Shown here: one piece after another, positions 1 to 64,000 of the stretch
How the letters are laid out: the number at the start of each line of letters is the position of its first letter
Numbering within the stretch: position 1 is the first letter of the stretch
From: Humisphaera borealis
GTDB lineage: Bacteria > Planctomycetota > Phycisphaerae > Tepidisphaerales > Tepidisphaeraceae
Assembly: GCF_015169395.1 (NCBI RefSeq)
Contig: NZ_CP063458.1
Coordinates: 3,286,001 to 3,350,000, forward strand
DNA length: 64,000 nucleotides
Reading direction: 5' to 3'
Notes under the pieces: generated by a model
Seen by the model: only the letters and a program-made list of their open reading frames with translations
Told to the model about the DNA's origin: nothing
Databases searched by the model: none
Translations under genes and position numbers: made by a program

Positions 1-2
1 CG

Positions 3-2240
3 CAGAACCAGGTCCGCGAATGGGCCAAGCTCGAACTGGGCACCCGCGACAGCTCGCAGGTCTGTTCCGAGGCCAAGAAGTGGGCCGCGGCGCTCGATGC
101 CAAAGACCCCGCGTACGAACACCACATGATGGAAGCGCTCTGGGTTCACCAGTGGCACAACATCGTGGACGTCGATCTGCTCAAGCGCATGCTCGCCAGC
201 CCCGTGCCGCAGGCGCGGGCCGCGGCGACCCGCGTGGCGCTTTACTGGCGCGACCGCGTGCCGGGCGTGCTCGGCCTGCTCAAGAAGAGCGCCGAGGACG
301 AACACCCCCGCGTACGGCTCGAGGCCGTCCGCGCCGCCAGCTACTTCGACACCGCCGAGGCGGTTGATGTCGCACTGACCGCCGTCAAGCGGCCGACCGA
401 CTACTACATTGAGTACACGCTCACCGAGACGATGAAGCAGCTCCAGCCGGTCTGGAAGAAGGCGCTTCAGGATGGCACCCCGATCGCCGTCGATAACCCG
501 ATGGGCGTTCACTATCTCGTCGGCTCGGCGACCAGTGCCGAGCTGCGAGCCCTGCCCCGCGTGCCGGCCGTTCTGCAAATGATCCTGACCAAGGCCGACT
601 TCTCCGATGCCGACCGCCTGTCGGCCCTGCAGGGGATCGCCGACGCCACCAGCAAGAACCGCGCCCAGATCCTGATCGACACGCTGGCGACCTCCGCTTC
701 CAGTGGCCCCGGCGGACCGGTCGTCGCCCGGCTGCTGGCAATGCTTCCGCCGGACGACCTCAAGCCCCTGCGGGCCGAACTGGTGAAGATCACCAAGTCC
801 AAGGCCGTGCCGGCCGTTCGCCGGCCCGCCTGGGCCGCGATCGTCGCCGCCGACGGCAACTTCGACGCCATCTGGCCCGAGGCCGCCAAGAGCACCGGCA
901 GCCTCACCGAGCTGCTCGAAGGCATTCCGATGATCCTCAACGCCGAACTCCGCGCCGCGGCGTACGACAAGGTGATGCCCCTGATCACCGCCGCCCCCAC
1001 GGCCGACCCCAAGGCCAGCCGCAGCCCGTCTGGCAAGTTCGTCCGCATCGAACTGGCCGGTGCCGGCGTCCTGACGCTCGCCGAAGTGCAGATCTTCAGC
1101 GGCGGCAAGAACATCGCCCTCGGCGGCAAGGCCACCCAGTCGAGCACCGACCACTCCGGCGACGCCTCCCGCGCGATCGACGGCAAGACCGACGGGTCGT
1201 TCGGCAGCGGCACCCAGACCCACACCAAGGGCGACAGCAAACCCTGGTGGGAAGTCGAACTGCCCGCCGAAACCCCGATCGATTCGATCGTGGTCTGGAA
1301 CCGCTCCGAGGACAACGGCAAATACGCCGGCCGCCTCGACGGCTTCAAGATCAGCGTGCTGGACGCCAGCCGTAAGGAACTGTTCGCCAAGGCGGGCAAC
1401 CCGGCCCCGAAGGAAAGCGCCAAGTTCGACATCGGTGCCGGTTCGATCAACGCCGACGACATCCGCACCGCCGCGATCGCGGCCGCCGTCAGCATGAACC
1501 ACGAGCACAAGGCCGTTGCGACGGTGCTCGCCGGGCTGATCAACAAGGGAGACCTGATCTCCGCCTCGGCCCGCGGCCTTAAGACCCTGCCCCGCAAGAT
1601 GTGGGACAAGGACCTGGGCGCCGCCGTCGCCGGCGACCTGATCGCCTGGGGCAAGAAGCTGTCGGTCGCCGGCCGCAGCGATCCGGAGAACATCGGCGTG
1701 CTGCAGCTCGCCGGCGAGTTGGTCGGCATGCTGCCGGCTGACAAGCAGGAAGCCGCCCGGGCCGACCTTAAGTCTCTCCGCGTTGCGGTGTTCGTTCTGA
1801 ACACCGTCCGCGAGCAGATGCGCTACGACACCACCCGCCTGGTGGTTGAAGCGGGCAAGCCGTTCCAGATCATCCTGATCAACGACGACTTCATGCCGCA
1901 CAACCTGGCGGTGGTCGCGCCGGGCGCACGCGAGAAGGTCGGCACCGCCGTCATCGAGATGCGGCCCGACCAGCTCGACAAGCAGGGCCGGGCGTTCATG
2001 CCCAACTTCAAGGAGATCATCGCCGGCACGAAGCTGCTCGAAGGCGGCCAGCGTGAGACCCTGAAGCTGACCGCCCCAACGGCCGAAGGCGTTTACGAGT
2101 ACGTCTGCACGTATCCCGGCCACTGGGAGAACATGTGGGGCAAGCTCGTGGTGACCAAGGACGTCGAGGCGTACCTGAAGGCCAACCCCGACGCCGGCGC
2201 CGCCCCCGCCGCGGCGGGACATCAGCATGGCGCCCACTGA
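3..2240 (+). CDS. Secreted-type HEAT-repeat / discoidin / cupredoxin protein (5' partial)
   Basis: The reading frame is already open at the first bases, so the true start lies upstream; the first internal Met (126) is not the start. Three parts are visible. The first ~330 residues are helical HEAT-like repeats (for example VRLEAVRAASYFD). The middle has a discoidin-like (F5/8 type C) segment with NIALGGKATQSS, AIDGKTDG and WWEVEL. The C-terminus is a plastocyanin/azurin-like domain with candidate type 1 copper ligands: His in DDFMPHNL, then Cys, His and Met in VCTYPGHWENMWG. In planctomycetes such tails end large HEAT-repeat dehydrogenase-like or haem-binding proteins, so the missing N-terminus may be a PVC-type dehydrogenase domain. 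An extracytoplasmic electron-transfer or carbohydrate role is inference. The protein ends in a His/Ala-rich tail. Confidence 0.85.
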   Translation, partial: QNQVREWAKLELGTRDSSQVCSEAKKWAAALDAKDPAYEHHMMEALWVHQWHNIVDVDLLKRMLASPVPQARAAATRVALYWRDRVPGVLGLLKKSAEDEHPRVRLEAVRAASYFDTAEAVDVALTAVKRPTDYYIEYTLTETMKQLQPVWKKALQDGTPIAVDNPMGVHYLVGSATSAELRALPRVPAVLQMILTKADFSDADRLSALQGIADATSKNRAQILIDTLATSASSGPGGPVVARLLAMLPPDDLKPLRAELVKITKSKAVPAVRRPAWAAIVAADGNFDAIWPEAAKSTGSLTELLEGIPMILNAELRAAAYDKVMPLITAAPTADPKASRSPSGKFVRIELAGAGVLTLAEVQIFSGGKNIALGGKATQSSTDHSGDASRAIDGKTDGSFGSGTQTHTKGDSKPWWEVELPAETPIDSIVVWNRSEDNGKYAGRLDGFKISVLDASRKELFAKAGNPAPKESAKFDIGAGSINADDIRTAAIAAAVSMNHEHKAVATVLAGLINKGDLISASARGLKTLPRKMWDKDLGAAVAGDLIAWGKKLSVAGRSDPENIGVLQLAGELVGMLPADKQEAARADLKSLRVAVFVLNTVREQMRYDTTRLVVEAGKPFQIILINDDFMPHNLAVVAPGAREKVGTAVIEMRPDQLDKQGRAFMPNFKEIIAGTKLLEGGQRETLKLTAPTAEGVYEYVCTYPGHWENMWGKLVVTKDVEAYLKANPDAGAAPAAAGHQHGAH

Positions 2241-2338
2241 CCGAGTAAGCCCGCCCGCCTCTCCTCCGGTGCACGGAGGAGAGGCGGAGGCTGCCGACGG
2301 TGGTGCTGCTGTGAAGATGAAGTCAGAAGCCTGAAGAA

Positions 2339-2423
2339 TACAAAACGCAAAACAGGCAATGAAAAATGCAAAATGGCAATACGCGCCATTTTGCATTTTT
2401 CATTGCCTGTTTTGCATTTTGCA
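2339..2423. repeat. AT-rich long inverted repeat (about 39-bp arms)
   Basis: Left arm 2339-2377 and right arm 2385-2423 are reverse complements apart from one or two positions, with a 7-nt loop (2378-2384). The arms consist of repeated ATGCAAAA/TTTTGCAT units, far more AT-rich than the flanks. It lies between the cupredoxin gene (ends 2240) and the convergent DUF1080 gene (ends 2643). It could act as a bidirectional terminator or be a dispersed palindromic element. The 402-nt gap holds only this repeat and the next one. Confidence 0.8.
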
Positions 2424-2476
2424 TTCACGCCGATGCCGCCAGCCCCCGGCGATAATGCAACCTTGCGGGCCAATCC

Positions 2477-2582
2477 GTGACACGGGCTTCCAGCCCGTGC
2501 GCAACGCATGATACTTCAGGCAGCTGCTCCGAACGACAACACGACTCCGACATCGCCCGCACGGGCTGGAAGCCCGTGTCAC
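2477..2582. repeat. REP-like pair: two 25-bp inverted arms, each itself a hairpin
   Basis: Arm 2477-2501 and arm 2558-2582 are perfect reverse complements (25 of 25). Each arm contains its own palindrome, CACGGGCT-tcc-AGCCCGTG, so the DNA can form two small hairpins or one long one across a 56-nt spacer. This is the architecture of REP/BIME-type elements. No transposase of the REP-associated (RAYT) type is seen in this window. Confidence 0.75.
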
Positions 2583-2642
2583 TGACGGAGCCGCCGCGAG
2601 AGGGGCACACGCCCTAAGACCCTTGCGGCAGTGATGCCGCCC

Positions 2643-3314
2643 TTACAGCGCCGCCACCCGGATATTCCGGTACTCGCACTTCATCACCACGCCCGGGTGG
2701 ATCTGGAAGCCCAGCGGCGCGGGGCCGGCGAACTTGGGATCTTTGTATTCCGACGCCTTGGTGCCGTTGATCCAGCAGGTGAACGTGTCTCCCTTCGCCT
2801 GGATGCGGAAGGTGTTCCACTGGCCTTCTGGCTTCATCAGCTTTGCGGCTTCCTTCGCCCGCCCGGTCTCGGGATAGCCGGGCTTGCCGACGTACCAGGA
2901 GCCGGACATGTCCACCTTCAGGCTCCCTGAAACGCCGAGCTGCAACTGGAGGTTGGGCTTGCGCATTTCGATGCCGGTGTCGACGCCGCGTGGCGGTTCG
3001 CCCTTCCAGCGGACGTCGAACTCGATGACGAAGTCGCCGTACTCTTTTTCGGTGTAGAGGTAGTTCCCCTTCTTGGCCGCGTCGTTTTCGCCGATCAGCA
3101 CGCCGTCCTCGACGCGCCAAAACGCCTTGCTCGCGTCGGCTTTGAAGTTCGTCAGGTCCTTCCCGTTGAACAGCGGCTCGAGCTTCGGCTCGGCGGTGTC
3201 TTTGGCGGTGTTCGTGGCGGTTTCTTTGGCGGCATCCTTGTCCGCCGCGAGGCCGACGGCCGAGACCACGAGAAGACCCGCGAGAAGACATGCCGACAGG
3301 AGGGTTGGTTTCAT
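2643..3314 (-). CDS. Secreted DUF1080 (3-keto-disaccharide hydrolase family) protein
   Basis: Starts at the ATG at 3314, just before a clear signal peptide (MKPTLLSACLLAGLLVVSAV, cleavage near GLAA-DK). A Lys/Thr/Ala-rich linker follows, then a DUF1080 / 3-keto-disaccharide hydrolase fold with EPLFNGKDLTNFKAD near the start, WRVEDGVLIGE, GDFVIEFDVRW and a C-terminal KCEYRNIRVAAL strand. The concanavalin-like domain is hugely expanded in planctomycetes and is linked to sugar or polysaccharide breakdown outside the cytoplasm. The 223-residue length suits a single-domain member. The longer reading frame from 3356 would bury the signal peptide, so it was rejected. Substrate unknown. Confidence 0.85.
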   Translation of the reverse strand: MKPTLLSACLLAGLLVVSAVGLAADKDAAKETATNTAKDTAEPKLEPLFNGKDLTNFKADASKAFWRVEDGVLIGENDAAKKGNYLYTEKEYGDFVIEFDVRWKGEPPRGVDTGIEMRKPNLQLQLGVSGSLKVDMSGSWYVGKPGYPETGRAKEAAKLMKPEGQWNTFRIQAKGDTFTCWINGTKASEYKDPKFAGPAPLGFQIHPGVVMKCEYRNIRVAAL

Positions 3315-3476
3315 GCCCGGTATGGTAGACGCATGCGCGGGGCAGTTGAAGCACAAAGCGACCGCGTTGGCTTAAGCGGCGCGAGAGGGTGCGGGTGCCG
3401 TCTTTCCCGTTGAAGGCGCGAGCGCCTGATCTGCTTTGCTGTTTCCGAGTTCTCCGGCCGCGTCAATCGGGCCGCG

Positions 3477-3947
3477 TCAGTCGCCGCTGAGTTGCTCGAT
3501 ATCAAGCAAGTCCTTCGTGCGGCCGCTGGCCCTCTTGAGCTTGAACAGCCAGTCACGAGTGACGTACCGCAGGCCGTTGTTCTCGACACTGGTGTCGATG
3601 AGCTGCTGCACGGGCACATCGGGCAGCCCTGGCACATAAGCGAACAGATCGACAAAACCGTCCCGCGTCCAAAGCATCATCAGCTGCATCGACTGGATGT
3701 AGGGAAGCGAAACGGCGTAGTCCTTTTCCAGCCCGGTGGCCGGGTCCTTCTCTGTCCCGTAGTAACGGGCACCGAGCTCGGTCAGCGCCGCCAGCAATCG
3801 AACTTCGCTGTCGGGCGTGCGAAGCCATACCAGGTCGGCGTCCTCGGTGGCGCGGACGTAGCCATGAAAGTTGACGGCGTGGCCGCCAATGATGGTGAAC
3901 GGCACGCCGTGCCGCCAGAGAACCAGGAAGATGTCGGTTTCAGGCAT
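3477..3947 (-). CDS. Nucleotidyltransferase-fold protein (AbiEii/MNT-like)
   Basis: A 156-residue protein with an N-terminal VPFTIIGGHAVNFHG motif followed by RATEDADLV, matching the GG...(D/E)xD core of polymerase-beta-type nucleotidyltransferases. A C-terminal stretch (FKLKRASGRTKDLLDIEQL) is typical of AbiEii/DUF1814-like members, where the Lys/Arg-rich helix contacts nucleotide. The ATG at 3947 overlaps the upstream gene's stop by 8 nt, so the two are translationally coupled; an earlier ATG at 3971 is possible. With its small upstream partner it could be a two-gene toxin-antitoxin-like unit, but the partner matches no antitoxin I recognise. Family call good, role uncertain. Confidence 0.75.
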   Translation of the reverse strand: MPETDIFLVLWRHGVPFTIIGGHAVNFHGYVRATEDADLVWLRTPDSEVRLLAALTELGARYYGTEKDPATGLEKDYAVSLPYIQSMQLMMLWTRDGFVDLFAYVPGLPDVPVQQLIDTSVENNGLRYVTRDWLFKLKRASGRTKDLLDIEQLSGD

Positions 3948-4158
3948 CCAGCCACTCCGGTCGAACGTCAATCGCTCGCTTCCTGATGTTGCGTCGCATG
4001 AAGCGTGCCAGGCCTTCGGGGTTTTGCTGCAGTCGCTCCCAGCAGGCTCGCTGAAGTTTGTTCATCGCCGCCAGGCGCTCTTCGGGCGTTCGCTGCGCTT
4101 CCATTCGCCGCCGGAGCCGGTCGCGGATCGCGAGTTGCCTGGCGATATCGTCGTCCAT
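3940..4158 (-). CDS. Small charged helical protein coupled to the nucleotidyltransferase
   Basis: A 72-residue protein from the ATG at 4158 (MDDDIARQLAIRDRLRRRM...). It is rich in Arg, Glu and Leu and probably all helix; the C-terminal part (ARFMRRNIRKRAIDVRPEWL) is strongly basic. It overlaps the downstream nucleotidyltransferase start by 8 nt. The arrangement (short basic partner first, enzyme second, overlapping frames) recalls antitoxin-toxin operons, but no antitoxin family is recognised. The longer frame from 4281 has atypical composition and was not used. Confidence 0.6.
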   Translation of the reverse strand: MDDDIARQLAIRDRLRRRMEAQRTPEERLAAMNKLQRACWERLQQNPEGLARFMRRNIRKRAIDVRPEWLDA

Positions 4159-4249
4159 GCGGGAACTATAGCGAGCAACCGACGTCGTGTGCAGACGCTG
4201 GTGGCAACGTGCGCCCATGCCGGAACGGCAACTGCCAGGCGTAGATGCC

Positions 4250-4579
4250 TTACCTGGCGTTCGGCTCCGGCACATAAACAACCTGTCCGGACTTCAGGCG
4301 GTATGCGGTACCAAGCCGCTCGCCCTGTCCTGATAGCTTCTGATTGGACACTTCCATCTGCATCACCTGGACCGTCTCCGAGGCCAGTTTCTCGCGCATG
4401 GTCGGCGTGGACGAGGCAGGCGCCCGGGCGCCGGACGCTTCCGACCGGAGAGAGCCTGCCTGGACGAACGCGATCAGGACGGCGATCGCGAACACCATCC
4501 AGATATCAAACAAGTTGATTAGTCCGGAGGTCGGATCGTCGTCCGTTTCCTCCCACTTCCTGGCTTTTCGATACTTCAA
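4250..4579 (-). CDS. DUF2149 single-pass membrane protein
   Basis: The start chosen is TTG at 4579: a strong GGAGG sits 9 nt upstream and there is no ATG. The protein is 109 residues. It opens with KYRKARKWEETDDDP and SGLINLFDIW, the DUF2149 signature, then one membrane span (MVFAIAVLIAFVQ), then a periplasmic-side segment ending in YRLKSGQVVYVPE. The topology resembles ExbD/TolR: short cytoplasmic head, one helix with an acidic residue just before it, periplasmic tail. The gene overlaps the 3' end of the ExbB-like gene by 74 nt and is last in the pilin-cobN-exbB cluster. DUF2149 genes commonly sit beside CobN-like and MotA/TolQ/ExbB genes. An ExbD-equivalent role is inference. Confidence 0.8.
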   Translation of the reverse strand: MKYRKARKWEETDDDPTSGLINLFDIWMVFAIAVLIAFVQAGSLRSEASGARAPASSTPTMREKLASETVQVMQMEVSNQKLSGQGERLGTAYRLKSGQVVYVPEPNAR

Positions 4580-5195
4580 GGGAATGCACCTCCGAAATGA
4601 GTTGGACCACGTACTCAATATCGTCGTAATCTCTGCCATACCAGGCACGCCGCACCGTTCCGAGGCCGTACGCAATGCTCCCACACAGCAGCCCGACGAC
4701 GGTCGTGGCAAACGCCGTAACGAGATTCGCTGAAAGCGTCTGGATGTCGCCGGAGGATAGCCCCGAAAGCGCCGGGCCGAACGGGATCAGCGTGCCGAGC
4801 AACCCCAGCATGGGTCCGACGCGGGCCAGAAAGCTGACCCTTCCCAGCGAGACGGCGATCCGGCTCTCCAGATCGGACAAACACTTTCGCCAGAACGCAG
4901 GCGACCCAGGACCAGTCTGGACGGCGCGACCATAGGAAAGGGGCAGGCCGCAGCCCCCTTGCAGCAGCGCTTTCCAGACAGCGGACGGGTCAACCTCGCC
5001 CGTATTAACCAGTCGGATTGCGGCGTCGAGTGACATCCGTGTTCTGCGGCGTTCGCGTGCTTCTCGGACGAAGCCCCCGAGCAGAGCAAGCGACGCGATA
5101 AAGCAGGCGAGGACCGCCAGCATGACCGGTAAGAGCAATACGGACGAAATCTCATACAGCGTTCGTGAGATGCCGTCGTTGAGTTGTTGAATCAT
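4506..5195 (-). CDS. MotA/TolQ/ExbB-like proton channel protein
   Basis: A 229-residue protein from the ATG at 5195. There is an N-terminal membrane helix (VLLLPVMLAVLACFIASLAL), a cytoplasmic region of about 100 residues, then two more helices; the second contains ARVGPMLGLLGTLIPFGPAL and the third LVTAFATTVVGLLCGSIAYG. The G-P-M-L-G-L-L-G-T motif and the Thr-containing third helix are hallmarks of ExbB/TolQ, whose pentamer conducts protons to drive an envelope partner. It lies 58 nt after the CobN-like gene and overlaps DUF2149. No TonB-like gene is nearby, so the force may go directly to the CobN-like protein. Confidence 0.85.
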   Translation of the reverse strand: MIQQLNDGISRTLYEISSVLLLPVMLAVLACFIASLALLGGFVREARERRRTRMSLDAAIRLVNTGEVDPSAVWKALLQGGCGLPLSYGRAVQTGPGSPAFWRKCLSDLESRIAVSLGRVSFLARVGPMLGLLGTLIPFGPALSGLSSGDIQTLSANLVTAFATTVVGLLCGSIAYGLGTVRRAWYGRDYDDIEYVVQLISEVHSLEVSKSQEVGGNGRRSDLRTNQLV

Positions 5196-5253
5196 GAGCT
5201 TCACGGTCCGAATGTGGGTGCGCCGGTGATCGACTGCGTTCACCAGGGGCGAA

Positions 5254-8200
5254 CTACATGGGAGTCCCCGTTCGTCGCAGAGCGCCGATCGCGATCATCG
5301 CGAGCACCAGGACGCCCCCGGCAGCCGTCCAGATCCATCGATAGGAGGGAGCGGCAGCGAGCTCCGCCCGATAGCCTTCGACAGGCGCGGCAGCGGGCGG
5401 AGCAACGGATTCCGCGACCGTTGGCGTGGCTTCTGGCGCATTGGCCTTTGGTGCCGAAGGTGACGCCGGCGTGGGTTCCGCCGGCGCGGCGGCAAGAGCG
5501 TCAGCGGGCGGAATCTGCCGCTGCGATTGCACCTGTACGGCATACTGGGCAAGTGCTTCCTTTGCCGCCGCACCCGGAATGGACTGAAGTTGCCCGACGA
5601 TCATCTCCTCCATCGGCTTGTTCCCGCCGGTCCGGAGGTTCCCGGAGAAGCCGTGTCTTCCGACACTCTGGGCAAACTCCATGGCGAGTTGCTGTCGCGT
5701 CTTCTCGTCGGCGTTCCAATGTCCTTTGCGAATGGCCTCGATCATCGCCGCGGTCGCGTCCTGATAGGCATACGGGTTGTTCTTCTCGAACCACTCCTTG
5801 AGCCGCACCTGAAGCTTGTCGTCGACCAGCACCTCTTTCATGCCCTGCCAATTCGCATCACCGACGCTGCCCGGCCGCATGACCTCCCAGCCGAAGCTGT
5901 TGCTAACCAGAAATCGCATGTGATCCGCCCCGGCGTAGCCTTCCTTCATCATCCCTTCCACCCACTTGCGGTTGAATAGCCGCACCCGGTATTCGCGCTG
6001 CAGTGCGTCTTCTGCTTTGACCAGTGCAGCCTTGTCAGCATCGCGCACGTCGGAAATGACGTAGTCGGGCCGCTTGCCGGTGGCTTGTTCGACGCCCAGC
6101 GCCAATGCCCCGCCGTGCAGCCAGGTGTAGCGACTCGATAGCGGGCTGGTCATGTAATCCGACCAACTCCGGACGACGGTGTGCGTACCCTGGATGGCCG
6201 CATCATAGAGAGGTTCGGCCGACTCGCCCCAGGCTCCCTCCGTGTAGACATATTTGTGGGCGGCAAGGTACTGCCTGGCAATCTCTTCACGGGTGCTCCA
6301 GTCGCCGGACCGCTCGACAGAATAGGACAATGAGCTGGCTGTTTCGCGTCCGGGTGCGATACCGAAAATCCTCGCCGGCGCGAGCGTTTCCGCCTTGGCG
6401 GCGTCGATTCCGCCTTTCATCAGCGTCCGCTTTAGATCCACCGTGTTGCGGAAGATCGGGTTGTCCTGCTCGGACGATGCTGCCACCAGGCGCACGGCTT
6501 TGTCCCACAGATTCAGCCGACCCGGCAGGTTGGATTCGTACCATCCGCCCGCCGCAATGAAGACGTCCACCCGGGGGCGGCCGAGCTTTTCCCGCGGAAT
6601 CAGCTTGATGTCGCTTACAAGGTTGCGCTCGTCCCACACCGGCTCGACCCCCAGTAGCGCCAGGATCTGCCCTTCCATCACCCCGTAGTCCCGGAAGGTG
6701 GCCGACGACCTGAGGTCAAAGCCGATCTTCGTCGGAAACTGCCCGTGCTGTTGCTGATGTCGTTTGATCAGATCGTCGGCCAGCTTCTTGCCCAGTTCCC
6801 AGGACGGTCGCATGGGCACTTCGTCCGGGTTCAGCAGATACATGTTGCGCCCTGTCGGAACCGCGTTGGGGTTGCGGATCGGATTGTTTCCCGGACCGGG
6901 CGGAACAAACCGGCCGTCAAGCCCGGCGATCAGGTTTCCGATTTCATCGGTCGTGCGCTGGAAGTCCTGATTCATCTTCAGCGCCAGCTTCAGACCGCGG
7001 TCGATGTCCTCCGGTAACGAGTCGATCCTCCGGCCAACGCCAAGGCTGACGGCATCTCCGGGGGAAAGCCCGTCCACCAACATGAGCCGCAGGATCTTTT
7101 CCGCCACCGGGCGAACGTTATGTTCGTGGCCGCTCTCCGGGGTGCCGTGCGGCGCGTCGGTCGCCGGCTCGTGGGTGTGGCCGTGCACCAGGATTTCCAG
7201 CGCCTTGAGAAATGGCGTCCTGAGCACGTTTACCATGTACGCCGGCAATAAGTCCTTTCGCGGAGGCTCGCCGAGCACGTGCAGACTCGTGGGCGTCGTT
7301 TCTTCGAGAATCGTATGGAGATAATCATTGACCCGTGCAATCGAGGAAGCGTCGAGCCGGTTGTCTTCGGGGATCGACAGCTTAAGGTCCACCTGCAGGC
7401 GGCAGACACGGACAAGCCGGCCGATCTCAGCCGCAAACTTTTCCTTAAGCCCGCCCTCTTCCATCAACTCCCATTTGTCGATCGTCTCGTGCAGCGTGGC
7501 CAATTCATCGCTGAGTCCTGCGGTAACAATCGGCGGCGGGAGATGGCTGATCAGGGTGCCGTATGCCCTGCGGCGGACAGGCGCTGACTCGACCATGTTT
7601 TCGATGATCCACGGATTGAAGTTGAGCATTGCGCCCATGACAACGTCCGGCCAGTCATGGTCGGATTGCCCACTCGGCTTGCCCGGCAGCGCGAACTCTG
7701 AGCCGTGCGTGCCGAAGTGCACCAGCGCGTTGGCCTTGAACTTTTCCTCCAGCCAGAAGTACGTTGCCAGGTAATTGTGCGGAGGCGCGGTGACCTTATC
7801 GTGTGCCTGGCTGTTGAGTGCTTCTTTTCCGTGGGCTTCGCCGCGGAGAGGTTGCGGCAGCAGGATGACATTTCCCAGGTCGATACGGGGGACGACGATG
7901 AATTTGCGTCCCACGTTCTCCCAGACCATGAACTTGCCCGGGGCCGGCCCCCATTTGGCGTCGAGCTGAGCGCGTCGCGCCTCGGGTACGCGGCGCTTGT
8001 ACCACTGCTCGTACTCTTCGGCCGGAATGAGAACCGGTGAGCCGGTGCGTACGAGCTTGTCGAGTTCCCCTGGTGCCCAGACGCCGACCAACCTCCCACG
8101 ATCCATCATCCAGCCGAGAAGCTCCTCCTCGTTGCGCGGCGTCGGGGTGATCGTGTAACCGGCGAGTTTCATCCGGTCCAGTACCGAAACGACGCTTCGC

Positions 8201-9456
8201 GGAGCGTTCATGTGCATGCCGGTCGAACTGCCCCGCATCAGCTCCCCTTTTCCCATCTCGCGATCGTAGTAGACGATTGCGACTTTTTTTGCCGCTTGCG
8301 GTGTGGACCGGAGGCGAGCGTAGGACAGAGCCCGGCGAATCAGGTGTTCGACCCGTTCGGGAATTGGCTCGAACGCATCGGATCCACCGCCCCCGGAGCG
8401 CGTTCCGGCAACGACCTGAGGCTCGATCGCGCCGATAAGTTCCTGCCCTACGATGTGAAAGGCGATTTCGCTCGAAGACAGACCGATCGAGCTCTGAAGC
8501 CACTCGCCGATCGACTGCTTCCGAAAAAAGATCGAATGGAGGTGCGGCACGTCGAGTTCAGTTCGAAACGGAAGGGCGTCGGTACTGTGGCAGGTGTGTA
8601 TGACCGCGTCCGGGTGGAAGCCCTTGGCCTGCGCCATGTAGCCGTCGGAGCGGCCGTCAATGATCGCGACGGCAATCGCGCCTTGCTTCTCGGCCTCGCG
8701 CACCAGAGCTTCGACAACGCGCGGTTGCTGGAACGCCAGGTGGGTGGAATGAACGGCAATCAGCAAGCGGGGTTTGCCGTCGACCGCAACGCCTCCGGAC
8801 TTCCGCCACGCGAGGAATGCACCGACGTCTTCGAACATCCCGGCGTGATCAGGGTGGTACATCCCCGAAACCTGGGCATCCTGCGGCGGTTCGATCTTCA
8901 CCTGCCTTCCGAGATAGGTAGCAGCGGTGTACGTCAGCAGGCGCCGCAGATTGTCGCTGGTGCTGCCGTAGTACTTGCCCGCCTCGACGTCATTGACGAC
9001 CAGATCCTTCCCGGCGATCTCACGAAGGAACTCCCGCCCTTTTGAATCGAAGGCTACGATTTTGACCGCCGGATTCTGCTGACGCGCCCGCGCAAGCGCT
9101 CGCCGATAGGCTTCGCGGTCCTCTTCACGGGTGTGCTGAACGTAGACAACGCTGACCGAGCCCAGATCTGCCTCCCCCGAGGCGATCGCGCTGTCATCAA
9201 AATACTTCAGACGGATTCCCTGAAGCCGGGAATGAAACTGTAGCTGCTCGTAGACGCCGCCATGCAACCCGATGAACCCAATGTCGGCGGTTCCGGCAGG
9301 CGCTTGACCGGCGCCTGCCGGCGCAGTGGCGGGCGCGGCGGCCACGGCCGCACCTGCCAGTAGAACCATGAGCACTGCAATAGATGCGGGGTAAAGCCGT
9401 GGAGTCCGACGCAGTACGGCCCATACGGATTCATCCGAGAGACAAACAACCGGCAT
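5254..9456 (-). CDS. Membrane-anchored CobN-like chelatase large subunit
   Basis: About 1,400 residues, the size of CobN/ChlH/BchH large subunits. The core carries HFGTHGSEFALPGKPSG followed by DWPDVVMGAMLNFNPWI, RRRAYGTLISHLPPP and later NPDEVPMRPSWELGKKLADD, all typical of CobN/magnesium-chelatase large subunits that bind the tetrapyrrole. Unlike cytoplasmic CobN it has an N-terminal export signal or anchor (IAVLMVLLAGAAVAAAP), and a Pro/Ala-rich linker leading to a C-terminal membrane helix (WTAAGGVLVLAMIAIGAL). No CobS/CobT or ChlI/ChlD ATPase is nearby; the partners are ExbB-like and DUF2149 genes. Similar CobN-like proteins (HmuS) occur in Bacteroidota haem-uptake operons. Metal insertion, metal removal or uptake are all possible. 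ATG 9456 was preferred to a TTG at 9480. Confidence 0.85.
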   Translation of the reverse strand: MPVVCLSDESVWAVLRRTPRLYPASIAVLMVLLAGAAVAAAPATAPAGAGQAPAGTADIGFIGLHGGVYEQLQFHSRLQGIRLKYFDDSAIASGEADLGSVSVVYVQHTREEDREAYRRALARARQQNPAVKIVAFDSKGREFLREIAGKDLVVNDVEAGKYYGSTSDNLRRLLTYTAATYLGRQVKIEPPQDAQVSGMYHPDHAGMFEDVGAFLAWRKSGGVAVDGKPRLLIAVHSTHLAFQQPRVVEALVREAEKQGAIAVAIIDGRSDGYMAQAKGFHPDAVIHTCHSTDALPFRTELDVPHLHSIFFRKQSIGEWLQSSIGLSSSEIAFHIVGQELIGAIEPQVVAGTRSGGGGSDAFEPIPERVEHLIRRALSYARLRSTPQAAKKVAIVYYDREMGKGELMRGSSTGMHMNAPRSVVSVLDRMKLAGYTITPTPRNEEELLGWMMDRGRLVGVWAPGELDKLVRTGSPVLIPAEEYEQWYKRRVPEARRAQLDAKWGPAPGKFMVWENVGRKFIVVPRIDLGNVILLPQPLRGEAHGKEALNSQAHDKVTAPPHNYLATYFWLEEKFKANALVHFGTHGSEFALPGKPSGQSDHDWPDVVMGAMLNFNPWIIENMVESAPVRRRAYGTLISHLPPPIVTAGLSDELATLHETIDKWELMEEGGLKEKFAAEIGRLVRVCRLQVDLKLSIPEDNRLDASSIARVNDYLHTILEETTPTSLHVLGEPPRKDLLPAYMVNVLRTPFLKALEILVHGHTHEPATDAPHGTPESGHEHNVRPVAEKILRLMLVDGLSPGDAVSLGVGRRIDSLPEDIDRGLKLALKMNQDFQRTTDEIGNLIAGLDGRFVPPGPGNNPIRNPNAVPTGRNMYLLNPDEVPMRPSWELGKKLADDLIKRHQQQHGQFPTKIGFDLRSSATFRDYGVMEGQILALLGVEPVWDERNLVSDIKLIPREKLGRPRVDVFIAAGGWYESNLPGRLNLWDKAVRLVAASSEQDNPIFRNTVDLKRTLMKGGIDAAKAETLAPARIFGIAPGRETASSLSYSVERSGDWSTREEIARQYLAAHKYVYTEGAWGESAEPLYDAAIQGTHTVVRSWSDYMTSPLSSRYTWLHGGALALGVEQATGKRPDYVISDVRDADKAALVKAEDALQREYRVRLFNRKWVEGMMKEGYAGADHMRFLVSNSFGWEVMRPGSVGDANWQGMKEVLVDDKLQVRLKEWFEKNNPYAYQDATAAMIEAIRKGHWNADEKTRQQLAMEFAQSVGRHGFSGNLRTGGNKPMEEMIVGQLQSIPGAAAKEALAQYAVQVQSQRQIPPADALAAAPAEPTPASPSAPKANAPEATPTVAESVAPPAAAPVEGYRAELAAAPSYRWIWTAAGGVLVLAMIAIGALRRTGTPM

Positions 9457-9492
9457 CGCGACCTGTCTTTCTGCCTGCAAATTGCATTACAA

Positions 9493-10401
9493 CTAGAACT
9501 GAAGGTTGGGATTGGCGTAAACGGTCGGCCCGCCGTTGCAGTTCTCACGGCGGATTTCTTCGGCCGTGCCGGTAGTGGCACCTTTGGCGCGGGGAAACTC
9601 ACTGCTGCGAATCGATTCGGCATGTCCGTCGGCAAAAAGCACGTTGGCGTAGGGATCTTTGACAACCCCGCCATGGCGGTAACCGATTCGTCGATTCGTG
9701 TCGCCCAGTCGGCAGTTTCTCTGCTGGCCGGCGTAGACGCCGTCGGTGAGTGCGATAGTGGCAGTGGTCCGCTTGATCGCCGAGATCTTGGTCGGCCGGA
9801 GGAACTCACCGGCGATCGGCCCGAATCCGACTGAGGACGTGTAGTACAGATCGCGGACAATGGGATTGGTCGTACCGATGGGGTTGTCGGCGTTGATCCA
9901 GTAGCCGACGCGGATGATCTTGTTGTGCCCGCGCGACGGGACCGTCACCCCGGGGGTTCCCAGTCCGGTATTGGGCCAGTCCATGTATCCGTTGGCCTTG
10001 AACTCTGCGGTACCGGTCTGCCCGTCGAGCGGCGCTTCATGAAGCATGCTGGGGCACGCGTAGACGGAGTTGCCGGAACCTTCGGCCGCTTTGACATAGT
10101 TCAACGCGTCCAGGATGCACGCCCAGCCTTCGAGCGGCACGCCACTGTTCGTGCCGGTCATGGTGTAGGACGGTACGTTGTACCCATGATTCTCATTGTT
10201 GTAGAGCGTCAGCGCCGCACCGATCTGACGAAGATTTGAGAGGCAAACCGACGCCTGCGCTTGCTCCCTCGCCCTGTTCAGTGCTGGAAGAAGGATGCTG
10301 ATCAGCAGCGCGATGACTCCGATCACAACGAGCAGTTCGACAAGCGTAAACGCCTTTTGCTGATGACCATGCTTCCCATGCTTCTGCAGAGCCGTTGCCA
10401 T
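9493..10401 (-). CDS. Prepilin-type N-terminal cleavage/methylation protein (DUF1559-like)
   Basis: A 302-residue protein. The N-terminus [29 protein letters not shown] is a class III (type IV pilin/pseudopilin) signal: prepilin peptidase would cut before Phe, and Glu+5 is present. The C-terminus has RHGG...[10 protein letters not shown], close to the H-X9-DG motif that ends the large planctomycete pseudopilin family. A GGAGAG lies just upstream of the ATG. It is first in the cluster and ends 36 nt before the CobN-like start, so the two are probably co-transcribed. In planctomycetes this family is abundant and its role (secretion pseudopilus, envelope structure) is not settled. A link to the chelatase is by position only. 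Confidence 0.85.
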
Positions 10402-10651
10402 GAAACTCTCCGATCAAGCCGTCTTCGCCAGATCTCGAGCAACCTGGTCGGGGCGACGTTAGCAAACCGGCGTTCATCGCTGTGACGCTGTGCAAATTCT
10501 TACCTTGAGAGCAAGACTGGCCGCGCGGAAATGGCACCAGTAGACGCGGTCAGGGGGACGTCGAGACAGAGGGGCCGTTTGCGCGGTTTTGGATCGTCTG
10601 CCAAGGCATCGCTTGGCCGCATTGGTCGAGCAGCCAGGCGTGATATATCCG

Positions 10652-10679
10652 TTGACAGACTGGACCGTGAACCTAATAT
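10652..10679 (+). promoter_or_regulatory. Near-consensus sigma70-type promoter
   Basis: TTGACA at 10652-10657, a 16-nt spacer, then TAATAT at 10674-10679 (with TATATA overlapping just downstream). It points right, away from the pilin-like gene, but the next plus-strand gene begins 610 nt further on. It may drive a non-coding RNA across the repeat region or a long leader for the EIIA-like gene. Planctomycete promoter preferences are poorly known, so activity is unproven. Confidence 0.45.
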
Positions 10680-10755
10680 ATACCGTACATATCTCCGCCT
10701 GCACGGGGATGTGCGCCCATCCGAGCGAGCATTCTGGTGAGGTCGTGGGATGCTC

Positions 10756-11134
10756 GGGTTCGTTCGGCCGGCCCGGGTTCGCTAGGCGGGTTCGCGTGGT
10801 GACCACCGGTGCCAGGGTCGCAGCCGGGTAGTCCGGAGACCTGCGCTGCTTGGCCCTGCGCGGGAATGGCTCTGCGGGGCCGCCGACCCTTGGCGGCAGT
10901 TGGCACCTGTAGCGACGACCGTGTCGTGCATTGAAAGCTTTAGTGATCCAAATCACATTGCTGGGTTCGTTCGGCCGGAAGCGACCTGTCGGGTTCGTTC
11001 GGCCGCCTTGGGTTCGTTTGGCCGCCTCGTGTTCCTTTGGCAGCGGCGACGCGATGGGAGGTTCCATGTTGGAAGGTTATGTTCACCCTCAGAAGGATTC
11101 AGCAATAAGATGCCATCTCGGGTTCGTTTGGCAG
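10756..11134. repeat. Interspersed GGGTTCGTTYGGCCG repeats
   Basis: Copies or near copies begin at 10756, 10775 (degenerate), 10963, 10991, 11010, about 11030 (degenerate) and 11120. Spacing is irregular (19, 28 and 110 nt, for example), so this is neither a CRISPR array nor a simple tandem repeat. The reverse complement, CGGCCGAACGAACCC, would be the repeat on the other strand. Confidence 0.6.
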
Positions 11135-11288
11135 TTGTGGTCGCATGGTGAACGCGATGATTGTGTTGCCCAGGTTCGACGACCCGCGTTGCGTCCCTCT
11201 TCCCGCCCGGCTACCATCGTCCCTCCAACCAACCGTGGGCCTGAACTGTTTGAACCTCTTACCCGCCCACTGACCGGAGCGTCACGGT

Positions 11289-11750
11289 ATGCGTCTGACC
11301 GAGATCCTCAAACCTCAGAACATCAAACTTCCCCTGGTCGCAAACACCAAGGCCGAGGCGATCGGCGCCTTGGTAACCCTTTTGTCCGACAACGGCGAAC
11401 TCACCGACCCCAAGAAGGTGCTGGATGCCGTCCTGGAGCGCGAAACCACCCGGACCACCGGCATCGGCAACGGGCTGGCGATTCCCCACGGCAAGTGCAC
11501 CGGCACCGACCACCTGGTGATGGCGATCGGCCGACCGGCGACCCCGGTCGACTTCCAGGCGATCGACGGCCGGCCCGTCAGCCTGATCTGGTTGCTCGCC
11601 AGCCCCCCGGACAAGACCGGGCCGCACATTCACGCGCTCGCCCGCATCAGCCGGCTGATGACGATCGACAAATTCCGCCACGCGTTGACGGAAGCCAAGA
11701 CGTCGCAGGAGATCTTCGACGCGATCGTGAAGCAGGAAGCGCAACTGTAA
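11289..11750 (+). CDS. ptsN: PTS EIIA / PtsN-like nitrogen-regulatory phosphocarrier
   Basis: A 153-residue single EIIA (mannitol/fructose/Ntr-type) domain. The phosphorylatable histidine lies in TGIGNGLAIPHGK, a near-perfect match to the family motif. The ends of the fold are also seen (MRLTEILKPQNIKLPL at the start, TSQEIFDAIVKQE at the end). A GGAG lies about 9 nt before the ATG. Stand-alone domains of this type are usually regulatory rather than sugar transporters: they take phosphate from HPr-like proteins and modulate potassium transport, nitrogen or stress responses. No PTS permease, HPr or rpoN gene is nearby, so the partners are elsewhere. The symbol is assigned by family resemblance. 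Confidence 0.88.
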   Translation: MRLTEILKPQNIKLPLVANTKAEAIGALVTLLSDNGELTDPKKVLDAVLERETTRTTGIGNGLAIPHGKCTGTDHLVMAIGRPATPVDFQAIDGRPVSLIWLLASPPDKTGPHIHALARISRLMTIDKFRHALTEAKTSQEIFDAIVKQEAQL

Positions 11751-11774
11751 CGGTCGGGCTACGTGGGAAATGCC

Positions 11775-11884
11775 GAATCACGAATGACGAAATCCGAATG
11801 GCGAATGAAACTCCAAGATCCAATGGATCAAACATTGGAGATTCGAGATTCCATTCGTCATTCGATTTTCGCTATTCGTCATTC
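11775..11884. repeat. AT-rich imperfect inverted repeat downstream of the EIIA-like gene
   Basis: Left arm 11775-11807 and right arm 11852-11884 are reverse complements at about 27 of 33 positions, built from repeated CGAATGACGAAT-like units. An inner hairpin (CTCCAA...TTGGAG) sits between them. It separates convergent genes (ends 11750 and 11906) and may terminate both. It resembles the 2339-2423 element in design: short AT-rich units forming a long palindrome in a convergent gap. Confidence 0.7.
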
Positions 11885-11905
11885 AGAGTGCAGCGCGAGC
11901 TGGGC

Positions 11906-12664
11906 TCATCCTGCTCTTCGTCGGCGGGCTTCGATGCGCTGCAGTTCGGCCACCAGTTGGGCGATCTGGGCGAGGGTACGGCGGCCTTCGATGGTCTTGC
12001 TGATGCCTTCGATGTTCAAACCGACGCGCACCGATCCGTCAGGCAGCTTGCGGGGTTCCTGACGGACACGCGTACCGATGACCAGGTGCTTTTCGGCGGC
12101 GGAGACTTCGAGCCGAATGCGGTCGTCGAGACTGACCCGGGGCGACCTGCCTTTGCACGCTTTCAGGATCACACCAACGCCATTGATGCTCAGGTCGCGC
12201 AGGTCGCAGATGATGCCGGGGGTCGGCGGGATGATGTCGATCGACGCCTTCTCGTCGATCGGCCAGGCGAGTGTTCTGATTTCGGCATCCAACGCGACCT
12301 TGGCACGGTAGCCGGCGCGGCGCTGCGTCATCCGCAGGCCGACCGGTTCGCCGACGCAGATCGCTTCGACATCGCCCACCGCCGCCGACAATGTGAACCT
12401 CGGCCGGTATCCCAGAATCGCCGCCGAGAACGAGACGAGGTATTCGCCGGTCCTGAACGAGATGCCCACCGGCTTGCCCCAGCGTTGAAGGGTTTCTGCG
12501 AGCAGTTGCTGTTTCGGGGGGCACTCGATCCAGATGCCGGCGGACGTCTGTCCGAGGAACCGCGTCCGCTTGGCGTCGCCGGGGCCGGTCGCCGGCATCA
12601 GCAGCGAGATGGCGCTGTTGCGTTCGATGGCATCAACAACGGCTTGGGCGGCGGATTCTGACAT
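11906..12664 (-). CDS. PilZ-domain protein (YcgR-like two-domain layout)
   Basis: A 252-residue protein. The N-terminal half resembles a YcgR-N-type barrel (residues ~1-105). A PilZ-type cyclic di-GMP site follows: RMTQRRAGYRAKV supplies the RxxxR-like arginines and DLRDLSINGVGV supplies the (D/N)xSxxG element. Proteins of this shape change conformation on binding cyclic di-GMP and act on motility, secretion or polysaccharide synthesis. The first motif is recognisable but not canonical. It is a single gene pointing left; the EIIA-like gene is convergent. Partners cannot be read from context. Confidence 0.8.
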   Translation of the reverse strand: MSESAAQAVVDAIERNSAISLLMPATGPGDAKRTRFLGQTSAGIWIECPPKQQLLAETLQRWGKPVGISFRTGEYLVSFSAAILGYRPRFTLSAAVGDVEAICVGEPVGLRMTQRRAGYRAKVALDAEIRTLAWPIDEKASIDIIPPTPGIICDLRDLSINGVGVILKACKGRSPRVSLDDRIRLEVSAAEKHLVIGTRVRQEPRKLPDGSVRVGLNIEGISKTIEGRRTLAQIAQLVAELQRIEARRRRAG

Positions 12665-12921
12665 GGGATTGCAGGCTCGCGTTTAATCGAGCGTTTTATC
12701 AGACCGCGTCGCCGGTCGCCGCGCGGTGCGACGGTGCGGTATTACGGCGCGGAACGGGACCACGGGCATCTGGACTATCGACCGATGCGCTGATGGGGTT
12801 TACCGACGGGGCGAGGGAGCCTGGATCGCCACCACGGAGGACACGGCAAGCACAGAGCTAAAGACTGAGAGCAGGCTTATGGAAGAGTAGGTGAACTCAT
12901 TCATTTGGCAGGTTGCGACTG

Positions 12922-13410
12922 TCACGCGGCCGCGACGTGGCGGAGCATGTGTTCGATCTGGTCGCGGAGGTCGTCCAGGTCGTACTCCCGCGCCGCCGGG
13001 ACGCGGAGGATCGCCACCCCCGCCGCCGCCAGGGCCTGATCGACGAAGACGTCGCGCGTCTGGCGGTCGGCCTGCTGGTGGGTTTTGTCGTCGAGTTCGA
13101 TCACGAGAAGTATCGCGGTGGTAAGGGGATCGATGATGACGAAATCTACATGCTTCTGGGAGATCTTGGCGCCGTACCCGGTCTTCCACCCTTCGGTGGT
13201 GCAGCCGATGACGTCGCTCAGGCGGGTTTTCATGGAGATGCCCATCCCCGCCGGCACGGCGTGCATCAGTACCCAGTAAAACGCCTGCTCGCCCCTGGAG
13301 CAGAGATGTTCCTTGGCGTAGTAAGGCAGGCGAGGCGGAACGAGCCGGCGCGAGTACCAGACGACCGTCGCCAGCGCGACGACCACCAGAGCGGCCAGGA
13401 GCAGAGTCAT
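12922..13410 (-). CDS. DUF2726 membrane-anchored nuclease-like protein
   Basis: A 162-residue protein from the ATG at 13410, which puts a membrane helix at the very N-terminus (MTLLLAALVVVALATVVWYS). The soluble part has the DUF2726 pattern: CSRGEQAFYWVL, KHVDFVIIDP, LLVIELDDKTHQQ and VAILRVPA. DUF2726 is related to restriction-endonuclease-like (PD-(D/E)xK) folds; the acidic residues of VDFVIID and the E-x-D-D-K stretch are candidate catalytic positions. No partner gene is evident. The 257-nt gap downstream contains an ACCACGGAGGACACGG string of a kind scattered through planctomycete intergenic DNA. Confidence 0.8.
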   Translation of the reverse strand: MTLLLAALVVVALATVVWYSRRLVPPRLPYYAKEHLCSRGEQAFYWVLMHAVPAGMGISMKTRLSDVIGCTTEGWKTGYGAKISQKHVDFVIIDPLTTAILLVIELDDKTHQQADRQTRDVFVDQALAAAGVAILRVPAAREYDLDDLRDQIEHMLRHVAAA

Positions 13411-13616
13411 TTGGTAGTCGCCGAGCACCGCTTCGGTATACCCGGTACGCAAGCGTGCGGGAAGGCGGCGACCCCGACCCGCGACAATCCCAAAGATTCA
13501 CCGTGCTATCGTTTGAAGGAGCCGCGCACGAAGTGTACTCACGCAGTAAGCGGGCACGGACTCCTTCAAAGGTCACACGCTCCTTCAAAGTGAATCGGGG
13601 ACGTCGGGTCACTCCG

Positions 13617-14552
13617 TCAGGGCAACGCTTCCCCGCGCGCCGCCACCAGGAGCTTGTACCAGTCCTCGCGGCTCAGCTCGACGTCGTCGGCCTTGACCAT
13701 CTCGGCGATGCGCTGCGGCTTGATGGTTCCGATGATCGGCACAATGCCGCTGGGGTGCTTCAGCAGCCAGGCGACGGCGAGCACCGATCGGCTGATGCCG
13801 TACTTGCCGGCGACTTCGTCCATGACGTGCTGCAACTTGCTGAGCACGGCCGCCTTCGGATTCGACGCCTCGACCGTGCCGCCGTCGCCGAGCACACCGC
13901 CGCCGAGCGGGCTCCAGGCCATCGGGGTGATCTTCTGGGCGAGGCACTGGTCGAGCGTTCCGTCGTAGAAGCAGTCGAGCCGGGCGAGGTGGACTTCGAC
14001 CTGGTTCACCGCCAGCGGAAACGGGCAGGCCGATTGCAACGCCGTCACGAACGACGGGCTGAAGTTGCTGACGCCGAACTCGCCCACCTTGCCCTGCTGG
14101 CGGAGGGTATTGAAGGCGCCGGCGACCTCGGCGGGGTTCATCAGCAGGTCGGGGCGGTGGAGCTGGTAGAGGTCGATCGTGTCGACGCCGAGCCGCTGGA
14201 GCGACTGTTCGCAGGATCGCAGGATGTGGTCGCGGGAGAAGTCGTAGCGGTGCTGAACGCCGGGCGCGGGAAGGATGATGCCGCACTTGGTGGCGATGAG
14301 CACGCGGTCGCGCATGCCGGCGACCTGGCGCAGCACGTCGCCGAAGACTTTCTCGCAGACGCCGGCGCAGTAGATGTCGGCGTGGTCGAAGAGGGTGTAG
14401 CCGGCCTCGTAGGCGGCGATGACAGCCCGGCGGCCTTCGGCTTCGCGGTCGGGGGTGACCTCGGCCGGGTTCATGGTGCTGACAAGGCGCCAGCAGCCGT
14501 AACTAAGACGAGTCGCGACAAGCGGTGAGCGGCCGATGAGTTGGGTTCGCAT
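13617..14552 (-). CDS. Aldo/keto reductase
   Basis: A 311-residue (beta/alpha)8 NAD(P)H-dependent oxidoreductase. Family marks in order: FDHADIYCAG (catalytic Asp and Tyr), ATKCGII (catalytic Lys), LYQLHRPD (catalytic His), GKVGEFGVSNFSP, NQVEVHLARL and WSPLGGGVLGDGG. Layout and length resemble the YdhF-like branch. The physiological substrate is unknown. It stands alone: the gap to the DUF2726 gene contains short inverted repeats around TTTGAAGGAG / CTCCTTCAAA (13520-13600) that may end transcription or bind a regulator. Confidence 0.92.
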   Translation of the reverse strand: MRTQLIGRSPLVATRLSYGCWRLVSTMNPAEVTPDREAEGRRAVIAAYEAGYTLFDHADIYCAGVCEKVFGDVLRQVAGMRDRVLIATKCGIILPAPGVQHRYDFSRDHILRSCEQSLQRLGVDTIDLYQLHRPDLLMNPAEVAGAFNTLRQQGKVGEFGVSNFSPSFVTALQSACPFPLAVNQVEVHLARLDCFYDGTLDQCLAQKITPMAWSPLGGGVLGDGGTVEASNPKAAVLSKLQHVMDEVAGKYGISRSVLAVAWLLKHPSGIVPIIGTIKPQRIAEMVKADDVELSREDWYKLLVAARGEALP

Positions 14553-14676
14553 GGATGAGTAGTCGGGAGGATTGGTAATGCGGTCACTTCTGAACTTCGA
14601 CGCGGACTTTGCACACCGACGTCGAACGACAGAAATCTACCGCGCCACCCGTCCACTCAGCCACCCTGCCACGTCT

Positions 14677-14838
14677 TCAGGCGGCCCGGCGGAGCGATTC
14701 GCGTTTCGGGCGGACGAGCTGGTTGGCCTCCAGCTTCATCTTCCGCGCGACGGCGGTGTTGGCTTTCTTGGGGTGTTTCTCGGCGAGCAAGGCCAGGTGG
14801 CCCAGCAGCGATTGCATCAGCAGGTGACGGCCCATCAT
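14677..14838 (-). CDS. Small basic hypothetical protein
   Basis: A 53-residue frame from the ATG at 14838 (a second ATG follows immediately), with GGAGAAG a few nucleotides upstream. The product MMGRHLLMQSLLGHLALLAEK... ends in a strongly basic tail (RPKRESLRRAA). It looks helical and has no family I recognise. The good ribosome binding site is the main support; it may equally be a chance frame. Confidence 0.4.
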   Translation of the reverse strand: MMGRHLLMQSLLGHLALLAEKHPKKANTAVARKMKLEANQLVRPKRESLRRAA

Positions 14839-15073
14839 ACGGCTTCTCCGTTGGGTCCGTGGTTGCCGGCGGGTCAAGCCATGGCAGCCTCGGACAAACC
14901 TCTGTCTGCGGTGGTCGGCTGGCGTTCGCGAGGCGGCAAGACCGCCGTCGCGTTTAAAGCTTCCCGGTGGCGAACGATTCGCTCGGCCCGCCGGAACGCT
15001 TCATCCGGTACATCGGCCGGTCGCCTTGAGTTTCTTGAAGGAATCGGCGGCGATGGAAGGACAGGGCCAAATG

Positions 15074-15102
15074 AAAGACGCCTCGCAGAGCGAGGCGTCT
15101 TT
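15074..15102. terminator. Bidirectional-looking hairpin terminator
   Basis: AAAGACGCCTCG (15074-15085), a 5-nt loop CAGAG, then CGAGGCGTCTTT (15091-15102): a perfect 12-bp stem flanked by A and T runs. On the minus strand it lies about 60 nt after the GH81 stop codon, so it most likely ends the sigma-FecR-GH81 transcription unit. Confidence 0.75.
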
Positions 15103-15163
15103 CCGGCGGTGAAGTTTCTGGAGGTGTGGTTTGCGGGGTCCCGGCGTCAGGTCGAAATGGCGA

Positions 15164-17446
15164 TTACTTCCGATCCTCGGCGACTTTCAGTTGCCGGGGA
15201 GGGACGTCCAGCTTCTTCCCGTCGGAGAAGGTGACGGTTAGCGGTCCGGTGCCGCTGTTGTACGCGATGTAGGTCCGAACGCCGCCTTTGATAAAGACGT
15301 TGGTCAGCGGGTGATCGGCGGTGACCGCCGCGTCGTTCTGCCCGAAGCGGTTCAGCGTGTGAATCCAGTGGTACATGAAGGCGTGCGAGTTGCCGCCTTC
15401 GAGTTTGCAGTTGGGATTGGCATCGATGTATTGCGCGGCGGGTCCGGCGTCACTGAGCGCCTGGAACATGATCACCAGGTCGCCCCAACCGGTGCCGTAA
15501 TCGCGCCCGCCTTTGCGCTTCTCGATGATGCGGTCGTGGTTCTTTTTCACGTAATCCGGGTACCGTCCCATGTAGATGGAAGCAGGCGTGTACGGCAGCC
15601 AGTTGATGCCGTGGATGCAGTCGACATCGCCGGAGAACCAGGTGCCGAACGCGCCCTTGCCGCCCCAGACCATGCCGAGCGCGACGTTGGGGAAGTCCTT
15701 CGGATAGTTCGTGCCGGAGACATCGAACCAGTATTCCTCCACCGCCGTCCGTTCGGTGTTGAAGAGGAACAGCCCCGCGTCGCGAACGGCGGTGTCGCCG
15801 GTCGCCTGGCCCCAGAGGATCATGCCGTACCATGCGTTCAAAGACTCGGACGACGACTCCTGGTTGTTGCCGTCGGCGAAGTTGGCATCGCCCGAGGCCC
15901 AGGAATGGCTGGCGTATTTGTCGAAGCATCGCAGGTACGGGAACATCGCATCCTGCCGGTCGGTCGAGGCGATGTCTCGGATCAGCAGATTCACCATCGG
16001 GCTCCACTTTGCCGCCCACGCCGGATCGACGCGGGCGATCTCGGCGGCGGCGCGGATGAAGTAGCCGTAGTGAAAGTGGTGGTCGTTAAGCGGCTTGTCG
16101 CTGCCGTAGCTCGGCCGACTGCCAACCAGCGTGCCCCAGACGCCGTTGTAGTAGAAGACCGGCTGTTCTTTGCCCGGCGTGGCGGTGAACCAGTTCTCGA
16201 GCCGGGATTTCAGTTCGCCGACGAAGCCGTCGCGCAATGCCGTCTCGCCGCATACCTCGGCGATCCCCGCCAGCGTGGCCACGGTGCCGAGGCGTTTGCC
16301 CTCCCAATAGGTGTCGCCGAAACCGGCGGGTGTTTTTGCCGCCGCGGCCTTGAGGTAGTCCACCATTCGCTGGCGGTCCGGAATACCTTCCGCCGGGAAC
16401 ATCGGCAGCACACCCTGCACCGCGATCGAGGTCTCGAACGACCGGCCGACGCCGACCTTCATCTGCCCGCGGACCGATCCGTACGACATCTCGGTCAGCG
16501 GCGATGTCGCGTACTTCCACTGGTGCGGGTAGAGGGCAAAGATTGTCTCGGCCTCGGTTCCTTCGTGCGGCTGAAGCGTGAACTGATAGACCGCCTTCAC
16601 GTTACCGCCGACGACCCGATACGCCACGCGAGAGTCGGTCACATGCGAGTAGGCGTGTTTGCGGAACAGCGCGAGCGTCTGCGGCTTGTCATCGGGAAGG
16701 ACGGCGATCGAAAAGTACGATTTACCCCTGGCGTCGTTCACGAACGCGGTGCCGTCGAGGCCGGACCAGGTCGATCCGGTCGCGCCGAAGAGTCCGTAGT
16801 GCCGACCGTTGGTGGTGATGCCGAGCACCGCATCGCCGGCGCCACCCGACCAGACCTTTGGCGGCTTCGCGAAACTGACCTTCGGGTTGCCGCCGGTGTA
16901 CTGGCAATAGACGTACGGGCTGCCGTGACCGAAGGTCGCCCGCAGAGACGCCGGCCCGCTTGCGAACGCGGCGGTGACGAACCAGTCGGAGTAGCCGGCG
17001 CAATCGGCTTGCGGGAAGGCGTCTGCGGCAGCGTGGCCGAGGCGCAGGTCACCGTCCTTCACCGCGCCGCTGCCCATGATCGCGGCGGCACTGCCGGTCA
17101 ATGTCGTGCCGTGCTGGGCGACGGTCAGTCCGCCTGCGGTCGCCGTCAGCACCAGCGGGTGGGCGAACATCGGCTGCGAATACTTCTGCCAGACGAGCGA
17201 ACTCCACCACTGGTTGGTGACCATCGGCCCCTTGAGGTCGTCGGTCTTGTAGATCTGTTCAGGGAGCGGCTTGCAGGCCTTCGGCGGCAACGTGAGGTAC
17301 CCGCCGGGACCGACCGCCACGACCGCCACGGACGGTGGTGCCGATTGCGGTGCCGATTGCGCCGACACGGCCGAGACGCCGGCCAAGATGAACGCCATGG
17401 CGGAACTCAAACCTGCCCGAAGTAGACGTCGAGGAAAAGCATTCAT
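15164..17446 (-). CDS. Secreted GH81 endo-1,3-beta-glucanase
   Basis: A 760-residue protein from the ATG at 17446, preceded by GGGAG at 8 nt. The signal peptide is MNAFPRRLLRAGLSSAMAFI... with an AQSAPQ cleavage region. The GH81 catalytic region is recognisable by NDHHFHYGYF, HSWASGDANFADGNNQESSSES (the Asn-Asn-Gln-Glu-Ser block holds the expected acid/base glutamates) and LNAWYGMILWG. The family hydrolyses internal beta-1,3-glucan bonds (laminarin, curdlan, callose, fungal walls). It lies downstream of the sigma/FecR pair in the same direction, so it may be their target. Earlier in-frame Met codons would displace the signal peptide. Confidence 0.88.
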   Translation of the reverse strand: MNAFPRRLLRAGLSSAMAFILAGVSAVSAQSAPQSAPPSVAVVAVGPGGYLTLPPKACKPLPEQIYKTDDLKGPMVTNQWWSSLVWQKYSQPMFAHPLVLTATAGGLTVAQHGTTLTGSAAAIMGSGAVKDGDLRLGHAAADAFPQADCAGYSDWFVTAAFASGPASLRATFGHGSPYVYCQYTGGNPKVSFAKPPKVWSGGAGDAVLGITTNGRHYGLFGATGSTWSGLDGTAFVNDARGKSYFSIAVLPDDKPQTLALFRKHAYSHVTDSRVAYRVVGGNVKAVYQFTLQPHEGTEAETIFALYPHQWKYATSPLTEMSYGSVRGQMKVGVGRSFETSIAVQGVLPMFPAEGIPDRQRMVDYLKAAAAKTPAGFGDTYWEGKRLGTVATLAGIAEVCGETALRDGFVGELKSRLENWFTATPGKEQPVFYYNGVWGTLVGSRPSYGSDKPLNDHHFHYGYFIRAAAEIARVDPAWAAKWSPMVNLLIRDIASTDRQDAMFPYLRCFDKYASHSWASGDANFADGNNQESSSESLNAWYGMILWGQATGDTAVRDAGLFLFNTERTAVEEYWFDVSGTNYPKDFPNVALGMVWGGKGAFGTWFSGDVDCIHGINWLPYTPASIYMGRYPDYVKKNHDRIIEKRKGGRDYGTGWGDLVIMFQALSDAGPAAQYIDANPNCKLEGGNSHAFMYHWIHTLNRFGQNDAAVTADHPLTNVFIKGGVRTYIAYNSGTGPLTVTFSDGKKLDVPPRQLKVAEDRK

Positions 17447-17591
17447 GATGGTGACTCCCATAGTGAGTGATCTTGTAGTTACGGATTGCGGCGGTGCCGC
17501 GCGGTGCGCGGTGTCACCGGCCTTCGGAGCACCGGCGAACCGTGGCACTGGACCTTGATCCGTGCGCAAACTTATTCGTGGAGAAAAAGCT

Positions 17592-19271
17592 TCATTCGCC
17601 GGCCATACCGGCGGGGCGGCCCTGCTCGTAGATGCTCCTGATTTCCTCGGGCGTCATCGCCCGCGACAGGATCGCCAGCTCGTCCAGGCGACCCTGCAGA
17701 AACCGCGGCGATTCGCCTCGCCAGTTGCCGATCTCCGCCATGCCGATGGACATCGGCACCGGTGTAAACGCTTCGCCGGTCGAAACGACCTGGCCGTCGA
17801 GAAAGCTTCGAACGTTCTTGCCATCAAAGGTGGTCGCCAGCAGCATCCACCGGCCGAAGCGGTCTGGCGTTGCCACGGGAGGGCTGTTGAGCGCTTCCCA
17901 GTTGGGGTCGTTGGGCCTGCCCGATTCCCGGGCAATGCCGATGCGCAGGCCGCCCTTGTCGGTCAGCCCCCAGCGTAGCGTCCCCGGCGACAGGCTGTCT
18001 GGCGCCAACAGGGCGTGATACACGTTCGGCAGTGCGTCAACCCGAATCCAGGCGATGAACGTGACGGCGGTGAACTTGCCGGGCACCTCCACGCGAATGC
18101 GGTCGCCGGCGCTTTTGAACTCCACTGCCCTGCTGCCCGGCCAGCGGCCGTCGGCCCAGCCGCAACCGACGATGCTTCCCGAGGCCGGCTGGGTTGCGCC
18201 GGCGGCGCGGTTCCACACCGATCGTTCCCAGGGGTTCTGATCGGCGAACGCCAGGTGCAGCGCCGTCGCCGGGTCTCGGCTGATCGCCGACGCCGCGCTC
18301 TGCCAGGCTTCCTTCCGCCGCTGAACATCGCCGGATGCCATTTGCGCCAGCTCGTTTTCGCCAAGAAAGCTGCCGCGGCTGGCGGCGATCGATTGCAGAC
18401 CCTGCGGCTCGATGCGGGTCGCCTTGCCTGCGGTCAGTTTCGTCGGCGGCGAAGTCGTTCCAGCACGGCTCACTTCCACCTCGCCGGTGAAGACATGAAC
18501 CTCCGGCACGCCGACCGGCGGAACACTCACGCCGAACTCAGTGCCCAGATCGACGAGCGTGAAGCCGGTCGCCGCGACCCGAAAGCCCCGCGCCGGCACC
18601 GGCACATAGCCCGAGAGCCGACCGCTTCGGCAGAACACTTCCATGTCGGAGACGATCTGAACATCCGCCGGCCCCTGGATGACGAGTCGAGCCCCGCTGT
18701 AAAACTCGACCTGCACCGCACCAGATTCGAGCCGGATCGTGCCGGCCGGCAGCACCTGCCCGATTTCGAAGTTCGCGCCCCGTGCCCACCGCGCATCCAC
18801 CGCCGATACGAGCACGGCGACACCGGCGGTCTGCGTTGCAGGCGGGGCGATCACCCCAAGCTGCGAGCCCGGCGAAGGCAGATCCTGCGAGTCGCGCAGC
18901 AGCCAAAACGCCACCAGCCCGATACAAGCCGCCGTCGCGACGAACCATGGAAGCCAGCGCGACCGCCAGACCGGCCCGCCGACAGCGGTCTCCTTGCGCG
19001 ATGCGACCGATCGTACAGCCGGCGACACCTCGCGATCACCCTCGGACACCTTGGGCGTGCCCGCCTCCCCGGCCATCTGTCGGCCCCATTGCTCCTGTCC
19101 CCACCGGGCGAGCAACGAATGCACGCGCGCCTTATCCCAGAACGCCGCCCGGGCCTGCGCCGACGACAGCAGCGTCCGCTCCAGTTCGGCGCGGTCGTCT
19201 TCCGAGAGCGTTCCGGTGTAGTACTTCTCCAGCAGGACATTGAGGCGGGGGTCGGTCATGGGGTCGGTCAT
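17592..19271 (-). CDS. FecR-domain membrane protein with LamG-type C-terminal domain
   Basis: A 559-residue protein. Residues 1-60 look like an anti-sigma N-terminus (LLEKYYTGTLSEDDRAELERTL). There is one membrane helix at ~106-125 (WLPWFVATAACIGLVAFWLL). A FecR-type region follows, with FEIGQVLPAGTIRLESG, GPADVQIVSDMEVFC, TGFTLVDLGTEFGVSV and VHVFTGEVEVS. The last ~200 residues form a LamG/concanavalin-like domain (FTAVTFIAWIRVDAL, RFLQGRLDELAILSRAMTPEEI). The start overlaps the sigma factor stop as ATGA. In planctomycetes such proteins pair with ECF sigma factors; the outer LamG domain could sense glycan, which fits the GH81 gene downstream. Confidence 0.88.
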   Translation of the reverse strand: MTDPMTDPRLNVLLEKYYTGTLSEDDRAELERTLLSSAQARAAFWDKARVHSLLARWGQEQWGRQMAGEAGTPKVSEGDREVSPAVRSVASRKETAVGGPVWRSRWLPWFVATAACIGLVAFWLLRDSQDLPSPGSQLGVIAPPATQTAGVAVLVSAVDARWARGANFEIGQVLPAGTIRLESGAVQVEFYSGARLVIQGPADVQIVSDMEVFCRSGRLSGYVPVPARGFRVAATGFTLVDLGTEFGVSVPPVGVPEVHVFTGEVEVSRAGTTSPPTKLTAGKATRIEPQGLQSIAASRGSFLGENELAQMASGDVQRRKEAWQSAASAISRDPATALHLAFADQNPWERSVWNRAAGATQPASGSIVGCGWADGRWPGSRAVEFKSAGDRIRVEVPGKFTAVTFIAWIRVDALPNVYHALLAPDSLSPGTLRWGLTDKGGLRIGIARESGRPNDPNWEALNSPPVATPDRFGRWMLLATTFDGKNVRSFLDGQVVSTGEAFTPVPMSIGMAEIGNWRGESPRFLQGRLDELAILSRAMTPEEIRSIYEQGRPAGMAGE

Positions 19272-19891
19272 GTCGCCCCCGCTTCCGCCGCGATCTTTCG
19301 GGCGACACAGTCCCGTAGTGTCGAACGCGCCCGCGACAGCGCGACGTAGACCGAGTCGACCGCCCATTCCATCAGCCGTGCGATCTCGGCCGGCTTGTGG
19401 GCCTGCTGGTAGCAATACTCGATCATTCGACGGCTTTGCTCGGGCAATGCCTTCACACAATCCGCCAAGTGCCGCAGTCGCTCGTCTTCGCCCGTCGCCG
19501 GGGGCTCGCTGGCGGCGAGCGCTTCCAGCACTTCATCCGACAACGGCCGCCACTGCCGCGGCGACTTCCGCCCCGCTTCGCGCACTTTCAATCGCGCGAC
19601 GCCACACGCCCAGGCAAGAAAATCCCGCTGAGCGTCAAAGACGTCGGCCTTGGCCGTCACCGTAAGGAACGTCTCCTGAAACACGTCGTCGACCTGAGAC
19701 AGGTCAGGGAGCAATGCGACGATGAAGCCGCGCACCTGTGCCGAATGCTGAAGGAACAGCAACTGTACAATCGAAGCATTCGCCCCGCCCGTACCCGCAA
19801 CAGCAGGACCGCCGACGGTGGAGCCCATTGCGGACCCGGCGTCAGGATTCAAGCCGATTTTGAAGGGGTCAGAATCCGCCATGGTTGCCAT
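19268..19891 (-). CDS. ECF-type RNA polymerase sigma factor (planctomycete group)
   Basis: A 207-residue sigma-70 family protein. Region 2 is visible as VDDVFQETFLTVTAK with DFLAWACGVARLKV, and region 4 as CVKALPEQSRRMIEYCYQQAHKPAEIARLMEWAVDSVYVALSRARSTL (helix-turn-helix). Sequence and partner type match the Rhodopirellula/Verrucomicrobium-like ECF group. It is coupled by an ATGA overlap to the FecR/LamG gene, its likely anti-sigma or sensor. Two ATG starts (19891 and 19882) are possible. The N-terminal extension of ~50 residues, rich in Gly and Ala, is longer than usual. The promoter must lie in the 70 nt before the tRNA gene. Confidence 0.88.
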   Translation of the reverse strand: MATMADSDPFKIGLNPDAGSAMGSTVGGPAVAGTGGANASIVQLLFLQHSAQVRGFIVALLPDLSQVDDVFQETFLTVTAKADVFDAQRDFLAWACGVARLKVREAGRKSPRQWRPLSDEVLEALAASEPPATGEDERLRHLADCVKALPEQSRRMIEYCYQQAHKPAEIARLMEWAVDSVYVALSRARSTLRDCVARKIAAEAGAT

Positions 19892-19960
19892 CGTTCGGCA
19901 ATATTGACGCGGGGCGGCGGAACCTTAGCAGTCGTCGAACAGGAATTGGGGAGCAAAAAA

Positions 19961-20047
19961 CGGAGGAGCAGGGATTCGAACCCTGGAGACCCTTACGGGC
20001 CTACCGGTTTTCAAGACCGGCGCAATCGACCACTCTGCCACTCCTCC
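19961..20047 (-). tRNA. tRNA-Ser (anticodon UGA)
   Basis: Read on the minus strand it begins GGAGGAGTGGCAGAGTGG, has the anticodon stem-loop CCGGTCTTGAAAACCGG with anticodon TGA, a long variable arm (GGCCCGTAAGGGTC) as expected for a class II tRNA, the T arm AGGGTTCGAATCCCT and the closing strand CTCCTCC plus discriminator G. CCA is not encoded. A T run follows. The tyrosine integrase gene begins 142 nt from its 5' end, which marks this tRNA as the likely neighbour of the insertion site. Confidence 0.96.
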
Positions 20048-20188
20048 GAATTGTCGGAAAATCCTGCATTTTCAGGCGTTCTCCATCGCTTGGCCGGGAC
20101 TTCATTTCCCCGTTTCCCCTTTTCTTTCCCCTATTCGATGCCTAGAATGAGGTGAAAGGGCCGGGAATTCTCAGCGAAGGAAGGCATT

Positions 20189-21412
20189 ATGCCACGGGTT
20201 GCTAAACTTGGGAAGCACAAGGGGCAATGGTGCACCAAGGCCGGTAACCCGAGCGGTGTCTACTTTGGCCGCATCGACGAGGTGCCGTTCCGCGACGCCC
20301 AGAAGCTGTTCCGAACCTACCTCGACTCCCTCCACAAGCCGAAGCCTGTCGCCGCCACCGGGATCACCACGGCGGAACTGATGGACCAGTTCCTGGCATG
20401 GATGGAGAGCTATCGCTCCGACCGAACGTTCGGCGAGCGTAAGCAGCACCTGTCCCGATTCGTCCACTTTGAAAAGGGGAAAGCGCTGGTCGCCGACACC
20501 CCGGCGACGGCCATCGACGCCGACGACCTGAAGGGTTTCCTAACGTACATCCGCGAGCACGACTTTCAGGACGAAAAGTGGGCCAAGCGAAAAGCCCCGC
20601 TCGACCCGTTCACGGTCGGAAAGTACCAGACCAGCATCATGGCCTGCTTCGCCTGGGGAGCAGGGAAGAAGAACCCGAAGCCGTGCTTGCCGAGGGAGTT
20701 TTACCCGTTCCACGGCATCGAGCGGCACAAGAACCCGCCGGCCCCGCTGCTGGAGACCGAGCTTCCGACAAAGGACGAGATCGCGGCGCTCATGGAGCAC
20801 GCGGACGACGACCTCGCCATCGTGAAGGAGAAGAACAAGTACCGCAGTCGCCGACCGGAGGAGTTCCGGGCCGACCACGAGTACAAGGGCTTCCGCGACC
20901 TGCTCACCGTTTACCACCAGACCGGCGCCCGCACGTCCGAGCTGGCTGATGCTCTGGTCGGCGAGTTCGTGAAGAGCGCCGGGCAGATCGTGCTCGGCAA
21001 ACACAAGCGGTCGAAGACGCAGAAAGAGTCCGCTGCCCGGCGGATCACGCTTTCCGGGGAGTCGCTCGCAATCGTGCGGAAGCTGTGCGACGTGCGGAAG
21101 TCGGACGAGCCGATCTTCACCGACCAGAAGGGGCGGGGGTGGAACCGGTACACGCTGGACATGCGGTTCAAGCAGGTTCGCACGCGTGCCAAGGTCCGGG
21201 ATGACATCACGATCTACTCGTTCCGCCACCTGTGGATCTCGGAAGCATTGATGGCCGGCATCGACCCGGCCACGGTCTCCAAGATGGCGGGCACCTCGAT
21301 CGCGATGATTGAGAAGGTGTACGGGCACTACCGCAACGACCACTTTGCCGACGCCCAGAAGAAGCTCATGGACGCACGATCCGCACGTAGCGAGACTGGT
21401 ACGGCCGCGTAG
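20189..21412 (+). CDS. int: Tyrosine recombinase (phage-type integrase)
   Basis: A 407-residue integrase. It has an N-terminal arm-binding-like segment (HKGQWCTKAGNPSGVYFG), a core-binding domain (MDQFLAWMESYRSDRTFGE) and a catalytic domain. Catalytic residues: Arg in TGARTSEL, Lys in GKHKRSKTQ, the Arg-His of IYSFRHLWI, and Tyr in KVYGHYRND. The ATG follows GAAGGAAGG. It is the first gene beside tRNA-Ser and would insert or excise the element. Its 3' end overlaps tail to tail with the excisionase-like gene by 47 nt, unusual for an int/xis pair and a possible source of antisense control. Confidence 0.93.
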   Translation: MPRVAKLGKHKGQWCTKAGNPSGVYFGRIDEVPFRDAQKLFRTYLDSLHKPKPVAATGITTAELMDQFLAWMESYRSDRTFGERKQHLSRFVHFEKGKALVADTPATAIDADDLKGFLTYIREHDFQDEKWAKRKAPLDPFTVGKYQTSIMACFAWGAGKKNPKPCLPREFYPFHGIERHKNPPAPLLETELPTKDEIAALMEHADDDLAIVKEKNKYRSRRPEEFRADHEYKGFRDLLTVYHQTGARTSELADALVGEFVKSAGQIVLGKHKRSKTQKESAARRITLSGESLAIVRKLCDVRKSDEPIFTDQKGRGWNRYTLDMRFKQVRTRAKVRDDITIYSFRHLWISEALMAGIDPATVSKMAGTSIAMIEKVYGHYRNDHFADAQKKLMDARSARSETGTAA

Positions 21413-21671
21413 CTTCCCGCCGCTTTGGCCGGTCGGGGGGTTGCGTGGGCGAGGATGTGTATGCGGTGCGGAGCCTCACGGCAGAATCCAGCTTGATTCG
21501 AAACGTCGGTCGGCTACTGCTCGGCGGCGCGATGTTCCTCCACTCAATCACGCCGTCGCGCATATATCGAAGGACGGTTTTCTTGTCGACGCCGAGAACC
21601 GTCGCCGCCTCGGCCAGGGAAAGCTCCGGCGGTAAGTCCAATTGATCTGAAGTTGGCTTATCAAGATGCAC
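21366..21671 (-). CDS. Helix-turn-helix excisionase-like (MerR-fold) protein
   Basis: A 101-residue protein starting with GTG at 21671 (AGGA about 10 nt upstream). The core is LSLAEAATVLGVDKKTVLRYMRDGVIEWRN, the winged-helix pattern of phage Xis/AlpA and MerR-like DNA-binding proteins. Next to a tyrosine integrase the simplest role is a recombination directionality factor; a repressor is the alternative. It is convergent with int and shares 47 nt with it. The C-terminal Arg/Pro/Tyr-rich tail is encoded entirely within that overlap. Confidence 0.75.
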   Translation of the reverse strand: MHLDKPTSDQLDLPPELSLAEAATVLGVDKKTVLRYMRDGVIEWRNIAPPSSSRPTFRIKLDSAVRLRTAYTSSPTQPPDRPKRREATRPYQSRYVRIVRP

Positions 21672-21825
21672 TAGTCCAACATCCTTTGAGCATGCCTCGA
21701 AACCGGCACGACTCCACTACTTCAATTTGGGTCGGCGGCGGCTTCTCTGGAGCAACCGCCACCGTGATGTTTAGGTGATGGCGGGCTCGACGTCGCAACG
21801 CGCATCCTCAGGCGATCCCGAAGTA

Positions 21826-21862
21826 AAAGGGGCGGGGCGATCGCAAGACCGCCCCGCCCTTT
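21826..21862 (-). terminator. GC-rich hairpin downstream of a small gene
   Basis: AAAGGGGCGGGGCG (21826-21839) pairs with CGCCCCGCCCTTT (21850-21862) with one extra G, around a 10-nt loop. On the minus strand it lies just after the stop of the 42-residue membrane protein and is followed by T residues, as expected for an intrinsic terminator. It would end the leftward run of genes from the ParB-like gene. Confidence 0.65.
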
Positions 21863-21888
21863 CGGCGGCCGTATTCAGCCGCGAGGGG

Positions 21889-22017
21889 TCACTTTCCAAA
21901 CAGCTTGCGGACGTTGTTGGCCCAATGAAGAGCCTCGGAAGGGTTCTGCTTGGCGTACGAAGCCAGCTTCTGAACCGCGATACCGATGACAAGGACGGCT
22001 AGGAAGAATGTAAACAT
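21889..22017 (-). CDS. 42-residue single-pass membrane peptide
   Basis: On the minus strand an ATG at 22017 opens a 42-codon frame ending in TGA at 21889. The product begins MFTFFLAVLVIGIAVQKLAS, a membrane helix, then has a polar tail (YAKQNPSEALHWANNVRKLFGK). A modest AAGG lies upstream and a strong terminator just downstream. It is the last gene of the leftward transfer-gene run. Comparable one-helix peptides in transfer regions may assist membrane complexes, but no family is recognised. Confidence 0.6.
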   Translation of the reverse strand: MFTFFLAVLVIGIAVQKLASYAKQNPSEALHWANNVRKLFGK

Positions 22018-22095
22018 GAGGTGGCCTTTTCGATGAAGAATCTGAACACCGCTTTCGCGAACGCCGCGAGAGCGCCAATCGAACGTGGATTGCAG

Positions 22096-22296
22096 TTAAT
22101 CGCCGACGATCAACCCTCCTTCTCCCTCCCAGCGTTGAAGATCTGGATCGACTCCCTCCGAAGGAGTGGGTTCCATCACTTGCCGCGGCCCTTCGGTGTC
22201 TGCGCACGAACGCAGCGCCATAACCAGGTCGCAGAGCGGTTGCACTTTTCGCTCAAGGCGGGTCCGGAGCTTTGATGCGAGTTGCAGCAGTGACAT
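22096..22296 (-). CDS. Small hypothetical protein of the transfer-gene run
   Basis: A 66-residue protein whose ATG at 22296 has GGAGG six nucleotides upstream, a strong ribosome binding site. It starts MSLLQLASKLRTRLERKVQPL and reads as a helical segment followed by an acidic, Gly-rich tail (RWEGEGGLIVGD). No family recognised. Same strand and spacing pattern as the neighbouring genes, so probably one operon with the VirD4-like gene. Confidence 0.6.
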   Translation of the reverse strand: MSLLQLASKLRTRLERKVQPLCDLVMALRSCADTEGPRQVMEPTPSEGVDPDLQRWEGEGGLIVGD

Positions 22297-22462
22297 GAGG
22301 GACCTCCGGGTGGTGTGAGTTCATTCAGTTGGCCTTCGAACCGGCCTATCCGGTTCACTCTCTATTTGCGTCTGCGCGGGCGAGCATTTCTTGCCAATTT
22401 CGAAATCGATTTCGCGCGCAGCAGGCGTCTTTCACACGACGATCGCTACCACTCGCGTCTAA

Positions 22463-22750
22463 TCACTCCCGCGAGAGTTCCGGCGGCTCGGGCTCGCGAC
22501 CGCCATGGGTCATCTCCACCTGCTTCACTTTCTCTGCCAGCAGGGAACGACGTTCGGGCGTTGCCGCCCGGTTGCGGTCGTCCGAGACGTCGCCGTAGCT
22601 CCGGTCGCCCCACACCCCCGGTTCCGATGACTGCTGCGCCACGTTGCTCGACGGGTAAACGGCGTTACGCAACTCTTCCAAACCCAGCGATGCCATCGCC
22701 TTGAGAGTCTGATCGCCGAACTTGCGGTTGGATGGTTCGCTCTTGCTCAT
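22463..22750 (-). CDS. Hypothetical hydrophilic protein
   Basis: A 95-residue polar protein beginning MSKSEPSNRKFGDQTLKAM, with GGAGA upstream of the ATG at 22750. A short helix (KAMASLGLEELRNAVYP) precedes a probably disordered, Ser/Asp/Arg-rich stretch and a C-terminal charged helix (RRSLLAEKVKQVEM). No known domain. It lies between two other small transfer-run genes on the same strand. The start and operon position are well supported; function is unknown. Confidence 0.65.
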   Translation of the reverse strand: MSKSEPSNRKFGDQTLKAMASLGLEELRNAVYPSSNVAQQSSEPGVWGDRSYGDVSDDRNRAATPERRSLLAEKVKQVEMTHGGREPEPPELSRE

Positions 22751-22786
22751 GGGGTTCTCCGTTGAAGTGGATCGCGGTTCCTGCCT

Positions 22787-23368
22787 CTACTTGCCGCGCA
22801 GGCGGTTAAACCTTTCAGAGATTCCCGACTGCTCGATCAGTTGGTCGTACATGGCCTCGGCGCGCTCCTGTGCCGCCAGTTCCGACGCCGAGATGGTGAT
22901 CGCCAGCCCGACCGCCGACGCGACGAGGAATGCCCCCAGCATCGCGCTGACCGGGAGCAGGAGTAGTCCGACGAAGGAGACGACGACCGGCTCGACGACA
23001 CGCTTGACGGTCAGTTCGCTCAGCGACGGGAAGTACCGCATCAGTCGCGGCGTGCCGTGGTAGTACCGGTGAATTCGGATGCCTTTGCGATAGTTGCGAA
23101 AACAACCAATTCTGGATACGAAGCACATGATGAGGAACGCCGCCAGGAATAGCAGCATGGGCCGCGGATCACCCGTGGGGTCGACGATGGGCCAGACGAA
23201 GATCAGGACCAGCGCGAGCAGCGCCTGCAAGCCGGCGTACCTCGAACCCAGGTCCCGGTGTAGAAAGACGATGCTCGGGAAAGCGAAGACGCTGGCGATC
23301 AGGAGCAGCGAGTTGACGCCGCGGTTCATCCGCTCGTTGAGCGGAAGTTCGGACGGTTGTTGTTCCAT
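22787..23368 (-). CDS. Multi-pass membrane protein next to the coupling ATPase
   Basis: A 193-residue protein from the ATG at 23368 (CGGAG seven nucleotides upstream). About five hydrophobic segments: NSLLLIASVFAFPSIVFL, LQALLALVLIFVWPIV, MLLFLAAFLIMCFVSRI and a long pair near VVVSFVGLLLLPVSAM / GAFLVASAVGLAITI. The C-terminus is soluble and helical (AQERAEAMYDQLIEQSGI). It ends 34 nt... on the same strand directly downstream of the VirD4/TraD-like gene, so it could anchor that ATPase, which itself lacks obvious membrane helices. That pairing is inference; the family is not recognised. Confidence 0.7.
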   Translation of the reverse strand: MEQQPSELPLNERMNRGVNSLLLIASVFAFPSIVFLHRDLGSRYAGLQALLALVLIFVWPIVDPTGDPRPMLLFLAAFLIMCFVSRIGCFRNYRKGIRIHRYYHGTPRLMRYFPSLSELTVKRVVEPVVVSFVGLLLLPVSAMLGAFLVASAVGLAITISASELAAQERAEAMYDQLIEQSGISERFNRLRGK

Positions 23369-23402
23369 GGTCGATCTCCGATGAGGGCGTTGTGGGTTCA
23401 GG

Positions 23403-24899
23403 TCACTTCTGGCTGAGGGTGATGGGACGCCAGGTCCGGCCGGTGCTCGTGAAGGGAACGCCGCTGCGGATGAGAATTGCGTCGGCGAGAAAGGAGTTGC
23501 GCGCACCGCCGGTGCGCAAATACGCGAACTCGCGGGGTTCAATCTCATACTGCAGGGATTCGGTCAGTCCGGAGGTCGCCTGGCCGTTCCCGCCGATTCC
23601 TGCCATGGCTGCCCAATCGGTCGTACCGCCGGCGCTGTTGCTCATGTTGCAGAGCATCCGGTAGTCGCGACCACACAGTTCGGCGGCCCATTCGGCGGTC
23701 CCTGTGTCGCCGGTGGCATGAATGATCTTTGTGGACAGGTTGGCCAAAAGCTGGTCCGTCAACGCCTGTCCCATGTCCCCGCCGCCGAACGCGGTGACGA
23801 AGCCGCTGATCGACTGTGTGAGAAGAATCAGCGACACCCGTGCCGACCGGCAGGTGGTGGCGAACAAAGCGTCGGACTGGCCAGAGGCGAAGAACTGAGC
23901 TTCGTCGATATGGATGAAGGCCGGGCGGGTCCGCGACGTGACCGCCCGACGCTCAAGAATCCGCTGCGCCATTAGCTTCCAGACCAACTGCGCTGTTAGG
24001 CCCACCTCCCCGGTCACCTTCAATGGAAGATCGATGACGATGATCTTGCCGTCTTCGATCTCACGTGGAGAGAGTGTCGTATCGGTCGACAGCAGGTTGT
24101 GGAGCAACCCACGCTGGAACAGGTCCGCGAACGCCATGAACGTCGCGGTGATGGACGATCGCGTCCGATCGGCGAGCGACGGAAAATCGCACATGACATA
24201 GTCGAGCACGGCCTCGTAGTCCCGTTGCTGCCTTGGGGTGAAGGCCCGCTGGTCGGCCTTGGTCAGCAGCCGGTAGCAGGGGCTGGATTTGCGCCAGTCC
24301 TCGGACCGGACCTGGTCCATCGACTTCGGCAGCGCCGACACCAGCCGGCACAGGTTACTCACCGAGACCTCCCCCTCGGCTAGGATCAGCAGGTCGATGC
24401 AGTTCCGCAGCAGCGTCCGGCAGGCCTGCTGGAAGAAGGCGTTGTCTCCCTGGCCGGCACTGGCGGAGGTCTGCCGGGAGCCGATCTGTCCCACCTCCAT
24501 GAGCAAGGACACGATGTTTTCCGTCAAGCCCGCATCGTCCCCCTGCATGGACTGAAGTTCCTGCAGGAAGTTGAAGCGATGGTTGGCAGTGAAATCGACG
24601 ACGCGCAGGTCTTCCAGCCGGCCGGTCTGACGGCACTGTTCGCGCCACATCGCGGCTTCACCGGGCTTGACGGTCAGCACGAGCCCGCCGAAGCCGGCTT
24701 CCAGTTGCGCCAGTGCAATCATCTTGCCGGACGTGGACGACTTTCCCGATCCGGTACGACCGGTGATCAGGACGTTTTCGTACGAGTCGCCGAGCGTCAG
24801 CACGTCATTGCCGCTGCTGTCCCAGCGGATCAGAGGCGTTTGCGGGTCCCAGGGCGTCGTTTCGCGTGGCGCGGGTTTGGATCGAAGCCAGCCGAACAT
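23403..24899 (-). CDS. VirD4/TraD-like conjugative coupling ATPase
   Basis: A 498-residue AAA-type DNA-pumping ATPase. Walker A is ITGRTGSGKSST (about residues 45-56) and Walker B is FIHIDEAQFF (about 328-337), followed by the sensor-like LILLTQSISG. This is the FtsK/HerA-VirD4 arrangement of coupling proteins that feed relaxase-bound DNA to a secretion channel. No N-terminal membrane helices are present; the neighbouring multi-pass protein may supply them. An ARM-like or mobilization-type ATPase is the alternative. It is the largest gene in the leftward run and the natural partner of the MobF relaxase about 9 kb away. Confidence 0.85.
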   Translation of the reverse strand: MFGWLRSKPAPRETTPWDPQTPLIRWDSSGNDVLTLGDSYENVLITGRTGSGKSSTSGKMIALAQLEAGFGGLVLTVKPGEAAMWREQCRQTGRLEDLRVVDFTANHRFNFLQELQSMQGDDAGLTENIVSLLMEVGQIGSRQTSASAGQGDNAFFQQACRTLLRNCIDLLILAEGEVSVSNLCRLVSALPKSMDQVRSEDWRKSSPCYRLLTKADQRAFTPRQQRDYEAVLDYVMCDFPSLADRTRSSITATFMAFADLFQRGLLHNLLSTDTTLSPREIEDGKIIVIDLPLKVTGEVGLTAQLVWKLMAQRILERRAVTSRTRPAFIHIDEAQFFASGQSDALFATTCRSARVSLILLTQSISGFVTAFGGGDMGQALTDQLLANLSTKIIHATGDTGTAEWAAELCGRDYRMLCNMSNSAGGTTDWAAMAGIGGNGQATSGLTESLQYEIEPREFAYLRTGGARNSFLADAILIRSGVPFTSTGRTWRPITLSQK

Positions 24900-24957
24900 G
24901 AGATGCTCCAGTGAAGGACTGCAGGGACATCGGTGACAACGACAGTTATTGCCGGGA

Positions 24958-25143
24958 TCAGGCGATACCTTTCGCCGGCCGACCGGTCAGGCGTCGCCTT
25001 TCGCCTGCCAGTCGATCGATGCGATTGAGCACATGAACCACGGCGGCATCGGCGGCAGGGCCGAGGACGCGCTGGGCGGCGAAGCGCGCGGACGAGAAGA
25101 GCACGCGCCGCAGAACGGCGCGAAGGAGGTTTCCGAACCACAT
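24958..25143 (-). CDS. Small basic hypothetical protein
   Basis: A 61-residue protein from the ATG at 25143, GGAG seven nucleotides upstream. MWFGNLLRAVLRRVLFSSAR is an amphipathic or membrane-skimming basic helix; the tail (RIDRLAGERRRLTGRPAKG) is strongly basic and may bind nucleic acid. It sits between parB-like and virD4-like genes on the same strand with short gaps, so it is likely part of that operon. No family recognised. Confidence 0.6.
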   Translation of the reverse strand: MWFGNLLRAVLRRVLFSSARFAAQRVLGPAADAAVVHVLNRIDRLAGERRRLTGRPAKGIA

Positions 25144-25156
25144 GAGTGAACTCCGG

Positions 25157-25972
25157 TTAGGACGCAGCCTGGTCCCTCAACATCTTGAGGAACGTGCCGA
25201 GGGTGAAGGATTGGATTAATGACTTTCGAGCTTTAGCCCGCGCATCGTCCAGCCACCTGATGAAGTCTTCGAGGGTGATCAGCCCGGGGCCAGAGAGGAC
25301 CATCCTGCGCTCGTCATCGAGCTGTACGGTGACCCGCGACGGTGCGGGTGACGGCGATTCGATCGCCGGGAACCGGGTCGCCTTCCGCTTGCCCGAGAGA
25401 GCGTCGCGGGTCAGTCCACCTTTGACGACCTGCGCCGCCAGTTCGGCCTGACGAGCGGTATCGGCGACCTGCGACAACTCATAGGCCGCCGAAAGCGAGA
25501 TCGTTCCGGCGTCGACCGAGGCGAGGATCGACTCCGGAAGCTTGTTCAGTGAAAGCAGCTTGGTGACGGTGGCGGCTGAGAGCCCGAGCTTCGAGGCCAC
25601 TTCCGCCGCGGTGACTTTCGTCTCGGACAGCAACTGCTGGATCGCCGCTGCCTTTTCACGCGGCGACAGGTCGGCGCGCTGCAGGTTCTCGATCAACTGG
25701 AGCTGCAAAATCGCCGTATCCGTCAGGTCGTTCTCGTCGATGATGGCGGGGATGGATGACAGTCCGGCCAGCTTGCCAGCCCGCCACCGGCGCTCGCCGA
25801 TGACGATGACGTACTGCTGGCCGTCACGTCGGACCCGGATCGGCTGCTGGACGCCGACCTCGCGAATGCTTTGGGCAAACTTGGCCAGATCGCCGTCGTC
25901 GAACTCACGGCGAACCTGGGGACGACTGATGATTCGACTGACTTCAATGGCTTGTATGGTTTCACGCGACAT
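25157..25972 (-). CDS. parB: ParB/Spo0J-family partition protein
   Basis: A 271-residue protein from the ATG at 25972. The N-terminal ParB/sulfiredoxin-like domain has RPQVRREFD, GVQQPIRVRRDG, YVIVIGERRWRAGKLAG (the CTP-binding GxRRxxA-like motif) and LIENLQRADLSPREKA. A KorB-like helix-turn-helix follows (TAAEVASKLGLSAATVTKLLSL). Partition proteins of this class load on parS sites and work with a ParA ATPase; a ParA gene lies at 47.5 kb at the far end of the element. No ParA is adjacent, so it could instead regulate transfer genes. Confidence 0.88.
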   Translation of the reverse strand: MSRETIQAIEVSRIISRPQVRREFDDGDLAKFAQSIREVGVQQPIRVRRDGQQYVIVIGERRWRAGKLAGLSSIPAIIDENDLTDTAILQLQLIENLQRADLSPREKAAAIQQLLSETKVTAAEVASKLGLSAATVTKLLSLNKLPESILASVDAGTISLSAAYELSQVADTARQAELAAQVVKGGLTRDALSGKRKATRFPAIESPSPAPSRVTVQLDDERRMVLSGPGLITLEDFIRWLDDARAKARKSLIQSFTLGTFLKMLRDQAAS

Positions 25973-26101
25973 GAGCACCTTCGAGACAAAGACTGATGCG
26001 GCGTCCGTTGCCTCTCATTGCCAACACCGACGGAAGTCTTTCACGATTTCGCTTGCCAGGAGCGCTGGTTCGTGCCATGGCTCATTGAACGGAGAACTTC
26101 C

Positions 26102-26269
26102 ATGGACGAGAGTGACTTGCTACTTGAACTGATTGCCACGCTGCCGGCAGAACCCGGACCGCGACTGGCGGCCGTCGCCGGCTTGGACGACGAAGTCGAT
26201 CACTTCGCGGCGGCCTTGCTCACTACACCTGCCAACTCTCATCCGCCGGCCCACCGCGATGAGTCCTAA
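26102..26269 (+). CDS. Small acidic hypothetical protein
   Basis: A 55-residue protein from the ATG at 26102, with GGAG seven nucleotides upstream. MDESDLLLELIATLPAEPG begins an acidic helical segment, and DDEVDHFAAALL follows. It overlaps the next gene by 11 nt in another frame, which supports translation of both. It is divergent from parB, with about 130 nt of shared promoter DNA between them. No family recognised. Confidence 0.6.
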   Translation: MDESDLLLELIATLPAEPGPRLAAVAGLDDEVDHFAAALLTTPANSHPPAHRDES

Positions 26270-26747
26270 CGTGTCGACCGACGAGCGGACCGACCGCCAG
26301 AGCCAGCTCATCGCCGAACTATTTTCCGGGCTTCCCGACGACTTCGAGGCCCGCAAGTCCGAAGTGCTGCGAATCCGCGAGATGATCAAGAACGAGCTGG
26401 CGCGGGTAATGCATGACACGCTTAATGAGTACCTGTACGCCCAGCCCGCCAACACGCCCAACGAGCGGGCCGATCTGGCGACGTTGATCAACACGTCCCT
26501 GCGGCGCATGTCGCTGGCAATCAAATGCCCTGTGACCGGGTTGCCGGCCATTCTCGTGGTGGACCCGGCCGGCGAGGATCAGCCGGACAAGACACGGTTC
26601 CGGTTCCAGGTTCGGGATGAATCTGGCAAAATGCGCCGCACCAAGACCTGTCACGAGCTGCCGCTCCCGCTGGAACTGATGCCGGCCGGGGAGCGGAAGG
26701 AGGGCCGATCGCGCGACCACCCCTCCAAGGCCTGTCGCCAGTTGTGA
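26259..26747 (+). CDS. Hypothetical protein of mobile-element type
   Basis: A 162-residue protein from the ATG at 26259, overlapping the previous gene by 11 nt. The first half is helical and charged (RKSEVLRIREMIKNELARVM). The second has a compact beta-like region with CPVTGLPAILVVDPAG and FRFQVRDESGKMRRTKTCHELP; the two cysteines and nearby His may form a metal site. No known domain. Its stop lies 41 nt before the convergent sigma-like gene. Confidence 0.6.
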   Translation: MSPNVSTDERTDRQSQLIAELFSGLPDDFEARKSEVLRIREMIKNELARVMHDTLNEYLYAQPANTPNERADLATLINTSLRRMSLAIKCPVTGLPAILVVDPAGEDQPDKTRFRFQVRDESGKMRRTKTCHELPLPLELMPAGERKEGRSRDHPSKACRQL

Positions 26748-26787
26748 CCGAGTTGATGGACTCTGAACGACCCGGCATGGCAGTGAT

Positions 26788-27369
26788 TCATGCCCGGCGG
26801 CAGCCACGGATATCCGGAGGTCTGGTTTCGCCCCGAGGCCTGAGCCGCCCGCGGAGGACCTTGCGGCCACGGCACATGCTGATGTTCACGGCATTTTCGG
26901 TCGTTCCCAGCGCCGTCGCGATCTGTGATGTTGCCATCCCGTCGTAGTACCGCATGACCAGCGGCCGCTTCAGTCGCTCGGACAAACCCTCCAGGGCGGC
27001 ACGAACCTGTTCCGGTGTTTGCAGTGCGTCGTCGGCACTATCAGTCTCATCGACGGATACGGGGGCGCTAGTTGCAGACACGGGGGGCAATCGCCGAAGA
27101 CGACTCATCAGCCGGTCATGCTTGCGATCCGCCACCTCGCCGGCCGCCTTAAGCACCATGGCATAGACGTATTGGTCAAGCGTCGCATCCTCTCGCCGGC
27201 TCCTGCCCTGATCGGCGAGCATCAACAGGCACGCCTGCGAGAAGGTCTCCTCAATCATTTCGGCGCGGTTTCGGGTGAAGAATCGACGGCACACGCTTTG
27301 TGCCGCGCTCTTGATCACGAACAAGTGTCGCGAAACTTCCGTTTCCAAATCGCATGTACGGGTGGTCAT
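26788..27369 (-). CDS. Sigma-70 family (ECF-like) RNA polymerase sigma factor
   Basis: A 193-residue protein from the ATG at 27369 (AGGAAG seven nucleotides upstream). Region 2 resembles RNRAEMIEETFSQACLLMLAD; region 4 is LEGLSERLKRPLVMRYYDGMATSQIATALGTTENAVNISMCRGRKVL, a clear sigma-4 helix-turn-helix. The linker is Ser/Asp-rich. It is divergent from a second sigma-like gene (27494) over a 124-nt gap, so one may control the other. Carried inside a mobile element, it probably switches on element genes such as transfer. Confidence 0.8.
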   Translation of the reverse strand: MTTRTCDLETEVSRHLFVIKSAAQSVCRRFFTRNRAEMIEETFSQACLLMLADQGRSRREDATLDQYVYAMVLKAAGEVADRKHDRLMSRLRRLPPVSATSAPVSVDETDSADDALQTPEQVRAALEGLSERLKRPLVMRYYDGMATSQIATALGTTENAVNISMCRGRKVLRGRLRPRGETRPPDIRGCRRA

Positions 27370-27493
27370 GGGATGCTTCCTTTTCTGGTCCTTTTGAGTA
27401 CCTTCCCGACCGCCGGACGACGGTCGCCGGCGGCTGCTTCACACTGGTATGGGCCTCAACCCGACAGTTCTTCCATCACCCCTCGATCTTTCC

Positions 27494-28216
27494 ATGGCGA
27501 AGTTCACCACTTGGCTCACGAATGAGTATCGCGGTCATCCTGGACTCGCGCTCCCCCCGGAGGTAGCTGAAGAACTCAACAAATCGGCGTTCAATCGCGC
27601 ATGTGCGATCAGAAAGAAACTCGTCACGGCGGGTTTCGGAGTTCCGGACGCCGAGGAACTGGTTCAGGAACAGGTCCTAAAGCTGCTGGAGATTCTCGAC
27701 GACCCTGAACGCCAGTTGACTCTGTTCGTGAAAGACACTCCGACGCTGCTGGTGTGGATGCTCTGCGAGATTCGCAGCAGATTCCATCGAAGGTTCATCG
27801 GACCCGGCCATCGCAACGAACACGGGCTGTCCGCCACCCGGCAGCAACCCGATGGTGGCTATTCGCCCTTGGGCATGCAGGACTTCGGAGACCAGCAGCA
27901 CAACCGCTACCGGATTGGTCTGGAGGAGGTCTCGGTCGAGCTTGCCGAAGCGATGGCGCTGGGACTGGGGGACATGACCCGCTGGCGCGGCAGTCAGTGG
28001 GCCGGCTACTTCGGCAGGGTTTACGCAGAGGGTCACACCCAGGCCGAGATCGTCTTGCAAACCGAGGGGGTCAGCGAGGCCGCAATGAGCCGCGGCCTGA
28101 TGCAAACTCGATTCTGCGTGGCACGACGGCTCGGATGGACGACGGCCGAGTTGGAAGCGGAGTTCGGTACCGAGAATGCCCGGAACTGGACACGAGAACT
28201 GGACAAACTCTCCTGA
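27494..28216 (+). CDS. Divergent sigma-factor-like protein paired with a Ser/Thr kinase
   Basis: A 240-residue protein from MAKFTTWL at 27494 (an upstream ATG at 27449 is possible). Region-2-like helices appear as VPDAEELVQEQVLKLLEIL and MLCEIRSRFHRRF. A region-4-like helix-turn-helix appears as GYFGRVYAEGHTQAEIVLQTEGVSEAAMSRGLMQTRFCVARRLG. Spacing and partner fit planctomycete ECF-like proteins co-transcribed with Ser/Thr kinases: the kinase starts 9 nt after the stop. Region 2 is weak, so it may be a DNA-binding regulator that has lost polymerase contacts. Confidence 0.65.
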   Translation: MAKFTTWLTNEYRGHPGLALPPEVAEELNKSAFNRACAIRKKLVTAGFGVPDAEELVQEQVLKLLEILDDPERQLTLFVKDTPTLLVWMLCEIRSRFHRRFIGPGHRNEHGLSATRQQPDGGYSPLGMQDFGDQQHNRYRIGLEEVSVELAEAMALGLGDMTRWRGSQWAGYFGRVYAEGHTQAEIVLQTEGVSEAAMSRGLMQTRFCVARRLGWTTAELEAEFGTENARNWTRELDKLS

Positions 28217-28225
28217 GAACGGTCA

Positions 28226-30991
28226 ATGAACGACGACGAGCAGATCGATGGCATTTGTGACCGCTTCGCCGACGCGATCGAGGGGACGACCGATCAGGAT
28301 CTGGTCGGGTTGTTCCAGGGCTTTCTCCGTCAATCTCCACCGGGACGGGAAGCGGAAGTCTGTGGCCTGCTGGCTTCTGCTGCTGCAAGTCGTGATGTCT
28401 GGATCGACAGACTCCTGTGCGATTCACTCTGGGTACACCGCAAGGTGGTTTGTGAGGCCCTGACGGGGACGCTCTTTCGTGACGAGCCGTCCAAGGCTCG
28501 TCAGCTTGGACTCCATCAACTCGGCCACTTCCAACCCTTCGCCGTCATCGGCTTCGGCGGCACCGGCACGGTTTTCAAGGCACGTGGCATCGATCGTTCC
28601 ATCGTCGCCGTCAAGGTCGCCCATCCGTCCAACGAACATGCGGCCGAGGCGCTGGCGCAGGAGCACGAGGCGCTCGTGTTGGCACAAGACGGGGTTGCTC
28701 AGGTGCCCCGGGTTCAAGGTGCCAGCGCTCACGCCGAAAGTGTGAATTTTCTCGCCCTGGAGTTCATTGAAGGATGTCCGCTGGACGAATGGCTCGAAAG
28801 GCACGCGAACAAGCATTTCGAGAGCGTGCTTGAACTGGCTCGTCAACTGGTCAGCGCCGTCAACGGGCTGCATCAGGCCCGCCTCTGCCACGGCGACCTG
28901 ACTCCGGCGAACATCCTCGTAACCGGGCAACCCGAAGGTCCCGAGCTGCGGCTGGTCGACTTCGGAAGCGCCAATCGCGGATACCACGTCGGCCGGAACA
29001 TTCACTACACAGCCCACTTTTCCGCGCCGGAACTGCTTGCCGGGAAGGTCACCCAGACGACCGGGGCCACGGACCTCTGGAGTCTGGGGGTCATCCTGTC
29101 GCTGATGTTCTCCGGTCGTCATCCCTTCGGCGACGAGTTGGATACCCTGGGCCATGAAGACCTCCGAAAGTGTTTCGAGAACGGACCGCACCCGGCGGAG
29201 CCGCCCCAACTGTCGCAATTCAGCGGCGTATGGGGACTGATACAAGCGTGCATGAGCCGGGACCCGCAGCAGCGGCGGCGGCAGGTCTCGCTGGTCACTC
29301 TTGAAGCCGCCATTCCGACGGCCCAACAGTACGCCGCGACCATCGCGTCTAAGCAAAGCGACCTGGCCAGCAGGCGCGACGAAGCGGAGCGGGCCATACT
29401 TCGTCGGAGATGGTCGCTTCGTGCGATGGTTGTCGCCCTCCTCGCCGTCACGGGATTGGTGCTGTATTTCCGCGGCTCCCTGTCCAGCCTTCACACGACG
29501 AGCAATCAAATCCTCGCCGCTCAGAAGGCGGATAAAGCGGAGATCAACGCTGCCATCGAGCGGATTGCGGCGCAGCTCGTGGCAAAAGTGCCTGAAGATC
29601 AACAGATCGATTCCCTCCGCGTCCAACTCGAAGCGGCGCTGCGTCGGTTGGCCGACGCCGAAGCCGCCGGCGACCCCAGCGCCAAAGCGAAACTCAACCT
29701 GCTTCGCACCGGTGGCGACCCGAGATTGCTCGGCCAATTCCTGGATGAGCAAATCGCCAGGGATCATCCGCCTGCCGTCGGGCTGCTGCGCGAGCGCGCC
29801 GCCGTCGCCTACGTTACCGGCGACATCGATCGTGCCGAGCAATGCCTGAACGATATCCTCGACCAGCTCCCCAATGACCTGGACGCCATCAACCGCCTCG
29901 GGCGGATCTACAAACTTCGCGGCGACTTCACCGCCGCGGAGCGCCAATACAATCTGATGCTCGAACTCGCGCCGCAGGATGAAGCCATACAGGCTGTTGC
30001 GTATTGCAACCTGGGCAATGTCGTGCAAGAACGCGGTGACTTTGAACGGGCCGAGGAGATGTACAACAAAGCCCTGGCGATCGAGGAAAAGTTCGGCCGG
30101 CTTGAAGGCATGGCAGACAGTTACAGCAACCTCGGCGTCGTCATGAGAATCCGTGGCAACCTCGCCGGGGCCGAGGCCATGCACAATAAGTCCCGCGCGA
30201 TCAACGAAAAGCTGGCGCGGCTTGATGGGATGGCTCGCGACTATGCGAACCTTGCCGTTCTACTTCGGATCCGTGGCGATCCGGTCGGGGCACAAGCGAT
30301 GCACAAGAAAGCGCTTGGGATATACGAAACACTCGGCAACCTTGAGTTGATGGCAACCCAGTACGGCGCTCTCGGCATCCTCACGAAGGCCACCGGCGAC
30401 CTGCGAGGAGCAAAGGCCCTGTTCGAGAAAGCCCTCGAAATCAACGAAAAGATTGGAAAACTCGAAGGGGTGGCCGACGTTTGCGGTGACATTGCCAATC
30501 TGCTCCTGAGCTACGACCTGGCCGGGGCCGAGGCCATGTACAACAAGTCCCTCGCGATCAATGAAAGGCTGGGCAGGCGGGTCAAGGTTGCCATTCAGTA
30601 TGGCAATCTTGGAATTCTCTTACACCTCCGGGGCGATCTGAACGGCGCCGAGGAAATGCACAATAAAGCACTTACGATCGATGAAGAGCTCGGGAGGCTG
30701 GACGGCATGGCCAGCAATTATGGCAACCTCGGCGTTATAGCGCGTCTGCGGGGGGATCTTCAGGGGGCCGAGGCCATGCATAAGAAGGCGCTTGCGATCT
30801 TCAAAGGTCTCGGTGATCTGGAGAACATCGCAACCCAGAATGCAAACCTCGGCACCATCGCGGAAAAGCGCAAGGACTTCGTCGAGGCACGCCGGTTGTG
30901 GTCGCTAAGCAGGGACCAGTTCGCCAAGCTCGGATCGAAACCGAAAGAAAAAGCAATGCAGGACATGCTGGACACGCTCCCGCCGCCTTGA
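28226..30991 (+). CDS. Membrane Ser/Thr protein kinase with C-terminal TPR repeats
   Basis: A 921-residue protein. The kinase domain (about 105-385) has the Gly-rich loop IGFGGTGTVFKA, VAVK (Lys130), catalytic HGDLTPANIL (Asp224, HGD rather than HRD), VDFGSA (Asp245) and TDLWSLGVILSLMFSG. A single membrane helix follows (about 401-415, MVVALLAVTGLVLYF), then a coiled linker and from about 530 a run of TPR-like ~40-residue repeats with consensus AEAMHNKALAINEKLG, some nearly identical. The N-terminal ~100 residues are helical. Topology puts the TPRs outside the cytoplasm. It is coupled to the sigma-like gene upstream and may phosphorylate it. The DFG and Asn are kept, so it is probably active. 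Confidence 0.9.
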   Translation: MNDDEQIDGICDRFADAIEGTTDQDLVGLFQGFLRQSPPGREAEVCGLLASAAASRDVWIDRLLCDSLWVHRKVVCEALTGTLFRDEPSKARQLGLHQLGHFQPFAVIGFGGTGTVFKARGIDRSIVAVKVAHPSNEHAAEALAQEHEALVLAQDGVAQVPRVQGASAHAESVNFLALEFIEGCPLDEWLERHANKHFESVLELARQLVSAVNGLHQARLCHGDLTPANILVTGQPEGPELRLVDFGSANRGYHVGRNIHYTAHFSAPELLAGKVTQTTGATDLWSLGVILSLMFSGRHPFGDELDTLGHEDLRKCFENGPHPAEPPQLSQFSGVWGLIQACMSRDPQQRRRQVSLVTLEAAIPTAQQYAATIASKQSDLASRRDEAERAILRRRWSLRAMVVALLAVTGLVLYFRGSLSSLHTTSNQILAAQKADKAEINAAIERIAAQLVAKVPEDQQIDSLRVQLEAALRRLADAEAAGDPSAKAKLNLLRTGGDPRLLGQFLDEQIARDHPPAVGLLRERAAVAYVTGDIDRAEQCLNDILDQLPNDLDAINRLGRIYKLRGDFTAAERQYNLMLELAPQDEAIQAVAYCNLGNVVQERGDFERAEEMYNKALAIEEKFGRLEGMADSYSNLGVVMRIRGNLAGAEAMHNKSRAINEKLARLDGMARDYANLAVLLRIRGDPVGAQAMHKKALGIYETLGNLELMATQYGALGILTKATGDLRGAKALFEKALEINEKIGKLEGVADVCGDIANLLLSYDLAGAEAMYNKSLAINERLGRRVKVAIQYGNLGILLHLRGDLNGAEEMHNKALTIDEELGRLDGMASNYGNLGVIARLRGDLQGAEAMHKKALAIFKGLGDLENIATQNANLGTIAEKRKDFVEARRLWSLSRDQFAKLGSKPKEKAMQDMLDTLPPP

Positions 30992-31038
30992 GGTTGAAAG
31001 CTGCGCATCGTATCCGTCGCACTCCTGTCGCATGCCAA

Positions 31039-32067
31039 TTAGATCACGATCCGCTCGATCTCGCCGGGGGAGATTTCGTCGCTGCGGCGGTCGTACAGGC
31101 GCGTCGTTCGAGGTGATTCGTGGGCCGCGATGGTCTGGGCGTTCTCCAGCACGCCGCCGCCGCGGAGGTAGGCGGTGATCCCTGTCGCCCGGAAGGTGTG
31201 GCAGCAGGTGCCGCGGGGCATGCCGGCGGCCTTGGCCCGGCGCTTGATCATCGCCAGGGCGTCATTGCGAGTCATCCTTCGGTCAGAGACGTCGCCGCCG
31301 TGGCCGGGGATCGTACGGAATAGAGGGGATTTCAACTGGTCCGCGATGCCGGTGGCCTGGAGGTATGCGTCGAGATATTGTTCTGCGTTGTGGTGGGCGG
31401 GGACGGCGTGGTGCTTCCCGCCTTTCTCGTGCAGGCGGAACCACCACCGTTTGCCGTTCTGCCAGTAGTCCTCGACGTTCATCGACACCGCGGCGCCGAT
31501 TCGTGCGAAGGAATAGATCATCATCGCGATCAACGCGCGGTCCCGCAGGCCGATCAGGTTCGCCGTCACCTGACCGGTCAGGGGATGGACGTGTGCCACT
31601 TCGATGGAGTCGAGCAGTTCCCTTGCCTGCTGCTGCGTCAGCACCGGCGTCTTGCCGCTCTTCACGACGTGTTTGGGACCGCGGACCGCGTGGCAGGGAT
31701 TGGTCGGCAGCACCTGCCCGAGGACCAGGTAATCGCAGAAGTCCCGTATCGCCGCCAGATGCTGCTTGACGGTCGCCGGGGATACGGTCCGCATCAATTC
31801 TTCGATGTAAGTCGCGACGATTGTGGGCCGCAGCGCCGGAAGCGCGATTCCATGCCGATCGCACCAGCCCAGCATCCGATTCACCGCGACCGCGTAGGCC
31901 CGGCGGGTATTGGCGTTGCGGATCGTCGCGGTGAAGTACTCGATGTACTTTTCGCGGGCGACCGGGCCGGCATTGGCGATCACGGCCGGGACCGGGAAGT
32001 TGAACCGGTTTGCCAGCGACGAACCGTTCGAACCGAACGCCGCTTCCCAAGCGTCCGCGTCAGTCAT
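31039..32067 (-). CDS. Tyrosine recombinase linked to a VapBC-type operon
   Basis: A 342-residue recombinase from the ATG at 32067. The core-binding domain has YIEYFTATIRNANTRRAY and VSPATVKQHLAAIRDFCDYLV. Catalytic residues: Arg in YSFARIGAAV, Lys near HEKGGKHHAVP, His-x-x-Arg in CCHTFRATGI, His in TIAAHESPRTT, Tyr in RLYDRRS. The start overlaps the stop of the PIN-domain toxin gene by 8 nt, so it is translated with the toxin-antitoxin pair. It is not of the same subgroup as the element integrase at 20.2 kb. Confidence 0.88.
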   Translation of the reverse strand: MTDADAWEAAFGSNGSSLANRFNFPVPAVIANAGPVAREKYIEYFTATIRNANTRRAYAVAVNRMLGWCDRHGIALPALRPTIVATYIEELMRTVSPATVKQHLAAIRDFCDYLVLGQVLPTNPCHAVRGPKHVVKSGKTPVLTQQQARELLDSIEVAHVHPLTGQVTANLIGLRDRALIAMMIYSFARIGAAVSMNVEDYWQNGKRWWFRLHEKGGKHHAVPAHHNAEQYLDAYLQATGIADQLKSPLFRTIPGHGGDVSDRRMTRNDALAMIKRRAKAAGMPRGTCCHTFRATGITAYLRGGGVLENAQTIAAHESPRTTRLYDRRSDEISPGEIERIVI

Positions 32068-32515
32068 CGATCCCCAGCAGCCGAACAGTGCATCGTTGCC
32101 GGCCACGCTCGCACAACAATCGATCAAACGTCATCAACGTCCCGCTCACCTCGCCCGCCAGCGCCACATACAGACAGTCGGCAAGCGAGTGCCTGAGATC
32201 GATCGCGATGTTGACGGCCGCCTCCATCAGCCGCGCGGCGTCAACCAGCTCGATCACACCCTCGTCGATCATCGCGGCCCACGACTGGCGGGCACGAGCG
32301 ACCTCAGAAGGCTCCAACTGCTTCATCCGGAACTTGCGCACCACCGCACCCAGCACCTCCATGCCGATATGCGAGGGGGCGATCAACTGGTGACCCTCGA
32401 CGATCAGCGCCTGTGCCCGCTCGTGATGCGCTTCGGGGATCAGCCACTTCACGGCAACGCTGGCGTCAATCACCGCCAGGCTCGTTCGCGTGGTCGCGTA
32501 CAACGCGGCACTCAT
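32060..32515 (-). CDS. PIN-domain toxin (VapC-type ribonuclease)
   Basis: A 151-residue protein from the ATG at 32515. The PIN core is visible: LAVIDASVAVKWLIPE (first catalytic Asp), HIGMEVLGAV (Glu), LRHSLADCLYVALA (Asp) and LMTFDRLL (last Asp). VapC toxins cut tRNA or rRNA when freed from their antitoxin. The gene starts within the antitoxin stop (ATGA) and overlaps the recombinase start by 8 nt, giving a three-gene unit. Confidence 0.88.
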   Translation of the reverse strand: MSAALYATTRTSLAVIDASVAVKWLIPEAHHERAQALIVEGHQLIAPSHIGMEVLGAVVRKFRMKQLEPSEVARARQSWAAMIDEGVIELVDAARLMEAAVNIAIDLRHSLADCLYVALAGEVSGTLMTFDRLLCERGRQRCTVRLLGIDD

Positions 32516-32754
32516 CCGTTTCGGTCGCGTTCTTCGCGAATCAGCGGCGTGGAGTCGGGCAGCAACCCGCCACGCTCGAAGATGTCCGCCTTCAGCTTGT
32601 CCAGCCGGGCGATCAACTCCTGCCTCGGCCGCACCGCAGCCTCGGTGATCAACCGCCGCAGTTCCTCCGGCACCGAATGTCCGCGTCGCCGCGCGACGTC
32701 CCTGAATGCCGCCAGAATGCGTTCGTCGACGTTGCGCACGCGTACTTCCGCCAT
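32512..32754 (-). CDS. FitA/VapB-like ribbon-helix-helix antitoxin
   Basis: An 80-residue protein from the ATG at 32754, with GGAGGG five nucleotides upstream. The N-terminus MAEVRVRNVDERILAAFRD with GHSVPEELRRLITEAA is the FitA-type ribbon-helix-helix. The C-terminal half (KADIFERGGLLPDSTPLI) is the part that would wrap the toxin. Such antitoxins repress their own promoter, which would lie in the gap 32755-33056. ATGA coupling to the toxin. Confidence 0.85.
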   Translation of the reverse strand: MAEVRVRNVDERILAAFRDVARRRGHSVPEELRRLITEAAVRPRQELIARLDKLKADIFERGGLLPDSTPLIREERDRNG

Positions 32755-33056
32755 GTGGTCCCTCCCCATTGATGTGAGCGTCTGGATCGACCGTAGCACA
32801 CCTGAAGCCATGGCGCAAGCAGAATGTTCATGGGCCGCTTTTCACAAGCCGCCCCAGCGGTCCATTGAGGGACAAGTCGTCACGCATAACGTCCTTTATG
32901 ACCGAGAAGCGCGTGCCGCCGCGAGGTCACTGTCGGATGCACTTCCTGTGAGGATTCATATCAGGCCGCTAGCTGTCGTCATCGCCAGTAGGAATACAGT
33001 GCTGGCGGCACCGCCCAAGTCACGCACAGCAGCACAGTGAACCATCAGCCGGTTCG
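32755..33056. other. Intergenic region upstream of the toxin-antitoxin-recombinase operon
   Basis: About 300 nt with no convincing gene. It should contain the operon promoter and the antitoxin operator, but no clear -35/-10 pair or strong palindrome was picked out by eye. It also lies downstream of the relaxase-linked gene ending at 33057. Confidence 0.5.
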
Positions 33057-33476
33057 TCAGAGCTCGATCACTTCGATGACTACTTCTACCGCATCCGTTC
33101 TGTAGCGCGAGCTCGAATCCGATTCGCTGACCCACGGCACACGATGCCGGGTCAAACCCTCAAACAGGCGGGTGCCGCGTGCGGATTCGGCGTTCAGTCC
33201 GCTGCCGCGAATCGTGATCTTTCGGCCGGCGGCGTGGAGGGTGATGCCCTTATCGGGGTCGTACTCCATCTGGTCAATGAAGCTGTAGTTGATCGCCAGA
33301 ATCTGGCCGGACTTCTTCCGCAGCTCCAGGCAGACCGCACGCTCGCGGACGCCACGAAGCCAGCCGTAGTCGCCGAGGTCGTCAACGCCGTCATGGTCGG
33401 TCAAGGTGGCCGGCGGCGGCTCGGTCTCTCGCCGAACGGTGTATTTATCCAGCAGGGTCGTTGTTCTATCGCTCAA
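33057..33476 (-). CDS. Hypothetical protein coupled to the relaxase
   Basis: A 139-residue protein whose start overlaps the relaxase stop by 11 nt. It looks mostly beta (CLELRKKSGQILAINYSFIDQMEYDP, ITLHAAGRKITIRG, TDAVEVVIEVIEL). Proteins like this, with a short dyadic beta core, often travel with MobF relaxases in non-enteric elements and are uncharacterised. Translational coupling suggests a role in the relaxosome or in relaxase control. No known domain. Confidence 0.7.
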   Translation of the reverse strand: MSDRTTTLLDKYTVRRETEPPPATLTDHDGVDDLGDYGWLRGVRERAVCLELRKKSGQILAINYSFIDQMEYDPDKGITLHAAGRKITIRGSGLNAESARGTRLFEGLTRHRVPWVSESDSSSRYRTDAVEVVIEVIEL

Positions 33477-36123
33477 GGGCCACCTCCCGTTCTTGGTGCG
33501 GATGTAATGACAGCGCGGGCGGGTGCGGTTGGAGTTGATCGCGCGCGATTCGGTCGGTTTCGATGATGCGAACGCGGTCGCGAGGATCCGCCAGCAACTC
33601 CGTTGCCGTCTGACGGTCGTCGGTCCTTGTCACCGCTTCGAGCAGTGCCCGCTTATCGTCGGTATGAATGGTGACGCGGGACTTGCCGCGTGACACCGAC
33701 ACATAGAACTGTTGCTGGGACGAAGCCGGCAGCGATTCGGCGGACTGGCCGAGGATCACATGGTCCACGCTCTTGCCCTGGGACGCGTGCGACGTCGTGA
33801 CGTAGCCGTGTGCGAGGTGGCCGAAGTCCTTCGAGACGACCCAGCCGTTGCTCAGGCGAATGTCGCCCTTGGCAGTGAATCCCGCCACGGTATACGTCGC
33901 GCCGTTGTTGAGGCGCTGGCCGCCGAGCGTCTTGCCGTTGTGGGTGATGCGGATCACTTCGCCTTCGGCGACGGCAAGTTCGCCGGACTCAAAGACCGTG
34001 AACCGAGCCGCCTGATCAAGCGGCAGGGGCTGGCCGGTCATCGTCAATTGGTCGCCTTTGCGATGTCCCTTGGCGTTCTGGTGGAACACGATGACGCTGT
34101 CCGGCCCGTAGCGCACCGGGTCGGCGCGCTCGGCCTGCGTCAGATTCGTATTCCGCAGCACCTTCACAGTGCGTTCGTTCGGCTTGAGCCGGCCGAGGTG
34201 TTGGAGCTTCGCGCGGATTTCGGCGGTGATCTTCGCCGCCTCGCGATGGGTCGGTGACACCACCAGCGCCGACTCTCCGGCGGCGACGGACGACACGTAA
34301 TCCGCCGCCAGGTGCTGGTAACGGTCCTGTTCCGGCGATTCCTTGATCCAGCCCAGTTCGTCGAGCCGTTTGAAGCCCTCAGCTACTCGCCCTTCGCTTA
34401 CAGCCCTTACCGCTTGTTTGTACTGCCCCTTCTGCCGCTGGATGTCGCGAATCTCCGTCGGCACGCAGCCGGCTTCGGTTTCCAGCAGGCGAAGGGCCGC
34501 GCCGCGTTCGACGCTGCCGTGCTGGCGCTTGTCGCCCATCAGAATGACGCGCGCATGGAGGTCGCGGGCGAGGTCGAACACCTGCCGCATGGCCTTGGTA
34601 CCCAGAAGCCCAGCTTCATCGATCCACACGATCTGCCCGCGAATCTTCTGCTGCAACTCGGTATCGACCAACAGCCGAGCCACCGTGTCGGCGGCTGCGA
34701 ATCCCTCCTGTTCCCGGAGCACGCCGCGACTGGCGTCGGCGCTGGGGGCGAACGCGAAGACCTGCCGGCCGGTCTTTTCGATGGCCTCGACGGCCTCTTT
34801 CATCATGGAGGTCTTGCCGACACCGGCCGCGCCACGCACCAGAACCACGCGATCGCGCGAGGTCAGCACATGCTCAACCGCCCTGCGCTGGTCGGCGTTG
34901 AGCCAGTCCCGCTCGAAAACGTGCGGCGACTGGCTGATCGGGACGCAGGCCCCTCGGCCGGCGCGGGCAAACTCAATCATCCGCTTCTCTTCCTCCAGCA
35001 CCTGCGGCGTGGTGATCATCGTCCGGCCGTCTCGGGTCGCGCTCAGGTAATCGCTGCGCCGGTAGGCTGCATGGATCGACCGTTCACTCGTTTGCCCCAG
35101 GCTGCGCTTCATCGCCACGGCAAGCAGGTCGCGCTCAGGCACTACGCTCTTTCGCTCGAAACAGTGCTCCGTCGCCTGCTCGATCGCGGCAGTTGCGAAC
35201 TGCGGCGACATCCGGACCGGTTCCGCGCCAATCCGTCCGGCTACGGCGTCAAATGCGTCACGGTCCCCCTCGCCCAGCCGTGACGCCCACTCGGCCCGCA
35301 ATTCGTCCATCGTCAGGTTCTTCGCCTTGCGAACGCGCGTTTTCGCTCCCAACTCGCTTTTCGCTTTGGGGTCGTTGATTCCTTCGGCTTCCGCTTTGGC
35401 CTCGATCTGCGTGGTCCGCCGGGAAAACGCGGCGAGCAACGCACGGTCCGACATCCCGGCAATCTCGTACCCGTTGCCGGTTCGCTCCACTGCCAGCCCG
35501 AGATCGCCAAGGTTCTCGGCCATGCGGGCGTGGAAGACCACCTCAAAGTAGGACGCGTCGCGCTTCAGGCCGGCGAACTGGCCGGCTTTCCAGCGCTGCT
35601 CGACTGGGTCGTGCGTGGCCGAGAAGACGAAGCAGTGCGCGTGCAGGTGCGGATCGGGGACGCCGTCCACCGGCCGCGAGGTGAAATGGACGAACTCGCC
35701 CCAGACCATGTTGCCCGTGGTGCGGTCTTCATTGCTGCCGCCAATGCGGACGCGAGCCTGCATCTCGCGCTCCATATCCGCCATCGTGGTGCCGACAGCG
35801 TCGCGGAAGGCGTCCAGAATCCGCTCGTCGTTCGTCAGCCCGTATAACAGCGAGACGCTCTTTGGGACGTGGAAGTTGAAGTCGTAGCCGACTCGGCGGT
35901 TGGTTTGATTCGTTCTCGCCGTGAGTCGCTCGCTGGTGTTCGGGTCGAGATTCTGGCACAGCGCGTCCCATTGGGCCTTCTGAATGTCGCCGGACAATCC
36001 CAGCCGCTCGGCACCCAGCCCGTGCCAGCGCCCGCTGAGTTCCTGGCCTTCGGTGTAGTAGTCTGCCGTCGAGTAGTAGCTCATCGCACCCGCGGCGGAG
36101 GTGTTCTGCGTGATCCGGAGCAT
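33466..36123 (-). CDS. MobF (TrwC/TraI-type) relaxase-helicase
   Basis: An 885-residue two-domain protein. The N-terminal relaxase has candidate nicking tyrosines Tyr16/Tyr17 and Tyr22/Tyr23 in AMSYYSTADYYTEG, the motif FNFHVPKSVSLLYG, and the metal-binding three-His motif PDPHLHAHCFV (His159, 161, 163). The C-terminal RecD-like SF1 helicase has Walker A VRGAAGVGKTSM (about 429-440), Walker B IVWIDEAGLL (about 498-507) and the late motif YVTTSHASQGKSVD. It would nick oriT, stay linked to the strand and unwind it. It is shorter than F TraI because the extra C-terminal domains are absent. The coupled 139-residue gene follows. Confidence 0.95.
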   Translation of the reverse strand: MLRITQNTSAAGAMSYYSTADYYTEGQELSGRWHGLGAERLGLSGDIQKAQWDALCQNLDPNTSERLTARTNQTNRRVGYDFNFHVPKSVSLLYGLTNDERILDAFRDAVGTTMADMEREMQARVRIGGSNEDRTTGNMVWGEFVHFTSRPVDGVPDPHLHAHCFVFSATHDPVEQRWKAGQFAGLKRDASYFEVVFHARMAENLGDLGLAVERTGNGYEIAGMSDRALLAAFSRRTTQIEAKAEAEGINDPKAKSELGAKTRVRKAKNLTMDELRAEWASRLGEGDRDAFDAVAGRIGAEPVRMSPQFATAAIEQATEHCFERKSVVPERDLLAVAMKRSLGQTSERSIHAAYRRSDYLSATRDGRTMITTPQVLEEEKRMIEFARAGRGACVPISQSPHVFERDWLNADQRRAVEHVLTSRDRVVLVRGAAGVGKTSMMKEAVEAIEKTGRQVFAFAPSADASRGVLREQEGFAAADTVARLLVDTELQQKIRGQIVWIDEAGLLGTKAMRQVFDLARDLHARVILMGDKRQHGSVERGAALRLLETEAGCVPTEIRDIQRQKGQYKQAVRAVSEGRVAEGFKRLDELGWIKESPEQDRYQHLAADYVSSVAAGESALVVSPTHREAAKITAEIRAKLQHLGRLKPNERTVKVLRNTNLTQAERADPVRYGPDSVIVFHQNAKGHRKGDQLTMTGQPLPLDQAARFTVFESGELAVAEGEVIRITHNGKTLGGQRLNNGATYTVAGFTAKGDIRLSNGWVVSKDFGHLAHGYVTTSHASQGKSVDHVILGQSAESLPASSQQQFYVSVSRGKSRVTIHTDDKRALLEAVTRTDDRQTATELLADPRDRVRIIETDRIARDQLQPHPPALSLHPHQEREVALER

Positions 36124-36267
36124 GGGTTCATCTTTACGACGGCAATGGTTTCGGAATCGTTGACGGCGGCGACGATTCGTGCAGACTCAGTCGGCGACGC
36201 CGGCTTCGCCGGTGCCTGCAATGTTTCATTGCCGCATCGGCCGCGATGCTTTCAACGCATTCCGTTT

Positions 36268-36867
36268 TCATCCGCCGGAACCGCCGGTTACTTCCAGCAA
36301 TGAAAGTTCCCCCTGCCGCAGATCGGTCCCCTTGAGGTGGTAGGTTTTGACGAACGCCAGGCGGTCGCCGTTGAACATGAAGCGGATGTTGACGAAGAAG
36401 ACGCCATCACTGGGACTGCGGTACAGGAACTCTTTCTCCAACAGTTCCCGCACGCCGCGCTGATAGGTCCGGTCGCTCATGCCGTGGTCCTTGGCGACGT
36501 ACTGATTCAGCTTGATTTCGTCGGACCCGGGATTGGCGCGCATCTGGTGGTAGACCAGCTCGAAAACTTGAATGCCGGTCTTCGACAGTCCGGCGGCCTG
36601 CTTGATGCCGTCCAGAAACAGCTTGACGAAGCGGCTGGAATCGACTTCCTCCTCCCACCAGAAGCCCATCCCGCCGATGCCTTTAATCTCGCCGCTGGAG
36701 TGGTCGACGATGACCGAACCCTTGCCGCCGGGCACGTGGAACCGCTTGTTGCGGGTGGTGATGCCGCTGGTCGCCGGAACGCTGGGATTGGTCCGGTAGA
36801 CCGGGAAGCCCCGTTTGGTGCTGACCTGATTCGCCGCAAGTGCGGCAACTTGGCGCTCGTCCGTCAT
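36268..36867 (-). CDS. RepL-like replication initiator (winged-helix)
   Basis: A 199-residue protein from the ATG at 36867 with AGGAGGGG upstream. After an N-terminal region with FHVPGGKGSVIVDHSSGE, the last 100 residues form a winged helix: GIQVFELVYHQM, IKLNQYVAKDHGMSDRTYQRGVRELLEKEFLYRS and FFVNIRFMFNGDRLAFVKTY. The N-x-x-F-M-F-N-G-D-R-L ending closely resembles RepL-type plasmid replication proteins. It suggests that the element can replicate as a circle. It is upstream of the relaxase in the same direction, with the AT-richer gap 36868-37363 behind it as a possible origin. Confidence 0.75.
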   Translation of the reverse strand: MTDERQVAALAANQVSTKRGFPVYRTNPSVPATSGITTRNKRFHVPGGKGSVIVDHSSGEIKGIGGMGFWWEEEVDSSRFVKLFLDGIKQAAGLSKTGIQVFELVYHQMRANPGSDEIKLNQYVAKDHGMSDRTYQRGVRELLEKEFLYRSPSDGVFFVNIRFMFNGDRLAFVKTYHLKGTDLRQGELSLLEVTGGSGG

Positions 36868-37363
36868 TTTACCCCTCCTGTTTTGTCAGTAGACGGACAG
36901 GACATTGGCAGACAACCGACAAAAGCGCAAGGGGTTTTTGGCGGCGAACCACACGAATGTGGCGGTAGACCGTCTGATTGTGTCGTTGGGTGTTGAGGAT
37001 TTCCGCGGGGAAGCGGCCGTTCCCTTTCTTATACTTAAAAAGCACCCTTCAAATGAGGGTCCCGACGACGACGCGCGAATCCAAAGCGCTGGCGACGGCG
37101 GCGGGACCTTCCTTCCTTCGAGAACGGGGCGTGTTCGACCAAGCCTGTGAATAAGTCGCTTCGGGTGAGTCTTTCGGCTCATCAACGCCCGATGCAGCAA
37201 GCCCGACCGCCAGACTGCATTCAGGATAGATGTTGAGCCGCACAGGTTTCAGGACCGTCGGCAATCGTGCATCGTTTTATGCAGTGATGCGCCGCTGCAT
37301 TGGGGATTGCGCGGAAGACCCGTTCGTGATAGAGACGGGCTTGTCAATCATGGGGAAGCTGCG
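36868..37363. other. Gene-free region, candidate origin (oriV or oriT)
   Basis: About 500 nt between the divergent RepL-like gene and a rightward hypothetical gene. It includes an AT-rich patch (CTTATACTTAAAAAGC near 37030) followed by ACCCT-tcaaatg-AGGGT (a small inverted repeat near 37050) and several short TTGGC/CCGAC-type words. No clear iteron array or DnaA-box set was identified by eye. Its position beside the replication protein and relaxase is the main reason to suspect an origin. Confidence 0.4.
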
Positions 37364-38314
37364 ATGGGGCGAAGAACACGTGCTGACGTGAACGGCCAGT
37401 TGAGAATCGAGTGGGAATCGACGTCGGCACCCATGCCGACGCCACACCAGCCGTTGGAGCAGGATCGGCCGCCGCTCGCGGGCGCCATCAATTCGGTTCC
37501 ACGAGTCTCCACTCCCGCCGCGCGACCCATGGTTCAGATTCTGCCGTGGGACTTTCGCGAGAGCTTCCCGCCGCCGCTGACGGAGGCGATCGACGCAGGC
37601 CTGCTCGATGTGACCGACGCCGAGCCGGACAATCTCAGGAGCCTCCACGACGATTATGCTGCGCAGTATCTGGCCGTACTTGCGGCGATGGACACGCTGG
37701 CCGGCGCACGTTGTCGCGGCGTCGATCCGATGACCGGCCGCGTGCCCGGGACCGCGGTGGCGCGAGAGCGACTTCGACGGCATTTCTCGGCCGAGCAGGC
37801 GCGGCTGGAGCGGTCACTCGATGTCACGATCGGCGGCTACACCGAAGGATTCGGGGCCGACGCGGCGGATGCGTTCGTCAAGGCACTGCGCGCCCGGTAC
37901 GCCGGTGTTGCCGTCCAAACGGCGAAGGACGAACCATCGGCGTCGTCAGCAACCACGCCCGTCGAAAGCGAGAGTCGGACTTCAGGTCGGAGGTCCAAGC
38001 GGCCTTGCGCCCGGCTGCCGGTACCCAAGCCCTTACCCGCAGCGATCGGCGCTGGACACTTCGGGTATGAGTTTGACGGCCGGCCGGTGCGACCGTCGCT
38101 GGACGAGGTTCGCGAGATCACCCTCGCCCAGGCCCAGAAGCTCATCGGACTACTGCACGACATACACAATCCCGGCAATCAGCACGCGGCCGAAGCTGAG
38201 TTCCGCTCGGCGCTGGCGATGTACGCCGAGGATTTCGGGGACGACGCCGCCCGGCAACTCGAAGCCCATGCCCTTCGCCAGGCCCAACGAGAGCGGGCCG
38301 GCCGCAGGCGGTGA
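37364..38314 (+). CDS. Hypothetical element protein
   Basis: A 316-residue protein from MGRRTRADVNG at 37364 (GGGGAAG upstream). It is mostly hydrophilic. The middle has helical segments (ERLRRHFSAEQARLERSLDV and FGADAADAFVKALRARYAG), then a Ser/Pro/Lys-rich linker, and a C-terminal domain with GHFGYEFDGRPVRPSLDEV and EAEFRSALAMYAEDFGDDAARQLEAHA. The two FGxDAA segments look like an internal duplication. No known family. It is the first of two rightward genes. Confidence 0.65.
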   Translation: MGRRTRADVNGQLRIEWESTSAPMPTPHQPLEQDRPPLAGAINSVPRVSTPAARPMVQILPWDFRESFPPPLTEAIDAGLLDVTDAEPDNLRSLHDDYAAQYLAVLAAMDTLAGARCRGVDPMTGRVPGTAVARERLRRHFSAEQARLERSLDVTIGGYTEGFGADAADAFVKALRARYAGVAVQTAKDEPSASSATTPVESESRTSGRRSKRPCARLPVPKPLPAAIGAGHFGYEFDGRPVRPSLDEVREITLAQAQKLIGLLHDIHNPGNQHAAEAEFRSALAMYAEDFGDDAARQLEAHALRQAQRERAGRRR

Positions 38315-38410
38315 CCGGCGATGCGGGCTGGCGTGTCGTAAAAACCCCTTGCGCGAGCCGAACGCTCGTGCTAAGCACACACGAAGTGTTAATCAGTCAT
38401 GGAGGGAAAC

Positions 38411-39055
38411 ATGCCACGCAAGAAGAAGGATCAGCCTGCCGATACCGCAGAGAACGCCGCCAACACGAGCGCGCAGACCATGGAGCCACCGGTGCAGGAA
38501 TCCGCGAACACATCCGGGACAGCCGCTCCCTCATCCAGCGAACCGACGAACGACCTTCAGGCGTCGGCCAGTCAATCCGTTGATCCGGTGCCAGCCCGCA
38601 CCTGGGCACCGTCGTTCCGTACGACGCTGAATCTGTCGGCCAAAGGCGTCGTCATCGGCGTCCGCAGCGGCAACGACTGGGTCATCGGATTCCCTGAAGA
38701 TCCCGGCCACGAGGTCAAGCAGAAGCTGAGCGACGCCGGATTCAGCTACCGGGCGCGGGACCGCAAGTGGACGACGTACACGCACGCGCCGACCCGACCG
38801 CCGGTCGAGACGCTGGCCAGATCACTCAAGACGCAGTTCGGCGACGAAATCTCCATCGCCGACTACGCCACCCGCCAGGTGGTGATCGCCTTCGAGAACA
38901 AGCCCGACGACGAGGTGACCGCCGCCCTGAAGGAAGCCGGGTTCCACTACCGCCCGGACCAGACTTGGAACGCCGACTTCACGCCGGCGGCTCAGGACTT
39001 CGCCCGCAATCTCGCCCAGAGCCTTCCCGACCGGCCACGGTCCATCGCGGGCTGA
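38411..39055 (+). CDS. Hypothetical element protein with duplicated small domain
   Basis: A 214-residue protein from MPRKKKDQ at 38411, GGAGGG five nucleotides upstream. A Thr/Ser/Glu-rich, probably disordered N-terminus is followed by two similar alpha-beta units: VKQKLSDAGFSYRARDRKWTTY and VTAALKEAGFHYRPDQTWNADF. The shared pattern (L-x-x-A-G-F-x-Y-R-x-x-x-x-W) is also seen in N-terminal parts of some plasmid-borne DNA-modifying proteins. Possibly single-strand DNA handling; not established. Confidence 0.7.
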   Translation: MPRKKKDQPADTAENAANTSAQTMEPPVQESANTSGTAAPSSSEPTNDLQASASQSVDPVPARTWAPSFRTTLNLSAKGVVIGVRSGNDWVIGFPEDPGHEVKQKLSDAGFSYRARDRKWTTYTHAPTRPPVETLARSLKTQFGDEISIADYATRQVVIAFENKPDDEVTAALKEAGFHYRPDQTWNADFTPAAQDFARNLAQSLPDRPRSIAG

Positions 39056-39241
39056 CTCCCGTCCAAGGAACGCAGCCGCCACTTCCCGGCGCGGCCCGTA
39101 GCATTGCACTCTTCCCTACGGCTCTGATCCGTCATCGCCAGGGGCACATGGCATCAAGTCAACGGACACGCAAAGGAAGCCGAACGCTGGATGGAGTATC
39201 AAATTGCGTAGAAACGTGGGAGAAGAATGGACCGTGGTGAT

Positions 39242-39466
39242 TTAGCCTTCTGACGGGCGTTTTTGATAGCGCCAGCCAGAGCGGTTTCTCAGAGGAGAGT
39301 TTTTGCCAGCGTTTTTGCCAGCCCGGCCGCTCGAAAACATTCGCTCGGCAAGCTCACGGAGATCTAAGGGAACATCGAACAACTCCTTGCCGTGCGTCCT
39401 TCCGTCCTTAGTCAGTTTGTAGGCTGCAAAACCCCTACTGTTAAACCGCTCGCGCCGTCTACGCAA
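39242..39466 (-). CDS. Doubtful small basic protein
   Basis: A 74-residue frame, strongly basic, with ELFDVPLDLRELAERMF and a Lys/Arg/Gly-rich tail (GKNAGKNSPLRNRSGWRYQK). The tail is reminiscent of C-terminal ends of some integrases, so it could be a remnant. It overlaps the lipoprotein gene by 55 nt and has no clear ribosome binding site. Confidence 0.25.
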   Translation of the reverse strand: MRRRRERFNSRGFAAYKLTKDGRTHGKELFDVPLDLRELAERMFSSGRAGKNAGKNSPLRNRSGWRYQKRPSEG

Positions 39467-39855
39467 ACCGCTCCAGCAATCTCTAGTGCAGGAGCGAGGA
39501 CGCCGAGTTGTGGCTGAAGAGTAGTAGCTCTCAGGTGCCCGCCTGCCAAGGAACTGGCATCGCCGAGCGACTGAATCCGTGTGGAACGAATGACGCTCAT
39601 TCCATTGCGCTTTTCCAGCACGAGAACTTGCACGATAGCAAGCTCTCGATTGGCAACTCGAATCTTGTCGCCTTCCGTAGTCGCTCGCAGCAAAGGCTGG
39701 AAGTCAGCAGAGTCCCCGGTCTGATTTAAACCTTCTACAATGCCGTAAGCGGAGTGAGTAATTCGTGCCGGATCACTAGGCTCAGGCGGAGCTTTGCTGG
39801 AACATCCAAAGACACCCAGAAGCACCAACACAATAAACACGGCTCGCTGCACCAT
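39412..39855 (-). CDS. Lipoprotein next to an RHS tip (possible immunity protein)
   Basis: A 147-residue protein with a lipoprotein signal: MVQRAVFIVLVLLGVFGCSSK, lipobox LGVFG-C with Cys18. The mature part contains DKIRVANRELAIVQVLVLEKRN and is not of a known family. It follows the RHS-tip gene by only 4 nt on the same strand. In RHS systems the gene directly after the variable tip often encodes immunity, and an envelope lipoprotein could serve that role if the tip acts outside the cytoplasm. Inference from position only. Confidence 0.6.
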   Translation of the reverse strand: MVQRAVFIVLVLLGVFGCSSKAPPEPSDPARITHSAYGIVEGLNQTGDSADFQPLLRATTEGDKIRVANRELAIVQVLVLEKRNGMSVIRSTRIQSLGDASSLAGGHLRATTLQPQLGVLAPALEIAGAVCVDGASGLTVGVLQPTN

Positions 39856-39859
39856 ATGC

Positions 39860-40465
39860 TTACCTCACACGTCGTTGCCGATGCTCAATCCACGACGTTT
39901 GCGTTACTAACTGGACCGCCTTTTCATTCAACTCTACATGGTCAACCCATTCAACCAGTTGCTTGCCGTCATCGCAAGTACACTTCACCCACGCAGACTG
40001 GATATGGCTGGTAACTTCTGTCGCACTCTTGAATACAACTTCTTCCCGAATGACTTGGCGAAAGTCATCCTGATAGTTTGGAAGAGGTGGCGCGTAACCC
40101 TCAGGTCTATCAATCAATCCTGGAAACATGGATAGCGTCACGAACATTCTTGACCCTGCTGGCAATATTCGTATCTCTTCACGGTCTGGCCCCATTTGCA
40201 CGATTTCGCACTTCCCACTCGAAATAATTGAAGGTGGAATATTGGTATATTCTCGCTTGTCATTTCTATTGATCGTTCGAGTGCTGCGGGTTGACACAAT
40301 TGCCGACCAATTCGTCCACTGAGATGGATCATCGCCTTGCAGCCCTATCGGATCAACAAACCGCACCGAGTTGGAATCGACGAACTCATAGAGATTGTTC
40401 GTTCCGCCCTCATAGTCAATTGGATCAGGCTCCAACCACCGACCAAGACTTGCGCGATAAGACAT
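39860..40465 (-). CDS. RHS core end plus variable tip (5'-truncated or orphan)
   Basis: A 201-residue frame that begins MSYRASLGRWLEPDPIDYEG...NLYEFV...VDPIGLQ, the end of the RHS repeat-associated core, followed by a ~165-residue C-terminal tip with no recognised toxin motif (it contains a C-T-C pair and several acidic strands). The long YD-repeat region that should come first is absent; the transglutaminase-like gene ends 3 nt upstream. So it is either an orphan rhs-CT cassette or a remnant left by recombination. Base composition is lower in GC than the neighbours, which suggests transfer. Confidence 0.75.
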   Translation of the reverse strand: MSYRASLGRWLEPDPIDYEGGTNNLYEFVDSNSVRFVDPIGLQGDDPSQWTNWSAIVSTRSTRTINRNDKREYTNIPPSIISSGKCEIVQMGPDREEIRILPAGSRMFVTLSMFPGLIDRPEGYAPPLPNYQDDFRQVIREEVVFKSATEVTSHIQSAWVKCTCDDGKQLVEWVDHVELNEKAVQLVTQTSWIEHRQRRVR

Positions 40466-40468
40466 GGC

Positions 40469-41500
40469 TCATCCTTCCCTTCTTGGAGTTGAAAGACTGA
40501 ACGGATCGTGGAAGAACATCCGAGGCTTCAACGGCACTGCCGTCTGAAAGCACTCAATCGTTGTACAGAGCTTTGTTCGTATCCGAACTGACACGTCGTT
40601 GAGGTAGCCGGGATAGTTGAGCGACTCCGGCACAAGTTCCATCGCCCGCGAGTAGAACTCCTGAGCCATCTCAAGTTCGCCATTGTCTTCGAGACAATGC
40701 CCTCGGCTGCCGTAGAACATCGCCACTTCTTCGTGTGGCTTCAACGGACGCAGGTATTGCCCTGTTTGGAGATGAGTTTCCGTGAGTGGGCGAGGCCAGC
40801 CCTCGTAATGCTCGTCCGAATGCGTGGTCATCCCAGTACCGCTCGCGTCCATGTTGATCCGCTCATTCGCTGTCTCCCAACGGACGAAGGCGTGCCCATG
40901 AGCCAGTGCAAGATGCATCGGGTAGCCGAGCCTTCGCCCGACTGCGACGTAGAGAACCGGCATCGAAGCGCAGGTTCCTACTCGCTTGCCCGCCAGCAGC
41001 CCGTGCAAAAACGAATCGCGGGAGTCTTTGAAGCTCCAGTTCCAAACGGCGCGAGGGTTGAATCTCACGCCGATGTCGCGCTGAAGAACCGTCACCAGAA
41101 CGAGCATCCGGAAGTAGGCTTCGGAGTCCTCGTAGGAAGAAGGCTCGTTGTGGAAACGGCGCATCCGCCTGTCAGTTTCCCAGGCAACCCACCGACTCCA
41201 TTCACCCAGCCGAGCGAGGCATTCGTCGATGTCCAAATCTTCGGCTCCTGGCAGCCGGCTCGCGCAGACGAGGTTTGTAACCGCGATATCGTGCTGGGCA
41301 AGGGATTCAGGAGGAGATGCCCAAAGGGACTCGAAGTTGATACGGCGTGCAGGTAGCGGCTTTGGCAATGGATAGCCGCGCCAAGGTTTGGCGTGAGTCG
41401 ATGGCGGTTGATATCGCCTTACAACGCTCAAATGCCCCTCGGTTCGGGGTTGGAGATGAGAGCCCGATGAGTCGGAGTAGAAACCTACACCTGTTGCCAT
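40469..41500 (-). CDS. Transglutaminase-like cysteine enzyme with tetratricopeptide-like end
   Basis: A 343-residue protein. A papain-like transglutaminase core is visible: Cys in GKRVGTCASMPVLYVAVGRR, His in LALAHGHAFVRWE and Asp in NMDASGTG give the Cys-His-Asp triad of the bacterial transglutaminase-like (SirB1-type) group. The last 100 residues include a TPR-like unit (GHCLEDNGELEMAQEFYSRAMELVP). No signal peptide is evident. It lies directly before the RHS-tip gene, so it may modify or process RHS cargo, or be unrelated cargo. Bacterial members act as proteases or amide-forming enzymes; substrate unknown. Confidence 0.7.
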   Translation of the reverse strand: MATGVGFYSDSSGSHLQPRTEGHLSVVRRYQPPSTHAKPWRGYPLPKPLPARRINFESLWASPPESLAQHDIAVTNLVCASRLPGAEDLDIDECLARLGEWSRWVAWETDRRMRRFHNEPSSYEDSEAYFRMLVLVTVLQRDIGVRFNPRAVWNWSFKDSRDSFLHGLLAGKRVGTCASMPVLYVAVGRRLGYPMHLALAHGHAFVRWETANERINMDASGTGMTTHSDEHYEGWPRPLTETHLQTGQYLRPLKPHEEVAMFYGSRGHCLEDNGELEMAQEFYSRAMELVPESLNYPGYLNDVSVRIRTKLCTTIECFQTAVPLKPRMFFHDPFSLSTPRREG

Positions 41501-41595
41501 GTTGATGTCAAGGGAAACTCGTCGGCGTGAGGCGTCTCACATCACTTTCGGTGGCTCGGCTCAAGTCAGGAAGCCGTTCCTCTCGACTGTCAGGA

Positions 41596-41838
41596 ATGGA
41601 AACGAAAACCTGCGACGTCTGCCAGCAAGGGCAACCGATCAGCAACTTCTACTCGAATCGCTCGAAACGCCCCGGAGTCGAGAGCAGGTTCTATCGCCTC
41701 AATCGGGTCTTCGGCTCGACGGAAGCCGACTTCGAGAGACGCCTTAACGAGCAAGTCGGGCTGTACATGCCCGTAACCCACATCGCCGTCCCGTGCCGAG
41801 CGACGCAAAAACAACTGCCTACCTCTCAATCGGCCTGA
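41596..41838 (+). CDS. Doubtful short protein with a Cys-x-x-Cys start
   Basis: An 80-residue frame beginning METKTCDVCQQGQPISNFYSN, which resembles the first half of a zinc ribbon found in HNH or endonuclease VII-like proteins (CxxC...P-x-S-x-F-Y). The second Cys pair is missing and the rest looks random, so it may be a truncated gene. The ribosome binding site is poor (AGGA directly before the ATG). Confidence 0.3.
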   Translation: METKTCDVCQQGQPISNFYSNRSKRPGVESRFYRLNRVFGSTEADFERRLNEQVGLYMPVTHIAVPCRATQKQLPTSQSA

Positions 41839-41872
41839 GCTTACCTCCGCGTGCTCGGTTTTCACGGTCCTA

Positions 41873-41888
41873 CCCCGGCGTACCGGGG
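41873..41888. promoter_or_regulatory. Palindrome CCCCGG-CGTA-CCGGGG in the ardC leader
   Basis: A perfect 6-bp stem with a CGTA loop, 141 nt before the ardC start codon. A very similar palindrome (CCGCGG-AGTA-CCGCGG) lies at 43124-43139 before the next gene. The shared form CCSSGG-NGTA-CCSSGG suggests a common operator or RNA hairpin. Confidence 0.45.
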
Positions 41889-42029
41889 CCCCTTCTCCGA
41901 CGGTTCCACCATGAAAACCTGCGCGCGCTCCAGTCTTTCGCGCCTCCGACGAGGCAAGGCCCCCGATGTGGGAGCCACCGTGTGGATGTTCCGCACGGCC
42001 CGGGCCTCGAAGACACAAAGGAGCGCGAT

Positions 42030-42905
42030 ATGTCATTCGATATCTATGCAACGATCACTCAGCAGGTCACGGACATGCTGGAGAAGGGCGTCGCCCCGTG
42101 GCGCAGCCCGATCCTGGGACGGACTTCCGCCGGGCACCCGAAGAATCTGGACAGCGGCAAGCCCTACCGGGGCGTGAACGTCTTCCTGCTGGCCTTCACC
42201 GCCTATGCCAAAGGGTATGAATCCAGCTACTGGGTGACCTTCAACCAGGCGAAGGATCGCGGAGGGTCGGTGAAGAAGGGCGAGAAGGCGTCGATGGTGG
42301 TGTTCTGGAAGCAGTACGAGACCGAGGACAAGCAGACGGGCAAGGAGACGAAGATCCCCGTGCTGCGCTACTACAACGTCTTCAACGCCGCTCAGTGCGA
42401 AGGACTGGAGGTGCCCGACGCACCGAAGTTCGAGCCGATCGACTTCAAGCCGGTCGAAGTGGCCGAGGCGATCGCCAAGGGATACCAGGGGGCGCCGGCG
42501 CTGGAGCACGGCGGGAGCAAGGCCTTCTATCGTCCCAGCGATGACAAGGTGCGGATGCCCGAGCCGACGCGCTTTGCAAGCGGCGAGGAGTACTACTCGA
42601 CGCTCTTTCACGAGTACGCGCACAGCACCGGACACTCCAGCCGGCTCGATCGCAAGCTCGACACCGATCCGAAACCGTTCGGGTCGGCGGATTACGGCAA
42701 GGAGGAGCTGGTCGCCGAGATGGCCGCCGCGTTCCTGTGCGGGCACGCCGGGATCAACCCGGCGGTGATCGAGAACCAGACCGCCTACCTGCAGGGATGG
42801 CTCAAGACCCTCAAGTCAGACAAGAAGCTCATCATCAGCGCCGCCGGTCAGGCGCAGAAGGCGGCGGATTGGATCAGAAACGAGCGTGAGCCGTTTGCGC
42901 CGTGA
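42030..42905 (+). CDS. ardC: ArdC-type antirestriction protein with zincin domain
   Basis: A 291-residue protein from the ATG at 42030, with GGAG six nucleotides upstream. The N-terminal ArdC/DUF1738 domain has ATITQQVTDMLEKGVAPWRSP, GKPYRGVNVFLLAF, YWVTFNQAKDRGGSVKKGEKAS and VLRYYNVFNAAQCEGL. The C-terminal zincin-like peptidase domain has FHEYAHSTGH (HExxH with third ligand region) and AEMAAAFLCGHAGI. ArdC of plasmid pSa binds single-stranded DNA and protects entering DNA from restriction; both domains are intact here. Fits a role just after transfer. Confidence 0.93.
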   Translation: MSFDIYATITQQVTDMLEKGVAPWRSPILGRTSAGHPKNLDSGKPYRGVNVFLLAFTAYAKGYESSYWVTFNQAKDRGGSVKKGEKASMVVFWKQYETEDKQTGKETKIPVLRYYNVFNAAQCEGLEVPDAPKFEPIDFKPVEVAEAIAKGYQGAPALEHGGSKAFYRPSDDKVRMPEPTRFASGEEYYSTLFHEYAHSTGHSSRLDRKLDTDPKPFGSADYGKEELVAEMAAAFLCGHAGINPAVIENQTAYLQGWLKTLKSDKKLIISAAGQAQKAADWIRNEREPFAP

Positions 42906-43339
42906 GCGAGGCGATGGGGGATCGCTTTGGAAGGAGCGAGGTCACTTCTGCCTGGGGGGACGCTGTCACACAGCGAGCGGCATGGCCCCTGCCCTGCCCG
43001 AATCATCACAAGACAAAGCACGAGACGCTCTGCCGCGCCGAAGAAGGACGGCCTTACGGCCGGCGGGACGTGAAGTGCGGGAACGGCTCCGGCGCGTCAA
43101 GGGCTTCGCGAGAATCCCGGTCTCCGCGGAGTACCGCGGACCCTCCGGGATTCTCGTGCCTTCGGTCCAGCTTCGCTTCCCCTTCGGCACCCTTGACCCG
43201 CCTCCGGGCCGCCCCCGCCGTGGCCCTGGCCACGAAGGCAGTGCCGCTGGCCCTGCCTTCAAGCAGGCCGACTCGGATTCTTCCTTCGGCAGAGTGCCGG
43301 GGAGCCGAGAGCCAAGCCACACCCCTTCCCGGAGGCCTT
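42906..43339. other. 434-nt structured leader between ardC and the ParB-like gene
   Basis: The reading frame stays open here only because of high GC; no domain can be read and the next gene has its own strong ribosome binding site at 43331. The stretch contains a nested set of inverted repeats (43091-43202) and is a candidate untranslated or structured RNA region. Confidence 0.6.
43091..43202 (+). promoter_or_regulatory. Nested three-level inverted repeat (candidate structured RNA)
   Basis: Outer arms GGCGCGTCAAGGG (43091-43103) and CCCTTGACCCGCC (43190-43202) pair at 12 of 13 positions. Middle arms CGAGAATCCCGG (43109-43120) and CCGGGATTCTCG (43145-43156) pair perfectly. The inner pair CCGCGG (43124-43129) and CCGCGG (43134-43139) closes an AGTA loop. 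The right half between middle and outer arms carries Pro/Ser-codon-like CTTCGGTCC...CTTCGGCACC words that could form a side hairpin. Could be an RNA regulator, an attenuator or a DNA cruciform. Confidence 0.55.
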
Positions 43340-44974
43340 ATGTCCCGCCCGTCCGAATCCCGTATCAAGGACATCGCGCTCGTCGAGATCGACCGTTCCC
43401 GCAACCACCGCATCCCCACGCCCGGCGACGCCGAGCGGATCGAATCGCTCAAGGCGAGCATCGAGGCGTGCGGACAACTCCAGCCCGTCCGCGTCTATGA
43501 ACGCGGCGAGGATCAGAAGAACGGCAGGAAGGATGCCCCGTATATCCTTGGCTTCGGCTCCCGCCGGTTGGCGGCGGTGGAGTTGCTGGGATACGAGACG
43601 ATCCGGGCGGTGGTCTTCCCGCCCGCGTCCGACGCCGAAATCGCCCAGGCCCGGGCCGTCGAGAACCTGCACCGCCAGGACATCACCCCGCTGGAGGAAG
43701 TGCTGGCGGTGTCGGACATGCTGGAGGCGATCAAGGCCGATGTCGCCTTCACCGGCGATCCTTATGAAGAAGTCGCGAGCCGCCTCGCCCGCTCGGTGAC
43801 ATGGGTGCGGGATCGGGATTACCTGCACCGGCTGACCAAGGCGGTGCGGAAGTTCGCGTTGCAGAGCGGACTGCCCGCCGGTCATCTTCGCGAGCTGGCG
43901 AAGGTGGGTGACGCTGGCGATCAACTACGGCTGGCGTGCGAGTGTGCCGGGGCACCGGCGTGGTGCTTCGCGGCCCAGGAAGAAGGGAAGGATTTGGCAT
44001 CCCACAATCAGGATGTCATCGACGGCTACTTCGCCGAACTCGCCGACGGGAAGGCCAACCGCTGGCCGCTCTCGAAGCTCAAGCTGGAAGTCGCCAAGGT
44101 GCAGCACTCGCTCAAGGTGATCCCTTGGGAGTTCGATCGGACGGTGCAGCATCACGGCGTAAAGCTCCGCAAGTGTGCCGGGTGCCCGCACAATTCCGAG
44201 ACCGATCGCACGCTCTTCGGCATCGACGAGGACGCCGCCAACCCGCGAGGCTACTGCCTCAACGCTTCCTGTTACACCGCCAAGCAGGAGGCGACGCAAT
44301 CGGCGAAGGAAGAGGTGTACAAGAAGATCAGCGGGCGGGAGGTGCAAACGCCGGAGGCGATCCGCAAGGCCGCACCGCCGTGGATCAAGGAGTCGTCGGT
44401 GGTCGGGTATGTCAAGCGGCAGTTGGAGAAGCAGCAGGAGGGCCAATCGCCGACCGAGTCGCGGTCGTCTCGTTCGGAACGTTCGGCGGTCCGCTCTCTC
44501 TCGCCGCACGAGCTCGCGTTGGAGGCGTTCCGCGAAGAGCTCGAGTCGTGGCAGGGCAAGTCGCTGGCGAAGGTGCTGCGGAAGGTCAACGCCGACCCGG
44601 CGTGCAAGGTCGGCTGGTGCGTGCTGCTGGCGGTCGATGGATTCCTGGAGCATCCCCGCATCGAGATTCCCTATACCAGTATCTACAGCAGCCCGAGCAC
44701 ACGGGAGCCGGTCATTCCCGACATCGACCCGGCGATGGAGAACGTCATCGCCAGGGCGTTCGCCGGCACGAAGTCGGCATGGATGGAACTGCTGGCCGAT
44801 GAGAAGCCGACGCTCCCAGAGAACCGACGCGGCTACGGCGTGCCGCACCCGCAGGTGTTGGCATGGCTGGCGGCGGCGGTGGGCGTGAAGTTGCCGCCGA
44901 CGCCGCAGTGGACGCCGGCAGCAATTCCGGAGTCCCTGCCGTCCAACGAGCCAGTGGCCGACGTCGCGGCCTGA
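43340..44974 (+). CDS. Large ParB/RepB-type nuclease-domain protein with Cys cluster
   Basis: A 544-residue protein from the ATG at 43340 (GGAGG five nucleotides upstream). The ParB-like domain has IVEIDRSRNHRIPTPGD-like start, QLQPVRVYERG, YILGFGSRRLAAVELLG and AVENLHRQDITPLEEVLA; a KorB-like helix region follows. At about 275-315 a cysteine cluster appears: KLRKCAGCPHNSETD and GYCLNASCYTAKQE, probably one zinc. The C-terminal 200 residues are helical. ParB proteins with such a cluster are common in integrative elements and differ from the chromosomal type; they may regulate genes or fix DNA rather than partition. Different from the 271-residue ParB at 25.2 kb. Confidence 0.85.
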   Translation: MSRPSESRIKDIALVEIDRSRNHRIPTPGDAERIESLKASIEACGQLQPVRVYERGEDQKNGRKDAPYILGFGSRRLAAVELLGYETIRAVVFPPASDAEIAQARAVENLHRQDITPLEEVLAVSDMLEAIKADVAFTGDPYEEVASRLARSVTWVRDRDYLHRLTKAVRKFALQSGLPAGHLRELAKVGDAGDQLRLACECAGAPAWCFAAQEEGKDLASHNQDVIDGYFAELADGKANRWPLSKLKLEVAKVQHSLKVIPWEFDRTVQHHGVKLRKCAGCPHNSETDRTLFGIDEDAANPRGYCLNASCYTAKQEATQSAKEEVYKKISGREVQTPEAIRKAAPPWIKESSVVGYVKRQLEKQQEGQSPTESRSSRSERSAVRSLSPHELALEAFREELESWQGKSLAKVLRKVNADPACKVGWCVLLAVDGFLEHPRIEIPYTSIYSSPSTREPVIPDIDPAMENVIARAFAGTKSAWMELLADEKPTLPENRRGYGVPHPQVLAWLAAAVGVKLPPTPQWTPAAIPESLPSNEPVADVAA

Positions 44975-45298
44975 ATCCCGGCGTCACATCGCAATCATCG
45001 CAATCCAAGGGCCGGTCGCCGCAGGTGATCGGCCCGCATTGTTGTCTGGTCGGTTGGTTGTCATCGACCTCTCGTTCCAGGTGTTGCCGAGCGCCGCCAC
45101 GGCCTTCTTGATGGGCACTCTCAAGCCCCCGTCGGGCGGGTCAACCTGCCAAGGCCGCTTTCCTGCCGGCGAGCCGGCGGAAGCCTTCGGCCTTTCGGTG
45201 GACCCGTTCACGGATCGTCCCGACTCGGGGGGCTTGGCGGGTCGTGCCATCAGGCCGCGGTGGTCGCGGGCTGTAAACACCAACGAAAGGAATCGATC
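44975..45298. other. Gene-free 324-nt leader with hairpins
   Basis: No credible gene. A hairpin GGGCCGGTC (45009-45017) with GATCGGCCC (45027-45035) lies 35 nt after the ParB-type stop and may be a terminator without a T run. A second small palindrome GCCGGCGAGCCGGC lies near 45163. Structured leaders precede three consecutive genes of this region. Confidence 0.5.
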
Positions 45299-45520
45299 AT
45301 GACCAACAACTCCCAGGACAACACAGCCGCAGCGGCCTCCAAGACGCCCAGCCACATCGCCTATCAGGTTCGAGACGGCAAGGACAAGGGATTCTTCACG
45401 CGAATCGGTGCGGTCTGGCCCCACGCCGACGGCAATGGATTCAATGTGCTGCTCGATTGCGTCCCACTCGACGGCCGCATCACCCTTCGCATCGCCTCCG
45501 ACAAGAAGGACGCTCAATAA
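45299..45520 (+). CDS. Small conserved mobile-element protein
   Basis: A 73-residue protein from the ATG at 45299 (AGGA seven nucleotides upstream). A polar N-terminus is followed by IAYQVRDGKDKGFFTRIGAVWPHADGNGFNV and LLDCVPLDGRITLRIA. The pattern (R-x-G-x-x-W-P-H-x-D-G-x-G-F, then L-D-x-x-P-x-D-G) is found in small proteins of many plasmids and integrative elements. Function not known; a single-strand DNA or envelope-independent role cannot be judged. Confidence 0.75.
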   Translation: MTNNSQDNTAAAASKTPSHIAYQVRDGKDKGFFTRIGAVWPHADGNGFNVLLDCVPLDGRITLRIASDKKDAQ

Positions 45521-45582
45521 ACCCGGCGGGCGGGCTTCGCCCCGCGAAGCTCGCCCGACCCTCAACGAGAAAGGACTCTCCC

Positions 45583-46359
45583 ATGACCCAACGCTCCATC
45601 ATCAACCCGTTCTTCGCCGCCCGCACGTCGCGGAAGGCAACGTCTCCAGCGCCGCTGAGAATGCCGGCCCTGCTCAAGCCCGAGCAGCCGATCTATGTCA
45701 AGCTGCCCCGGGCACCGATCAACGCCAGTCCGGTCCCTCACTTGACGAGCCTCTACTCCAGCCCCGTCGCCGGTAACTACGGCAGCCGTGCCTACCCTGG
45801 CAACTGCGGCGGGAACCTCATCAAGGACCTGATCCGCTTCTACGACCCCAAGAGTGTCTTTGACCCGATGACCGGCAGCGGAACCTGTCGAGACGTCTGC
45901 CGCGAGATCGGAGTCTACTGCTGGTCGAGCGACCTACACGAAGGTGCCGACGCCTGTGACGCGAGCGCGTTTCCGCGGGATTGCTTCGAGTTCGCCTGGA
46001 TTCATCCGCCGTACTGGCGGCAGAAGCTCTACACGATGGATTCGAGGTGCCTGTCGCGTACGCCGACGCTGGAGGCGTTCCTTGACCGATACCGGCTGTT
46101 GATCGCCAACTGTGCCGGTGCTCTGAAGCCCGGCGGAAGGCTCGCCATTCTCATGGGCGACTATGTCGACCGCGATGCCGGCTTCGTTTCGCTCACCCAT
46201 CACACGAAAGTGCTGGCCTTTGAGCTGGGACTGCGGCAGTGTGCCACCGACATCATCCGTTTCAGTCACGGGGCGTCGAGCGGGCGCAAAGTCTATCGCT
46301 CCAGCTTCATCCCGGGCCTGCACGATGTGTGCATGATCTTCGAGAAAGGAGCGAAGTGA
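45583..46359 (+). CDS. Orphan DNA (N4/N6) methyltransferase-like protein
   Basis: A 258-residue protein from the ATG at 45583 (AAGGA upstream). The SAM-binding motif I is SVFDPMTGSGTCRDV (usual form DPxxGSGT), with an acidic residue ending the next strand (CWSSDLHEG). The catalytic motif IV is WIHPPYW, an SPPYW-like rather than DPPY form, which favours N4-cytosine or a variant amino-methyltransferase. LKPGGRLAILMGDY follows. No restriction enzyme is nearby, so it likely protects the element or regulates it. A modification target other than DNA is possible because motif IV is atypical. Confidence 0.8.
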   Translation: MTQRSIINPFFAARTSRKATSPAPLRMPALLKPEQPIYVKLPRAPINASPVPHLTSLYSSPVAGNYGSRAYPGNCGGNLIKDLIRFYDPKSVFDPMTGSGTCRDVCREIGVYCWSSDLHEGADACDASAFPRDCFEFAWIHPPYWRQKLYTMDSRCLSRTPTLEAFLDRYRLLIANCAGALKPGGRLAILMGDYVDRDAGFVSLTHHTKVLAFELGLRQCATDIIRFSHGASSGRKVYRSSFIPGLHDVCMIFEKGAK

Positions 46360-46361
46360 GC

Positions 46362-46544
46362 ATGAACATCCTCGACGACCTGTTCCACGGCTGTGCTCTT
46401 GAGGCGTGGCTCGAAATCGCCGAGGCGACGGGCCAGTGGCCGCCGGACTCCGAATCGGTCCGGCGGCGGGCCTACGAACTGTACGAAGCAGCCTTGCGGG
46501 AGCGCCACGAAGAGAATCCGGTGGACAAGCATGTCGAACCGTGA
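46362..46544 (+). CDS. Small hypothetical protein
   Basis: A 60-residue protein from the ATG at 46362, which directly follows the methyltransferase stop; AAAGGAG lies upstream inside that gene. MNILDDLFHGCALEAWLEIAEATGQWPPDSE and a helical tail (RRRAYELYEAALRE). Small proteins of this pattern accompany methyltransferases in element cargo. Function unknown. Confidence 0.7.
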   Translation: MNILDDLFHGCALEAWLEIAEATGQWPPDSESVRRRAYELYEAALRERHEENPVDKHVEP

Positions 46545-46589
46545 CATTGGTTCATGCAGATGAACCACACGATCCGGGGAGGATGACAC

Positions 46590-46802
46590 ATGCCACATTC
46601 ACAGCTGATTGACATCGCAGCGCTCACGCCGGTCGAGCGTATGGCGCTGGCCGACATGCTTTATGACAGCGCGATGCAGGAGATTGGAAAGCTACCGCCG
46701 GAAGAGATGGCCGAGATGGACCGCCGCATCAGCCGGCTGGTAAGTGGAGAGGACGCGTCGTACCCGTGGAGTGATGTACACGCTCGGCACGCCGGGGCCT
46801 GA
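46590..46802 (+). CDS. Addiction-module component (TIGR02574-type antitoxin)
   Basis: A 70-residue protein from the ATG at 46590, GGGGAGG upstream. IAALTPVERMALADMLYDSAM matches the helical addiction-module family, which usually precedes a RelE/ParE-like toxin. The next 60 nt do not open such a toxin frame; instead a leftward gene follows. So the toxin seems lost or elsewhere. It may act in trans or be a relic. Confidence 0.75.
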   Translation: MPHSQLIDIAALTPVERMALADMLYDSAMQEIGKLPPEEMAEMDRRISRLVSGEDASYPWSDVHARHAGA

Positions 46803-46858
46803 TGAATCGGCCCCGCGTGACCGGTTGAGCGGCCGTCACTCACTCACAGTAGCGCCGC

Positions 46859-47107
46859 TCAGTCTCGGTCCAGCACGACGCCGTCCTTCACCCGGCTCAG
46901 GTTCTTTGCGTTCACTCGCGCCGGCAGGTCTGCGCCGCTCCAGTCAATCTCGACCAGCACCAGACCCGCCACGGCGGACAGGCCTGTCACCTTCCCTCGC
47001 GCATGCGGCGCTTCGCCGGTGTACTGTCCGGTGCTCTGCAGGAATCGCCTGGAATAGGCGACCGTGTCGCCTATCTCGATTCCCGTCGCCCGCTTGCTCC
47101 ATTCCAT
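46859..47107 (-). CDS. Small beta-barrel-like hypothetical protein
   Basis: An 82-residue protein from the ATG at 47107. ATGIEIGDTVAYSRRFL, ARGKVTGLSAVAGLVLVEIDWSG and VNAKNLSRVKDG suggest an SH3/KOW-like small barrel of the kind found in plasmid regulatory and nucleic-acid-binding proteins. It is convergent with the addiction-module gene and divergent from parA across a 439-nt gap. No named family. Confidence 0.6.
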   Translation of the reverse strand: MEWSKRATGIEIGDTVAYSRRFLQSTGQYTGEAPHARGKVTGLSAVAGLVLVEIDWSGADLPARVNAKNLSRVKDGVVLDRD

Positions 47108-47546
47108 AGCCCGCCCCTGTTGTTCACAACGCACTCAGTCGTAGCACGATGGTGCCAGGGTGTCACGATCTATCGACCCTCGGCGAGACCGGGAAGACCC
47201 GGGCAAGTTCGCACCATCGCACGGAAGAGCAGATCAGTTTTGTGTCAGACGTCTCCCCTTAGCATCGCTAAGGACGTGTTTCACGGTGAAATGGGCGAGA
47301 GCGTGACTTCCTGAATGCCGTCGCGACTGCGTGCAGGATGTCATGAATGCGGGCGTGCAGGATTGCGGGAACACCGGATTGTGGTCGCGCAGGTTCGAGA
47401 ACCGTGATGCGGTCGAGCCCAACCGCATGTAAGCATCCGGTAGGTCGTCGGCTCACTGTGGCTGTTGTGCCACAGTCCTCGACAGAATGCACGGACGACG
47501 CACAAACCGCTTGCCAGCATGACGGCAGCCGTGCTATCGCTGTCGA
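47108..47546. other. Gene-free region upstream of parA
   Basis: About 440 nt without a gene. It contains an 11-bp direct repeat GCGTGCAGGAT (47329 and 47353, 24 nt apart) and the ACTGTGGC/GCCACAGT palindrome at 47455-47476, 70 nt before parA. Such repeats could be partition sites (parS-like) or operators for the ParA operon. Confidence 0.5.
47455..47476. promoter_or_regulatory. Candidate operator or parS-like palindrome before parA
   Basis: ACTGTGGC (47455-47462) and GCCACAGT (47469-47476): perfect 8-bp arms with a 6-nt spacer, centred about 80 nt before the parA start. Type Ib ParA operons are often autoregulated by their small partner binding such sites. Confidence 0.45.
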
Positions 47547-48212
47547 ATGATTATCGTCGTTGCAAACAGCAAAGGTGGCGTGGGCAAGACCACGATCGCC
47601 GTTCACCTGGCCGCCTGGCTCATCGAGCAGGGCTACCGCGTGACGTTCTGTGACTGCGACGCCCAGGAGTCGAGTTCCCATTGGATTCGGGAAGCGGTGC
47701 CGGCGGCGAAGCTAGTCCGCCTCAGCACCACCAACGACATCCTCAATGAACTGCCGCAGTTGGACAAAGAGACCGACTTCGTCATCGCCGACGGCCCCGG
47801 CAGTGACGCCGAGCGGGCAAGGGCTCTGTTGCTTCGCGGCGACTTGGCGATTGTGCCCTGCAAGGCGAGCATCCTCGAAGTCCGGGCGCTCGCCGCCGCG
47901 ACCGAAGTGCTGCGTCAGGCCCAGAACATCCGCGGCGGAATCCCAAAGGCGGTCATCGTGCTGAGCATGATCGGCAAGAACTTTCGCCTCACCAAAGACA
48001 TGAAAGACGCGGCCGCGGTGTTGAACCTGCCGCTGGCCAATGGTGCTATGATCCTAAGGCAGGTCTATGCCGACGCTCCAGGACAAGCCGCAGTGGTATG
48101 GCAACTCGGAAGCAGGGCGGGGGACGCAGCGGCGGAGGTCGAGAACCTCTTCCGCGAGATCCTCCCGGAAGCAGCCAGAACGCGGCTCGTCCGCACCAAC
48201 AAGAAGCGATAG
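47547..48212 (+). CDS. parA: ParA-family partition ATPase
   Basis: A 221-residue Walker-type ATPase. The deviant Walker A motif VVANSKGGVGKTTIAVHLA is at the very N-terminus; VTFCDCDAQESSSHW and DFVIADGPGSD follow, with LAIVPCKAS later. The lack of an N-terminal helix-turn-helix marks the short type Ib. It is coupled to the 95-residue gene 9 nt downstream. ParA dimers bind DNA nonspecifically and pull partner complexes; here it would stabilise the excised element. Confidence 0.93.
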   Translation: MIIVVANSKGGVGKTTIAVHLAAWLIEQGYRVTFCDCDAQESSSHWIREAVPAAKLVRLSTTNDILNELPQLDKETDFVIADGPGSDAERARALLLRGDLAIVPCKASILEVRALAAATEVLRQAQNIRGGIPKAVIVLSMIGKNFRLTKDMKDAAAVLNLPLANGAMILRQVYADAPGQAAVVWQLGSRAGDAAAEVENLFREILPEAARTRLVRTNKKR

Positions 48213-48221
48213 GAGAACCGC

Positions 48222-48509
48222 ATGGCCGAACGCAGAACACTGGTGGAAGGGCTCACACCAGCGGCGACGCCCACCGAACAGCAGTTTATGAGCGCCGCCA
48301 AGTCGAGCAACGGATACGAAGCACTGCGCAAAGCGACGACCGATGCATCGGGAGCCTCACTCAGCACTCGCATCCGGCCGGATTTCGTGGCGCTGCTGAA
48401 ACGGGCCAGCTTGGAACGCAAGCTCGACGGCATCGAGCCCAATAGCCTGCGGGACATTCTCGAAGACGCCATAGAACCTTGGCTCAAGGCACATGGATAT
48501 ATGAACTAA
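48222..48509 (+). CDS. Small ParA-partner protein
   Basis: A 95-residue protein 9 nt after parA. The N-terminal half is polar (MAERRTLVEGLTPAATPTEQQFMS). The C-terminal half has LSTRIRPDFVALLKRASLERKLDG and SLRDILEDAIEPWLKAHGY, a ribbon-helix-helix-like DNA-binding pattern as in centromere-binding partners of type Ib ParA. No sequence family is certain. It probably binds the repeats upstream of parA. Confidence 0.7.
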   Translation: MAERRTLVEGLTPAATPTEQQFMSAAKSSNGYEALRKATTDASGASLSTRIRPDFVALLKRASLERKLDGIEPNSLRDILEDAIEPWLKAHGYMN

Positions 48510-48844
48510 AGTTCCCACGCGACCGCGAAAACTGGGGGCCGCTAGTGCTTAGCCAGGCGAGACCGCAATCCAGTTGATCGGCTTCCCGCGGATCTCTCCA
48601 AATCTGTCGGGGCAAATTCCCGATTCGGTGCGTGTGGATTTCTGCACTGATCTCGGTCGTGGACCAAAGGCACCACGCCTGTTGCCGTCTGGGAAACGTC
48701 GCGTGTCGAATCTGATAATTTTTGTTCTCATGTGTTGACGTCTATGGCAGCTTCGGTAGCCTCTCCTTGCGTCGCAAGGGTGGCGATCAGCTGGAAGGCC
48801 GTCGCTCAGGGTTGGTGGGATCAATTCAATAAGGGCACATTCGC
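48510..48844. other. Intergenic region before the giant RHS gene
   Basis: About 335 nt with no credible gene. It marks a change in content from mobile-element genes to the surface-protein zone and is the approximate right edge proposed for the element. A minus-strand frame (48549-48893) lacks support. No att-like repeat of the tRNA end was seen. Confidence 0.45.
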
Positions 48845-51800
48845 ATGTCCATTCAATCGATTTCTCGTGCTTTTCGTCGGGGATTACGTTCAAAGTCAGA
48901 CGGCAATCCTCGCGAAACTGTCCGTCGCGCCGTCGCCTCGGCGATCGAACAGTTGGAGGGGCGTGTCCTTTTTACGACGGCGCCCGACGGCTACACCTTG
49001 TGGGATACAATCACCGTTGCGACGCCGCAGGGTTCTTCCGCACCGAGCCCTGTTGAATCGAGCGTCACCCTGACCAATGGCGAGAACTACAAGATCCGTG
49101 TGAGCGGCACCTTCACCTTGAGCAGCGGCTCAAGCCCGCCACGTGAAGCAGACGCAGAATATGGTCAACCCACCGGCGGCTCGTCGTCCTGGAATAACAC
49201 AAGCGGCGGTGGTTTCGATTGGGGTATGAAGTTCGGCATGGTGGGCGGATCTCTGGCGAAGCCAACTTCATGGGGTGAATACAGCTCTGCTCACGAATAC
49301 ACGCTCAACGTCACCGGCAGCAATGCCAAAATGCAGTTTCAATACCAGGATGACGTCTGGACGGACAACGCGGGCGCTTTGACTGTCGAGATTTTCAGGC
49401 CGGACTATAGTTCCGCTACATATGTACCTCCCATCCCCGCCTTTTCCATTCCCGGATGCCTTCCTTGTGAGAAGTGGACTCTTGGCGGCTCAGCCGGTCC
49501 GCTTTGCCCTCAGCCATCTATTGCAACTTCCGCAGGGGGCGTCCGGCTCGGTGACGGAGCTTATACGCACACATCGGTAGACATCTCGTCAGCCGGACTC
49601 GGTGAGGCATTCGGACGCGTAAGGACGGTTTCCAATGCCGTGGGTGCTGGGCAATCGGCCGACGGCAATGGAGTTTCGGATGCTCAGCAGCCGACACTTC
49701 GCCGGAATGAGGCCGGCGACATCGCGGTTGTCGATGCGGCTGGGGCTGCTCGACAGTTCATCCGAAGTGGAAGCACCTACTCACCCCGGTTCTTCTCGCA
49801 GGACAAGCTCGTATATGACGCGGGTGCCCTGAAGTTTTTGTTGACCGATTCGCTGGGCAACATCACCGAGTTCAATGACTTCTCGGAAGGATTCGGAAGC
49901 CGCTCTGGCGCTGTCACTCACTACACTGACGCCGCCGGCAATATCACGACGTTCTTCCCATACGTATACACCCAGATTGCCCGCAGCTTTGAAACCGGCG
50001 GCGACGAGGGTACCGAGCGGTTGCTGTACACCTATTCCGGAAGCCATGTTGAGTCCGTAACGCTCTCGCGCAGCCTCAATGCTGGTACTGAGCAGACGGT
50101 AGGATCGGTAACCTACACTTATTACGGTGACACCGACGCACTCCATGGTTCGAACGGCGATCTCAAGACAGCCGTAATTAAAGATGCAGACGGCAACACC
50201 GTCGAAACCAAGTATTACCGCTGGTGGAAATCCGGTGAGAATGGTGCTGGTCATCTCAAGATGGCCTTCGAGGGGCAGGACTTTGACCGCGCCGATGCGG
50301 CGATCTCCGGGGGTCTCTTGGCCGCGAGCGATATTGACGCAAAGTTGTACGCTTCGAGTTATCTGGAATACGACAGCAGTAGTCGAGTGACCTTTCAGCT
50401 AATTCAAGGATCCGGCTGCTCGTGTGCGGGCTCAAGCGGGCAAGGCCAGTTTTCTTACACTTACTCGGCCGACAGCGGGTTCTCCGACGCTCATAACAAC
50501 TGGAAGCGATATACGACTGTCTCGATGGAGGACGGCACCAAGCAGATTGCCTATACCAATGCTTACGGCCAGACTATCCTGGATATCACGGAAGCGTCCG
50601 ACGGGACAACTCGATGGGCAACCTACTATCGTTATGACAGTTCGGGACGGTTGATTCTCAAGGCAAATCCCTCTGCGGTCGCGCTTCCGACAACGCTTTC
50701 CAGCATGCACGGGTACGCCGACCTGGTGAATTTCTCTTCCTCTACCTACCTGCAATCGAGTTCCGGGCTGATCGAAACCTGGAGCTACTATGGCAGTGAA
50801 ACCACCGGCATTGATGAAGACACCGATGGCGGCGCGGTGGGTTACCTCAACGAAACCCACGTTCAGAGAGGCACCAGCGGCACGCCCGTTCTCCAAGCTA
50901 AGGCTACCTACTTCAAGCGAGCAACGGCCGGGGCCACTACATTTCCCACCGCTTCCACAGCAGTGTACGAGGAAACAGACGGTAGCGGCAGTCGCCGCAC
51001 CGACTACAGCTATACCTTTGAAACCGGTTCCACGCACATCGCGAGGATGGACGTTAAGCGGCCCGAGGTGACGGACCTCCGTAACGGCCCGGGCAGCTCC
51101 ATCCGCGACATCAGCACGAGCGTCTTCGATGCTCTCGGCCGCACAGTCTGGTCCAAGGATGCTCGGGGTGCGATTTCCTACACCGAATACGACGCACTCA
51201 CGGGCGCGGTTGTCAAGTCCATTTCCGACGTCGACTTATCCAAAACCGTCGACTTCGACTCGACTTATCTGCCCGGCGGCTGGTCTACGCCCAGCGGCGG
51301 TGGCTTGCACCTGATCACCACCATGGAGGTCGATGTTTACGGCGATGTCACCTCGGTAACCGATCCCCGCCGCAACGCGGACATTAGCGACGGTAGCAAG
51401 TCGTACATCGTTCGACTCCGTGACGACAAAGAGGTTTGGTCATTCCCCGACTGGCACGCGGTCGGCGGGGGCAATTATGACACGACCGGGCCGGTCACAG
51501 TCACCCGGGAGAATTGGGCTGCGGGCTATACTGAAACTCTCAGTTTCGACCTTGCTCCCGTCGCCAACGCCGTACCGACCGGCAACTACACCATCACCGG
51601 CGCAGACGTTCTGTCGCTGTCACGCAGCAACCTCAGCCTTTCGCGTCAAGTGCTCAGTACGGATATCTATTTTTCGATGAGCGGGCTGACGGGCTACACC
51701 GACAGTCAGCTCCGCGTCGCCAATCTTGGGACCGAAGGCGTCAATTTCCACCGCACGCAATACGATTACAACAAGCGCGGAACGGTCCAGAAGACGACCT

Positions 51801-54800
51801 CGCCGACTGGCACTATCTACCGTACGGTGTTCGACGCCCTGCAGCGCCCCGTCAGCAGTTGGATCGGCCTTGACGACACGCCCACTACCGGAACCTACTG
51901 GTCGCTGACAAATACCGGTGGCACCGATCTGGTACAGGTCAGCGCAAATGAGTACGACGACGGCGGCATCGGCGACTCCAATCTTACGAAAGTGACACAG
52001 TACCCGAGCGGTGCGGGCAGTCCGTCCGACGCGCGTGTCAGCCAAAACTACTTTGATTGGCGCGACCGTCTGGTTGTTTCACGTACCGGCGTGACGAGTT
52101 CAGCCCTCGCGGAGTTCATCAGCTTTAATGAACTTAACAATCTGGGTGAAATCGAAGAGACACTTGTCTATGACGGCAATGAAGGGGGCGGCGTAACGAT
52201 CACTTATACCAGCGGCGTGCCGGACGAGCCCGCAGACCCCAACAGCGGCACAAGCGATCACGAGCTTCTCAGATCCCGGTCGACACAGGAGTATGATCAG
52301 CAGGGTCGCGTCTTCCGTTCCAAGACCTACAGCGTGACTGCGTCAACAGGCGCCATATCTTCGGCCGCACTAACCAGTAACGTCTGGTACGACGCCAATG
52401 GAAACGTCATTGCGTCCGCCCAGCCTGGCGGACTTCAAAGCAAGTCGTCGTTCGATTTCGCTGGTCGCACGACGCTCAATTCCGTTACCGACGGCGGCGG
52501 CGATTCCACCTACGCCGACGCCAGCACGAGAACCGGCGACAAGGTGCTGGAGCAAGCATCGTACGAATACGACGCCAACGGCAACGTCGTCCTCACCACT
52601 GCCAAGCAGCGGTTCCACGACGAAACAGGCACAGGCGATCTGGGTACTGCTACCACCGGCAACAAGGCCCGCGTGAGCTACGTGGCAGGATACTTCGATA
52701 CGCTCGATCGCCAGACCGATGTCGTCGACGTTGGCACGAACGGCGGCGTTGCCTACGGCAACCCGTTATCTGGGCCAGCGGTCGGGAATGCCAACTTCGA
52801 AACGCCCAATCTCGGCGACTACAATTTTCAGTATGAACCGTCGAGCGCTTCGTGGATATTTGGTCCCGGGGCCGGAGTCGCGGGCAACTACAGCGGCTTT
52901 ACTGGTGCCAACCCCGTTGCCCCCCAAGGCGACCAGGTTGGCTTCCTCCAAACCACTGGGACGATGACTCAATCAACGTCCTGGCAGGCGGGAACCTACG
53001 TCATCCAGTTCAAGGCTGCCCAGCGAACCAGCAACTCGCAGAACTTCGAAGTACGGATCGATAGCAACGTCGTCGGCACGTTCACGCCGACCTCCTCTTC
53101 TTACGGGCACTACGCAACAGCCCAGTTCGACGTTACCGCCGGCTCTCATACAATCGAGTTCCGCGGCATCAACACCGTCGGCGGGGACAACACCGCCTTC
53201 GTGGACGATATTCAGGTTGTTCCCGTCATTGCCACTCGCTCGGATACCCGGCTAGTAACCAGTTACACTTACGATGCCGCCGGTCGGCTGCAGGAAGTTT
53301 CAGACCCGAAGAGCATCGAAACACGTTACGCGTACGACCTCGCGGGGCGGACGGTCAGCGTTACAGAAAACTATGTCAATGGGTCGCCAAGCGATACCGA
53401 CGACCGCATTACCCGCAACACTTACGACGGCAACAATAATGTGCTGACCATGACGGCCGACCTGTCCGGTACCGATCAAGTCACGCAGTACGTTTATGGC
53501 ATCACGATCGCTGGTGGCAACATCGTAAACTCTAACGATGTGTTGAAAGAGGTCCGCTATCCCGATGCGACAACCGGTGCCGCCAGCACCTCGGCGTCCG
53601 ATAAGGAGCAGTACACCTACAACGCGCTAGGCGAAACCAAAACGTTAACCGACCAGAACGGCAATGTTCACACGTACACCCGTGATGTCTTGGGCCGACT
53701 TACCAGCGACGAAGTGACCACGCTTGGTACGGGTGTCGACGGCTCGGTTCGCCGGCAGGAAGTACGCTACAACACGCAGGGACTGGCCGATCAGTTTACG
53801 CAACGTGGCATCACACAATCCGTAAGCAGCCTGACGCGTAGCGGTACGACCGCAACCGCGACGATTACCGCGCACGGCTATGCTGTTGGAGATACGGTTG
53901 TAGTCGCCGGCGCCAATCAGTCCCAGTACAACGGCACGTTTGTCATTCTCACCGTTCCCACCGCCAATACCTTCACGTACACGATGGCCAGCGATCCCGG
54001 CGCATCCGGCACCGGCACCATCACCGCTCGCCGCCTCGTCAACCAGGTCCAGCGCGAGTTCAACGGCCTGGGCCAGATGAAGACCGAATACCAGCAGACG
54101 AACGGCGCGGTGAACACTAGCTCAACCCCGAAGGTACAATATGCGTACACGGAGATGGCCTCTTCGGCCAACCACAGCCGGCTTAAGTCGATGACGTACC
54201 CCAACGGCCGCATTGTCCGCTACGAGTACACGTCGGGGCTCGATGCCGACATCAGCCGCGTCAGCTTCCTCGCCGACGACAGTAGCGGCTCGGTGGGGAC
54301 GCACGTCGAGGAATACAGCTACCTCGGTCTCTCAACGATCGTCGAACGCAATCACCCCGAACCCAGTCTCAACCTCACCTACGTCGCTATCAGCGGCACG
54401 GGAGACGCGGGCGACAAGTACGTCGGCCTTGATCGGTTCGGCCGTGTTGCTGACCACCGATGGGTGGATCAGCGGGTGACTCCAGTGACCGGCACTGCCG
54501 ACAGCGGCACCACCACCACTTTGGTCGATTCGCCCCTCAGCAGCAGTAGCGACACCTACATCGGTTACACGCTGACGATCACCGGCGGCACGGGTGCCGG
54601 TCAAACCGCGACCGTGACCGGGTATAACGGCTCGACTAAGACGCTTTCGTTCTCGACGCTGTCCACGGCTCCCAACAGCACATCCACCTACACGCTGACT
54701 TATAATCGCGATGTCGACCGGTTCCGGTACGCCTACGACCGCGACTCCAACCGCACGACACGCGAGTGGGATAGCTATCAGATGCCGTCCACCGTCAACT

Positions 54801-57604
54801 TCGACGAGGCCTACTCCTACGACGACTTCAACCGCCTGACCAAGGCGAACCGGGGCAATGTCGTCAGCGGAACGATCTCGGATGCCAACTCGAACTGGAG
54901 TCAGAGGTGGGACGGCTCATCAGTCAGTCCGCCCAGCCCGCCCGCGGTGAGCGGATATGATGCACTGGGCAACTGGAAAGGGGTCTATACCGACACAGAC
55001 GGAAGCGGCGGCACCGCGGCGACCGTGCAAACGCGGACACACAACAGCCAGAATCAGTTGACGGCGGTCTCCGGGGCCACGACACCGACGTATGACGACG
55101 CTGGCAGCATGACCAAGGACGAGTCTGGCATCCAGTACACTTACGACGCATGGGGCAGGACGATTAAGGTTAAGACTAGCGGCGGGACCGACAAGGTCAT
55201 CTACACCCTTGACCCGTTGGGCCGGCGAGTGGCCCAGGACGTCACCGCGTCCGGCGTAGGCGGTGACACGCAGTATTACTACTCAAGCAACTGGCAGGTG
55301 CTCGAAGAACGTGAGTCCAATGGTTCAGGTTATGTCGCCAAGTTCCAGAACGTCTGGGGCCTAGCGTACATCGACCAACTGGCGATGCGCGACACACTCG
55401 ACGCCAATACTGCTGGTATTCTGGACACCACCTTCAGCAATGATGGCAAATACACCCACTCGCTGCCCGGTACGAACGACTTCGTCCGATTCGTCACCCA
55501 ATCGGACGGAAAGATCGTCGCCGTCGGCGATTCCGGAAATGATCTCATCGTCGCCCGCTTCAACGACGACGGCACCCTGGACAACACCTTCGACGGCCCT
55601 AGCGGCAGCGGCAACGGGATCTTCACCATCAATGTCGGCACCGTCGACCAGGCGCATGGCCTAGCCGTGCAGTCCGACGGCAAGGTCGTCATCGTCGGCT
55701 ACGTCGACGCCGACATCCTCATGATGCGCCTCAATGCCGATGGCACCTACGACACCACGTTCGACGGCCCGGGTGGGTCCGGCAACGGCAAGTTCACCAT
55801 TAATATCAGCGGCACAGACAGCGCGCGGGACGTGGAGATCCAGTCGGATGGCAAGATTGTTATCGCCGGCACAAGCGGAGGCAACTTTCTGGTCGGACGG
55901 TTCAATACCACCGGAACGTGGGACACCGGTTATGACACCGACGGCCGCCAGACGGTGGACTTCGGGGGAACGGATCGTGGGTTCGAAATGTCACTCGACC
56001 ACGACGGCAAGGCGGTGGTGGTCGGCGAGACGACGGCCGGCACCGGCGGCGACATCGCGATCATCCGCATGACGACGGCCGGAGCGTTAGATACGAGCTT
56101 CGACGGCGACGGCAAGAAAACCATCAGCCTGACCGCGGGTCAGGACAGCAGCCGGGCCTTGGCGATCGACCGACAGAACCGGATCGTGCTCGCCGGATCG
56201 GGCGGGACGGACTTCGACGTGTTCCGGTTGAACCCCAACGGCAGCGCCGACAACAGCTTTGACGGAGACGGCCAGGCGACGATCGACATCAGCTCGACGG
56301 ATGTCGCCAATGACCTGGTGATCGACAGCTACGGCCGGATTGTGGTCGCCGGGTCCTCGGGAAGCGGCGCGGACTTCGCGGTCATTCGGCTTAAATCTTC
56401 CGACGGCTCGTTGGACGCCACCTTCGACGGCGACGGGAGGCGAGCGGTGGATTTCGGCAGCGGCAGTGAGAACGCCCAGGGATTGGTCATCGATCCCTTC
56501 GGCCGGATCGTACTGGCCGGGACGAGCAACCAGGACGTGGCGGTGGCGCGACTCAGCGGCGGCGGAGCGCGGCACTACATCGTCCAGGACGCCAACTACA
56601 ACGTGACGGCAGTGGTGGAAGCCAGCGCGACGGTCGCCGACCGGTATCAGTACAGTCCTTATGGAACCTACACGGCTTTGAATGCGGATTTCAGCGCTGA
56701 CTCGAATAATTTCGGGGAGATTTACCAGGCGTTCTACTTCCAAGGCCTGCGGTTCGATGGAAACAGCGGAAACCTCCATGCCCGTAACCGCGATTACCGG
56801 GCGAGCTTGGGGCGGTGGACGCAGAATGACCCGGCGGGATATGTGAACTCATTCAACACCTATGAGCTAAGTAAATCGTCGCCGGTAGTGCTATTGGATC
56901 CGTTCGGCCTCCAGACGCAAGGAGCTCCCACGGGACCCAATCGCGCGCAGGCTATACTTAATTCTCTAGAGCCCGCGCCAGGAGGCGCCGCAGGCGGCCC
57001 GCTGTATCCGCTTGTCGCGGACCGTGGAACATTTACGATTAACTACGGAAGAGATGATTCCGAGACAAAGTCATCCATGCAAATCTTCTTTACGCCCTCG
57101 AAAGACGTCAAAGACGGATGCCTTTGCGATGAGATTAGCTTCGTGCAATACCTTAAAGAGTCGTGGAACTCATTTCCAGGAATGTTCGTTCAAGATACCA
57201 AAACTTGGACCTTAGATGGTGCCGACCCCTACGGCGTTGTTGGCGAGACGAGCTTTCCTTGGATTCGCGACAAGCCCGGATCGATTAATGCGGAAATGCG
57301 AGATGGCCCGGGGCTCGCGTTCGATTTTCTCTGGTCTACGCGGTCCCTGAAGCAAACTTTTAGGACTTCTGCGATCTGCCGTAAGGGAAAGGAAGCGGGA
57401 AAATCTTACGGAACAATTATGTGGTCACATGACTTTACTTGGGGAGGTGACTCCGGAGCCAAAGTCGTGCGGAAAGTGTGGTATGAAGCGGATGGAGTGG
57501 CACAGCCAGACACTAAGTCTGGTAAATTGAACGATTCTGGTGTTTCTTTCAAGGCTCAGAACGTTCGACCAGTAGCAAATATCACTACTAATACAGACCC
57601 GTAA
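48845..57604 (+). CDS. Giant RHS/YD-repeat surface protein with delta-60 and other inserted modules
   Basis: A 2,919-residue protein. The N-terminus holds IEQLEGRVLFT, a planctomycete LE-x-R-x-L export-type motif, then a beta domain. YD/RHS repeats fill most of the rest (such as YDSSGRL, YDAAGRLQEVSDP, YAYDLAGRTVS). Inserted modules: a carbohydrate-binding-like beta sandwich (about 1312-1460); a phage-fibre-like unit (about 1657-1732, GTTATATITAHGYAVGD); a second such unit (about 1879-1957); and delta-60 repeats (about 2191-2570, DTTFDGDGK and QSDGKIVIAG). The RHS core ends SLGRWTQNDPAGYVNSFNTYELSKSSPVVLLDPFGL at residue 2689. A 230-residue tip follows, lower in GC, with several Cys and no known toxin motif. 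Confidence 0.93.
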   Translation: MSIQSISRAFRRGLRSKSDGNPRETVRRAVASAIEQLEGRVLFTTAPDGYTLWDTITVATPQGSSAPSPVESSVTLTNGENYKIRVSGTFTLSSGSSPPREADAEYGQPTGGSSSWNNTSGGGFDWGMKFGMVGGSLAKPTSWGEYSSAHEYTLNVTGSNAKMQFQYQDDVWTDNAGALTVEIFRPDYSSATYVPPIPAFSIPGCLPCEKWTLGGSAGPLCPQPSIATSAGGVRLGDGAYTHTSVDISSAGLGEAFGRVRTVSNAVGAGQSADGNGVSDAQQPTLRRNEAGDIAVVDAAGAARQFIRSGSTYSPRFFSQDKLVYDAGALKFLLTDSLGNITEFNDFSEGFGSRSGAVTHYTDAAGNITTFFPYVYTQIARSFETGGDEGTERLLYTYSGSHVESVTLSRSLNAGTEQTVGSVTYTYYGDTDALHGSNGDLKTAVIKDADGNTVETKYYRWWKSGENGAGHLKMAFEGQDFDRADAAISGGLLAASDIDAKLYASSYLEYDSSSRVTFQLIQGSGCSCAGSSGQGQFSYTYSADSGFSDAHNNWKRYTTVSMEDGTKQIAYTNAYGQTILDITEASDGTTRWATYYRYDSSGRLILKANPSAVALPTTLSSMHGYADLVNFSSSTYLQSSSGLIETWSYYGSETTGIDEDTDGGAVGYLNETHVQRGTSGTPVLQAKATYFKRATAGATTFPTASTAVYEETDGSGSRRTDYSYTFETGSTHIARMDVKRPEVTDLRNGPGSSIRDISTSVFDALGRTVWSKDARGAISYTEYDALTGAVVKSISDVDLSKTVDFDSTYLPGGWSTPSGGGLHLITTMEVDVYGDVTSVTDPRRNADISDGSKSYIVRLRDDKEVWSFPDWHAVGGGNYDTTGPVTVTRENWAAGYTETLSFDLAPVANAVPTGNYTITGADVLSLSRSNLSLSRQVLSTDIYFSMSGLTGYTDSQLRVANLGTEGVNFHRTQYDYNKRGTVQKTTSPTGTIYRTVFDALQRPVSSWIGLDDTPTTGTYWSLTNTGGTDLVQVSANEYDDGGIGDSNLTKVTQYPSGAGSPSDARVSQNYFDWRDRLVVSRTGVTSSALAEFISFNELNNLGEIEETLVYDGNEGGGVTITYTSGVPDEPADPNSGTSDHELLRSRSTQEYDQQGRVFRSKTYSVTASTGAISSAALTSNVWYDANGNVIASAQPGGLQSKSSFDFAGRTTLNSVTDGGGDSTYADASTRTGDKVLEQASYEYDANGNVVLTTAKQRFHDETGTGDLGTATTGNKARVSYVAGYFDTLDRQTDVVDVGTNGGVAYGNPLSGPAVGNANFETPNLGDYNFQYEPSSASWIFGPGAGVAGNYSGFTGANPVAPQGDQVGFLQTTGTMTQSTSWQAGTYVIQFKAAQRTSNSQNFEVRIDSNVVGTFTPTSSSYGHYATAQFDVTAGSHTIEFRGINTVGGDNTAFVDDIQVVPVIATRSDTRLVTSYTYDAAGRLQEVSDPKSIETRYAYDLAGRTVSVTENYVNGSPSDTDDRITRNTYDGNNNVLTMTADLSGTDQVTQYVYGITIAGGNIVNSNDVLKEVRYPDATTGAASTSASDKEQYTYNALGETKTLTDQNGNVHTYTRDVLGRLTSDEVTTLGTGVDGSVRRQEVRYNTQGLADQFTQRGITQSVSSLTRSGTTATATITAHGYAVGDTVVVAGANQSQYNGTFVILTVPTANTFTYTMASDPGASGTGTITARRLVNQVQREFNGLGQMKTEYQQTNGAVNTSSTPKVQYAYTEMASSANHSRLKSMTYPNGRIVRYEYTSGLDADISRVSFLADDSSGSVGTHVEEYSYLGLSTIVERNHPEPSLNLTYVAISGTGDAGDKYVGLDRFGRVADHRWVDQRVTPVTGTADSGTTTTLVDSPLSSSSDTYIGYTLTITGGTGAGQTATVTGYNGSTKTLSFSTLSTAPNSTSTYTLTYNRDVDRFRYAYDRDSNRTTREWDSYQMPSTVNFDEAYSYDDFNRLTKANRGNVVSGTISDANSNWSQRWDGSSVSPPSPPAVSGYDALGNWKGVYTDTDGSGGTAATVQTRTHNSQNQLTAVSGATTPTYDDAGSMTKDESGIQYTYDAWGRTIKVKTSGGTDKVIYTLDPLGRRVAQDVTASGVGGDTQYYYSSNWQVLEERESNGSGYVAKFQNVWGLAYIDQLAMRDTLDANTAGILDTTFSNDGKYTHSLPGTNDFVRFVTQSDGKIVAVGDSGNDLIVARFNDDGTLDNTFDGPSGSGNGIFTINVGTVDQAHGLAVQSDGKVVIVGYVDADILMMRLNADGTYDTTFDGPGGSGNGKFTINISGTDSARDVEIQSDGKIVIAGTSGGNFLVGRFNTTGTWDTGYDTDGRQTVDFGGTDRGFEMSLDHDGKAVVVGETTAGTGGDIAIIRMTTAGALDTSFDGDGKKTISLTAGQDSSRALAIDRQNRIVLAGSGGTDFDVFRLNPNGSADNSFDGDGQATIDISSTDVANDLVIDSYGRIVVAGSSGSGADFAVIRLKSSDGSLDATFDGDGRRAVDFGSGSENAQGLVIDPFGRIVLAGTSNQDVAVARLSGGGARHYIVQDANYNVTAVVEASATVADRYQYSPYGTYTALNADFSADSNNFGEIYQAFYFQGLRFDGNSGNLHARNRDYRASLGRWTQNDPAGYVNSFNTYELSKSSPVVLLDPFGLQTQGAPTGPNRAQAILNSLEPAPGGAAGGPLYPLVADRGTFTINYGRDDSETKSSMQIFFTPSKDVKDGCLCDEISFVQYLKESWNSFPGMFVQDTKTWTLDGADPYGVVGETSFPWIRDKPGSINAEMRDGPGLAFDFLWSTRSLKQTFRTSAICRKGKEAGKSYGTIMWSHDFTWGGDSGAKVVRKVWYEADGVAQPDTKSGKLNDSGVSFKAQNVRPVANITTNTDP

Positions 57605-57628
57605 TACTTTACCATGCGGGAGACATAG

Positions 57629-58099
57629 ATGCGGGCGGCACCATGGCGATCCTCTAGAAATGACGCTGTTGTAGCAATTTCGATTGCTTCAGTTTTCACT
57701 TCGTTCGCGCTATTGTATAGCGCAACCGCTTTCCTACTTTGGCCTTTGGACATGTTTCCGTCTTGGGCTCAGTTGGCAACATTTCGTCTAATACGAATTC
57801 TTCAATCACCGGCTCTTGAATTGTCCGTTGTAAATTTTTTCGTTGCGACTATATGTCCATTTCTCTACCGTGCTAGACGGACTCTCTTTTATGCCGGAAT
57901 TGCGCTCTCAATGATGGCGATTTCCATTACCTATTATGCGCATATACAGCGAGTCAATCACTTACCTGTATATCAACGCAATCAAAGCCAAACTCAACAG
58001 GCCTGCTCGCCCTCAACCTTCGCTGGTTGCAACAAACTTGCAGGAGTCCGGGAAGACAAAAACTCCGCCATATGCTTAAGCACAGTTTTTGCCGCGTAA
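57629..58099 (+). CDS. Small multi-pass membrane protein after the RHS tip
   Basis: A 156-residue protein from the ATG at 57629, GGGAG six nucleotides upstream and 25 nt after the RHS stop. Three or four hydrophobic segments: AVVAISIASVFTSFALLYSA, FLLWPLDMF, LSVVNFFVATICPFLY and LFYAGIALSMMAISITYY. GC content is low, like the RHS tip. By position it is a candidate immunity protein for the tip. Its last ~30 residues (from about 58000) run into sequence that abuts transposon remnants, so the true C-terminus may have been altered. Confidence 0.6.
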   Translation: MRAAPWRSSRNDAVVAISIASVFTSFALLYSATAFLLWPLDMFPSWAQLATFRLIRILQSPALELSVVNFFVATICPFLYRARRTLFYAGIALSMMAISITYYAHIQRVNHLPVYQRNQSQTQQACSPSTFAGCNKLAGVREDKNSAICLSTVFAA

Positions 58100-58227
58100 C
58101 GGCGAGTGTTCGTCGGGCACTCGGTCGCCAATTTTGGTCGGTTGTAGCGGATCGCAAGACAGGTTCGAGGCGGACGTTTCGACATCGACGCATCCACGCT
58201 CGCTGACGGGCGCGGTGGCGGTGTTGA

Positions 58228-58510
58228 AGATATTGGGTGAATTCATGCCGCGGCGCGATGGTGGTGCTTCAGGACGCCGCCCTGTCGTCGGCGGCAAAGA
58301 ACCTGCCCGGAGGTCGGCGGTTTGTCCGGCGACGTGACCAAAAGTTGATTCTCTTTGCCTTCATCCACACGGCGGTCGGGTTGAAGGCACACGGCGACAG
58401 GAACACTCGCCGCGAAGCGACGTGGAGGAAGACCAAGACGAAACACTCGCGAACGCCGGTAAGCGTGACGATGTGCCGTGAAAAGAAATCGCAATGCCAG
58501 AGCGTTTCGG
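58228..58510 (-). pseudogene. Decayed, internally deleted copy of the neighbouring transposase
   Basis: The sequence matches the intact transposase gene at 58583-59641 in two blocks. The C-terminal block (GKENQLLVTSPDKPPTSGQ... against GKENQLLITPSDLPPTSGK) is in frame. The second block matches intact 58992 onward. The blocks meet at GCCTT, which in the intact copy occurs at 58697-58701 and 58992-58996, so 295 nt between these 5-bp repeats has been lost. This shifts the frame (295 is not a multiple of 3). The 5' part of the gene is missing. Confidence 0.8.
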
Positions 58511-58582
58511 CGTTGTCGGCGCAGCGTCAGCAGTCGCATCGGGAGGATGGCGAGTTGAAGTGAGGGAGGATATTGAGTGGGT

Positions 58583-59641
58583 TCACGCCGCGGCGCGATT
58601 ATAGTGCTTCAGGACGCCGCCCAATCGTCGGCGACAGTGAATCTTGCCGGAGGTCGGCGGTAAGTCCGACGGCGTGATCAACAGTTGGTTCTCTTTGCCT
58701 TGGTGAGGACGTTCCTCGTGGTAGTGTTCGACGTACTCGCGAACGAGCAGATCGAAATGCTCCTGCCCGAAAATGAGGAACCGGTCGAGGCATTCCTCCT
58801 GAATGGACCGATGGAATCGCTCGACGAACGCGTTCATGTTCGGCGCTCGCACGGCGGTTCGCTTGACCTCGCAGCCTGCGGCCGTCAGCGTCTCGTCGAA
58901 CGGCTTCGTGAAGATACCGTCGTTGTCGCGGATCAGGTGGGATGCGGGCAGGTTCACCGACTTAGCGTGAGCGATGAATGCCTCAGCTTGAGCCTTCATC
59001 CACTCGGCGGTCGGGTTGAAGGCGCACGGTGACAGATACACGCGCCGCGATGCGACGTGCAAGAACACAAGCACAAAGCACTGGCGGATGCCCGTGAGCG
59101 TGACGATGTGCCTCGAGAAGAAGTCGCATTGCCAGAGCGTCTCAGCCTGTGCCGTGATAAGCTCGCTCCACGACTGAACGCCACGACGAGGCTGCGGGTT
59201 GACGCCGGCATCGCGCAGGATGTTGACGATGTTCGACCTCGACGTGGTCACGCCGAACTTGGCGAGTTCGCCGAGGATGCGGGTGTAGCCCCAGGCGTTT
59301 TCACGGGCGAGTCTGAGGCCCAGTTCGCGAAGTTCGTTAGCCGTCTTCGGCCGGCCGACGGATCGGCGAATCGACTTCACGACGGCGGCAAGGTTGGCGA
59401 ACGCCCGAACCCACCGCCGAAAGGTGGAGTAGCCGACGATCGAGAGCAGCAAGGCGACGCCGGCTCCGATCGCCGTTCCGAGGTCGACGAGCTTGCGTTT
59501 TTCTTCGCCGGTCAGTCTGAGCGGGCCATGGTGATCGCGGTAGAGTTGGTTCTGGTAGACTACGAACTCCAGTCGCCGTACCAGGTCGGAATCGGGGCCG
59601 CAACAGAGCACACGGAGAAGCCTTGGGAGCGAGAACGCCAT
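58583..59641 (-). CDS. DDE integrase-core transposase
   Basis: A 352-residue protein from MAFSLPRLLRVL at 59641. A helix-turn-helix region (STFRRWVRAF, WGYTRILGELAKFGVTTSRSNI) precedes an rve-type core. Catalytic residues: Asp in LWQCDFFSRH, Asp in HLIRDNDGIFT and Glu in NMNAFVERFHRS, the DDE arrangement of retroviral-integrase-like transposases (IS3/IS481-like). The end, PHQGKENQLL and GGVLKHYNRAAA, is shared with the decayed copy. Terminal inverted repeats could not be defined by eye. It points left, away from the recombinase trio. Confidence 0.9.
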   Translation of the reverse strand: MAFSLPRLLRVLCCGPDSDLVRRLEFVVYQNQLYRDHHGPLRLTGEEKRKLVDLGTAIGAGVALLLSIVGYSTFRRWVRAFANLAAVVKSIRRSVGRPKTANELRELGLRLARENAWGYTRILGELAKFGVTTSRSNIVNILRDAGVNPQPRRGVQSWSELITAQAETLWQCDFFSRHIVTLTGIRQCFVLVFLHVASRRVYLSPCAFNPTAEWMKAQAEAFIAHAKSVNLPASHLIRDNDGIFTKPFDETLTAAGCEVKRTAVRAPNMNAFVERFHRSIQEECLDRFLIFGQEHFDLLVREYVEHYHEERPHQGKENQLLITPSDLPPTSGKIHCRRRLGGVLKHYNRAAA

Positions 59642-60047
59642 GTGTCGGATCGTCGCGACAGGTCGGGCGGATTGCCACGTCGGTTGGCGGGCCAATGCCG
59701 AATGCCGGGTCGTTACGTCGTACGCAGAGTTTCGGCGGACGGTCGAATGGCCGACAGGCCGGCCGCCTGAGATTTCATGCGTTCCAACGTCAGACCTTCG
59801 ATTTCAGCGCAGGAACGGGCAAAAAGTTCAACTGGTGTCTTTAGTTCAATTCCGAGGAAGAGCAGCCTGGGGAAGTTGTCGTATCGGGCGTCGTATTGTT
59901 GCGTAAAGTGCCCAGGAACGGCCGGCGCGGATAGCGTCGGCCGTTTTCGTGCGCTGGTCGCGGCGACGGTCGCGGGTTGTGGAGTCGTTGGCGTGTCGCG
60001 GGCGAGGCGCGTGATTCCTTCAACTCTTATATGACTGGAGGATCCCG
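59642..60047. other. Gap between transposase and recombinase trio
   Basis: About 400 nt with no supported gene. It contains a strong hairpin terminator (59917-59945) and should hold the left end of the recombinase-in-trio element and the promoter for the three recombinases. No clear inverted repeat matching the right side (62950-63190) was found by eye. Confidence 0.5.
59917..59945 (+). terminator. Rho-independent terminator
   Basis: AACGGCCGGCGC (59917-59928), loop GGATA, GCGTCGGCCGTT (59934-59945), then TTCG. The 12-bp stem has a single G-U pair; the T run is short (four T including the stem end). It could insulate the recombinase genes from upstream transcription. Confidence 0.65.
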
Positions 60048-61025
60048 ATGCGCAACTGGGATCAATTGCTGGATCGGTACATGGAGCAGTACGCCGCCCG
60101 CGGCATTGCCGTCGAGACGGTGGCGAACGTTCGGCGGGAACTGGAGCGGCTGGGATGCTGGCTGAAGAATCGCCGGCCTCGGCCCAGGATCGAAGACGTG
60201 GGGTCGGATCTGCTGCAGGACTATCTCCAGCGCCGGGGAAGCTGGAAGGCCAAGGCCACGCTCAGCGGCGTGATGAGTACGGTGCGGGGCTTCGGAGAGT
60301 TCCTGGTTCTTCAGGGAGCGTGGGTCTCCAATCCGCTGCGCTGGATGAAGGGACCGAAGTTGCGGATGTACGATCGCATCCCCCGCCGAATCGGGGGCAA
60401 GGCCCAGCAGGACCTCTGGCAGGAGGCGGCGAAGGTCCGCGAGGAGTATCACCGCTATCTGTGGCTGGCGTCGCTGTCTCTGCTGTACGGGACGGGCCTT
60501 CGGCGAGGGGAACTGCACCGATTGAACCTGTCGGACTGGTCCGGCCAGGAAGGCACGCTACGCGTCGACGGCCGTAAGACCCGTCGTGAGCGGAGCGTGG
60601 CGTTGCCGGAACTGACCTGGCGTTGCATCGAGAGCTACCTGCCGCGTCGGCAGAACCACCTGTTGGCGCTGGGGATCCGGGAGGAATCGGCGCTGCTGAT
60701 CGACAAGGACGGCGGACGGCTCAGCGGCGGCGCGATCAGCCGGGGAATCGGTCGGCTGGTGAAGCGGGCGGGAATCGACCATGTCACGCTGCACCAGTTC
60801 CGTCACAGCTGCGCGTCGGACCTGCTGGGCAAGGGGGTCAAGCTGCCGGAGATCCAGCGCCTGCTGGGCCACCAGACCGTCAGCACGACGGTGCGGTATC
60901 TGCACGTCGCCGATCCTGAGCGTCACGCGGCGGTGGCGCGTCACCCCATCAACCAGATGCTGGGCCTCGCAGGCACTGCGCCCGCATCAGCGGCCGTCGC
61001 ACGGACCGAAGGAGGATGCCAATGA
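60048..61025 (+). CDS. RIT recombinase A (first of trio)
   Basis: A 325-residue tyrosine recombinase. The core-binding domain has YAARGIAVETVANVRRELERL. Catalytic Arg in GTGLRRGELHRL; His and Arg in HVTLHQFRHSCASDLL; His in LLGHQTVSTT; Tyr in VRYLHVADPE. The ATG has a weak GGAT element upstream. Its stop overlaps the start of the second recombinase as ATGA. The C-terminus beyond the Tyr is rich in Ala. Probably needs the other two for transposition. Confidence 0.9.
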   Translation: MRNWDQLLDRYMEQYAARGIAVETVANVRRELERLGCWLKNRRPRPRIEDVGSDLLQDYLQRRGSWKAKATLSGVMSTVRGFGEFLVLQGAWVSNPLRWMKGPKLRMYDRIPRRIGGKAQQDLWQEAAKVREEYHRYLWLASLSLLYGTGLRRGELHRLNLSDWSGQEGTLRVDGRKTRRERSVALPELTWRCIESYLPRRQNHLLALGIREESALLIDKDGGRLSGGAISRGIGRLVKRAGIDHVTLHQFRHSCASDLLGKGVKLPEIQRLLGHQTVSTTVRYLHVADPERHAAVARHPINQMLGLAGTAPASAAVARTEGGCQ

Positions 61026-61969
61026 GCAGCAAGAGTGATTCATCTCCCAAGGTGGTGTTCGATCCGGTGATCGACGGGTACCTGGCGTACCTGGGCGATG
61101 TGAGCCGCAAGGCGGCCGGCACGGTGCGGGATGTACGCTGCACGCTGCGGAAGATCATCGGGCAGATGCAGGAGAGCCATCCCGATGTGGCATTGTGGAA
61201 GCTGAAGCTGGAGGACTATATCCAGTGGATCAATCAGCGGCGTGTCGCGGGCCAGAGCGGCGCGAGCCTGTGCAAGTACCTCAGCCATGTGCGTGGCCTG
61301 CTGGAGTACGCCTGGCGCAGCGGCCGCAGTGATCGCAATGTTTTGGACGGCTTCTCGCTTCAGGATGAACTGCGCCGGGTGCCGCCGGGCGCGCTGACGG
61401 AAGACGAGGCGAGACGACTGATCGAGGCCTGCCCGGCGACGACCGTTCCGCAGCGGCGTGACCGGATCATCGTGCTGCTGCTGTACGGATGCGGGCTGCG
61501 CACCGATGAGTTGTGCCGGCTGAACCTGGAGGATGTCAGCCAGGAACGTCAGGAGTTGATCGTCTGGAAGGGCAAGGGGGACCGGCAGCGTGTGGTGCCG
61601 ATCCCGGCGGGCGTGTTCACGGAGCTGCTGGCCTACCTGGGCCAGCGTGGCGGTAAGCGGGGAGCGCTGATCCGGACGGCGGCCAAGTCGAAGCGTACCA
61701 GCGCGAAGGACGTCTGCGAGGCGGTGCGCAAGGCGGCCGAGCGGGCTCATATGGCCACACGCGTCACGCCCAAGACACTGCGTCACAGCTACGCCACGCA
61801 CCTGATGGACCGGGGAGTGGACCTGGCGATCATCTCGTCGTTGATGGGCCATCGCAGTCCGGCCGAGACGGGCGTCTATCTGCACGTGCTGGGGGACAAA
61901 CCGCGTGTCGCCGTAGACCGGCTCTCCTCCGCGGTTCAGCCCGTCCAGGGCAAAGGGGGTGAGCCATGA
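61022..61969 (+). CDS. RIT recombinase B (second of trio)
   Basis: A 315-residue tyrosine recombinase from ATG 61022. N-terminal SAM-like part (KVVFDPVIDGYLAYLGDVSRK and LKLEDYIQWINQRRV). Catalytic Arg in GCGLRTDELCRL; Lys in WKGKGDRQRVVPI; His and Arg in VTPKTLRHSYATHLM; His in LMGHRSPAETG; Tyr in VYLHVLGD. ATGA overlaps on both sides. The long C-terminal Val/Asp tail (RVAVDRLSSAVQPVQ) is poorly conserved. Confidence 0.9.
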   Translation: MSSKSDSSPKVVFDPVIDGYLAYLGDVSRKAAGTVRDVRCTLRKIIGQMQESHPDVALWKLKLEDYIQWINQRRVAGQSGASLCKYLSHVRGLLEYAWRSGRSDRNVLDGFSLQDELRRVPPGALTEDEARRLIEACPATTVPQRRDRIIVLLLYGCGLRTDELCRLNLEDVSQERQELIVWKGKGDRQRVVPIPAGVFTELLAYLGQRGGKRGALIRTAAKSKRTSAKDVCEAVRKAAERAHMATRVTPKTLRHSYATHLMDRGVDLAIISSLMGHRSPAETGVYLHVLGDKPRVAVDRLSSAVQPVQGKGGEP

Positions 61970-62949
61970 ACTCGATCACCTGGGACTACTGGATCTGCCT
62001 GTATACACAGACGCACTGTGTGGCCAGGGGACTTCGTCCGCTCACGATCGCGGCGTACCGCACGGCGCTGCGGCAGTTCGAGTCATACGTGCAGGTCAAG
62101 CTGGAGGGCCGGTCGCCCGATCGCATCACGGCCGCCGATGTTCTGGGGTACCTGGAGCATCTGCGCACCGAACGGAAGAACGGAGACTCGTCGATCAACA
62201 GGACGGCGACGATCCTCAAGAACTTCTACCGGGCCATGGTGGGCATGGGGCATCTGGAGCCGCGTGCCAACCCGATGGCGCAGTTCCCGCGTCTGCGTCC
62301 ACCGACCCGCAAGCTGCCGGTGGTGCTGTCGAGCGAAGAGGTGCAGCGGCTGCTGGAAGCGCCGCCGGGCGACACCGCGATCGGGCTTCGGGATCGGGCG
62401 ATCCTCGCACTGCTTTATGGCACGGGGATCCGCGCCAGCGAGTGCGCGGGCCTCAATGAAGCGGACGTGGACCTGTCCGAACGCGAGATCCGTGTGCGCG
62501 GGAAGGGAGGCCACGAGCGGTCGGTGCCGTTGAACAGCAGCGTGGTGGAGGTGTTGACCTCGTACCGGCAGCAGCGGGGTGAAGTGGAGCCGCGCGACAG
62601 GTTCTTCCAGAGCCGGCGCGGCCAGGGCATGAGCCGGGGCGCGATCTACGAGCGGGTGAAGAAGTACGCCCGGCTGAGCCGGATCCCCAAGGAGATCTCG
62701 CCGCACAAGCTGCGTCATACCTTTGCCACTCATCTGGTCAGACGAGGCGTGGACCTGGTGACGATCCGCGACCTGCTGGGCCATCGGTCGATCACCAGCA
62801 CACAGGTGTATCTGCATGTGACGGCCGAAGACCTTCGCGCGGCGGCGGACCAGCACCCGATCGGCGATCTGGCGGGCCTGCTGAAGAATCTATTGCCACA
62901 GACGAAGCTGCCGTTCCAGCACGCGCCGCCGCGGCGGCAGACCGGCTGA
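61966..62949 (+). CDS. RIT recombinase C (third of trio)
   Basis: A 327-residue tyrosine recombinase, closest of the three to XerC/XerD. Core-binding part: YRTALRQFESYVQVKLEG, then FYRAMVGMGHLEPRANPM. Catalytic Arg in GTGIRASECAGL; Lys in RGKGGHERSVPL; His and Arg in ISPHKLRHTFATHLV; His in LLGHRSITSTQ; Tyr in VYLHVTAED. The ATG overlaps the previous stop as ATGA. A Pro/Arg-rich tail ends the trio. Confidence 0.92.
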   Translation: MNSITWDYWICLYTQTHCVARGLRPLTIAAYRTALRQFESYVQVKLEGRSPDRITAADVLGYLEHLRTERKNGDSSINRTATILKNFYRAMVGMGHLEPRANPMAQFPRLRPPTRKLPVVLSSEEVQRLLEAPPGDTAIGLRDRAILALLYGTGIRASECAGLNEADVDLSEREIRVRGKGGHERSVPLNSSVVEVLTSYRQQRGEVEPRDRFFQSRRGQGMSRGAIYERVKKYARLSRIPKEISPHKLRHTFATHLVRRGVDLVTIRDLLGHRSITSTQVYLHVTAEDLRAAADQHPIGDLAGLLKNLLPQTKLPFQHAPPRRQTG

Positions 62950-62993
62950 GAAGAGCCGAAGAGCTGACAAGAGAGAAGATTGTCGTTGAACGA

Positions 62994-63011
62994 ATCCTCG
63001 CGATCGAGGAT
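62994..63011. terminator. Hairpin after the RIT genes
   Basis: ATCCTCG (62994-63000), loop CGAT, CGAGGAT (63005-63011). A 7-bp perfect stem without a T run, 45 nt after the third recombinase stop. It may be a terminator or part of the element's palindromic end. Confidence 0.4.
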
Positions 63012-63078
63012 AAGGGGATGTTGTTGTCACACGCGGCCATCTGGGGCCAGGAATCACCGGGCCGGGTGTGAAAAGTGA

Positions 63079-64000
63079 CCTGTATCAGAGCTCCGGCGAC
63101 TCGGCCAGGGCTCCCCAACCCCCGTCATCACTGTGAGGACATACACCTCCAACTTCCGACGGACTTTTGCGATTCCCGCGAATCGAACTAAATACACGTA
63201 CGATGTGCTCGGCCGGTCGCTGACGGATGCGGTGACGACTCTCGGCAGCGGTGTGAACGGCGTGGTCCGCCGGCTGCAAACCTCTTACAACACGCAGGGT
63301 CTGCCGGAGAAGTTCACGAGCTACGACGCGGCCAGCAGCGGTAGCGTCATCAACGAAGTCCAGCGCGCCTACAACGGCCTCGGCCAGATCATCACCGAGT
63401 ACCAGGCCCACAGCGGCGCGGTGAATACTGGCTCCAGCCCGAAGGTGCAGTATGCTTACACCGAGATGGTCAGCGGCGCGAACCACAGCCGGCTGAAGAG
63501 CATGACGTACCCGAACGGGCGCGTCCTTCGCTACGAGTACAGCAGCGGCATCAACGCCGACACGAGCCGCATCAGCTTCCTCGCCGACGATTCGTCAGGT
63601 TCCGTCGGTACGCACCTTGAAGAGTACAGCTACCTGGGATCAGGCACGATCGTCCGCAAGAACCGCCCCGAGCCGGGCGTGGAACTGACCTACATCAAGC
63701 AGGGCGCCGAACCCGTCGCCGACGCCGGCGATCAGTACACGGGCTTGGACCACTTCGGCCGAATCGCCGACCAGCGCTGGCTGGTGACGTCCGGCGGCAG
63801 CCACACCGACCGCTGGACCTACGCCTACGACCGCAACTCCAACCCGCTGTACAAGAAGAACGAGTTGCAGTCGACGATGTCCGAGCTGTACCACGCCAAC
63901 AGCGGCAGCAGCGGCGACAACAACACGGCGTATGACAAGCTCAACCGCCTGACCGACTTCCGCCGGGGCACGCTCAGTAGCAGCGCCAACAACGGCAGCG
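63079..64000 (+). CDS. RHS/YD-repeat protein, 5'-truncated and running off the window
   Basis: The frame opens after a stop at 63076-63078 and continues to the end of the window. RHS homology starts abruptly at about 63190 (KYTYDVLGRSLTDAV), right after ~110 nt of unrelated sequence. It follows the giant RHS protein closely: RYNTQGL/SYNTQGL, NGLGQ, ANHSRLKSMTYPNGR, SFLADDSSGSVGTH. Compared with it, two beta modules are missing. There is no export signal or N-terminal domain and no clear start codon with ribosome binding site. The most likely explanation is a gene whose 5' part was cut away by the nearby recombinase trio or transposon. The 3' end is not visible. Confidence 0.85.

Follow-up and report, generated by a model that had tools for sequence, protein, structure and literature searches.

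A tightly spaced three-gene unit

We analyzed a 64,000-nucleotide stretch of the Humisphaera borealis genome (the window, to which all positions refer). The minus strand of the window carries, in head-to-tail order, a transglutaminase-like gene (TG), a gene for a headless Rhs tip and a gene for a lipoprotein (Table 1). The three frames, their strand and the gaps of 3 and 4 nt between them were as a preliminary description of this DNA had given them. Specifically, TG and the tip are joined by TGA-GCC-ATG, which places the tip in the reading frame of TG, and the lipoprotein gene starts 4 nt past the TAA of the tip. A Shine-Dalgarno (SD)-like sequence lies 5′ of the tip start, within the 3′ end of TG, and another, GTGAGGT, is found just 5′ of the lipoprotein start. 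Promoter-like and terminator-like sequences showed no excess over shuffled sequence.

Table 1. Positions of the three-gene unit, its sequence features and the large RHS locus in the window.
Feature	Positions	Strand	Description	Basis
TG (transglutaminase-like) gene	40469..41500	-	343 aa; Transglut_core2 and TPR; N-terminal membrane anchor absent in window copy	
Cys177 codon	40970..40972	-	invariant; putative catalytic cysteine	TG alignments A1, A4
His203 codon	40892..40894	-	invariant	TG alignments A1, A4
Asn216 codon	40853..40855	-	invariant; proposed third active-site residue	TG alignments A1, A4; C/H/N precedent in HvyA
SD-like GGGAAGGA in TG 3′ end	40472..40479	-	5′ of tip start	sequence
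Headless Rhs tip	39860..40465	-	201 aa; signal peptide absent in window copy	
Rhs-associated core, C-terminal half	40340..40459	-	tip residues 3-42, with Asp14 and Asp38	TIGR03696 match
Variable C-terminal region of tip	39863..40339	-	tip residues 43-201; matches no known family	Pfam, NCBIfam, genome searches
Lipoprotein gene, proposed immunity gene	39412..39855	-	147 aa; FlgI-like segment	
RHS protein	48845..57604	+	2919 aa; 51% identical to tip over 41 aa of core only (YRASLGRW...DPFGLQ)	
Membrane protein gene behind large RHS gene	57629..58099	+	156 aa; immunity-like by position	

The GC content of the unit is 54.2%, compared with about 63% on either side. Because an integrase, a TrwC relaxase and an ArdC protein are encoded in the stretch around it, the three genes are, on gene content, likely to be carried on a mobile element; their own base composition within this stretch lends further weight to the earlier suggestion that they are element cargo. 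The ends of such an element were not found, and attachment sites in the form of repeats of the tRNA-Ser region of at least 14 nt were absent from the window.

The window also contains a large RHS gene followed by a gene for a membrane protein (Table 1). The tip begins at the same core junction (YRASLGRW) as the tail of this RHS protein. At the DNA level, the stretch spanning TG and the tip gave a single 18-nt match to the rest of the window (E = 0.31), and no TG domain was found hidden in the large RHS gene.

Family, active site and predicted fold of TG

TG falls within the Pfam family Transglut_core2 (PF13369; 28.6 bits, cut-off 23.5), and the window copy has one TPR (Pfam). Cys177, His203 and Asn216 are invariant in both TG alignments, A1 (37 rows) and A4 (63 rows). 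For Asn216 as a third active-site residue there is a precedent in HvyA, whose C/H/N triad is reported to be functional (PMC4241560).

The AF2 model of the window TG was good (pLDDT 85.7, pTM 0.81). Menin was by far its best structural match (Z = 15.2 over 231 residues, rmsd 4.5 Å, 16% identity in the structural alignment), with the next unrelated protein at Z = 8.8. Foldseek also ranked menin first, at an E value of only 0.01. The resemblance is one of structure only: the menin family (PF05053) was absent among the Pfam matches of TG at E values up to 1, and sequence searches from TG retrieved TPR proteins instead of menin. TG is a Transglut_core2 protein, probably a cysteine enzyme, whose predicted fold resembles that of menin. 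In PMC10318531, menin is described as solely eukaryotic, human menin as probably catalytically inactive, and the roles of bacterial Transglut_core2 proteins as unknown in 2023.

A tip with a conserved core and a variable C-terminus

Residues 3-42 of the tip match positions 38-76 of the 76 positions of the NCBIfam model Rhs_assc_core (TIGR03696; 35.5 bits, cut-off 32.5), and no Pfam match was found in the window tip. With the core beginning at residue 3 and the TG gene directly upstream, the tip lacks the YD-repeat body, or cocoon, of Rhs proteins; "headless", as the preliminary description had it, is correct, the end of the TG gene being all that lies upstream of the core.

In the alignment of tips (A3), the core columns are conserved and mean column identity overall is 6%. 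The second aspartate (Asp38) is kept in all 86 rows with a letter at that position and the first (Asp14) in 79 of 83; 78 of 87 tips keep both. The window tip has both aspartates and the DPxGL, the first proline of the PxxxxDPxGL motif being replaced by Ser33. By position, which was read off rather than aligned, Asp14 and Asp38 appear to correspond to the autoprotease dyad D1324/D1346 of RhsA, mutation of which is reported to block toxin release (PMC8765631).

The C-termini of the 87 tips matched a range of families (E up to 0.01), including TGL and phospholipase A2 (3 tips each), Tle1-like lipase, PT-HINT, SLT and DUF6765 (2 each), and Ntox44 and Aspzincin (1 each), plus others. Most of them, the C-terminus of the window tip among them, matched nothing. 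The latter gave no hit to a known toxin family in Pfam or NCBIfam, and a scan of genome contigs with the whole tip returned no relatives of it. A complete RHS gene with the same tip, a search for which the preliminary description had proposed, was not found in 298 genomes, where two weak matches proved on inspection not to lie in Rhs-like frames. The AF2 prediction for the tip alone was unusable (pLDDT 35).

The TG-tip pair recurs in other genomes

Loci were picked by TG alone. Within the window's class, TG had a match in 130 of 397 genomes searched, and in 41 of them one of at least 84 bits (counted from the search listing). We took 58 loci and added 80 named loci retrieved with a 13-sequence TG alignment, 34 of which were dropped as duplicates. 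Five TGs scoring below 160 bits against the TG profile were also dropped, leaving 99, and six of these were cut by a contig end, leaving 93 evaluable homologues. A tip was counted as in range if its headless Rhs core was encoded on the TG strand at -20 to +650 nt from the TG stop.

A headless Rhs tip was found directly downstream in 86 of the 93 evaluable close homologues. Only the first locus set went into building the core profile, and the second was held out; the pair was present in 46/50 loci of the first set and 40/43 of the held-out set. No core was present, within range or beyond it, in the 4.5-10.5 kb retrieved for each of 25 more distant TG paralogues (86/93 versus 0/25, Fisher p = 1.3 × 10−19). 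As these paralogues come from related genomes, the mere abundance of RHS genes was rejected as an explanation, and the same comparison rules out chance neighbors. The TG-tip pair is thus well shown to be recurrent rather than local. The preliminary description had taken the tight spacing as a sign of a real unit rather than of chance, and this holds; it had also proposed a search for the trio elsewhere, and the search with TG alone yielded these pairs and the small genes described below. As the contrary case, it had named an intact RHS gene in relatives into which TG was later inserted. TG precedes a bodiless tip in the 86 loci, and no TG inserted into an RHS gene was noticed among the loci mapped.

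Seven evaluable TGs had no tip in range (L057, L065, L070, L083, L155, L167 and L186); in two of these, L083 (a broken TG, found again as L173) and L186, a core lies just past the range, at +744 and +749. The gap between TG and tip was between -60 and +70 nt in 82 of the 86 pairs and exactly -4 in 19. Tips had a median length of 293 aa, ranging from 35 (a cut tip) to 505.

Named carriers were mostly Planctomycetota (Phycisphaerae, Planctomycetia, Gemmataceae and Isosphaera), with others in Verrucomicrobiota and Lentisphaerota. Mis-binning may account for the single bins labelled Nitrospiraceae, Nealsonbacteria and Prochloron. In a phylum-wide sample, 6 of 392 genomes had the module at E = 1 × 10−20, and it is therefore uncommon outside the window's class. 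A plasmid search with TG returned five records, all with short TG-domain matches only.

Genes behind the tips

The window lipoprotein carries a lipobox-like VFGC, identified by eye. Its match to Pfam FlgI covers residues 37-115 only (23.2 bits, cut-off 25.3; E = 3.7 × 10−5), and residues 35-144 show 37% identity to FlgI-like flagellar genes of relatives. We rejected its assignment as a FlgI P-ring protein given the score below the cut-off, the length of 147 aa and the partial match.

In 71 of 82 cases, the tip has a small gene behind it at a distance of -46 to +160 nt. By a crude classification, with an ORF background that was mostly spurious, these 71 comprise 25 lipoproteins, 14 proteins with one N-terminal helix, 5 other membrane proteins and 27 soluble proteins. 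A Pfam scan of the window lipoprotein and of those following genes that reach 80 aa (65 genes) showed no Imm family among the 25 families listed of 86. Behind tips that lack a signal peptide, 3 of 22 following genes encode a lipoprotein, and the window pairing of such a tip with a lipoprotein is unusual; overall, the location of the following gene did not differ significantly by tip type (p = 0.19). The small third gene, here a lipoprotein, is most likely an immunity gene.

TG and tip have matching predicted locations

The N-terminus of many TGs consists of a positively charged segment plus a membrane helix, so the enzyme would lie outside the cytoplasm; in many tips, a signal peptide leads directly into the core. 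The tips of relatives have their own start and an SD-like site, and about 60 of 86 have a signal peptide. In raw counts by a hydropathy cut-off, 55 of 86 pairs had both a TG anchor and a tip signal peptide, 2 had the anchor only, 5 the signal peptide only and 24 neither, so that the two features agreed in 79/86 raw cases (Fisher p = 2.6 × 10−14). The window pair has neither. Upon inspecting the discordant cases, we found a false helix in L097, values just under the cut-off in L182 and L095, a helix in another frame in L075 and cut TGs in L091 and L170; L163 is unexplained.

We placed these states on a tree of 83 TGs, from which L075, L091 and L170 had been left out by inspection and rows of fewer than 170 residues by script; the signal peptide of its tip led us to count L163 as anchored. 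The tree implied about 7 state changes (bootstrap 7-8), of which the starred branches force only 2. Well-supported branches provided three contrasts: two concordant, none against and one uninformative. The agreement rests on few independent contrasts and is therefore striking, though not yet phylogenetically strong.

Displaced copies of the TG 3′ end and tip start

We surveyed all 99 TGs of at least 160 bits for repeats and found that the sequence from TG to the tip start is partly repeated nearby in 14 loci. In eight of these loci a repeat, with 73-94% identity, runs from the 3′ part of TG past its stop and into the tip start (L055, L060, L063, L085, L091, L150, L154 and L157). Only the tip start is repeated in L050, L115, L117 and L130, and the repeat lies inside TG in L156 and L168. 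In several loci the duplicated TG 3′ end and tip start carry new C-termini; in L060, L063 and L157, for example, additional tips were mapped, separated by small genes for lipoproteins or membrane proteins. Read from sequence, these repeats represent the displaced-cassette pattern, with the TG 3′ end apparently within the constant stretch. Together with alignment A3, they point to a constant part joined to exchangeable C-terminal domains, as in polymorphic toxin systems.

A proposed role for the unit and its alternatives

We give about an even chance to a polymorphic effector module of which the three genes form one translationally coupled unit: TG would act on an Rhs tip that lacks the cocoon, and the third gene would confer immunity. 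TG would be the constant gene of this unit, and the gene behind the tip its small variable one. The tip would be an effector that retains just the end of the Rhs core, including the Asp pair, joined to an exchangeable C-terminal domain; new tips would arrive by recombination across the TG 3′ end, the tip start and the core. TG most probably acts on the tip made along with it, in a compartment that the two share: outside the cytoplasm for pairs of an anchored TG and a tip with a signal peptide, and in the cytoplasm for the window copy. It may cut or transamidate the tip at or near the core, and would thereby perform the release or anchoring that the cocoon performs in full-length Rhs proteins. 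Cutting, like that of McjB on its precursor, and transamidation to the envelope are both candidates. We infer the action of TG on the tip, the toxicity and the immunity.

The preliminary description had seen an orphan effector-immunity cassette with TG as an accessory enzyme. The toxin-like C-termini and the lipoprotein or membrane genes behind many relatives' tips fit an effector-immunity cassette. A silent orphan does not fit the starts, SD-like sites and signal peptides of relatives' tips. Nor is TG a mere accessory: among the genes of the unit it is the one that stays constant, and displaced tip starts are copied together with its 3′ end.

An orphan of the Salmonella rhs type, displaced and serving as a silent store of tips for recombination onto a full Rhs gene, with TG hitch-hiking, is an unlikely explanation that nevertheless has some observations on its side. 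Orphan rhs genes have a precedent (PMC3967940, PMC7043789), the tip shares its core junction with the tail of the large RHS protein and relatives have displaced tip copies. According to those papers, however, 522 bp of the Salmonella orphan are 95% identical to the main gene, compared with one 18-nt match in the window, and the orphan lacks the start and export signals that tips here have (starts, SD-like sites and mostly signal peptides). The position of TG ahead of the tip in 86/93 loci and its invariant active-site residues also argue against a passenger.

It is quite improbable that TG is itself a toxin (Tox-TGase-like) in an operon for two effectors and at least one immunity gene. Transglutaminase-fold toxins have been described (PMC3482391), and three relatives' tips have a TGL transglutaminase as their C-terminal domain, but TG is constant where the tips vary, it is membrane-anchored in most relatives, unlike a released toxin, and there is no second immunity gene between TG and the tip. 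We similarly give little credence to TG as a modifying antidote that keeps the tip harmless in its producer, with the downstream gene as cargo or a second antidote: the pair occupies the same compartment in nearly all cases, yet toxin domains so unlike one another would hardly be countered by one constant antidote, and a separate small variable gene stands behind most tips. Finally, a role outside antagonism is just as improbable. Surface or digestive proteins that carry enzyme domains, are secreted and undergo processing by TG would suit the lytic transglycosylase, phospholipase and metallopeptidase C-termini, as for the digestion of environmental polymers, but seem poorly compatible with PT-HINT, Ntox44 and Tle1-like domains, which are typical of toxins, and with displaced repeats and variable tips, which are typical of polymorphic toxins.

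Extending the reading of TG as an enzyme acting on a cocoon-less tip, we tentatively suggest, at rather less than even confidence, a separate class of Rhs effectors that has shed the cocoon and in which a menin-fold cysteine enzyme from the same operon performs release or anchoring at the Asp-pair core, the effector following its enzyme from cytoplasm to envelope. In known Rhs toxins, a large cocoon holds the toxin caged until its release. A widespread module that had kept only the release motif, with an enzyme as partner, would show that the cage is dispensable. If this is true, the bacterial Transglut_core2 family would gain a function, and these TGs would be catalytically competent bacterial relatives of menin. 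The module would offer a testable role for bacterial Transglut_core2 proteins. It is also a source of toxin-like domains from little-studied bacteria, and TG may represent the menin fold in bacteria.

Comparison with known systems

Like Rhs polymorphic toxins such as RhsA of P. protegens (PMC8765631), the unit has an Asp-pair core, an exchangeable C-terminal domain and a small gene behind it; unlike them, it has no YD-repeat cocoon and no PAAR or other known delivery domain, and it has TG as an enzyme partner. The Salmonella orphan rhs-CT/rhsI, as described in PMC3967940 and PMC7043789, is also a core and C-terminus without the delivery part, with an immunity gene next to it (here a proposed one) and displaced copies downstream. 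Here, in contrast, the tip has its own ATG and SD-like site, with a signal peptide in most relatives, and is accompanied by a conserved TG gene whose 3′ end lies in the repeated stretch. Long DNA identity with a main rhs gene, which would allow recombination as in a Salmonella-type orphan, was not found within the window.

HvyA of Caulobacter is an exported bacterial transglutaminase-like cysteine protease, as TG may be in many relatives; it controls capsulation (PMC4241560) and is not linked with Rhs. Menin (PF05053) shares its overall fold with the TG model, whereas TG gave no match to the menin family sequence model. McjB (Transglut_core3) is likewise a transglutaminase-fold enzyme, one that processes the antibacterial precursor McjA of microcin J25 (PMC10318531). 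It belongs to a different Pfam family from TG, and the comparison concerns only how it works. Its substrate is the leader peptide of a lasso peptide, not an Rhs core.

A precedent for linking a transglutaminase fold to RHS toxins is that of Zhang et al. 2012 (PMC3482391). The transglutaminase domains described there are inactive, have lost their triad residues and precede the RHS repeats in one protein, close to a signal peptide or TM helix. TG differs in being a separate gene with invariant Cys177, His203 and Asn216, and the repeats are absent. In literature searches that covered few subscription journals, no description of a TG paired with a bodiless tip was found.

Other RHS loci and neighboring genes

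Two further RHS loci were noted besides the pair formed by the transglutaminase-like gene and the headless Rhs tip. In L192, RHS 3′ ends form a tandem array about 3 kb from such a pair, with lipoprotein-like genes between several of them. L190, in the window's own genome, holds another short frame with a headless core; it lies upstream of the end of an RHS gene and has no transglutaminase-like gene nearby. Within the window, the large RHS protein contains DUF5122 propeller repeats and its gene is followed by a membrane protein gene of its own. Three successive reading frames look, by eye, like a set of tyrosine recombinases.

Coordinates of the features discussed
Feature	Location	Length (aa)
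Lipoprotein	window 39412-39855 (-)	147
Transglutaminase-like gene	window 40469-41500 (-)	343
Large RHS gene	window 48845-57604	2919
Membrane protein gene	window 57629-58099	
Three reading frames	window 60048-62949	317-327 each
L192	G226:C1:1282000-1301900	
L190 (headless core frame)	own genome 3953000-3966000	234

Lipoprotein and transglutaminase-like protein

The lipoprotein resembles a truncated version of the P-ring protein FlgI and had no further match in the window's own genome at E 0.001. Menin was the top structural match of the AF2 model of the transglutaminase-like protein. PMC10318531 describes menin as solely eukaryotic; the transglutaminase-like protein is possibly a counterpart from bacteria that has kept its active-site residues.

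Follow-up and report, generated by a model that had tools for sequence, protein, structure and literature searches.

The hairpins that precede the ardC and parB genes of a mobile element in the planctomycete Humisphaera borealis are, as comparison with related genomes has shown, the tips of larger leader structures that are conserved, covarying and non-coding, and that have no counterpart in Rfam. By the same comparison the structure in front of ardC, referred to here as motif A, is common to two unrelated gene types. We put the probability at about one half that these are cis-acting structured 5' mRNA leaders of mobile-element genes, whose action as RNA and regulatory role we infer. Timely expression during transfer is essential for antirestriction genes, whose control in the mobile elements of little-studied phyla is poorly understood. 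A folded leader common to ardC and PF05635 genes and absent from Rfam represents a concrete, testable planctomycete control element, and also one where experiments can separate RNA function from single-stranded DNA function.

The integrated element and its genes

The window, a stretch of 64,000 nucleotides, covers positions 3,286,001-3,350,000 of a 7.19-Mb single-contig genome. A 40-bp direct repeat, with its left copy (20009-20048, no strand assigned) inside a tRNA-Ser gene (19960-20048) and its right copy outside the window (72585-72624), brackets approximately 52.6 kb; both copies are probable att sites. An integrase gene (20189-21412) adjoins the left copy, and the element also encodes a TrwC-type relaxase-helicase identified by Pfam search (33466-36123, minus strand), a TraG/VirD4-like coupling protein and a ParA. 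On the plus strand lie an ardC-type antirestriction gene (42030-42905) with ArdcN (PF08401, E 4e-36) and MPTase-PolyVal zincin (PF18818, E 3.5e-39) domains, a PRTRC/Noc-like ParB-like gene (43340-44974) whose ParB_N match falls below the Pfam cut-off, a 73-aa gene (45299-45520) to which the gene list and Pfam search assigned no function, and a DNA-methylase-like gene (45583-46359) with a weak N6_N4_Mtase match, below cut-off. Because the tRNA-Ser repeats are accompanied by genes for an integrase, a coupling protein, a relaxase, and ArdC, ParB-like, methylase-like and ParA proteins, the 52.6-kb region is an integrated mobile element, probably a conjugative or mobilizable one.

No close relatives of the ParB-like protein came up when its sequence was searched against genome contigs, plasmids and phages. 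No oriT was located in the element; a candidate next to the relaxase gene of a second genome, G015, which carries the parB leader and is placed in the same family as the window genome, was dropped, there being nothing conserved that matches it within the window.

The ardC leader and its relatives

Motif A occupies 41848-41930 on the plus strand and scores 85.0 bits with model R3. Its tip hairpin, CCCCGG-CGTA-CCGGGG at 41873-41888 (P2, 41873-41878/41883-41888), stands exactly where the initial annotation had placed it, 141 nt upstream of the ardC ATG (42030), and is followed by a conserved CCCCTTCTCCGACGGTTCCACC. That annotation had missed what encloses the tip, namely a longer stem (P1, 41857-41867/41909-41919) and an outer helix (P0, 41848-41854/41923-41929).

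Searching 397 relatives with the ArdC protein turned up 27 places at E < 1e-30. Motif A precedes eight ardC genes in Phycisphaerae, the window included. The seven distinct leaders outside the window (L107 being a repeat of L106) belong to ArdC proteins that are 54-73% identical, and together with the window they follow the pattern NNGTGCTCGC.GTCAAGG - tip hairpin - CC.C.TC.CCG.CGGTTCCACC - TGAC.GC..GCGCNN. The tip hairpin is 4 to 9 bp long in these copies and differs in sequence between them, with pairing kept. In the leaders of most more distant ArdC genes, motif A was not apparent. A search with R3 found further copies, at 34-38 bits, in three genomes of another planctomycete family; P0 and P1 are recognisable in each, while the middle part differs. 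The downstream gene there, where readable, is of the PF05635/TIGR02436 (23S_rRNA_IVP-type) family, one gene being unread at a contig end. In every copy with a readable gene, motif A lies on the sense strand directly upstream of an ardC or PF05635 gene, and its 3' end is about 13-31 nt from the ATG of the latter. The PF05635 genes behind motif A are found at L132-L137, with at least five copies in genome G408, two of them in L137.

Covariation was assessed on 13 sequences, comprising the eight ardC copies and five from the other planctomycetes, the latter all interrelated members of one family and three of them from one genome. Pair counts were taken on MAFFT alignments and R3 was used only for finding copies, since its inner four P1 pairs and P2 are one column off, P0 and the outer P1 being correct. 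P0 and P1 are paired in 93.2% of cells, and 7 of the 17 pairs have changed on both sides. The covariation score is 0.173 vs 0.044 +/- 0.017 for shuffled alignments, and 0/500 shuffles match the pairing or the score, a test that is inflated by the kinship of the rows; slid controls preserve that kinship and are still far below motif A, with just 24-52% paired. One P1 pair (13-80) is unpaired in 7/13 copies, and a P0 T-G pair is invariant on the sense strand in 13/13. The consensus folds at -25.6 on the sense strand vs -21.7 on the template strand, and the sense strand has two A-C mismatches, each in single copies.

The parB leader and other folded leaders

Motif B, the parB leader element, occupies 43091-43202 on the plus strand and is defined by inverted repeats, folding, a match of 113.8 bits in a second genome and a partial third copy. 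The tip CCGCGG-AGTA-CCGCGG at 43124-43139 (apical hairpin, 43124-43129/43134-43139) and the two outer arm pairs reported by the initial annotation are all present as described, P2 being a perfect 12-bp stem (43109-43120/43145-43156) and P1 pairing at 12/13 positions (43091-43103/43190-43202). The motif carries an invariant GGACCCTCCG. The suggestion that these stems are more than chance also holds, as 43085-43210 folds with an MFE of -72.5 kcal/mol (z -6.18) that is equalled by 0/200 shuffles. The picture of three concentric stems was right in the nesting and too simple in shape: because a fourth stem, P3 (TGCC/GGCA, 43157-43160/43186-43189), branches beside P2, the predicted fold is nested and resembles a three-way junction. 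Strong hairpins are common in the host genome, and several ordinary intergenic gaps have more negative z; stability alone is therefore insufficient, and it is conservation that distinguishes these leaders.

The 434-nt gap before parB is indeed gene-free. Upstream, the parB frame stays open as far as 42902, a length with a chance of about 16% there, and a protein-coding gap was ruled out by a codon-position GC that is flat upstream of parB (0.66/0.69/0.71 vs 0.67/0.47/0.85 in parB) together with stops in the corresponding frame of G015. A conserved protein frame across the gap was looked for and none was found. No Rfam family was matched by any of these leaders at E up to 1.

The only full relative of motif B is in G015, where the ParB is 67% identical and a divergently oriented relaxase gene, not ardC, lies upstream. 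The block from 43092 to about 43262 aligns with the G015 leader, with approximately 78% conserved over the alignable part, and its kept 3' end is a hairpin GAAGGCAG..CTGCCTTC at 43234-43260 (plus strand, inverted repeat I14). Between the two genomes a P2 G-C pair has become A-T with pairing kept, and the tip stem reads as having lost one base pair, apparently through one deletion on each side. A partial third copy in G054, upstream of a 90-aa gene, consists of the P2 stem with invariant CGG-CTTCC...GCGGACCCTCCG; with 19.4 bits and E 0.08, it owes no less to the sequence match than to the score. Compensatory substitutions, whose absence from homologous leaders had been named beforehand as the outcome that would speak against the structures, are thus present in both motifs, few of them in motif B with its two or three sequences, two of them full. 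The proposed covariance search for 43091-43202 (R1), applied to 392 genomes of the phylum and 397 of the class, gave clear matches in the window and G015 only. A gapped DNA pattern in GTDB genomes hit the G015 contig and five others without model-score support, a pattern match at L062 proved on full reading to be coding, and viral contigs contained no copies of the parB leader.

In both full copies, an invariant CCTCC of the leader (43141-43146) is complementary to the parB Shine-Dalgarno GGAGG (43329-43333), and sequestration of this site by the leader is possible. Reading by eye also revealed, in both genomes, two mutually exclusive hairpins that share a CTGCCTT arm (43234-43270 and L053 ~18385-18420).

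The likeness of the two consecutive leaders, which had drawn attention at the outset, stands in part. A GTCAAGG/CCTTGAC inner stem occurs in the ardC-leader relatives and in the parB leader, and the two tips in the window share GTACCG.GG.CCCT. Compared directly within the window, however, the leaders show weak similarity (p ~0.03), and we therefore prefer to keep them apart as two motifs; a joint alignment was poor and was dropped. Judged from these letters, kinship is plausible.

Further folded leaders accompany such genes. The 73-aa gene is preceded by motif C, a long imperfect hairpin at 45118-45245 (plus strand); sequences related to its core (45131-45205) occur in G116 and G697 and include an A-T/G-C double change. 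A 13-bp hairpin with one G-T pair (45527-45557, plus strand) stands 5' of the methylase-like gene. Leaders with a GTCAAGG...CCTTGAC stem occur at L119:2669-2815, before an 85-aa gene, and at L125:10783-10930, before a 130-aa gene; the product of the 85-aa gene is similar to the 90-aa protein behind the partial motif B of G054. A leader after ardC at L101:2529-2613 (= L125:5874-5958) weakly matches sRNA-Xcc1 (RF02221; 36.8 bits vs a cut-off of 53) and lies upstream of a small gene whose product is HTH-like by eye. Taken as leads, these cases suggest that such elements habitually carry folded leaders.

Messenger leader, single strand or palindrome

The leaders would fold at the 5' end of the mRNA and so govern expression of the gene behind them; the simplest route would be control of ribosome access or polymerase readthrough. 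The folded molecule could alternatively be single-stranded DNA, and the strand on which each motif folds better bears on this choice. Motif A is probably transcribed, because the ~13-31 nt between it and the PF05635 ATG have no space for a separate promoter, and it is this nearness that leads us to prefer RNA, with moderate confidence, and to rank single-stranded DNA next. For motif B the template and sense folds are -36.3/-35.4, -25.8/-17.2 and -24.2/-18.1, so the template is better in all three copies, since A-C mismatches in the sense strand are G-T wobbles on the other; this preference is a misfit with a sense RNA. With motif A leaning to the sense strand and motif B to the template in these predicted folds, no one simple rule reconciles both. 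As a tentative second choice, then, the leaders lie in a leading region and fold in the transferred strand, which would be the template, as it enters the recipient, acting as an Frpo/ssi-type promoter or another single-stranded site serving early antirestriction genes. The template preference of motif B fits this choice, as do the ArdC, ParB homolog and methylase-like genes on one strand, which match leading regions (PMC11541004, PMC7736820), and the earlier suggestion that STAXI, found near antirestriction, SSB and integrase genes, is single-stranded DNA (PMC2864571). On the other hand, consensus scans of both leader regions found no -35/-10-like pair, a test to be read with the caution that planctomycete promoters may differ; the search located no oriT from which the direction of transfer could be read; and motif A, which itself leans to the sense strand, also stands before genes of another kind, the PF05635 genes. 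It seems doubtful that leaders with a GTCAAGG/CCTTGAC core, spread over several genes of one planctomycete element family, form a whole superfamily acting in the entering single strand and switching on antirestriction genes before second-strand synthesis.

The remaining readings start from the palindromes themselves. A REP-like hairpin, GGGTC-G-SCGG-TACN-CCGS-AGACC, occurs about 124 times in the host genome, mostly in inverted pairs ~50 bp apart; the genome also has 11 Y1_Tnp matches, and the tips could be host REP-type palindromes or derivatives without a role of their own. A REP model built from dispersed copies only ranks the parB tip first in the window (28.1 bits, E 3.6e-6; 43119-43143) and the ardC tip second (17 bits, E 0.013; 41873-41888), both on the minus strand, with E-values that are optimistic because the family was discovered by searching with the leaders' own tip pattern. 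A relative's repeats have a GTAG head and the parB tip a GGAG. Against this, ardC tips in other genomes are not REP-like, the REP model misses the G015 parB tip, and REPs leave unexplained the outer helices (P0, P1) that are conserved and covary across genomes; once the ardC-leader relatives were found, REP was demoted from main explanation to an unlikely one. Either the REP-like tips, seen in this genome only, were shaped by or exchanged with host REPs, or they are a coincidence aided by the search route. Among the host copies (e.g., C1 2455316-2455386, L063-L082) the S positions covary, and related GTAG-headed repeats occur in G016 and G006 (L088-L097).

Proteins of the ParB family recognise ~16-bp palindromes and are frequently autoregulatory, and each of the two tips is a 16-bp dyad with GTA at its centre. 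That they are double-stranded operators, for instance sites of the ParB-like protein, is nevertheless highly improbable, as tip sequence and length differ among relatives yet stay paired, and genomes with motif A need not carry this ParB, only two doing so at high identity. Of the two possibilities originally offered, structured RNA or a protein-binding cruciform, what survives is a structure under selection, whereas a double-stranded protein-binding palindrome is disfavoured by the variation of the ardC tip. We attach equally little weight to terminators or attenuators of the preceding gene. The hairpins are GC-rich, and strong hairpins are frequent in intergenic gaps here; however, the sense strand in the window has no T-tract behind the stems, and the parB element holds its position beside a different upstream gene, the divergent relaxase, in G015.

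Likeness to known systems

REP/RAYT palindromes (PMC3733652, PMC2817692) resemble the tips in being GC-rich hairpins, with GGAG adjoining in the parB leader, whereas the tips lie inside longer conserved helices, occur once per leader and are not REP-like in other genomes. In the leading regions of F-like plasmids, folded Frpo/ssi elements lie 5' of antirestriction, ParB and methylase genes on one strand (PMC11541004, PMC7736820). The leaders described here are likewise folded and upstream of such genes on one strand; they differ in having no -35/-10 pair or oriT located, and motif A also precedes PF05635 genes. STAXI, too, is a conserved structured element near the antirestriction and DNA-handling genes of mobile elements, for which RNA and single-stranded DNA are both still considered; it is a tandem pseudoknot (PMC2864571), whereas our leaders are nested helices. 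sRNA-Xcc1 matches, weakly, the post-ardC leader of one relative and not the leaders in the window; such elements may thus contain several types of folded leader.
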